Source: an uncultured Pseudomonadota bacterium
GTDB lineage: Bacteria > Pseudomonadota > Gammaproteobacteria > Xanthomonadales > Wenzhouxiangellaceae
Direction: 5' to 3'
Assembly: GCA_937138395.1 (NCBI GenBank)
Contig: CAKZPB010000018.1
Span: 1-34,426, forward strand
DNA length: 34,426 bases
Part shown: piece after piece, positions 1 to 34,426 of the stretch
Layout of the letters: each line of letters opens with the position of its first letter
Numbering within the stretch: the first letter of the stretch is position 1
Notes under the pieces: generated by a model
Told to the model about the DNA's origin: nothing
Database searches by the model: none
Seen by the model: the letters and a program-made list of their open reading frames with translations, nothing else
Translations under genes and position numbers: made by a program

Positions 1-1
1 C

Positions 2-760
2 ACTGACAGCACCATTGGCAGCAGCAATTCGGCCTACAGCGCCAATTTTTGCGGCACCTCGATGGCCTCACCCATTGTGTCGGGCAGCGTGGCGCTGTTC
101 GTCGAACAGTATCGCAATGATTTCGGCATCGACCCCAGTCCGGCCCTGGTCAAGGCGCGCTTCACGCCGGTCGCGATGGACCTGGTTGGCAACGACGATG
201 CCGACGACAACGCGCTCGGCCACCGACCCGACCGCAAGCAGGGCTGGGGCCGGCTGGATCTCGATGCCGTCATCAACCCAGCGGTATCGATTGAGTTCAT
301 CGATCAGACAGAAATCTTCGACGACACGGGCGACTTCTGGCAGACCGACTGGATTGTGGATGACCCTGAGCAGCCCATCCGCTTGATGCTGGCCTGGACC
401 GACGCTCCCGGTCCCGGAGCCGGAGGCACTACACCGGCATGGGTTAACAACCTGGATCTGATCGTTCGCATTGGCGACGACATCTACTATGGCAACAATA
501 TCAGTCAGGCTGATGGATTCTCCGAGGCCAACGGCACACCCGACGAGATCAACAATCTGGAGGGCGTCATGCTGAGCCCGGAACAACAACAGCAGGGTAT
601 GCTGAGCATTGAAGTCCTGGCTTCAAACCTGGCAGGAGACGGTTTGGACCCCTGGACCCCCGCCCCGGGTTCGACCCTTCAGGATTTTGCCCTGGTTTGC
701 TACAACTGTTCAACAAAAATCGAGGTGTTCAAAGATGGTTTCGAGACGCCAGAGAAATAA
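2..760 (+). CDS. Subtilisin-like (S8) secreted serine protease, C-terminal part
   Basis: The reading frame is open from the left edge, so the N-terminus, signal peptide and the catalytic Asp and His lie outside the window. What remains begins just before the S8 catalytic-serine motif GTSMASP (Ser codon at 59-61), followed by the helix that normally follows it (IVSGSVALFVEQY). About 60 residues on, GWGRLDLDAVI is the usual end of an S8 catalytic domain. The remaining roughly 150 residues look like a beta-rich domain (LMLAWTDAPG, WVNNLDLIV), as found C-terminal to many bacterial subtilases. The protein ends with VFKDGFETPEK, a motif shared with the next two secreted proteins. The role is presumably degradation of extracellular protein. 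The family call is firm; substrate and the function of the tail are unknown. Confidence 0.9.
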   Translation, partial: TDSTIGSSNSAYSANFCGTSMASPIVSGSVALFVEQYRNDFGIDPSPALVKARFTPVAMDLVGNDDADDNALGHRPDRKQGWGRLDLDAVINPAVSIEFIDQTEIFDDTGDFWQTDWIVDDPEQPIRLMLAWTDAPGPGAGGTTPAWVNNLDLIVRIGDDIYYGNNISQADGFSEANGTPDEINNLEGVMLSPEQQQQGMLSIEVLASNLAGDGLDPWTPAPGSTLQDFALVCYNCSTKIEVFKDGFETPEK

Positions 761-1012
761 AAAACACGCTAACTGCAGTGATTGAATCCGTTGCTCAATA
801 TTGGAACCCGACGGCACCATTGAACATTCAATAGCGCTATCAGTAGCGGAAATACGAGAAGCTTAAATTGTGATGCATTTCAAAATAATCTTTGCAAATG
901 TAGACTTTAGTCTGCCAGCAACCTGTCGATAGCACCAATCCATGACAATTATTTGACGCTGTAGTCCCCACTGAGGAATAATCAACTCCCCCACTCCCCA
1001 GTCAGGTAATTC
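761..1012. other. AT-richer spacer with short dyads between two protease genes
   Basis: This 252-base spacer is visibly more AT-rich than the flanking genes and has no convincing small gene. It holds two adjoining short palindromes, ATTGAA-CA-TTCAAT at 819-832 and ATAGCGCTAT at 831-840, which could be a regulator site but have no known match. A promoter-like sequence for the downstream gene lies at its right end. I see no clear hairpin-plus-T-run terminator for the S8 gene. Confidence 0.4.
953..982 (+). promoter_or_regulatory. Sigma-70-like promoter for the S1 protease gene
   Basis: A TTGACG hexamer at 953-958 (five of six bases of the -35 consensus) is followed after 18 bases by AATAAT at 977-982 (five of six of the -10 consensus). 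The start codon is 30 bases downstream at 1013. The call is by consensus match only. Confidence 0.45.
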
Positions 1013-3739
1013 ATGCAATTCAATTCGCCTTGCGCTAGTTTTCGTTACAAGCCAAAACATCATCTGTTGTTCCTGCTGATTCTCGGTCTGTGTCTTTCGG
1101 GACAAGCATTCGCCAAGGATCGTCCACCGCCACTAAGCTGGGACGGCAACCAGAAATCATCGATTGAATCGGTCGAAACCCTCGATTTCGGCCGTTTGGA
1201 CGTCGAGGCGATTGCTGCGGAAGACCAACTGAACGAAGCGTTCGGCGCACCACCACGCTTTGCCATTCCGAATGCGGTCTCGATTACGCCGCTGCTGCAC
1301 GGTCACTGGGCTGAGGCTGGCGATCACAGCATCTGGCGCTACCGGGTTGCGGCCGAAGTCGCAACCTCGCTGAATTTCGGTTTCGATCAGGTCTACATGC
1401 CAGAGGGCGCGCAGCTGTTTATTTACACCGTGGACGCCGCCGAACGGGGAGACATGGACCTCTATGAAGTGCTGGGTCCCTACAGCACCGAAATCAACGA
1501 AGTTCACCGCCAGTTCTGGTCGCCGATTATCCAGGGCAAGGATGTTGTGATCGAACTCAATGTTCCGACGCGCGTCCGCGACCTGGTCTCGCTCGAGCTG
1601 ACCCAGGTCAACCAGGGCTATCGTGGTTTTGGTGAAGCGTTGGCAGGCTACGTGCATACCGATCAGCTATTTGGCGAAGGCAAGCAAAGCCAGAGTGACT
1701 GCGCCAAGGATGGCGCCGGCGGCCGTTCCGGTTCCTGCAATATGGATGTCGCCTGCCTGGCAGAAGATGATCCATGGAACGATCCGCGACGGTCTGTGGG
1801 CGCCTATACACGCGGCGGAACGGATATTTGCACAGGCTCGCTGGTCAACAACACTGCAAATGACCGCAGAATGCTGTTTGCCACCGCAACGCACTGCGGC
1901 AACCTGCCCGGAAACGTACCCTCGATTGTCGTGTATTGGAACTATGAATGGCCGACGTGCCGTACGCCCGGCGCATCGGAAGGCACCCAGGTTGGGCCAC
2001 GACCCGACACGATCAACAGCGGCGCCTCTATTGTTGCTCAGACGGATAACCCGTTTTCCAATAATCCGGCGTTGACCTGTTCAGCACCCGGGAATTGTTC
2101 GGACTGGACCCTGTTGGAACTGGACGATCCAGCTGATCCCGAATTCGATCTGTACTGGGCAGGCTGGGACCGACGCAGCACGCCCGCCGCCTGTTCACAG
2201 ATCGGCACCGACGGCTCCACCGAAGGGCTATGCGCCACGATCCACCATCCCAGCGTGGATGAAAAGCGCATTACTTTTGTTGCCGATGACTTCTTCGTTG
2301 GCAATATTGCCGGTGCTCAGGGCGTTCATTGGACTGCCCTGTGGCATCAGGACCCTCCGATTGTGGCCAACATTCCGGAGCCGCAGCCTGCTTCGATTCC
2401 ACCGCAAGTCACTGAACCCGGCTCGTCCGGATCGCCGTTGTATACCTCGGAGCAGCGTCTGATCGGTGTACTAAGTGGCGGTGCGTCTTTTTGCGGCGCA
2501 TCACCTGGCCAATTGAATGACGAGTACGGCGGCCTGTTTCATGCCTGGGATGGCCTCGGTACCGTGGATACCCGCATGCGGGATCACCTTGATCCGCTGG
2601 GCGGCAATCCGGAATTCATCAACGGCATTGGGGCTGCGCCATTTCAATTGGCTGCTGACCCGGGTTCGGCAACGGCTTGTGCGACCGACGGCAGCGTTGA
2701 TTTCACAATCAGCGTCACACCGGATCCTGGATTTTCCGATCCAGTCAACTTGGGCGCCAGTGGTGAACCGGCTGGTTCAACCGCTAACTTTTCGGTGAAT
2801 CCGGTCAATCCCCCGGGTGACTCGGTGCTGACCATTGGCAGCCTAGGTTCAGCGACCGAAGGCAACTACAGCATCCAGGTCACCGGCACCAGTGGCACCG
2901 AGGAGAACAGCACCAGCATTCCGTTCGCGTTGGCCGCAGCTGCGCCGGTTGGTGCCAATCTGACTTCACCGGCTGATGACGAGACCGGCGTATCAACCTC
3001 GGCGACGCTGAGCTGGGATGCGATTGCAAACGCCGTGAATTATCAAGTTGAAGTGGCCGATAACCCGGGGTTTGTTGACCCGGTGTTCGACCAGACCACA
3101 ACGGCGACAGAAATCAACGTGCCGGGCTTGAATGTGCTGACCGAATACTACTGGCGCGTCACTGCCGACAATGCCTGCGGTACAGGCGCACAGTCAGCGA
3201 CCTTCAGCTTTACCACAGCCAACCAGTTCTGCTCGGCCCCGGGTACCCCGCTACTGGATCCGGACAACGGCGGCGGCAGTGCATTCGATAGCATCGTCAT
3301 TCCCCAAGAAGGTGCCACCGGTTCAGTCGTTGTTGACGTCAATCTGGCGCATTCCTATGTGGGGGATACACGACTCGAGCTGACTCATGTTGATTCCGAC
3401 ACATCAATTGTCTTATATGACCGTCCAGGCCGCATTGATGATGGCTTTGGTTGCAGTGGAGACGGTATCACGGCAACGTTTTCTGATAATGCCAGCGTAC
3501 CCGCAGAAGAAGAATGCACGTCTGACGATGGCCTGGTGGGTGAATTCCTGCCGATCGATCCGATGAGCACGTTCAACAATTTAGCCAGCAATGCGGAATG
3601 GCGTCTGGAGTTCTACGATGACGAGCCGACCGGCACAGACGAAGGCGAACTGACCAGCTGGTGCATCAGCGTTGAAGCCTTGCCGGAAGAAATCTTCGAC
3701 GATGGTTTTGAAACGCTGGTCGTGCCGCTGACTCGCTGA
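1013..3739 (+). CDS. Secreted lysyl-endopeptidase-like S1 serine protease with FN3-like and P-domain-like modules
   Basis: This 908-residue exported protease starts with a basic region and hydrophobic signal segment ending around AFA (residues 32-34). Residues 35-230 look like a propeptide. The S1 catalytic triad can be read as His294 (ATATHCG), Asp364 (SDWTLLEL) and Ser472 (PGSSGSPLY). The many cysteines and the overall pattern resemble Achromobacter lysyl endopeptidase. Roughly residues 640-735 form a fibronectin-III-like domain (LSWDAIANAVNYQVEVAD). Residues about 740-890 resemble the proprotein-convertase P domain (DTRLELTHVDSDTSIVLYD, WRLEFYDDEPTGTDEGEL). The C-terminus carries IFDDGFE nine residues from the end, the tail shared with its neighbours. 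A promoter-like sequence precedes it and a strong terminator follows. Lys specificity is inference from family resemblance. Confidence 0.85.
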   Translation: MQFNSPCASFRYKPKHHLLFLLILGLCLSGQAFAKDRPPPLSWDGNQKSSIESVETLDFGRLDVEAIAAEDQLNEAFGAPPRFAIPNAVSITPLLHGHWAEAGDHSIWRYRVAAEVATSLNFGFDQVYMPEGAQLFIYTVDAAERGDMDLYEVLGPYSTEINEVHRQFWSPIIQGKDVVIELNVPTRVRDLVSLELTQVNQGYRGFGEALAGYVHTDQLFGEGKQSQSDCAKDGAGGRSGSCNMDVACLAEDDPWNDPRRSVGAYTRGGTDICTGSLVNNTANDRRMLFATATHCGNLPGNVPSIVVYWNYEWPTCRTPGASEGTQVGPRPDTINSGASIVAQTDNPFSNNPALTCSAPGNCSDWTLLELDDPADPEFDLYWAGWDRRSTPAACSQIGTDGSTEGLCATIHHPSVDEKRITFVADDFFVGNIAGAQGVHWTALWHQDPPIVANIPEPQPASIPPQVTEPGSSGSPLYTSEQRLIGVLSGGASFCGASPGQLNDEYGGLFHAWDGLGTVDTRMRDHLDPLGGNPEFINGIGAAPFQLAADPGSATACATDGSVDFTISVTPDPGFSDPVNLGASGEPAGSTANFSVNPVNPPGDSVLTIGSLGSATEGNYSIQVTGTSGTEENSTSIPFALAAAAPVGANLTSPADDETGVSTSATLSWDAIANAVNYQVEVADNPGFVDPVFDQTTTATEINVPGLNVLTEYYWRVTADNACGTGAQSATFSFTTANQFCSAPGTPLLDPDNGGGSAFDSIVIPQEGATGSVVVDVNLAHSYVGDTRLELTHVDSDTSIVLYDRPGRIDDGFGCSGDGITATFSDNASVPAEEECTSDDGLVGEFLPIDPMSTFNNLASNAEWRLEFYDDEPTGTDEGELTSWCISVEALPEEIFDDGFETLVVPLTR

Positions 3740-3765
3740 AGCGGAAGTTGTGGCTGACTCTCTAT

Positions 3766-3795
3766 AAAGCCCGGCATCGCCGGGCTTTCTTTTTG
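3766..3795 (+). terminator. Rho-independent terminator after the S1 protease gene
   Basis: Perfect 9-bp stem AAAGCCCGG (3766-3774) and CCGGGCTTT (3780-3788) with a 5-base loop, followed by CTTTTTG. It begins 27 bases after the stop codon. Confidence 0.9.
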
Positions 3796-3967
3796 CTGGT
3801 CAACCCTGCCGCTTTGGAGCAAATTTCGCAAGCACCATCACGGTGGGAGTTTGTAGGCATCAGCCGGTTCGTATCAATGCGGAGAAGATAGAAAGATCCA
3901 GGTCAACTCGAATTTCATGCTGCCAGCCTGATCGAAATTAATTGCTTGCGCGTGATTGCCAGTAAGG

Positions 3968-3995
3968 AAAAACCCGGCGGATGCCGGGCTTTTTT
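3968..3995 (-). terminator. Bidirectional hairpin terminator for the minus-strand secreted-protein gene
   Basis: Stem CCCGGC (3973-3978) pairs with GCCGGG (3983-3988) across a 4-base loop. It is flanked by AAAAA on the left and a T-run on the right, so it reads as a terminator on both strands. It sits about 24 bases beyond the minus-strand stop at 4019, and also backs up the plus-strand terminator at 3766. Confidence 0.85.
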
Positions 3996-4018
3996 GGTAG
4001 TCGCGTTAAAGAGCGCGT

Positions 4019-5857
4019 TCAGAAAGTCTGTTCAAAGCCATCGGCAAAAATATCCTCCAGACGTTCCGGACCCAGAAGATCGAGGACAACGGGCTCGCTC
4101 CCTCCGGTTGGGCCAAGCTCGATCTCGACTTGGGTTGCAACCGGTGGGCGATCGGACTCGAAGCCAAAGGTGTAGGCCTGGCCCCAAAGCAGCGGGTTCG
4201 AGGCTGGAGAAGAAAACACTTGCGCGCTGCCAGTCGTTGCCGAGCCCCACTCGTTGGTTTCATCCTGGTCCGGATCATGGAAGTACCAGCTGTCGACCTC
4301 GGCTGAGGTCAGGATTGAAAACTGTTCAATACCATGGTCGACATCGTAGTTCTTGACGACGTAGGTGTACCGCCAGCGCTCCGGTGCAATTTCCTCGACC
4401 TTGGCCAGCACCTGCAGGTGTCCAACCGGGTCATCCTGGAACACGACGTTCATTTCACCCGATTCCGGTGTGCCGCCGGGTGCAATCCAGGCGTCCAGTG
4501 CGCGGCCCTGGGCAAAAGCTCCCAGGCTGTATTGCCAGCTGCTGCCGCCCTGGAAATTTGGGGTCAAGGGGTGGTAGCCCATGCCGTTGAAGATATTGAT
4601 GTCGTCGCGAATCACGTACCACGATTCGAACAGATATTCAGCGCCAGGCGTCTGCAGGTCTTCGACCCAGACCTTCATGCGGTTTTCTCCAGGCGCGGAA
4701 TCGGTATCCTGCACGCCATTTCCGCCCGGCGGCATCTGGTCAAAAAAAGAACCGAACGATTCAAAGATTCCAGTGCGCGGATTGATCTCGCTGCGTGGAC
4801 CAATATCACCGGGGCTGTCGTTATTTCCAACGCCATACACGTCTTCGCAACCTGGCCACAGGATATGACCCGAAGCCCCCGGTATGCCGCCGTCACCGCA
4901 GTTGATCGTGCAGCTGACGTTGATGGTAAAAAAGGCATACTTCGCGCCAGAGACACCCACCTGCTCCAGGCGGCCCTCACTGACACGGTACAAGTTCCAG
5001 ACCAGAAACGGGTGCTGATCATTGTTATAGGGTGGGAACGGGCCGGTGAACTTGGTGTACCAGGGCACATCGGCTGCTCGTAAATCAGGATTGTTACGCA
5101 AGCGAGCCGACGGCGTCAGGATTTCAAAGGTCTTGCCGTCTTCAACGACCGTACCGCGGTCCGACACGGTCCCCATCGCGATCAATTCCACGTCAACATC
5201 GAAGCCATCAGTAGGCCACTGAGGACGATCGGCACAAGCATCACCGCGCTGGGTCAGATTGGCACCGGCGGGAATATGCAAAAGCGCATCCAGGGCCAAT
5301 TCACCAACAAACATTCCGCCCCATTCGGTAGCGCCCAACCGGTCGGCCAGCGCTTGTGTCATCCGCACATCCATGCGCTCCATGACCAGCTGGTTTTTTT
5401 CGAGCAATGTGTAGACATGCACATGGCTGGCTGAAAACAATGGGTTGCCGCTTCCGTCAAGCAACAGCAATCCATGGATATCGTCCGGGTTGCGCTGGAT
5501 AATCAATCGATCAATAGTGACGATATGCCCATCACGGCGAAGCTGAAGATCAGCCGCCAAAACCAGACGGCCCTCCAGGAACTGCTCGAAATTTCCTGCT
5601 GGGGCATGAAACTCCAACGCACCCAGGTTCAAGTCCGAGAATCGAACACGACTCCCATCCGCACGCTTTTGACCGCCCACCGAAAACTCGATATCAGCCA
5701 AATTCAAGCTGTCCGGATACACATGCAGTTCTGCACTGGATGACCACGCCGACCAGATTTCAGTTGAATTCTTGATTTGAGGCGCATCGGTCTTTGCGCA
5801 GGCCATACCTGCGGAAAAAAGTACGATTGTGGCGAACAGTATGCGGGGCAGCGTCAT
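4019..5857 (-). CDS. Secreted protein of unknown function with C-terminal DGFE motif
   Basis: I do not recognise the family. The ATG at 5857 is chosen because it opens a clear signal peptide (basic-free short start, hydrophobic ILFATIVLFSAGMACA, then KTDAP); an upstream in-frame ATG at 5932 would add 25 residues before the signal. The mature protein is about 590 residues, probably beta-rich. It has many aromatic and Gly/Pro/Asp residues and a central cysteine-containing stretch (VSCTINCGDGG, ILWPGCEDV). No transmembrane segment, lipobox or enzyme motif is visible. It ends with IFADGFEQTF, matching the tails of the two secreted proteases it faces. It lies 83 bases downstream of the Kef-type gene, has a weak promoter-like sequence of its own and is followed by a hairpin terminator. 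Confidence 0.8.
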   Translation of the reverse strand: MTLPRILFATIVLFSAGMACAKTDAPQIKNSTEIWSAWSSSAELHVYPDSLNLADIEFSVGGQKRADGSRVRFSDLNLGALEFHAPAGNFEQFLEGRLVLAADLQLRRDGHIVTIDRLIIQRNPDDIHGLLLLDGSGNPLFSASHVHVYTLLEKNQLVMERMDVRMTQALADRLGATEWGGMFVGELALDALLHIPAGANLTQRGDACADRPQWPTDGFDVDVELIAMGTVSDRGTVVEDGKTFEILTPSARLRNNPDLRAADVPWYTKFTGPFPPYNNDQHPFLVWNLYRVSEGRLEQVGVSGAKYAFFTINVSCTINCGDGGIPGASGHILWPGCEDVYGVGNNDSPGDIGPRSEINPRTGIFESFGSFFDQMPPGGNGVQDTDSAPGENRMKVWVEDLQTPGAEYLFESWYVIRDDINIFNGMGYHPLTPNFQGGSSWQYSLGAFAQGRALDAWIAPGGTPESGEMNVVFQDDPVGHLQVLAKVEEIAPERWRYTYVVKNYDVDHGIEQFSILTSAEVDSWYFHDPDQDETNEWGSATTGSAQVFSSPASNPLLWGQAYTFGFESDRPPVATQVEIELGPTGGSEPVVLDLLGPERLEDIFADGFEQTF

Positions 5858-5887
5858 CGGACTTGTGCCTTGTAATGGGGACGTGAA

Positions 5888-5916
5888 ATGGTACCTGATT
5901 CGCGTGACGGGATCAA
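5888..5916 (-). promoter_or_regulatory. Weak promoter-like sequence for the secreted-protein gene
   Basis: On the minus strand TTGATC (5911-5916) and TACCAT (5888-5893) are separated by 17 bases; each matches four of six consensus bases. It is 30 bases upstream of the ATG at 5857. Tentative. Confidence 0.25.
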
Positions 5917-5940
5917 AAGGCGTAGTCTGCAAGAAGTTCT

Positions 5941-7749
5941 TTATTCTGTGTCTGACTTCTTGTTTTGTTTCAGAAAGATCCGGTCCTCGGCAAACAGGGC
6001 TTCCAACTGCTTGCGGCTGCGGCGGCCGATCTTGATCAGTTCATCAAAGTCGTCCTTGTGTTCGACCTGCTCGCGCAACGTTTCTTCGTCGTGCCGGCGA
6101 AATTGCTCAATGTAGTCATCGACCTGACGCACTTCGAGCGCTTCCAGCGTGGACCGTGCCAATTCGATGCTGGATAGCCAGGTTTCACGAACCACGAAGT
6201 CGACCTGCAGGTGCATCAACTCCAGCGCATGCTGGCGGTTTCGGGCGCGCGCGTAGATTTTGAGGTGCGGAAAATGACGCTTGACCATTTCAGCCGTGCG
6301 CACCGATATTTCAATATCGGAAATCGTCAGAACAAATAATTTGGCATGGCCTGCGCCAGCGGCTCGCAACACGTCCAGATTGGTGGCGTTACCGTAGTAC
6401 ACGCGGTGGCCGAACTTGCGCACGAAGTCGACCTGCTCCTGGTCATAATCCAGCGCAGTAAAATGAATATCGAGCATCGACAGATTGCGGGCGACAATCT
6501 GTCCGACGCGTCCGAGACCCGCAACAATGACCTTCGGTTCGCTATCGTCGTCAGGAATCTCATGATAGCCCTCGTCTTCATCGTCCGGACGGGCCAGCCG
6601 CGGTTGAATCAACCGTTCATTGATCAGATACATTAATGGCGTCAGCGCCATCGAGATGGTAATCGCCACGATCAGAGGGTCAACCACGCTGGGGCTCAAG
6701 ACCTGCTCTTCCAGGCTGACCGTAAACAGCACGAAGCCGAATTCACCGGCCTGCGGCAGCGCAAAGGCCAGCGACAATGCCTCGCGGTTGCTGAGCCCGG
6801 CAAACCGCCCGACGAATAACAGCACCAGGAACTTGACCGTCATCAACACGGCAACCAGTGCAAAGATCAGACCCGGGCCATCAATCACGCGACCAAAATC
6901 GATCGACATGCCCACGGCAATGAAAAACAGCCCGAGCAACAAGCCCTTGAACGGCTCGATGCCGGCTTCGAGCTCGTGACGATATTCTGAGTCTGACAGC
7001 AGCACGCCGGCCAGGAATGCACCCAGCGCCATGCTCAAGCCGGCCCAGTCAGCCAATAGTGCGGTGCCCAGGGCGACCAGCAACACGGCGGCCAGGAAGA
7101 TCTCGCGCACGTCGCTCATGACAATCACGCGGAAGATCGGGCGCAGGAACAGCCGCCCCCCGAAAATGATGGCTGCGATAATCAGCGAAGTTTGCAGAAT
7201 CGGCACCAGCAGGCTTTCACCGCCGGTATCCAGGCCGGCAGCGCCGCCAAACAGCGGAATCAGCGCCAGTAGCGGAATGACTGCAATATCCTGGAACAGC
7301 AAGACACCAAAGGCCTGCCGCCCATACGGCGCGGTCAGCTGCTTTTTCTCGGCCAGCATCTGCAGGCCGATCGCCGTCGAGGACAGCGCCAGTACCACCG
7401 ACACCAGCAGTCCACTGCGCCAGCTCTCCAGCCACCAGGCGGCCAGCGGCCACAAGACCAGCGTGGTCAGAAACAGCTGCATGGCACCGTTGACGAATAT
7501 CAGTTTTCGCAGCACCATCAGGCGGCTCGGCCGGAGTTCGAGCCCGATGACGAACAGCAGCAGCACGATGCCCAACTCGGAGAAATGCAGGATGGTTTCA
7601 ACATCCTCGATCAGGCCCAGCACCCAGGGGCCAATCAAAATACCAGCCGCCAGATAACCAAGCACGGCACCCAGGCCAAATTTCCGCGCCAGCGGCACCA
7701 TGATCACGGCGCTGCCGAGGAAGATCACCACTTCACCCATCATGGTCAT
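5941..7749 (-). CDS. Kef-type monovalent cation:proton antiporter (CPA2 family)
   Basis: This 602-residue inner-membrane protein matches the two-part layout of KefB/KefC: about 12 hydrophobic segments in residues 1-385, then a cytoplasmic TrkA-N/KTN Rossmann domain. Visible family marks are LGYLAAGILIGP near the start, FVIGLELRPS, the ALSSTAIGLQ and LLFQDIAVIPLLAL stretches of the ion path, and the nucleotide-binding GLGRVGQ near residue 405. The C-terminal 80 residues are highly charged. These proteins export K+ in exchange for H+ and are often gated by glutathione adducts. No ancillary KefF/KefG quinone reductase gene lies beside it, so gating is unknown. Three ATGs (7749, 7743, 7740) could serve as start. 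It follows eno by 81 bases on the same strand, where many relatives have ftsB. Confidence 0.88.
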   Translation of the reverse strand: MTMMGEVVIFLGSAVIMVPLARKFGLGAVLGYLAAGILIGPWVLGLIEDVETILHFSELGIVLLLFVIGLELRPSRLMVLRKLIFVNGAMQLFLTTLVLWPLAAWWLESWRSGLLVSVVLALSSTAIGLQMLAEKKQLTAPYGRQAFGVLLFQDIAVIPLLALIPLFGGAAGLDTGGESLLVPILQTSLIIAAIIFGGRLFLRPIFRVIVMSDVREIFLAAVLLVALGTALLADWAGLSMALGAFLAGVLLSDSEYRHELEAGIEPFKGLLLGLFFIAVGMSIDFGRVIDGPGLIFALVAVLMTVKFLVLLFVGRFAGLSNREALSLAFALPQAGEFGFVLFTVSLEEQVLSPSVVDPLIVAITISMALTPLMYLINERLIQPRLARPDDEDEGYHEIPDDDSEPKVIVAGLGRVGQIVARNLSMLDIHFTALDYDQEQVDFVRKFGHRVYYGNATNLDVLRAAGAGHAKLFVLTISDIEISVRTAEMVKRHFPHLKIYARARNRQHALELMHLQVDFVVRETWLSSIELARSTLEALEVRQVDDYIEQFRRHDEETLREQVEHKDDFDELIKIGRRSRKQLEALFAEDRIFLKQNKKSDTE

Positions 7750-7830
7750 TGCTGGTGGCTTGCCTGGTGACGAAAAAAGGGCATCAGTGATCAGGACTCC
7801 TGCTTCAATTCAACACAATCACTACCCCGC

Positions 7831-9201
<1,371 letters not shown>

Positions 9202-9425
9202 TCAGTATCGACTTGCAAACCAGTCAAACTCACCTTCAAAACCAAAGTATCAAGCATGCTGACCAGCAGCCCTTCATTCCCCAGTTTTCGTTTTTATATC
9301 TGCGGTATCAACGTAATCCATGATTCCTCGGCAATTAGTGTCGGTTTCCCTGGCTCATCAAGTAGTTCGCATGAGTGGATTTTCGATATGTTCATACCAA
9401 GCCCGTTGTTTAAGTCAATAACAGC

Positions 9426-9452
9426 AACCACGGATTACACAGATTGGTTAAT
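9426..9452 (+). repeat. AACC-(RCAGATNNN) repeat, degenerate copy 2
   Basis: Begins AACC, then ACGGATTAC and ACAGATTGG and ends TTAAT. Same orientation as copy 1 but lacks a clear third unit. Confidence 0.55.
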
Positions 9453-9530
9453 CAAAAAAAACCGGTCGACTATGCTTCTCCAAAACCAAAATATCAATCG
9501 CCTGTTCTGCTGTTTATCTTTTTGTATCTT

Positions 9531-9562
9531 TTTAATCTGCGAAATCTGCCTAATCTGCGGTT
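9531..9562 (-). repeat. AACC-(RCAGATNNN)3 repeat, copy 3 (inverted)
   Basis: Read on the minus strand it is AACC, GCAGATTAG, GCAGATTTC, GCAGATTAAA. It is inverted relative to copies 1 and 2, and its AACC end stops 8 bases short of the kdsA stop codon. Confidence 0.75.
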
Positions 9563-9570
9563 CCCCGGCT

Positions 9571-10380
9571 TCAAGATTTAACCGCTCGATCAATCGCGAC
9601 CAGCGTTTCCAGCAGGCCTTCCATGTCCGACAGCCGCATCGAGTTCGGCCCGTCGCACAGCGCCTTGTCGGGATCGGGGTGAGTTTCGGTGAAGATGCCG
9701 GATACACCCACGCCGACCGCAGCCCGTGCCAGCACAGGAATAAACTCGCGGGCACCGCCTGAGCTGTCGCCCTGACCACCCGGCAGCTGCACCGAATGGG
9801 TCGCGTCAAATACCACCGGGCAATCGGTCTCGCGCATGATCGCCAATGAGCGCATGTCGGCCACCAGGTTGTTGTAGCCGAACATATAGCCCCGCTCACA
9901 CACCATCAATTGTTCGTTGCCGGTGGCCCGCGCCTTCTCGACCACGGTGCGCATTTCCCATGGCGACAGGAATTGGCCCTTCTTGATGTTGATCGGCTTG
10001 CCGGTGCGGGCCACGTTCTGGATAAAATTGGTCTGTCGGCACAGAAAAGCCGGCGTTTGCAGTACGTCGACCACGTCGGCAACCTCATCCAATGGCGTGT
10101 CTTCGTGCACATCGGTCAGGACCGGCACGCCAATCTGGCTTTGCACGGCCTTGAGCATCTGCATGCCTTCTCCCAGCCCAGGACCGCGGTAGCTTTTGAC
10201 CGAAGTGCGGTTGGCTTTATCGAACGAGCCTTTGAACACATAAGGTATACCCAGGCGCTCGGTCACCTCTTTCAAATGACCGGCGACGTCCAGGCACAGC
10301 TGCATCGACTCCAGCGTATCGGGTCCGGCAATCAAAAAAAACGGCTGGTCCAGACCAACGTCAAAATGTGTGAGCTTCAT
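9571..10380 (-). CDS. kdsA: 3-deoxy-8-phosphooctulonate synthase (KDO-8-P synthase)
   Basis: KdsA condenses phosphoenolpyruvate with arabinose 5-phosphate to give KDO 8-phosphate, the committed step for the inner-core sugar of lipopolysaccharide; it acts in the cytoplasm. The 269-residue product (family about 280) shows [12 protein letters not shown] near the N-terminus, [12 protein letters not shown] (substrate binding), [60 protein letters not shown] and the C-terminal [17 protein letters not shown]. The ATG at 10380 is chosen for MKLTHFDVG and for GGAG 7 bases upstream; the frame remains open upstream only because it runs through a repeat. Presence of kdsA shows that the host makes LPS with KDO. 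Repeat-built spacers flank it on both sides. Confidence 0.97.
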
Positions 10381-10408
10381 TGATACTCCGTGAAAAGTCA
10401 AAAAAAGT

Positions 10409-10441
10409 AACCGCAGATTACGCAGATGTACGCAGATTAAA
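10409..10441 (+). repeat. AACC-(RCAGATNNN)3 repeat, copy 4
   Basis: AACC followed by GCAGATTAC, GCAGATGTAC, GCAGATTAAA. The GCAGAT cores start at 10413, 10422 and 10432. The AACC end faces the kdsA start 28 bases away. Confidence 0.8.
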
Positions 10442-10451
10442 GCCGAATGTT

Positions 10452-10473
10452 GTAGGAGCCTGCTTGCAGGCGA
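10452..10473 (+). repeat. REP-like hairpin, copy a
   Basis: A GTAG head followed by a perfect hairpin GCCTGC-TT-GCAGGC (10458-10471) and GA. A GTAG or GTGG head plus imperfect palindrome is typical of REP elements that RAYT transposases act on in Pseudomonas and Xanthomonads. Confidence 0.7.
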
Positions 10474-10502
10474 ACACATTGGGATTCAGCTTAAAAGTCT
10501 GT

Positions 10503-10524
10503 TCGCTTGCAAGCAAGCTCCTAC
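10503..10524 (-). repeat. REP-like hairpin, copy b (inverted)
   Basis: On the minus strand it reads GTAG then GCTTGC-TT-GCAAGC. It differs from copy a at only two positions, and these two pair with each other in the stem (C-G replaced by T-A), so the hairpin is conserved. Confidence 0.7.
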
Positions 10525-10565
10525 TTCGCTTCGCGTGTGCTCAAGAATCAAAATTGAGTTTTAAC

Positions 10566-12315
<1,750 letters not shown>

Positions 12316-12409
12316 TCATGCACTCGCTATGTCGCAACAATAGTCATGAACCACCGCCCTGACAGCGCACAGCCCGGGAATGACTCGTCATCGCGACACC
12401 TCAAGCCGC

Positions 12410-14293
12410 CTATTCGCCGATATTGATTGCCTCGGAGCGTTGCTCGCCTACGGCCTGCAGCCGCCTAATCATGGCGTTGAAGTCTGCATCGCGGCTCGAC
12501 TGCATGCTGTCGCTGCTGACTTGCACCGAAGGCAGTGCCGCATAGGCCTGCATCAGCGCGATCAACGGTTCGGCCCGCTCGGCGCCCAGTAATAAAGAGT
12601 CGAATGCCGACAACGCACCGGCAACCGACGGCACTGGACCGCCCAGGTGCTGCTCCAGCTGGTTCAGGCTGCGCAGCGCAAACCGACGCACCGCCGGATA
12701 CTCATCGTTCATTGCATGCAGCAAGTGCCAGCGCCACTGCGCCGGCTGTTCAACCTGCCCGCGCTGAATCGATCGCCCGATCATCGTCGCGGTCACGGCA
12801 CGCTCGACCGGATCACCTGCATGCAAGCGTGCTACGCCGTCGGCCAGGCCGGCTTCCAGACCGTCCGCACGCTGAACTGGCTGAGCCTGCACACCCCAAA
12901 GTGCTTCGGTCTGTTGCTCGGCCCACTCGACCGACTGGTCAAGATGGCACAACGAACAGGCATTCGGTCGGCCATCGGCTGCATTGCGCGCAGGACGAGG
13001 CACCTCGATGCGGTGTGAGCGGTGAATCTCCATGACGCCGTAGACAACCTCCGGCATGTGACAGTTGTAGCACAACGACCCCGGACTGTCTTCGGGGTGA
13101 TGCGTGTGCGCCACCACGTCTTCGGCAATCGGTTGGTGACAAGCCAAACAGGGCTGATTGGTCCTGTTTTCCTCGGTGATCATGCCGTGGGTGTCGCCCT
13201 TGTGCATGTTGTGACAGGTGCCGCAGGTCATTTCGGATTCCTGGTAGCACTCGGACTGCAGCAGCCCCTGGTACTCGTAGGCAGTCAATCGTGGTGTGCG
13301 ATCGGGCCAGAAGCGCAGCGTAAACAAATCGCCCATATGCCCACCAACCGGCAGTTGGCTTTCCGGCCAGACCAGCTCGACCGAATCAAACAGATTGTCG
13401 CCGGCACGGTAGATCGGACCGGTCTTGATGAACTCCCGCATGACCTCGACGCTGACCGGAATGCGCTGACCGTGGCATTGACCGCAGACCTGGGTCGAGG
13501 CCTGTTGATCCAGTTTGTTTGGGTGCACAACCGTGTCATCAGGGGTATCGGTCAGGGTATAGAACAACCGCGTCAGCCAGTTGGAATGCTTGGCCACGTG
13601 ATCGGCCGACGGGCCGTGACAGCTTTCACAGGAAATGCCGAGCTCGGCCACGCTGGAATCGAACTCGCCCTCGAACTGGGCATCGACGGTTTCGCCGGCA
13701 GCGGCCCGCTTGAGCAGCTCGTCGTAGTTGGTCACATTGGGTTCGGGACCGGTGTTGTGGCAGAAAATGCAGTTGTTGTTCCAGACCGAAACCTGGTCAT
13801 CGAACTGCTGCTCATCCGGGCCCAGAAACGCGGCGTTCATGTGAATCCAGCGCTCGTCCTGGTTGTGCCACAGCATGTGCAGCCGATAGAAATTGCCGCC
13901 GTCGGGGTCGCGCGTCAGGTACTGCTGATAGCGGTTCGAGCCTACGGTCTTGTAAATTTTCTGTTCGACCAGAAGCGCATCGGAATCAGGCAGTCGGTAT
14001 TCAAACCAGTATTCGTCGCCGCGCTGCACTGGACGCACATCGATGCCCCACTGCTGGACCGTCTGACCATCAAACGCACCCTGCACCGACTCTTGGGTCG
14101 CCAGCTGCGTCATCGTGCGGTGATAGGTCCGATGCCAGGTGCCAAAACGATCACGGTGGCAGGTGTGGCAAGCCGCGCTGCCGGCCCACTCGGACGCCAG
14201 CACCGGGGTTTGCGGCAACGCCAGCATCAGCAAACAGAGCAAGCCCGATCCGGTCTGAAACAAGCGTCGAATTACATTGTGGATCACACGCAT
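12410..14293 (-). CDS. Exported octahaem c-type cytochrome with HEAT-like C-terminus
   Basis: This 627-residue protein begins with a signal peptide (hydrophobic LLCLLMLALPQTPVLA). It has eight CxxCH haem-attachment motifs: CHTCH (Cys42), CIFCH, CESCH, CGQCH, CGTCH, CLACH, CYNCH and CSLCH, spread over residues 42 to about 450. It should therefore be a periplasmic or outer-face electron-transfer protein. After the last haem, about 150 residues are cysteine-free and helical with HEAT-like periodicity (YPAVRRFALRSLNQLE). Similar multihaem-plus-HEAT or TPR proteins are widespread but mostly uncharacterised; I see no motif that fixes a substrate. The ATG at 14293 has AGG 6 bases upstream. An 8-bp dyad overlaps this ribosome site. 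No partner quinol dehydrogenase gene is adjacent; the upstream neighbour is a GltB-like protein 241 bases away. Confidence 0.85.
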   Translation of the reverse strand: MRVIHNVIRRLFQTGSGLLCLLMLALPQTPVLASEWAGSAACHTCHRDRFGTWHRTYHRTMTQLATQESVQGAFDGQTVQQWGIDVRPVQRGDEYWFEYRLPDSDALLVEQKIYKTVGSNRYQQYLTRDPDGGNFYRLHMLWHNQDERWIHMNAAFLGPDEQQFDDQVSVWNNNCIFCHNTGPEPNVTNYDELLKRAAAGETVDAQFEGEFDSSVAELGISCESCHGPSADHVAKHSNWLTRLFYTLTDTPDDTVVHPNKLDQQASTQVCGQCHGQRIPVSVEVMREFIKTGPIYRAGDNLFDSVELVWPESQLPVGGHMGDLFTLRFWPDRTPRLTAYEYQGLLQSECYQESEMTCGTCHNMHKGDTHGMITEENRTNQPCLACHQPIAEDVVAHTHHPEDSPGSLCYNCHMPEVVYGVMEIHRSHRIEVPRPARNAADGRPNACSLCHLDQSVEWAEQQTEALWGVQAQPVQRADGLEAGLADGVARLHAGDPVERAVTATMIGRSIQRGQVEQPAQWRWHLLHAMNDEYPAVRRFALRSLNQLEQHLGGPVPSVAGALSAFDSLLLGAERAEPLIALMQAYAALPSVQVSSDSMQSSRDADFNAMIRRLQAVGEQRSEAINIGE

Positions 14294-14300
14294 ATTGTGC

Positions 14301-14322
14301 CTGAATCAATCGCCTGATTCAG
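14301..14322 (-). promoter_or_regulatory. Perfect 8-bp dyad at the ribosome site of the octahaem cytochrome gene
   Basis: CTGAATCA (14301-14308) and TGATTCAG (14315-14322) are exact inverted repeats with a 6-base spacer, lying 8 bases upstream of the ATG. It could be an operator or an RNA hairpin that masks ribosome binding. The regulator is unknown. Confidence 0.4.
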
Positions 14323-14534
14323 TCATTGGGCGATCCCTGATGCGCTCATTGCGCTGAATTGAACAACCCGACCATTGGCTTGGAACCCTCTGATTTTGGT
14401 TGTGCGGCCGGAAAGCCGTATCTGGCGCGGTGCATTACTCAGCCGTAGCTGCAGCGACTGTGACCCGGGCCGAACCACGCAGTCTGCGGCTTTACCGAAT
14501 GGAATACGCGCCGAGCAGGGTTGTTCAGCGCTCC

Positions 14535-16079
14535 TCAAGCGTTTTGCTGATCGACCGACTCTACCGGCAGATATTCCTGACGCGTCGGCACATCCGGCCA
14601 GAACTCGTTCAGCTTGCGGCTCTTACCGCCGCTGAGCACGATACAGGCATGCTGTCGGCCCAGTTTGCGCGGTCGTGCAACGCCGCAGGAATGGGCAATG
14701 ATTTCGACCTCTTGCATGATATTGCGCGCATACCAGGCCACGCGCTTGGCCTTGTCGCTCGGTACCAGCCCTCGCTGCAGGCGCTTGTTGTGGGTCGTCA
14801 CGCCCGTCGGACAGGTATTCTTGTTGCACTGCAGGGCCTGAATACAGCCCAGCGCAAACATGAAGCCGCGCCCGGACAGCACGATATCGGCGCCGGCGCA
14901 AAAAGCCCAGGCAACGTCGGACGGGTTGATGCGCTTGCCGGAAGCAAACACGCGGATGCGCGGTCGCAGGCCATACTCGGTCAGTTTGTCGACCACGGTC
15001 GGCAGCGCTTCATCGAGCGGCAGCCCGACGTTATCCATCAGCGACATCGGCGCAGCGCCGGTACCACCATCGCCGGAATCCACGGTAATGAAATCCGGGG
15101 CACTGTCGAGACCGCGCTTGTGGATGGCCTGACCCAGCGCATCCATGAAGTCACCCTGGCCGACCACCAGCTTGATGCCGGTCGGCTTGCCGGTCACCTC
15201 GCGGATGCGATGAATCATATCCAGCAGTTCATCGGCGTTGGCAATATCATGATGACGATTCGGGCTGATCGCCGGCTGGTCCATCGGGATGTGCCGAATG
15301 GCTGCAATTTCCTCAGTGATCTTGGCCTGCGGAAGAATGCCACCCTTGCCGGGCTTGGCACCCTGGGCCAGCTTGAGCTCGAACATCTTGACCTGCTCGT
15401 GAGCCGCAATACCGGCCAGGCGCTGGTCACACAAATCGCCGTGCTCATCACGCACGCCAAACTTGGCCGTGCCGATCTGAAATACCAGATCGCAGCCGCC
15501 TTCCAGATGCCACGGCGCCAGACCGCCTTCACCGGTATTCAACCAGATGCCGGCCTCCTTGGCGCCCATCGACAGGGCACGAATCGCGGGCTTGGACAGG
15601 GCGCCATAGCTCATGCCGGAAATATGAAAACAACGGTCGGTGGTATACGGCTGACGGGCGCCCGGGCCAATGGTCAGCGGCATCAGTGGTTCGGCCTCTT
15701 CATCCAGGGTCGGAAAGGCACAGTTCAGAAAAATCGCCGTCCCTTCGCGCTTCAAGTCACGACTGGAGCCAAACGCCGCCGTGTTGGGCAGGTTTTTCGA
15801 GGCGCGATACACCCACGAGCGCTGCGCGCGATTGAACGGCAGCTCTTCCCGGTCGCTGGCAAAGAAATACTGGCGAAAGAATTCGCCGAGGTGCTCGAAC
15901 AGGTAGCGGAAACGGCCGATGACCGGGAAGTTTCTGCGCACGGCATGCGTCTGCTGGGTGCGATCCACGACATACATGCCGGCCAGAACCAGCAGGCCGC
16001 AGCCGAACGCAACGACCAACAGCACGGCCATGAACTGCAGCACTTCCCGAGTCAGAATCAGAATTTCAGTCATAGCCAT
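14535..16079 (-). CDS. Membrane-anchored GltB-like FMN/iron-sulfur protein (glutamate synthase family)
   Basis: The protein matches the FMN-binding central domain of the glutamate synthase large subunit but lacks the N-terminal amidotransferase domain. Residues about 10-38 form one transmembrane segment (VLLVVAFGCGLLVLAGMYVV), then a basic linker. Domain marks are SGMSYGALS, NTGEGGLAPWH, FELKLAQGAKPGKGG, ISPNRHHDI, TVDSGDGGTGAAP and, near the C-terminus, Cys-X5-Cys-X4-Cys (CIQALQCNKNTCPTG), the 3Fe-4S pattern of GltB. The physiological reaction of these short stand-alone forms is not established; glutamate synthesis should not be assumed. The ATG at 16079 is preferred over an in-frame TTG at 16091; ATG 16073 is also possible. 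It lies between pgeF and the cytochrome gene. Confidence 0.88.
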   Translation of the reverse strand: MAMTEILILTREVLQFMAVLLVVAFGCGLLVLAGMYVVDRTQQTHAVRRNFPVIGRFRYLFEHLGEFFRQYFFASDREELPFNRAQRSWVYRASKNLPNTAAFGSSRDLKREGTAIFLNCAFPTLDEEAEPLMPLTIGPGARQPYTTDRCFHISGMSYGALSKPAIRALSMGAKEAGIWLNTGEGGLAPWHLEGGCDLVFQIGTAKFGVRDEHGDLCDQRLAGIAAHEQVKMFELKLAQGAKPGKGGILPQAKITEEIAAIRHIPMDQPAISPNRHHDIANADELLDMIHRIREVTGKPTGIKLVVGQGDFMDALGQAIHKRGLDSAPDFITVDSGDGGTGAAPMSLMDNVGLPLDEALPTVVDKLTEYGLRPRIRVFASGKRINPSDVAWAFCAGADIVLSGRGFMFALGCIQALQCNKNTCPTGVTTHNKRLQRGLVPSDKAKRVAWYARNIMQEVEIIAHSCGVARPRKLGRQHACIVLSGGKSRKLNEFWPDVPTRQEYLPVESVDQQNA

Positions 16080-16186
16080 GTCTCTGGTCAATCGATTGTT
16101 GCATCAAGCCGCATCATCACGGCCATTGAATCTCGGAATCACGATGCTCGGGCGCTCCCTCGATCCTGATTCAGCGGGTGACTAGT

Positions 16187-16897
16187 TTATTCCAGCCAGA
16201 TCAAGCTGGCCTGTCGTCCGCAGGGGGCACTGCGACGATGGGAAAAGTAATGCGCCTCATCCTGATAGGTGCAGATGCCGCTGTCAATGACCCGGCCTAC
16301 ACCCGCGGCGCCCAACTGATTCACTGCAATTCCCTGAAGACTGGCCTGCCAGCGGCCATCCGCGTTCGGAACAAATTGGTCAGCATGTTCCGGAAAAGCC
16401 TGGACCACCTCAGCGCCTACCTCGTAGGCCGGTTGGCGAATGGACGGGCCAACCCAGGCCATGCTGTCGGACGAGATATCGAGCTGGTCAAGCACGGTCG
16501 GAATAATGCCATCGGCCAACCCGCGCCAGCCGGCGTGTATGGCAGCCACCCGGCCCTGTCGCGAATCGGCAATCAATATCGGCAGGCAGTCGGCGGTCAA
16601 AACCACGGCAACCTGACGCGGTCGGTCGGTCCAGGCGGCATCGGCCTCAACGCCGGGTTGCCAGTCATCAAGATGGATCAACTGCGTACCATGAATCTGC
16701 TGCAGCCAGCCGGGCTCCGACGGTAGCTCTGATGCCAGTCGCTTGCGATTGGCCAGCACCTTGCTGGCCTGATCATCGCTGGAGAGGCTGAGATTCAACT
16801 GGTCATACGGTGACGGGCTGCAACCGCCAACGCGGGTGGTCGAACGCGCCTCGCAGGGACGATCGAAGCCGGGATTGATGCAGGGGAGTGCCGTCAT
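16187..16897 (-). CDS. pgeF: Peptidoglycan editing factor PgeF (YfiH, laccase-domain family)
   Basis: Members of this family have a metal-binding pocket of two His and one Cys; E. coli PgeF removes wrongly added serine from the peptidoglycan precursor, and relatives act on purine nucleosides. The 236-residue protein has the expected ligands His69 (QQIHGT), Cys104 (LTADCLPILI) and His121 (AAIHAGWRG), plus the family blocks TTRVGGCS near the start and VGPSIRQPAYEVG. The C-terminus (SICTY-like GICTYQDEAHYFSHRR) is typical. Its ATG follows the rluD stop after only 3 bases, so the two are almost certainly co-transcribed and probably translationally coupled, an arrangement common in gammaproteobacteria. 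Confidence 0.95.
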   Translation of the reverse strand: MTALPCINPGFDRPCEARSTTRVGGCSPSPYDQLNLSLSSDDQASKVLANRKRLASELPSEPGWLQQIHGTQLIHLDDWQPGVEADAAWTDRPRQVAVVLTADCLPILIADSRQGRVAAIHAGWRGLADGIIPTVLDQLDISSDSMAWVGPSIRQPAYEVGAEVVQAFPEHADQFVPNADGRWQASLQGIAVNQLGAAGVGRVIDSGICTYQDEAHYFSHRRSAPCGRQASLIWLE

Positions 16898-16900
16898 GAA

Positions 16901-17854
<954 letters not shown>

Positions 17855-17926
17855 CTATACAGACTCTTTTTCGGCCGACATTCGATTGAATAGCGATTTA
17901 ACGCCACAGGCAGTATCATAGCGGCC

Positions 17927-18736
17927 ATGAAAACGCATGTACTTACCCGTTTCCGAATCATCGCCATGGCCTTGCTGCTCGGCATCGTCCTGACTGGCTG
18001 CCGCGGCGGAAATGATGTGATCGAAGATGCAGGCCCCGGCCCTGAAGAATTGTACGCCTTGGCCCAGAATGCCCTACAGGGCGGAAACTATCAGCGTGCC
18101 ATCCAGCGCTATCGAGAGCTGACGGTTCGCTTTCCATTCGGGCGTCACGCCGAACAGGCCTTGCTCGACATGGCCTACGCACAACACAAGGGCGGTCAAG
18201 GTGAGTCGGCCATTTCCAGTCTGGACCGCTTCATCCGCACCTATCCGACCCATCCGAATGTCGATTACGCCTGGTACTTGAAGGGCCTGATCAACTATGA
18301 CCTGTCGATGGGCTTTATTCGTCGCCTGTTCCCGGATCAGGCCAATGATCGCGACCAGCAAGCCGCGCATCAAGCTTTCCGCGACTTTCAGGAACTGATC
18401 CGGCGTTACCCAGACAGCCGGTATATTGCCGATGCGCGCCAGCGCATGGTGTTTCTGCGCAATACCATGGCTGAATATGAAGTCGAGGTTGCCTCGTACT
18501 ACGCGCGAAGGAATGTCAATGTCGCGGCCTTGAACCGTGCACGCTATGTACTCGAAAACTACCCCGGCGCGCCAGCCAGCGTCGATGCGCTCCGCATCAT
18601 GATGCAGTCTTATGAACGTCTCGAAATGCCGGAACTGGCGCAGGACACCCGGCGCGTGATGGAACTGAATTATCCGGACCGGATCGAGGAAGAAAACGAA
18701 CGCAGCTGGTTTGGCTGGCTGTGGCCGTTCGATTGA
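17927..18736 (+). CDS. bamD: Outer-membrane assembly lipoprotein BamD
   Basis: BamD is the essential lipoprotein of the BAM complex that inserts beta-barrel proteins into the outer membrane. The 269-residue product has a lipoprotein signal peptide ending in the lipobox LTGC with Cys25 as the acylated residue. Five TPR-like helical pairs follow, with family blocks YALAQNALQGGNYQRAI, RFPFGRHAEQALLDMAYA, FIRTYPTHPNVDYAWYLKGL, FQELIRRYPDSRY and EYEVEVASYYARRNVNVAALNRA. Length fits the family (about 245-280). It is divergent from rluD and followed by queC after 36 bases in the same frame. Confidence 0.97.
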   Translation: MKTHVLTRFRIIAMALLLGIVLTGCRGGNDVIEDAGPGPEELYALAQNALQGGNYQRAIQRYRELTVRFPFGRHAEQALLDMAYAQHKGGQGESAISSLDRFIRTYPTHPNVDYAWYLKGLINYDLSMGFIRRLFPDQANDRDQQAAHQAFRDFQELIRRYPDSRYIADARQRMVFLRNTMAEYEVEVASYYARRNVNVAALNRARYVLENYPGAPASVDALRIMMQSYERLEMPELAQDTRRVMELNYPDRIEEENERSWFGWLWPFD

Positions 18737-18772
18737 TCCGACCAGATACCCTCCTCCGCCTGGATCATACGG

Positions 18773-19489
18773 TTGGTCGACGCATCGTCACAAGGTAGCG
18801 ACGCAGATCCGCGCAAGGCCGTGGTGCTGTTGTCCGGCGGTCTCGATTCGGCAACCACACTGGCCATGGCAATCGATGCTGGCTATGAATGCCATTCGCT
18901 GGCTGTGGATTACGGCCAGCGCCATCGTGCCGAACTCGATGCCGCTGCCAGAATCAGTCAGGCCCTGAATGCGATGAGTCATCGCGTGGTCCAGGTCGAT
19001 CTGCGCAGCATCGGTGGCTCGGCGCTGACCGCCGATATCGATGTGCCAACCGAACAGACCGAAGGTATTCCGGTGACCTACGTGCCGGCTCGCAACACGC
19101 TGATGTTGAGCCTGGCGCTGGGCCTGGCGGAAACGCTGGCAGCTGAATCCATCTTTATTGGTGTCAATGCAGTGGACTATTCGGGTTATCCCGACTGTCG
19201 GCCGCAGTTCATTGCGGCCTTTGAAGACCTCACGCGGCTGGCGACCAAGGCCGGCGTCGAGGGACACCCGTTTCACATCCAAAGCCCGTTGATTCACCTG
19301 ACCAAGGCCGAAATCATCCAGGCCGGCAGCGCGCTGGGCCTGGACTATGGGCAGACCATCTCGTGTTATCAGGCCGATGACAGCGGGCGTGCCTGCGGCC
19401 GCTGCGACTCCTGCAGAATCCGTCGAGCCGGCTTCAAGGAGGCCGGGCTACCGGACCCCACCCGTTATTACGACGAACCTGTCGGCTAG
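18773..19489 (+). CDS. queC: 7-cyano-7-deazaguanine synthase QueC
   Basis: QueC converts 7-carboxy-7-deazaguanine to preQ0 with ATP and ammonia, in the queuosine tRNA-modification pathway. The 238-residue product has the PP-loop SGGLDS (residues 21-26) and the zinc cysteines Cys198, Cys208, Cys211 and Cys214 in [18 protein letters not shown]. Other marks are [25 protein letters not shown] and [15 protein letters not shown]. No ATG or GTG exists between the bamD stop (same frame, 18734-18736) and the PP-loop other than GTG codons inside it, so the start is most likely TTG at 18773. This leaves a 14-residue N-terminal extension over the usual KAVVLLSGG start. It converges on the usp gene, with 6 bases between the stop codons and no clear terminator. 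Confidence 0.95.
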
Positions 19490-19495
19490 ATACGG

Positions 19496-19930
19496 TTAAA
19501 CCACCACAGTGACCGGGCTGTGCGCATGACGCACCACTTTCTCGCTGACGCTGCCGAGCAATAGCTTCTGCATCGTCGATAAACCGCGCCGACCGATGAC
19601 CACCAGCAGCTGTTCATCGTCTTCAGTGCAGCGGATGATTTCTTCGGCTGCGTCGCCGACCGACGTATCATCACTGATGGTCACGCCGATCTCGCCGAGC
19701 TGTTCATGCACTTCATCGAATACCCGCTGTGCAGCTGCCTGGGCGGCATGGTCGATGTCATCACGACTGATGCCACCCATGCCGATGACTTCGACCGACG
19801 AGACCGGAAACACGTAAAACAGTCGGATCCGCACGCCAAGAGACTCGGCCAGCTGCACGGCATAGCGCACCGCGCGCATCGCGTTGTCGGATCCATCGAC
19901 CGGAACAAGAATTTCACTGATTGCCTGCAT
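19496..19930 (-). CDS. Universal stress protein, UspA family, ATP-binding type
   Basis: A single 144-residue Usp domain. It starts MQAISEILVPVDGSDNAMRAV (Asp of the ATP-binding site in VPVDGS) and carries the nucleotide-binding pattern G-2x-G-9x-G-S in GRRGLSTMQKLLLGSVS, followed by HSPVTVVV. This is the ATP-binding (UspFG/MJ0577-like) rather than the UspA-like type. The ATG at 19930 is chosen for GGAG 9 bases upstream; an in-frame TTG at 19945 adds only five residues. Usp proteins respond to starvation and stress, but the exact role of this one cannot be read from sequence. It lies 99 bases downstream of ligA on the same strand. Confidence 0.92.
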   Translation of the reverse strand: MQAISEILVPVDGSDNAMRAVRYAVQLAESLGVRIRLFYVFPVSSVEVIGMGGISRDDIDHAAQAAAQRVFDEVHEQLGEIGVTISDDTSVGDAAEEIIRCTEDDEQLLVVIGRRGLSTMQKLLLGSVSEKVVRHAHSPVTVVV

Positions 19931-19984
19931 ATTGAATGACTCCAACCAAAACGAACTGGAATGTATGCGTAGCTGTATTCTAGC

Positions 19985-20010
19985 GTGGATCAGCGTGTGG
20001 TTCGATCCAC
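19985..20010. promoter_or_regulatory. 7-bp inverted repeat between ligA and usp
   Basis: GTGGATC (19985-19991) and GATCCAC (20004-20010) are exact inverted repeats with a 12-base spacer. No T-run follows, so it is not an obvious terminator. A TAGAAT hexamer (minus strand, 19977-19982) adjoins it, so it could be an operator over a usp promoter. Weak. Confidence 0.25.
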
Positions 20011-20029
20011 CCGAATTCCATGGCTCGTT

Positions 20030-22105
<2,076 letters not shown>

Positions 22106-22111
22106 TCAAGC

Positions 22112-22945
22112 CTAGCTCCAGTCGTGCTTGCGATCGAACTCGCGCATTTCTTCGCGCAGCTGAGACAGGCGCTGACGCGTGACTTTGCACTGCGCATCGT
22201 CGAGCAGGTCAGCCTCGAGCAGCTCCGATAGACGCTGACCGGTGGCCAGCATTGCATCCCAGGCATCCAGCGCAGACAGCGGCCCCGGCAGCATCATGAA
22301 CAGCGTCACGCCGGGCGTTTCAAACAAGTTCCAGGTCGACGGATCAAAGCTGCCCGGACTGGTCAGATTGGCCATGCTGAAGACCGGATCATCGGAGCCG
22401 CGATGTGTGCGGTGAAATATATTCATGTCGCCAAATCGCAAACCGGCCTTGATCGCTGCATCAAGCAGGCTGACGCCGCTGATGCGCCGGCCCTGGCGCG
22501 CGCGCACATACAGTGTCACGACCTGCGGTGTGTGCGGCGACGAACTGCCTGATTCAGACGACTCGTCGGCATCGACGTGATCCTGAGGCCAGATATCCGG
22601 TTCGGGTAATGCTTCCTCCCGATCCAGGTGCTGTGCATCGTTCCAGACCGGCTCGCGCCGACCATCAGGCCCGGCATCAGCAACTGGCTGCAATGCCGCC
22701 TGGTCTTCGTTCAACGATGGCAGCATGGTTTGTTCCGGCTCGCCGATTGCATCATCCCGTTTGTCCTCATCACCCTGAATCGGCCGGTCCGGGCGGGCAC
22801 CGGGCTTGTTCAAGCCGGGCTCGGCACGCGGTTGATCGCGCCGCACGGCGCCGGGGCGTCGCGAGCCGCGTGGCTGATGAAAAAACCAGATCAGCGCCAG
22901 GATGACCAGGCCGATCAGGATCAGAATCAAACGAAGATTATCCAT
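22112..22945 (-). CDS. zipA: Cell division protein ZipA
   Basis: ZipA anchors and bundles FtsZ at the division septum from the inner membrane. The 277-residue product has the expected N-out topology: one transmembrane helix at residues 4-21 (LRLILILIGLVILALIWF), a basic then acidic, Pro/Gln/Asp-rich flexible linker to about residue 140, and the C-terminal FtsZ-binding domain (VVTLYVRARQGRRISGVSLL, GDMNIFHRTH, FSMANLTSPGSFD, GVTLFMMLPGP). Divergent linkers are normal in the family. Its position between smc and ligA supports the call, since this three-gene order is widespread in gammaproteobacteria. It starts 70 bases after the smc stop. Confidence 0.95.
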   Translation of the reverse strand: MDNLRLILILIGLVILALIWFFHQPRGSRRPGAVRRDQPRAEPGLNKPGARPDRPIQGDEDKRDDAIGEPEQTMLPSLNEDQAALQPVADAGPDGRREPVWNDAQHLDREEALPEPDIWPQDHVDADESSESGSSSPHTPQVVTLYVRARQGRRISGVSLLDAAIKAGLRFGDMNIFHRTHRGSDDPVFSMANLTSPGSFDPSTWNLFETPGVTLFMMLPGPLSALDAWDAMLATGQRLSELLEADLLDDAQCKVTRQRLSQLREEMREFDRKHDWS

Positions 22946-23015
22946 GGCTACCGATTCTGTTCGATCTGGTGCGTGGATGCAAACGAGGACATGGCAAAGT
23001 CGGCTCTGTTCAGGC

Positions 23016-26000
23016 TCAGTTCGAGGCCAACGCGACGGCTTTGTCGAGGTCGACGGAAACCATTCGGGAAATACCCGGTTCGCGCATCGTCACGCCGAGC
23101 ATCTGGTGGGCAATTTCCATCGTCACCTTGTTATGCGTGACGAACAGAAACTGAACGCGCTCGGACATCTCACGCACCAGTTCGGAGAAGCGCGCCACGT
23201 TGGCATCATCGAGCGGCGCGTCTACTTCGTCGAGCAGGCAAAACGGTGCCGGATTCAGATTGAAGATCGAGAACACGAAGGCCACAGCGGTCAGCGCTTT
23301 CTCGCCACCCGACAACAAGTGAATACGACTGATGCGCTTGCCCGGGGGCCGCGCCATGATTGCGGCGCCCGAAGTCAACCAGTCATCCCCGACCATTTCC
23401 AGGTACGCGTGGCCGCCACCAAACAAGCGCGGAAACAGGGTTTCCATATTGGTATTGACCCGCTCGAAGGTTTCGCGAAAGCGGGTCCGGGTGGTTTTGT
23501 CGATGCGCGCAATGGCTTTTTCCAGCGTTTCCAGGGCATCGGTCAAATCATTGTTCTGACTATCCAGATACTCCTTGCGCTCGGACTCCTGATCGTATTC
23601 TTCAATTGCGGCCAGGTTGACCGGCTCCAGGCGCACAATCTGCTGTTCCAGCTTGTTCAGTTCTTCAACCCAGGCTTGAGTCTCGGCGCTATCGGGCAGC
23701 GTTTTGACCAACGCTTCGAGGTCTCCGTCCAATTCCGCGACGCGCTGGGCCAGGCGCTCGACTTCAATTTCCTTCTCGCGCAGTTTTAACTGATGCTCGG
23801 ACTGCTGCTGGCGAATCTGCTCGGCCTGGTTTGCCGACTGCTGCCGCTGCTGATCATGCTTGCGCCATTGCGCTTCAAGCTCACCGAGCTGGGCGCGGGC
23901 TTCTTTCAGGCGCTGCTCGATGGCCAGCCGATTGTTCAGCAGACCATCACGTTCGGCCTGCTGCTCCCGGACCGGCTCATCGCCTTGCGCCAGGGCCTCG
24001 GATAACTCGACAAAGCGCGACTGCAGCTGGCCGATCTGGGTATCCATTCGAGCAATGGCCTGTTTCAGCGATTCCATGCTGGCGCGCGCAGATTCAAGCT
24101 TGAGCGCCTGCTGCTCGCGCTCCAAGCGGGCTTCACGATAGCGATGCGAGCAATCCGTCCGCTGTGATTGCGCATCATTGCGCTGCTGCTCGGCCTGTTG
24201 TTGGGCCTGGTCGGCTTGCTCGAGCTCAGCCAGGCACTGCTCCAGTTCGGCCCGGGCTGAAGACACCGCCTGCTCGTCCTCTTGCTGTCGGGTCTTCAGC
24301 GACTGTTGTTCCTGCTCGCGCTGACTGCGCTGACGCTCCATCGCCTCGAAGCGATGGTCCAACCCGGCCTGGATACCGGCCAGTCGCGCGCGCTCGGCCT
24401 TCATCTGGTCCGTGCTTTGAGTGGCTTCGCGCTGCTGCTCTTGAGCGTGTGCCCACTGTTTTTCAAGCGCGCTGAGCGCCGACTGCTGCTGTTCGATCGC
24501 CTCCGTGGTGTTGCTGAGATCCTGATCCAGCGAGCGGATCTGCTGTTCACGCGCCAATTGACCGTCATTGGTATCGGCCTGACCCTGAACCCAAAGCCAG
24601 CCAGGGCCCAGCCACAGGCCATCGCGCGTAATCACGGATTCACCGGCTTCAAGTTCGGCCATGCGGGCATAGGCCTGGTCGGTTGAATCGGCGAGCTCCA
24701 CGCGGTTCAACTGCTCGGTCAATGCACCGGCACCCCGGACAACCGATCCGAGCCGGCCCGGTCGCCCGTCGGGACCACGCCCCAGAATCAGGCCAAGTTG
24801 ATGCGCCGGCGGTTCTCCCGGCAAGTCGTTGGCGCAAGTTCGCGCATTCAGCCAATGGCCGAGTACCGCTTCAACCGCCTGCTGCCATTCCGGCTCAACG
24901 TCGATCTGCTTCAACAACGCCGGCGCATCGGCCAGTGCGTGCTGTTCAAGCCAGTGGTCCAGCTCATCATCGGTCTGGTCGGCCTGGTTCAACACGCGCA
25001 GCGATTCCAGACGCCCCTGGAGCTCGCGGCGCGCGCTCTTGCCTTCATCGATTTGACCACGCAGTTGTCGGGCCTGAGTTTCCAATTCGGCAATATGCTG
25101 ACGCTGATCGGCCGCCTTGCGTTCGGCCTGGTCCAGCTGCTGTTGCACGGCCTTCAATTCTTTCGCCGTTGATTCACGCTCATCGGCCAACGATTGAGCG
25201 CGGTCGTCCTGCTGCTGGCCAAACTGAGCCAGGCGTTCGGCCGCCTGGTTCATGCGTTCATCCAGGTGCTCGATGCGCAGCTTCAGCAGCTCGGCCTGCT
25301 GGCGGGCCTGGCTGGAGGCTTGCTGACTTTGCTGCAAGGCCTGCTGCGATTCGGTCAGTGCCTGATCGGCCTGATCCAGTTGTGTCTGCGTGCGCTGCTC
25401 GCGCTCGCTGCTCTGCTTCAACTGCGGTTCCAGTGTGCCGATCAGGCCGGTGACATTCTCGACCTGGGCCTGGTCAAGCACCAGATGTTGCTGCAGTTCA
25501 TCGAGCTGCGACTTGGTTTCATCGTGCTCGGCCTGTCGCCGGCGCTTCAAATCCTGCTGATGCTCGATCGATTGCTCCAGTCGCGCGATCTGGCTCGTCA
25601 CCTCGTACAGTTCGGCCTGCACCGAAGCGCTCTGATCATTGGCCTTGTGCTGTTCTTCGCGCAGGCTCTCGAGCGCCTTTTCGGCCTCGCGTTGCTCGGC
25701 AATGACCGACTGCAGCCGGGTCTCGGTGGCTTTCAGTGTTTGTGACTGCTGCTCGCTGTCCGACACCGCCTGACGCCAGCGCAACGCCGTCAGGCGGGCT
25801 TCGTCCTGGCGATAGCGTGCCTTGAGTTCCTTGTAGCGCTCAGCGGCTTTGGCCTGACGTTTCAGCTTGGCCAACTGTTTGGTAACTTCTTCGCGCAGAT
25901 CGGACAAACGATCAAGGTTCTCGCGCGTATGGCGAATGCGGTTTTCCGTTTCCCGGCGCCGCTCCTTGTAGCGCGAGATACCGGCAGCTTCTTCGAGAAA

Positions 26001-26486
26001 ACTGCGCAAGTCCTCGGGCCGGGCCTCGACAATCTGCGAGATCATGCCCTGCTCGATGATGGCGTAACTGCGCGGACCCAGCCCAGTACCCAGGAACAGA
26101 TCGGTAATATCCTTGCGCCGACAGCGGCTGCCGTTCAGAAAATAATTCGACTGACCGTCCCGACTGACCTGGCGACGAACCGAAATTTCACTGTAGCTGG
26201 CGTACTCGCCACCGGCACGGCCATCGCTGTTGTCGAAGGTCAGCTCAACCGTGGCCGTGGTTACCGGCTTACGCGCGCTGGAACCTGAAAAGATCACGTC
26301 ACTCATGGACTCACCGCGCAATTGACGCGCAGAGCTCTCGCCCATGACCCAGCGAACGGCATCGATGATGTTGGACTTGCCGCAGCCATTCGGGCCGACA
26401 ATGCCCATCAGATTGGACGGAAACTTGACCGTTGTCGGATCAACGAATGACTTGAAACCAGCCAGTTTGATGGCGGTCAGTCGCAT
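23016..26486 (-). CDS. smc: Chromosome segregation ATPase SMC
   Basis: SMC forms the condensin-like complex with ScpA and ScpB that organises the chromosome. The 1156-residue product (family about 1150-1190) has the N-terminal ATPase half with Walker A GPNGCGKSN, and the C-terminal half with signature LLSGGEKALTA and Walker B PFCLLDEVDAPLDDANV. Two long coiled coils (residues about 170-500 and 660-1000) flank the hinge at about 510-650. The coiled coils are strikingly rich in Gln and Glu. Many gammaproteobacteria have MukB instead; a canonical SMC points to the Xanthomonas/Pseudomonas/Legionella side. The ATG at 26486 has no good Shine-Dalgarno sequence. It is divergent from queF. Confidence 0.98.
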   Translation of the reverse strand: MRLTAIKLAGFKSFVDPTTVKFPSNLMGIVGPNGCGKSNIIDAVRWVMGESSARQLRGESMSDVIFSGSSARKPVTTATVELTFDNSDGRAGGEYASYSEISVRRQVSRDGQSNYFLNGSRCRRKDITDLFLGTGLGPRSYAIIEQGMISQIVEARPEDLRSFLEEAAGISRYKERRRETENRIRHTRENLDRLSDLREEVTKQLAKLKRQAKAAERYKELKARYRQDEARLTALRWRQAVSDSEQQSQTLKATETRLQSVIAEQREAEKALESLREEQHKANDQSASVQAELYEVTSQIARLEQSIEHQQDLKRRRQAEHDETKSQLDELQQHLVLDQAQVENVTGLIGTLEPQLKQSSEREQRTQTQLDQADQALTESQQALQQSQQASSQARQQAELLKLRIEHLDERMNQAAERLAQFGQQQDDRAQSLADERESTAKELKAVQQQLDQAERKAADQRQHIAELETQARQLRGQIDEGKSARRELQGRLESLRVLNQADQTDDELDHWLEQHALADAPALLKQIDVEPEWQQAVEAVLGHWLNARTCANDLPGEPPAHQLGLILGRGPDGRPGRLGSVVRGAGALTEQLNRVELADSTDQAYARMAELEAGESVITRDGLWLGPGWLWVQGQADTNDGQLAREQQIRSLDQDLSNTTEAIEQQQSALSALEKQWAHAQEQQREATQSTDQMKAERARLAGIQAGLDHRFEAMERQRSQREQEQQSLKTRQQEDEQAVSSARAELEQCLAELEQADQAQQQAEQQRNDAQSQRTDCSHRYREARLEREQQALKLESARASMESLKQAIARMDTQIGQLQSRFVELSEALAQGDEPVREQQAERDGLLNNRLAIEQRLKEARAQLGELEAQWRKHDQQRQQSANQAEQIRQQQSEHQLKLREKEIEVERLAQRVAELDGDLEALVKTLPDSAETQAWVEELNKLEQQIVRLEPVNLAAIEEYDQESERKEYLDSQNNDLTDALETLEKAIARIDKTTRTRFRETFERVNTNMETLFPRLFGGGHAYLEMVGDDWLTSGAAIMARPPGKRISRIHLLSGGEKALTAVAFVFSIFNLNPAPFCLLDEVDAPLDDANVARFSELVREMSERVQFLFVTHNKVTMEIAHQMLGVTMREPGISRMVSVDLDKAVALASN

Positions 26487-26731
26487 GCTTTAACCATGAA
26501 TCAGGTGAACTCCGGGCCATTTGAACGCGTATTGTGTTGCTGCCCGATGATGCCGCTTCAACGACTAGCCGATGACGATTGTTGACACCACTTGCCAGTC
26601 AGGAGGACAAACGAAATCATCACGCAGGCTGCACAGGATCATCGTGCAATATGGATTATTCTATGGCCTTTAGGCGATCGAGTGGTTGCCAATTGCACGT
26701 TCGCGTTGATCTGATCCATGAAGGAAGCCTG

Positions 26732-27130
26732 ATGCCCTCAGAACCAAGCAAAGACCTTGAAGTCTTTCCGAATCCGCAGACTGAAAATGACTACACCATT
26801 CACATGCGGGTTCCGGAATTTACTTGTTTGTGCCCGAAAACCGGCCAGCCTGATTTTGCCGAAATGCGACTCGACTATGTGCCCGACAAGCTGTGCGTCG
26901 AGCTCAAGTCTCTGAAACTGTATATGTGGTCGTTCCGCGAGCACGGTGCATTTCACGAGGCTGTAACCAATGAAATTCTTGGCGATCTGGTGGCAGCCAC
27001 CCAACCGCGATTCATGCGACTGACCGCCGAATTCTGGGTTCGCGGCGGCATCTACACCACCATCGTGGCCGAACACCGGGCCGTCGACTGGCAGCCGAAA
27101 ACACCGGTTCAACTACCCGCAGCTCGCTAG
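26732..27130 (+). CDS. queF: NADPH-dependent 7-cyano-7-deazaguanine reductase QueF (short type)
   Basis: QueF reduces the nitrile of preQ0 to the amine preQ1, the step after QueC in queuosine synthesis. The 132-residue product is the short, unimodal (Bacillus-like) form. It shows the nucleophile Cys34 and the catalytic Asp41 in [12 protein letters not shown], the QueF motif [12 protein letters not shown] (residues 58-69) and the substrate-binding His-Glu of AFHEAVTN. The ATG at 26732 has GAAGGA about 7 bases upstream and gives the normal N-terminus; the frame is open further left only through non-homologous sequence. It is divergent from smc (245-base gap) and starts a plus-strand run of genes. 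Confidence 0.96.
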
Positions 27131-27192
27131 CATGGGGCGTCGAGCTCGGGTAGAGTAGTCAATCCCCGGCACTGGCATGACACAGTAGGCCT

Positions 27193-28308
27193 TTGACATC
27201 ATCTGACGCGCCCATTCAAGCCTCCGGTCAATCTGGAATCATCCGGCTCCGGGGCGACTGGACACTGCCGCAGGCAGCCCTGCTGGAACAATCCATCGTG
27301 GACTGGCAAGGCCAGGTCCGGCAACTGGATGCGCGCACCGTCGATCGCCTGGATTCGAGTGGCGCGCTGCTGCTGATCCGGCTGTTGAATCAGCGGCCGA
27401 TTCCGGCCGGTGCTGTCCAGCTCAAACAGGAACATCAAGCGCTGTTTGACGCCGTCGTCGCGGCGGTCGATTCGACCGATGAGGCCATTCAACCCGAACA
27501 AACGCCGCTCTGGCAATCGCTGTTTGAGCAGGTCGGGCGCGCAGTCATGCGCGTGCTGGGCAATGCATTGGATCTGATCGGCTTTCTTGGGCTGGCACTG
27601 CACCGCTTGCTGGGCACGCTGATAGGTCCGCGACGCATGCGCTGGACCTCGCTGGTTCACCACATGCAGGAAAGTGGTTTGAATGCAGTGCCGCTGTTGA
27701 TTCTGCTCAGCATCATGATCGGCGCCGTGCTGGCCTTCCTGGGCGCCACCGTGCTGCGCGATTTCGGCGCTGAAATCATGGTCATTGATCTGGTCGTGTA
27801 TGCCTTTTTACGCGAGTTCGGGGTGCTGTTGACGGCCATTCTGCTGGCCGGTCGCACGGCCAGTGCCTTTTGCGCGCAGATCGGCATGATGAAGGGCCAG
27901 CAGGAGATTGATGCGATCAAGACGATCGGCCTGGATGCGATCGAGCTGCTGGTGATTCCCCGACTGGTCGCGCTGCTGATCATGCTGCCTGCACTCGCCG
28001 TACTGGCCACACTGGCCGGTCTGGTCGGTGGCTTGATCGTGTCTGTGCTATCGCTTGGCATCGGCCTTGACCTGTACATCGAACGGGTCAGTCAATCCAT
28101 TCAGCTCAGTCACTACCTGGTTGGCCTGGTCAAGGCACCGATCTTCGCGCTGGCCATTGCGCTGATCGGCTGCTCGGAGGGCTTGCGCGTTGAAGGCACC
28201 GCGCAATCGGTCGGTGAGCGAACCACCTCGGCGGTCGTGCGCAGTATCACCATGGTGATTGTCATCGACGCACTGGCCGCGGTGTATTTCATGGAGATCG
28301 GCTGGTGA
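27193..28308 (+). CDS. MlaE-family lipid ABC transporter permease with fused N-terminal STAS domain
   Basis: Residues about 15-100 form a STAS domain (MlaB-like; DARTVDRLDSSGALLLIRLL carries the conserved Asp-Ser), and residues about 130-371 are an MlaE permease with its family blocks IGPRRMRWTSLVHHMQESG, VLRDFGAEIMVIDLVV, REFGVLLTAILLAGRTAS, GMMKGQQEIDAIKTIGL and GCSEGLRVEGTAQSVGERTTSAVV. Together with the ATPase and MCE genes it should move lipids between the membranes. In E. coli MlaB is a separate protein; the fusion is common in other proteobacteria. The start is TTG at 27193, because a stop lies 15 bases upstream in frame and no ATG precedes the STAS domain. It overlaps the next gene by 4 bases. 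Confidence 0.93.
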   Translation: MTSSDAPIQASGQSGIIRLRGDWTLPQAALLEQSIVDWQGQVRQLDARTVDRLDSSGALLLIRLLNQRPIPAGAVQLKQEHQALFDAVVAAVDSTDEAIQPEQTPLWQSLFEQVGRAVMRVLGNALDLIGFLGLALHRLLGTLIGPRRMRWTSLVHHMQESGLNAVPLLILLSIMIGAVLAFLGATVLRDFGAEIMVIDLVVYAFLREFGVLLTAILLAGRTASAFCAQIGMMKGQQEIDAIKTIGLDAIELLVIPRLVALLIMLPALAVLATLAGLVGGLIVSVLSLGIGLDLYIERVSQSIQLSHYLVGLVKAPIFALAIALIGCSEGLRVEGTAQSVGERTTSAVVRSITMVIVIDALAAVYFMEIGW

Positions 28309-29123
28309 GCGCAGTGCGGCATCAAGGCGCGGCTGAGGCCCCAGCACTGGCCATCGAGGTGCGCGGGTTGCGTAATGCATTTGGCGATTTCGTCGTACAT
28401 GAAGACCTGGATCTGGAGGTCAACAGCGGCGAGATCCTGGCCGTGGTCGGTGGTTCCGGCAGCGGGAAATCCGTGCTGATGCGCAGCATTCTGGCCCTGC
28501 GACCACCGCAGGCCGGCGCAATCCATATCTTCGGTCAGACCATCGAGCCGGAGGCCGAGCGTCAACCCGAGCTGGAGCAGCAGGCCGGCGTGCTGTTTCA
28601 GGACGGCGCATTGTTTTCTTCATTGACCGTCCTGGAAAACGTCGAAGTGCCGCTCAAGGCCCATCAGCCTGACTTGTCCGACAGCCTGCGGCAGGAAATC
28701 GCGCTGCTGCGAATTCTGATGTCCGGCCTGCCGCAATCTGCCGCGCACAAGCTGCCATCCGAGCTGTCGGGCGGCATGCGCAAGCGGGCCAGCCTGGCGC
28801 GCGCGCTGGCGCTGGAACCAAAATTGCTGTTTCTCGACGAACCGACTGCCGGGCTGGATCCAATCGGCGCGGCCGCATTTGACCGGCTGTTGAAAACCCT
28901 GCAACAATCGCTGAATCTGACCGTGTTTCTGATCACGCATGATCTGGATACGATTGTCACCATCTGCGATCGCGTAGCCGTACTCGGCAACCGCAAGGTG
29001 CTCATCGCCGATACGCTGGAGAAAGTCGCTGAATACGACAATGAGTGGATCCAGGATTATTTTCACGGCCCGCGCGGCCGGGCCGCAGCGGCGGCCGGCC
29101 AGCGCACAAACGGATCAAGCTAG
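28305..29123 (+). CDS. MlaF-like lipid ABC transporter ATPase
   Basis: A 272-residue ABC ATPase. Visible motifs are Walker A GGSGSGKS (residues 49-56), a Q-loop in GVLFQDGALFSSLTV typical of MlaF-type ATPases, the signature LSGGMRKRASLARAL, Walker B KLLFLDEPTAGLDPIGA and the switch His in FLITHDLDT. It starts with GTG at 28305, overlapping the permease stop as GTGA, so translation is probably coupled. The MCE gene follows after 9 bases. With the STAS-permease it forms the inner-membrane engine of the transporter. Confidence 0.94.
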   Translation: MSAVRHQGAAEAPALAIEVRGLRNAFGDFVVHEDLDLEVNSGEILAVVGGSGSGKSVLMRSILALRPPQAGAIHIFGQTIEPEAERQPELEQQAGVLFQDGALFSSLTVLENVEVPLKAHQPDLSDSLRQEIALLRILMSGLPQSAAHKLPSELSGGMRKRASLARALALEPKLLFLDEPTAGLDPIGAAAFDRLLKTLQQSLNLTVFLITHDLDTIVTICDRVAVLGNRKVLIADTLEKVAEYDNEWIQDYFHGPRGRAAAAAGQRTNGSS

Positions 29124-29132
29124 GAGACGACC

Positions 29133-30098
29133 ATGGAAACGCGCGCCAATTACGTACTGATCGGGGCCTTCACGCTGGCAGTTGCTGCGCTTGGCCTGGT
29201 CTTCGGTCTGTGGGCCGGAAAGTTTGCTTCCGACCGTTCCTGGAACGAATATGTCATACGCTTCACTCAATCGGTGACCGGCGTTTCGGTCGGCAGTCCA
29301 GTGCTATATAACGGAATTAATGTAGGCAAGATCATTGACTTGGAGCTTAATCTTCAGGATTTGCGCGAAGTCATTGTCACCATCCAGGTGGATGCCGATA
29401 TACCGCTGCATGAAGATACCGAGGCCGGACTGCGCATTCTGGGCGTCACCGGCATGGCGGCCATACAGCTCAGTGGCGGCGCACCGGGCATGCCCCTGCT
29501 CGACCGCGAGCCCGGACAGGGTCTGCCCGAAATTCCGGCCCGGGAATCAGCCTTGCTACAAATTCTGGAATCGTCGGAAGGCATGTTCGTCACGGCCAAC
29601 AATATCCTGCTGCAGATGCAGAAGCTGCTTAACGACAGCAATATCAAACAAGTCAGTGAAACGCTGGCCAGTTTGCAGGTCGTGTCAGCAACCATGGCTG
29701 AGCAGCGCGAGGAATTCGCGCGCCTGGTGCAACAATCCGAGCAGGCCAGCGCCCGAATCAATGGCCTGTTGGCGTCTGCAGACGGAACGTTTACCCAGGC
29801 CGGCCAGTTCATCAGCGAGTTTGATGAGCGCGTCTCCGCAGCACTGCCTGGAATCATTCAGGCGCTCGATGAAAGCCTGGAGAATATCGCCTCGGTCAGC
29901 GTACGGGCGAATGCCATCATGGCCAGCAACCAGGAGGCGCTGATGGGCGTTGGCAGCGAAGGACTCAACCAGATCGGACCGGGCCTTGAAGAGCTCAGAG
30001 CCCTCATACGCGAGCTATCGGTCATTGCTGAAAATCTCGGTCAAAACCCGGCCGAGTTTCTACTCGGCTCGGATACCGCAGAGGAGTACCAACCATGA
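29133..30098 (+). CDS. MlaD-like MCE-domain periplasmic protein with long helical tail
   Basis: The 321-residue protein has one N-terminal transmembrane helix (residues 6-29, YVLIGAFTLAVAALGLVFGL), one MCE domain (about 38-115, VTGVSVGSPVLYNGINVGKI and LRILGVTGMAAIQLSGG) and a long predicted helical region to the C-terminus. E. coli MlaD (183 residues) has only a short tail; a long helical tail recalls the MCE proteins whose helices form a tunnel or needle across the periplasm (PqiB and mycobacterial Mce type). It has GGAG 9 bases before ATG 29133 and overlaps the lipoprotein gene by ATGA. Confidence 0.93.
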   Translation: METRANYVLIGAFTLAVAALGLVFGLWAGKFASDRSWNEYVIRFTQSVTGVSVGSPVLYNGINVGKIIDLELNLQDLREVIVTIQVDADIPLHEDTEAGLRILGVTGMAAIQLSGGAPGMPLLDREPGQGLPEIPARESALLQILESSEGMFVTANNILLQMQKLLNDSNIKQVSETLASLQVVSATMAEQREEFARLVQQSEQASARINGLLASADGTFTQAGQFISEFDERVSAALPGIIQALDESLENIASVSVRANAIMASNQEALMGVGSEGLNQIGPGLEELRALIRELSVIAENLGQNPAEFLLGSDTAEEYQP

Positions 30099-30742
30099 TT
30101 CACCGCGTCAATTCGCATCGCCGGGTTTCGGCATCGGTCCGCATCCTGGTGCTTGTACTGCCAGTTGCACTGCTGATGTCCGGCGTCAGCGGCTGCCGGC
30201 TGCTGGAACCCGCCCCACCGGCGCGGGTCGTCGAACCGCAAGTCGAGTGGCCTGCGCCCATCGCCAGCCAGGCGCAGCACGGCACGCTACGCGTGATGCG
30301 GCCGGAGGCCGACCTGACGCGCGACGCGCGGCAGATTCTGGTCCGTCGAGACGACGCCAGCCTGCAGCGGATTCCGCGCTATCTGTGGCTGGAAAAATCA
30401 CCTGATTTATTGCGCTCGCTGGTACTGGACAGCGTGCGCCGGGCCGGCCCGTTTGACGATGCCGCAGCCAGCGGACCGGCCGATTGGGTCTTGAGCACGA
30501 CCCTGCGACGATTCGAGGGCGTGGATAGCGATGGACGCTATGGCGTCCAGATACAGCTGTTTGCCCGATTGATCGATCAGCCGTCCGGCAGCACCGTGGC
30601 CAGTCGCTTGTTCGAGATCGAGCAACCCAGCCGCGACAATACTCCCGCATCCTTCATCGCCGCCTTCGAGCAGGCACTTTCATCATTGATGCTCGACCTG
30701 TCGAACTGGCTTGCCGAACATAGCACCCTGACAGACCAGTGA
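30095..30742 (+). CDS. ABC-type transport auxiliary lipoprotein (PqiC/DUF330-like)
   Basis: The 215-residue product has a lipoprotein signal peptide with lipobox VSGC (acylated Cys34). The remainder fits the auxiliary lipoprotein family that partners MCE transporters: LWLEKSPDLLRSLVLDSVRRAG, WVLSTTLRRFEGVD, IQLFARLID and a C-terminal helix FIAAFEQALSSLMLDLSNWL. In PqiABC the corresponding PqiC is an outer-membrane lipoprotein that contacts the MCE needle. No MlaC or MlaA gene is nearby, so this lipoprotein is the likely outer-membrane partner of the system. Its ATG overlaps the MCE stop codon. Confidence 0.88.
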   Translation: MIHRVNSHRRVSASVRILVLVLPVALLMSGVSGCRLLEPAPPARVVEPQVEWPAPIASQAQHGTLRVMRPEADLTRDARQILVRRDDASLQRIPRYLWLEKSPDLLRSLVLDSVRRAGPFDDAAASGPADWVLSTTLRRFEGVDSDGRYGVQIQLFARLIDQPSGSTVASRLFEIEQPSRDNTPASFIAAFEQALSSLMLDLSNWLAEHSTLTDQ

Positions 30743-30757
30743 TCTGGATGCGATAAT
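30728..30757 (+). promoter_or_regulatory. Sigma-70-like promoter for the aldehyde dehydrogenase gene
   Basis: CTGACA (30728-30733) and GATAAT (30752-30757) each match five of six consensus bases, with an 18-base spacer. It overlaps the end of the lipoprotein gene and lies 31 bases before the ATG, suggesting the downstream genes have their own transcription start. Confidence 0.5.
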
Positions 30758-30788
30758 GGGTGTTTGACTGAATTGACAGGGCAACCGC

Positions 30789-32321
30789 ATGAGCCATAAC
30801 ACCCAGACCATCCTCGACGCATTGGGCATTCAGCCCCGCAATGCCGGCGCCTGTTTTGGCCCCGGCCAGTGGTCGAACACGACCGACCAGGGCCTGATTG
30901 ATTCGATCAATCCATCCACCGGTAAAGTCATTGCGCAAGTCCATGCGGCATCCGAAGCCGACTACGAGCGCGTGCTCAATAATGCCGTCGAAACCGCCCG
31001 AATCTGGCGCACCGTTCCAGCTCCGCAGCGGGCCGAGGCGGTGCGACTGGTCAACGAAGCCCTGCGCGACTACAAGGACCCTTTGGGCAGCCTGGTGTCG
31101 CTGGAAATGGGCAAGATCAAGCCGGAAGGCGACGGCGAAGTGCAGGAAATGATCGATATCGGTGATTTCGCCATTGGCCAATCACGCATGATGTACGGCA
31201 AGACCATGCACTCCGAGCGCCCGGGCCACCGCATGTACGAGCAATGGCACCCGCTCGGTGTCGTCGGTGTGGTTACGGCCTTCAATTTCCCGGTGGCCGT
31301 CTGGGCCTGGAATGCGCTGCTATCGGCCATCTGCGGCAACGCGACGATCTGGAAGCCGAGCCCGAAAGGGGTGCTGTGCTGCCTCGCGGTGCAGAACATC
31401 GTCAATGAGGCCTTGCAGGACCAGGATTTTCCGCCCATCTTCACCAGTTTCATGGAAAACGGCCACGCACTGGCCGAGAAATTCATTGACGACGAGCGGG
31501 TCGCGCTGATGTCGTTTACCGGCTCCAGCCAGGTCGGTCGCAAAGTCGGCGAGCGCGTTGCGGCCCGCATGGGCAAGAGCCTGCTTGAACTGGGCGGCAA
31601 CAACGCCATGATCGTCGATGAAACCGCCGATCTGAAGCTGGCCATTCCAGCCATTGTGTTCGGTGCGGTTGGAACGGCCGGTCAGCGCTGTACCTCCACC
31701 CGCCGCCTGTTCCTGCACGAATCCATCGCCGACTCGGTGATCGAAACACTGGTCGCGGCCTACCAGCAGGTTCGGATTGGTGACCCGCTTGAATCCGGCA
31801 CGCTGATGGGCCCCCTAACCGATGAAGCCGCAGTTCAACGCTATATGGATGCCCTGGACAAGGCCAGAGCAGCCGGTGGCGAAGTGCTGACCGGCGGCAA
31901 CCGGATCGAGCGCGACGGCTTTTTTGTAGAACCCGCCATCGTGCGCGCCGAGAATGACTGGGATATCGTGCAGGAAGAAACCTTCGCGCCCATTCTGTAT
32001 GTGATGACCTATTCGGATCTGGACGACGCCATGGCCATGCACAACAACGTGCGCCAGGGCCTGTCGTCGGCCATCTTCACCACCGACCTTCGCAACGCCG
32101 AATACTTCCTGGGCCACCTGGGCTCCGACTGCGGCATTGCCAACGTCAATATCGGCACTTCCGGCGCAGAAATCGGCGGTGCCTTCGGCGGCGAAAAAGA
32201 AACCGGCGGCGGGCGCGAGTCCGGCTCGGATTCCTGGCAGGCCTACATGCGCCGGCAAACCAACACCATCAACCATTCGACTGAACTGCCGCTGGCGCAG
32301 GGCATCAAGTTCGATCTGTAG
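30789..32321 (+). CDS. amaB: ALDH7-family aldehyde dehydrogenase (probable L-piperidine-6-carboxylate / aminoadipate semialdehyde dehydrogenase)
   Basis: A 510-residue NAD(P)-dependent aldehyde dehydrogenase. The catalytic residues are Cys301 ([12 protein letters not shown]) and Glu267 (LLELGGNN). [11 protein letters not shown] and [12 protein letters not shown] belong to the cofactor site. The C-terminal block [19 protein letters not shown] and [15 protein letters not shown] is characteristic of ALDH7 (antiquitin), which oxidises 2-aminoadipate semialdehyde/piperidine-6-carboxylate in lysine breakdown. No other lysine-catabolism gene is nearby, so a broader detoxifying role is possible and the symbol is tentative. 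The start has AGGG 8 bases upstream. The next gene begins directly after its stop. Confidence 0.9.
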
Positions 32322-32654
32322 ATGGAACAGGCGACGACCCGCACCAGCACGCTGGCACTGATCAGCCTGGTTTCAGGCATCCTGGCCTGGGCTGCCCTGC
32401 CATTGCTGGGCAGCCTGGTCGCGGTCGTCACCGGCCACATGGCGCGACGTGAAGTCCGATCCTCGTACGGCGAAGTGGAGGGCGACAACCTGGCCCTGGT
32501 CGGTTTGATACTGGGCTGGGTCCAGCTCATATTGATCGCGTTGTCCCTGCTGGTCGCCACCTTCCTGATTGCTGGCGCCTTGACCGGCAGCGTGCTGCTG
32601 ATCGCCGCTGGCCTGGGTTTTATTTTGTTGTTGATGGCCTTCTCGCTGGCCTGA
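32322..32654 (+). CDS. Small DUF4190-type membrane protein
   Basis: A 110-residue protein with two to three hydrophobic segments (residues 9-37 and 59-108). The first block, TLALISLVSGILAWAALPLLGSLVAVVTGHMARREV, and the following NLALVGLILGWVQLILI resemble DUF4190, a family of small membrane proteins without known function. Its ATG directly follows the ALDH stop (TAG-ATG), so it is probably translated by coupling. pyrD begins 17 bases after its stop. Confidence 0.8.
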   Translation: MEQATTRTSTLALISLVSGILAWAALPLLGSLVAVVTGHMARREVRSSYGEVEGDNLALVGLILGWVQLILIALSLLVATFLIAGALTGSVLLIAAGLGFILLLMAFSLA

Positions 32655-32671
32655 GGCGAACGAAATCCAAT

Positions 32672-33691
32672 ATGAGTCGTTTGTATCCGTGGCTGCGCAA
32701 AGGGCTGTTTACGCTGCCGCCGGAAATCGCACACGACGTTGCGCTGAAGGCGCTCAAGGCCGCGCACTTTACCCGGCTGTTTCACGCCGAGCGATCGGAT
32801 GGTCTATCCAAGAACCTGCTCGGCCTGACTTTTGCGAACCCGGTGGGCCTGGCGGCCGGTCTGGACAAGAACGGCGACTACATCGATGCATTAGCGGCAC
32901 TGGGTTTCGGGTTTATCGAGCTTGGTACCGTTACCCCTGCCCCACAAGCCGGCAATCCCAAACCGCGCATGTTCCGGCTGACCGAACATGAAGCGCTGAT
33001 CAATCGACTCGGCTTCAACAACAAGGGGGTCGATCACCTGGTCGAAAAACTGAAAACGCGTCACTGCCGAATCCCGGTCGGTGCCAATATCGGCAAACAG
33101 AAAGAAACGCCGGTCGAGCGGGCAGCGGATGATTACAGCTATTGCCTGGAACGGGTCTATCCCTACTGCGATTACGTGACCGTCAATATTTCATCGCCCA
33201 ATACAGCCAATCTGCGCGAGCTGCAGGATACCGGTGCACTAGCCGAACTGCTCAGCGAGTTGCTGCACTGTCGCGCGCGTTTGATGAAAGAATTTGCCGT
33301 CTATCGCCCGATGCTGATCAAGATTGCGCCCGACTGGGACGAAGCCGCGCTGGATGCATCGCTCGAAGTCATCCGGACATCGGGCATTGACGGCCTGATC
33401 GCCACCAATACCACGCTCGAACGAGACCCGGTGGCCGGTCATCAACATGCAAATCAGGCTGGTGGCTTGAGCGGCGCACCGGTCAAGCCCGGCGCCAATC
33501 GGGTTCTGCAACGGGCCCGTCAGCAGCTTGGCCCGGATTTTCCGATCATCGGTCTGGGCGGCATCACCACCGGGGCCGACGCGCGCGAAAAAATCGAGCT
33601 CGGCGCCAACCTGGTTCAGTGCTACACCGGCTTCATCTATCAAGGTCCGCGCCTGATTCAAGACTGCGTTCAAGCCATTCATGACGCCTGA
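32672..33691 (+). CDS. pyrD: Dihydroorotate dehydrogenase (quinone), class 2
   Basis: PyrD oxidises dihydroorotate to orotate with quinone as acceptor, at the inner membrane, in pyrimidine synthesis. The 339-residue product (E. coli 336) has the class-2 N-terminal membrane-associating helices (LYPWLRKGLFTLPPEIAH), FMN-site blocks NPVGLAAGLDKNG and GTVTPAPQAGNPKPRMFRL, the catalytic Ser175 in VNISSPNT, and IGLGGITTGADAREKIELGA plus QCYTGFIYQGP near the end. The N-terminal helices separate it from the soluble class-1 enzymes. It overlaps murB by 11 bases. Confidence 0.98.
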   Translation: MSRLYPWLRKGLFTLPPEIAHDVALKALKAAHFTRLFHAERSDGLSKNLLGLTFANPVGLAAGLDKNGDYIDALAALGFGFIELGTVTPAPQAGNPKPRMFRLTEHEALINRLGFNNKGVDHLVEKLKTRHCRIPVGANIGKQKETPVERAADDYSYCLERVYPYCDYVTVNISSPNTANLRELQDTGALAELLSELLHCRARLMKEFAVYRPMLIKIAPDWDEAALDASLEVIRTSGIDGLIATNTTLERDPVAGHQHANQAGGLSGAPVKPGANRVLQRARQQLGPDFPIIGLGGITTGADAREKIELGANLVQCYTGFIYQGPRLIQDCVQAIHDA

Positions 33692-34426
33692 ACCAGCTGC
33701 GATCGAGGTGCAGTCCGGTGCCCGGCTCGACCAACTCAGCACGTTCCGGCTACCGGCCCGCGCGAACGAACTGGTTGAACTGCACCATGCGGGTCAGCTG
33801 CCCGCCGCTTTGGATACGCCGTTGCCAACGCTGATCATCGGTGGCGGCAGCAATACCCTGTTTATCGACGATTATCCGGGTCGGGTCATTGTCAATTGTC
33901 TGCATGGGATTCGCACAGAATCCATTGATGATGACCAAGTACTGGTGACGGCCGCCGGCGGCGAAAACTGGCATGACTTGGTCCTAAAAACCGTTGATCA
34001 AGACCTTTGGGGCCTGGAAAACCTGGCGCTGATTCCGGGTTCTGTTGGTGCCGCACCCATGCAGAATATCGGTGCCTATGGCGTTGAACTCAGCGATGTG
34101 CTGCATTCGGTCCAGGTGTTCGATCGCAATACTGAAGCCATTGACTGGATTGCAGCCGATCAGTGCCAGCTGAGCTATCGGGACAGTCGCTTCAAGAACG
34201 CCGATGCTGGTCGCTTTGTCATTCTGGCCGTGCGCATGACGCTATCGCGATCACCCGATCCCCGGATCGAGTATCCGGCACTGCAGCATGAACTGGCCAG
34301 CCGGAATTCATCCCAGCCAACCCATCCGCGGACCATAGCCGATGCCGTGATACGAATCCGGCAGCGCAAACTCCCGGATCCTGACCGGATTCCGAACGCC
34401 GGCAGCTTTTTCAAGAACCCGGTGGT
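33681..34426 (+). CDS. murB: UDP-N-acetylenolpyruvoylglucosamine reductase MurB (3' end cut by window)
   Basis: MurB reduces UDP-GlcNAc-enolpyruvate to UDP-MurNAc with NADPH and FAD, early in peptidoglycan synthesis. 248 codons are present; the C-terminus runs off the right edge. Visible marks are LSTFRLPARA, the FAD-binding IGGGSNTLF (residues 53-61), GLENLALIPGSVGAAPMQNIGAYGVE, YRDSRFK and the catalytic Ser241 in NAGSFFKNP. The long IEWI-type insert between YRDSRFK and the Ser motif marks a type I (E. coli-like) enzyme. The ATG at 33681 overlaps the last 11 bases of pyrD, so translation is likely coupled. Confidence 0.96.
   Translation, partial: MTPEPAAIEVQSGARLDQLSTFRLPARANELVELHHAGQLPAALDTPLPTLIIGGGSNTLFIDDYPGRVIVNCLHGIRTESIDDDQVLVTAAGGENWHDLVLKTVDQDLWGLENLALIPGSVGAAPMQNIGAYGVELSDVLHSVQVFDRNTEAIDWIAADQCQLSYRDSRFKNADAGRFVILAVRMTLSRSPDPRIEYPALQHELASRNSSQPTHPRTIADAVIRIRQRKLPDPDRIPNAGSFFKNPV

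Follow-up and report, generated by a model that had tools for sequence, protein, structure and literature searches.

The motif [LIV]F-x-DGFE at the C-terminal end of exported proteins may be a linear targeting tag for one class of the type II secretion system (T2SS), docked by GspC or by the secretin; we judge this proposal to have equal chances of standing or falling. In this view, the tagged proteins of the order Lysobacterales would first be exported by the Sec pathway and fold, and the flexible tail would then mark them for export through the outer membrane by what we call the class A T2SS, that is, a system with a canonical GspD and with a GspC bearing a C-terminal PDZ domain. Docking would most likely take place on the secretin or on the periplasmic portion of GspC, whose PDZ domain is the first candidate. 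The need for the tag in transport is inferred. The recognition of substrates by the T2SS is a long-standing open question: the conserved signal for the outer-membrane step is unidentified (PMC11981180), common linear sequences are apparently absent from the substrates (PMC7949064) and there is no universal linear secretion signal (PMC12369372). If the proposal is true, a tag that occurs tens of times in a genome and has natural dialects makes T2SS recognition directly testable through grafts and swaps, and the secretomes of a large environmental order become readable from sequence.

The stretch of DNA that was analysed (the window, 34,426 nucleotides) is one whole contig of a 2.84 Mb genome assembled in 142 contigs, and the three tagged tails that the preliminary description had reported in it are all present. 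A subtilase (S8) protease on the plus strand, truncated at its 5′ end by the contig start (positions 2–760; Pfam PF00082, 25.6 bits at a cut-off of 21.8), ends with the tag VFKDGFE (725–745) and the last four residues TPEK between the motif E and the stop (725–757 with the tail). A secreted trypsin-like (S1) protease on the same strand (1013–3739), which has a signal peptide and fn3-like and P-domain-like regions (the Pfam Trypsin, fn3 and P_proprotein matches are each weak and below the curated cut-off), carries IFDDGFE at 3692–3712, followed by the eight residues TLVVPLTR and the stop (3692–3736 with the tail). This motif had been placed at 3691–3711, a claim that held in part, being off by one. 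The third carrier, encoded on the minus strand (4019–5857), is a secreted protein that has 612 aa when counted from the ATG used, belongs to no known family and has the signal peptide MTLPRILFATIVLFSAGMACA; its tag IFADGFE (4031–4051) is followed by the three residues QTF (4022–4051 with the tail) and by the stop, which extends to 4019. NCBIfam gave no match to this protein up to E=1 and Pfam none up to E=0.01.

Over the whole genome, the DNA pattern for F-x-D-G-F-E occurs at 33 sites, compared with 0 for the reversed-pattern control. All 33 were read, and 32 of them conform to [LIVF]F-x-DGFE, the first residue being L in 20, I in 6, V in 5 and F in 1. The motif E is followed by 0–9 residues at 31 sites and by 30 residues at one (L047), while the remaining one is a chance site in an ORF of 53 aa. 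A relaxed pattern gives 78 sites in the same genome against 7 in its control; 24 distinct sites were read out of the 45 extra ones, yielding a single clear C-terminal tag (LFADDFETE, L061), four motifs near the stop of ORFs of 9–71 aa and 19 located elsewhere. No residue behind the motif E is conserved, the last residue of the tagged proteins varies (mostly P, D, E or N), and the motif stands at the very C-terminal end in 3 of the 32 tags of this genome and in 12 of 30 tails read in the order. The five fixed residues are written in mixed synonymous codons, with 23 different codon sets across the 32 tags, which argues that the peptide is kept and that the tails are not copied DNA. The tag and its C-terminal location are firmly established.

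The carriers of the tag are Sec-exported proteins unrelated to each other: proteases, a nuclease, and proteins with choice-of-anchor, DUF11, Calx-beta and FG-GAP domains. The export was called by a simple, permissive signal-peptide heuristic and not by a trained predictor. The N-terminus is truncated in 4 of the 32 carriers, and for 26 of the 28 intact ones the start with the highest score gives a signal peptide; in L036 a signal peptide can be recognised by eye when a different start is taken, and L053 has a hydrophobic N-terminus without a clean start codon. The criterion of a T2SS substrate, a cleavable Sec or Tat signal peptide, is thus met, with this one case unclear. A looser automatic version of the heuristic found signal peptides in 25 of 27 tagged ORFs versus 81 of 210 untagged neighbouring ORFs. 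An NCBIfam scan of 30 of the 33 proteins (L040, L041 and L052 were left out) identified, over the curated cut-offs, choice-of-anchor B in one carrier (454 bits, domain end at residue 431 of 455), choice-of-anchor D in two, choice-of-anchor Q in three, an ExeM/NucH nuclease (domain end at 868 of 879) and a few others. The Pfam matches over cut-off in the 20 carriers scanned include S8, M14, Calx-beta, DUF11, FG-GAP and M6, among others.

It could be argued that the motif merely forms the final strand of a single C-terminal fold that the carriers have in common, and many carriers do have beta-rich terminal domains. This reading was rejected and can be considered practically ruled out. The domains that precede the tail differ from carrier to carrier (choice-of-anchor B, D and Q, Calx-beta, DUF11, nuclease, FG-GAP), and several domain models stop 11–24 residues short of the C-terminus. 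In the AlphaFold2 model of the choice-of-anchor B protein, computed with 19 orthologues (mean pLDDT 81.8), residues 447–455 have a pLDDT below 50, with the last block at 32, and lie outside the folded domain; the tail of this protein is therefore predicted to be a flexible end and not a strand. The structure prediction covers this one carrier only. Three tests had been named beforehand in the preliminary description, and all were favourable: the sites are far above chance genome-wide, the carriers are exported as far as the heuristic can tell, and the varied preceding domains together with the predicted disordered tail of one carrier speak against the motif being the last strand of one fold.

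In the order as a whole, the hydrophobic-preceded pattern was present in 102 of 151 genomes, and the tag counts, which range from 0 to 70, are bimodal by genus. A scan of the taxonomic class (274 genomes drawn) gave more than 2 sites in 0 of 271 genomes outside the order, which is near control level, and the sites read were C-terminal in 29 of 32 cases in the first-listed genomes of the order versus 1 of 29 outside it. The count scans cover this class and no other classes or phyla. Among the named records whose long ORFs bear such tails are Marinicella, Dokdonella and Chiayiivirga, all of them Lysobacterales, and the placement of the window in the same order is inferred from this; the scan of the named collection provides names only, without counts. 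Tails were also obtained from records titled Alcanivoracaceae, Burkholderiales, Sedimenticola and Oceanospirillales (L137, L214, L174, L176 and L206), which may be either misnamed bins or real transfers. In a partial survey of the open-access literature we found no report of this tag or of any GFE-type CTERM.

The tag exists in lineage-specific dialects. TIGR04312 was matched over cut-off in 43 of the 151 genomes of the order, and most of the orthologues read that have an intact C-terminus carry related but differing tails. In the choice-of-anchor B orthologues the tail is DGFE in genus g1, DRFE (or IYGDRFAP) in g2 and IFIDGLD, IFIDGFD or IFESGFE in g29; NGFE and NSFE tails occur in orthologues from other families of the order. 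In nine orthologues, five from family f8 (L276, L280, L282, L294 and L298) and four from g29 of family f9 (L299, L300, L302 and L303), an additional domain of some 130 residues stands in place of the tail, and a few more end otherwise. A tailed paralogue is likewise encoded in the genomes of the four g29 proteins. When the R form ([NSDG]R) was scanned for, there were 1–81 sites in the 15 g2 genomes (at least 26 in 9 of them), 38 sites in g6 and 0–3 in g1. The sister-genus genome G037 has 81 R-form and 0 DGFE sites, against 3 and 32, respectively, in our genome; of its 30 R-form loci that were read, 25 are C-terminal by a strict rule, two end short ORFs and three are internal. That dozens of proteins of one genus have undergone the same one-residue change suggests one factor acting in trans as the reader, and the tag is probably read in trans.

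The dialects also bear on the possibility that the tag is a neutral or structural end-cap that has no reader and was spread by the shuffling of gene ends. The modular architecture of many carriers and the occurrence of some tandem tags could be cited in favour of this explanation. We nevertheless regard it as highly improbable, because the peptide is conserved over mixed codons, the one-residue change is coordinated genus-wide and the tag is nearly absent from whole genera.

One line of support for a class A T2SS as the route of the tagged proteins is the common distribution of system and tag. GspD was found over cut-off in 144 of the 151 genomes, which makes the T2SS in general uninformative as a partner, and only the class A split fits. 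In a tree and in the pairwise identities of 17 GspD sequences, class A stands apart from class B at 23–30% identity, while a Xanthomonas-like GspD copy has 36–42% identity to class A. The split was first noticed in the lengths of the GspD matches and was not fixed beforehand, and the threshold for a tag-positive genome (at least 5 sites of either form) was chosen after the counts had been seen. A class A GspD profile, built from 12 sequences of which two came from tag-poor genomes, gave a clean bimodal result over the 151 genomes. Class A GspD and the tag occurred together in 77 genomes, class A GspD alone in 5, the tag alone in 6 and neither in 63 (Fisher p 6e-29, phylogeny not corrected for). 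Two genomes (G109 and G128) owe their class A status to fragments, and the Xanthomonas-like copy (40%) of seven genomes of family f2 was not taken as class A. By genus majority, the corresponding figures, in the same order, are 29, 3, 2 and 30. Within single families they are 4, 0, 0 and 20 in f12, 1, 0, 0 and 23 in f2, 1, 2, 2 and 19 in f8, and 19, 2, 2 and 1 in f9. Judged by the family labels alone, the association comes down to some three or four separate gains or losses. The profiling covered no genes other than GspD, rhombosortase and class A GspD, with class A GspC searched for in 22 chosen genomes, which leaves room for some further gene of like distribution.

The exceptions deserve to be listed. 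Among the six genomes with the tag only, the search of the 22 chosen genomes found class A GspC in G123; in G118 a class A-like GspD fragment lies at a contig edge and class A GspC is missing; neither class A GspD nor class A GspC is present in G048 or G059, whose completeness, however, is 90% and 77%, respectively. The remaining two, G063 (12 sites) and G097 (7 sites), are nearly complete and lack both proteins, and at least three of the loci read in G063 are real tags. Conversely, five class A genomes have almost no tags (G064, G143, G082, G084 and G127). A search for other dialects in G064 and G082, with G063 alongside, in which 30 loci were fetched for 48 sites, revealed one C-terminal variant in a long ORF of G064 (IFASGFD) and nothing convincing among the loci fetched from G082. 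These exceptions tell against a strict one-to-one link between the tag and class A. Export by the class A T2SS remains the best single reading of the data, at odds that are even or slightly better.

A second explanation assigns to the tag a role after or beside the T2SS, in retention at the cell surface or as a site cut or modified by an undiscovered enzyme, in the manner of GlyGly-CTERM. GlyGly-CTERM and its rhombosortase resemble our case in that the signal is C-terminal on many unrelated exported proteins and a link to T2SS users has been published. The tag, however, lacks the Gly/Ser-rich motif, the membrane helix and the basic end of GlyGly-CTERM, and neither criterion for this system (motif, helix and basic end; a cognate rhombosortase) is met. 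Rhombosortase (TIGR03902) was found over cut-off in 12 of the 151 genomes (G049, G013, G147, G097, G042, G056, G132, G122, G111, G107, G137 and G053), with tag counts of 0–7, only one of the 12 having at least 5 tags and none having class A GspD. No TIGR03902 match over cut-off was present in our genome, and most of the tag-rich genomes gave only weak, general rhomboid-level matches. Rhombosortase as the partner of the tag was therefore rejected by its distribution, with the caveat that four class A, tag-positive genomes (G028, G113, G148 and G150) have matches just below the cut-off (74–83 bits, cut-off 84). The GlyGly-CTERM and the DGFE tag look as if they might replace each other across genomes.

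Other sorting signals fit no better. PEP-CTERM, LPXTG and MYXO-CTERM are likewise short, recognisable C-terminal addresses on varied exported proteins. These tags are tripartite and include a membrane helix. Unlike them, the proteins studied here mostly end 0–9 residues past the motif. The PEP-CTERM criterion (PEP motif, helix and basic end) is not met, there being no room for a helix in 31 of the 33 cases, nor is that of LPXTG, whose motif and helix are absent from the tails. No CTERM model matched over the tail in the 30 proteins scanned with NCBIfam, and the known CTERM families were rejected on this ground; the tail of L037 is overlapped by a mid-profile match, below cut-off, to a model of rhombosortase-dependent M36 proteins. 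The C-terminal domain of T9SS cargo in Bacteroidota also combines a Sec signal peptide with a C-terminal signal for passage through the outer membrane, but the T9SS signals are folded Ig-like domains, whereas the tag is a heptapeptide predicted to be disordered in the one carrier modelled. No T9SS tail model was among the NCBIfam matches of the 30 proteins, and the criterion for T9SS cargo is not met. The DGFE motif would be a new kind of sorting tag at the C-terminus, one that has no membrane helix.

The role after or beside the T2SS draws support from the fact that some carriers belong to families with anchored relatives (choice-of-anchor B, D and Q; ExeM/NucH). Relatives in the choice-of-anchor families carry anchoring signals at the same C-terminal position. 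In addition, the GlyGly-CTERM proteins of Vibrio are published to use the T2SS and to stay on the surface, and rhombosortase and class A GspD were never found together over cut-off (12 genomes). Against it stand the absence from the tails of a membrane helix, a basic end or any conserved residue past the E, and the lack of a dedicated enzyme. On balance we lean against this explanation without dismissing it. The preliminary description had read the motif as a tag for sorting, secretion or processing that belongs to none of PEP-CTERM, GlyGly-CTERM and LPXTG, which is supported, transport and processing being unproven, and had seen no processing enzyme, which held as well: none was found here either, and rhombosortase is unsuited. 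The size of the family, its dialects and the co-distribution with one T2SS class were beyond its reach.

Returning to the targeting reading, the PDZ domain of GspC may possibly be the reader of the tag. This role is inferred; what is observed is the presence of the domain in class A GspC. In our genome the class A gspC, gspD and gspE genes lie together on contig C78, which meets the criterion of a cognate T2SS, and GspC consists of an HR domain and a PDZ domain. T2SSC and PDZ_2 matches, as expected of the T2SS clamp protein, were obtained in 31 of 31 class A GspC sequences read; at a 32nd locus (G134, g6, R form), on a short contig, GspC was not found. The class A GspC profile matches the solved OutC, PulC and GspC chains. 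Four class B loci have T2SSM_b, one of them also with T2SSC below cut-off and without PDZ, which agrees with the report of a single helix in XpsC (PMC11981180). In Vibrio, the PDZ domain of EpsC is required for the secretion of one T2SS substrate, VesB, in which the Ig fold carries information (PMC12369372), and a loop of PelI interacts with GspC and GspD (PMC7949064). Both cases resemble our proposal in having a PDZ-bearing GspC, exported folded enzymes and a limited exposed element that is informative. Their signals, however, are structural (an Ig fold; loop 3 of Fn3) and not a linear sequence common to many substrates. Most tags lack a free hydrophobic C-terminus, the criterion of a classical PDZ ligand, so a non-classical mode of PDZ binding would be needed. 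Other orders are also known to have PDZ-bearing T2SSs, and no such tag was found there.

A comparison of six GspC sequences from g2 (R form) with seven from g1, g3 and g4 revealed 30 columns that share no residue. Five PDZ columns (residues 223, 241, 243, 258 and 269 of our GspC) are acidic in 4–6 of the six g2 sequences and in at most 1 of the seven others, residues 241 and 243 being located at the start of the helix 243–251; PDZ residue 273 turns basic in g2. The mean net charge of the PDZ domain is −1.0 in g2, +0.8 in g1 and +2.0 in g3 and g4, and the HR domain shifts oppositely. The acidic shift fits the arginine in the tag, but it is a single event in one clade. A bolder version of the proposal, which we can offer only as a possibility, is that of a transplantable linear T2SS signal read by the GspC PDZ domain, with the tag and its reader co-changing per genus (DGFE, DRFE, NGFE, DGLD).

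In the stretch of contig C78 that was read (L358, 9655–19754), no gspF or later gsp gene follows gspCDE. The genes that do follow are rpoE, rseA-like, rseC-like and degP-like genes and lepA. The proximity of a DegP-like protease with PDZ domains to gspCDE in our genome may be taken in support of a further explanation, in which the tag is a handle for periplasmic quality control by a PDZ chaperone or protease of the DegP or Prc type. We consider this very unlikely. PDZ cross-hits in longer ORFs (of unverified identity) occur in tag-negative genomes as well, and a general protease of this kind would therefore not account for where the tag is found; moreover, a factor of general function would have to evolve in step with the dialects.

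Two minor features of the motif may be added. In some proteins, tandem tags or tag-like motifs are found on one C-terminus (L089, L092 and L146 in genomes of the order and L393 in G037; examples are IFLDGFEGDVIFKNGYD, LIFKNGFESDIIFKDGFE and ILQDRFETPTDDIFRDRFELQ). A like motif is also seen just behind the apparent signal peptide, where the mature protein begins, in L410 and L428 of G063 and in L121 outside the order (examples are AWAGPIEDLIFKGGFE and TGTVPVFKDSFE), and its position is therefore perhaps not strictly C-terminal.
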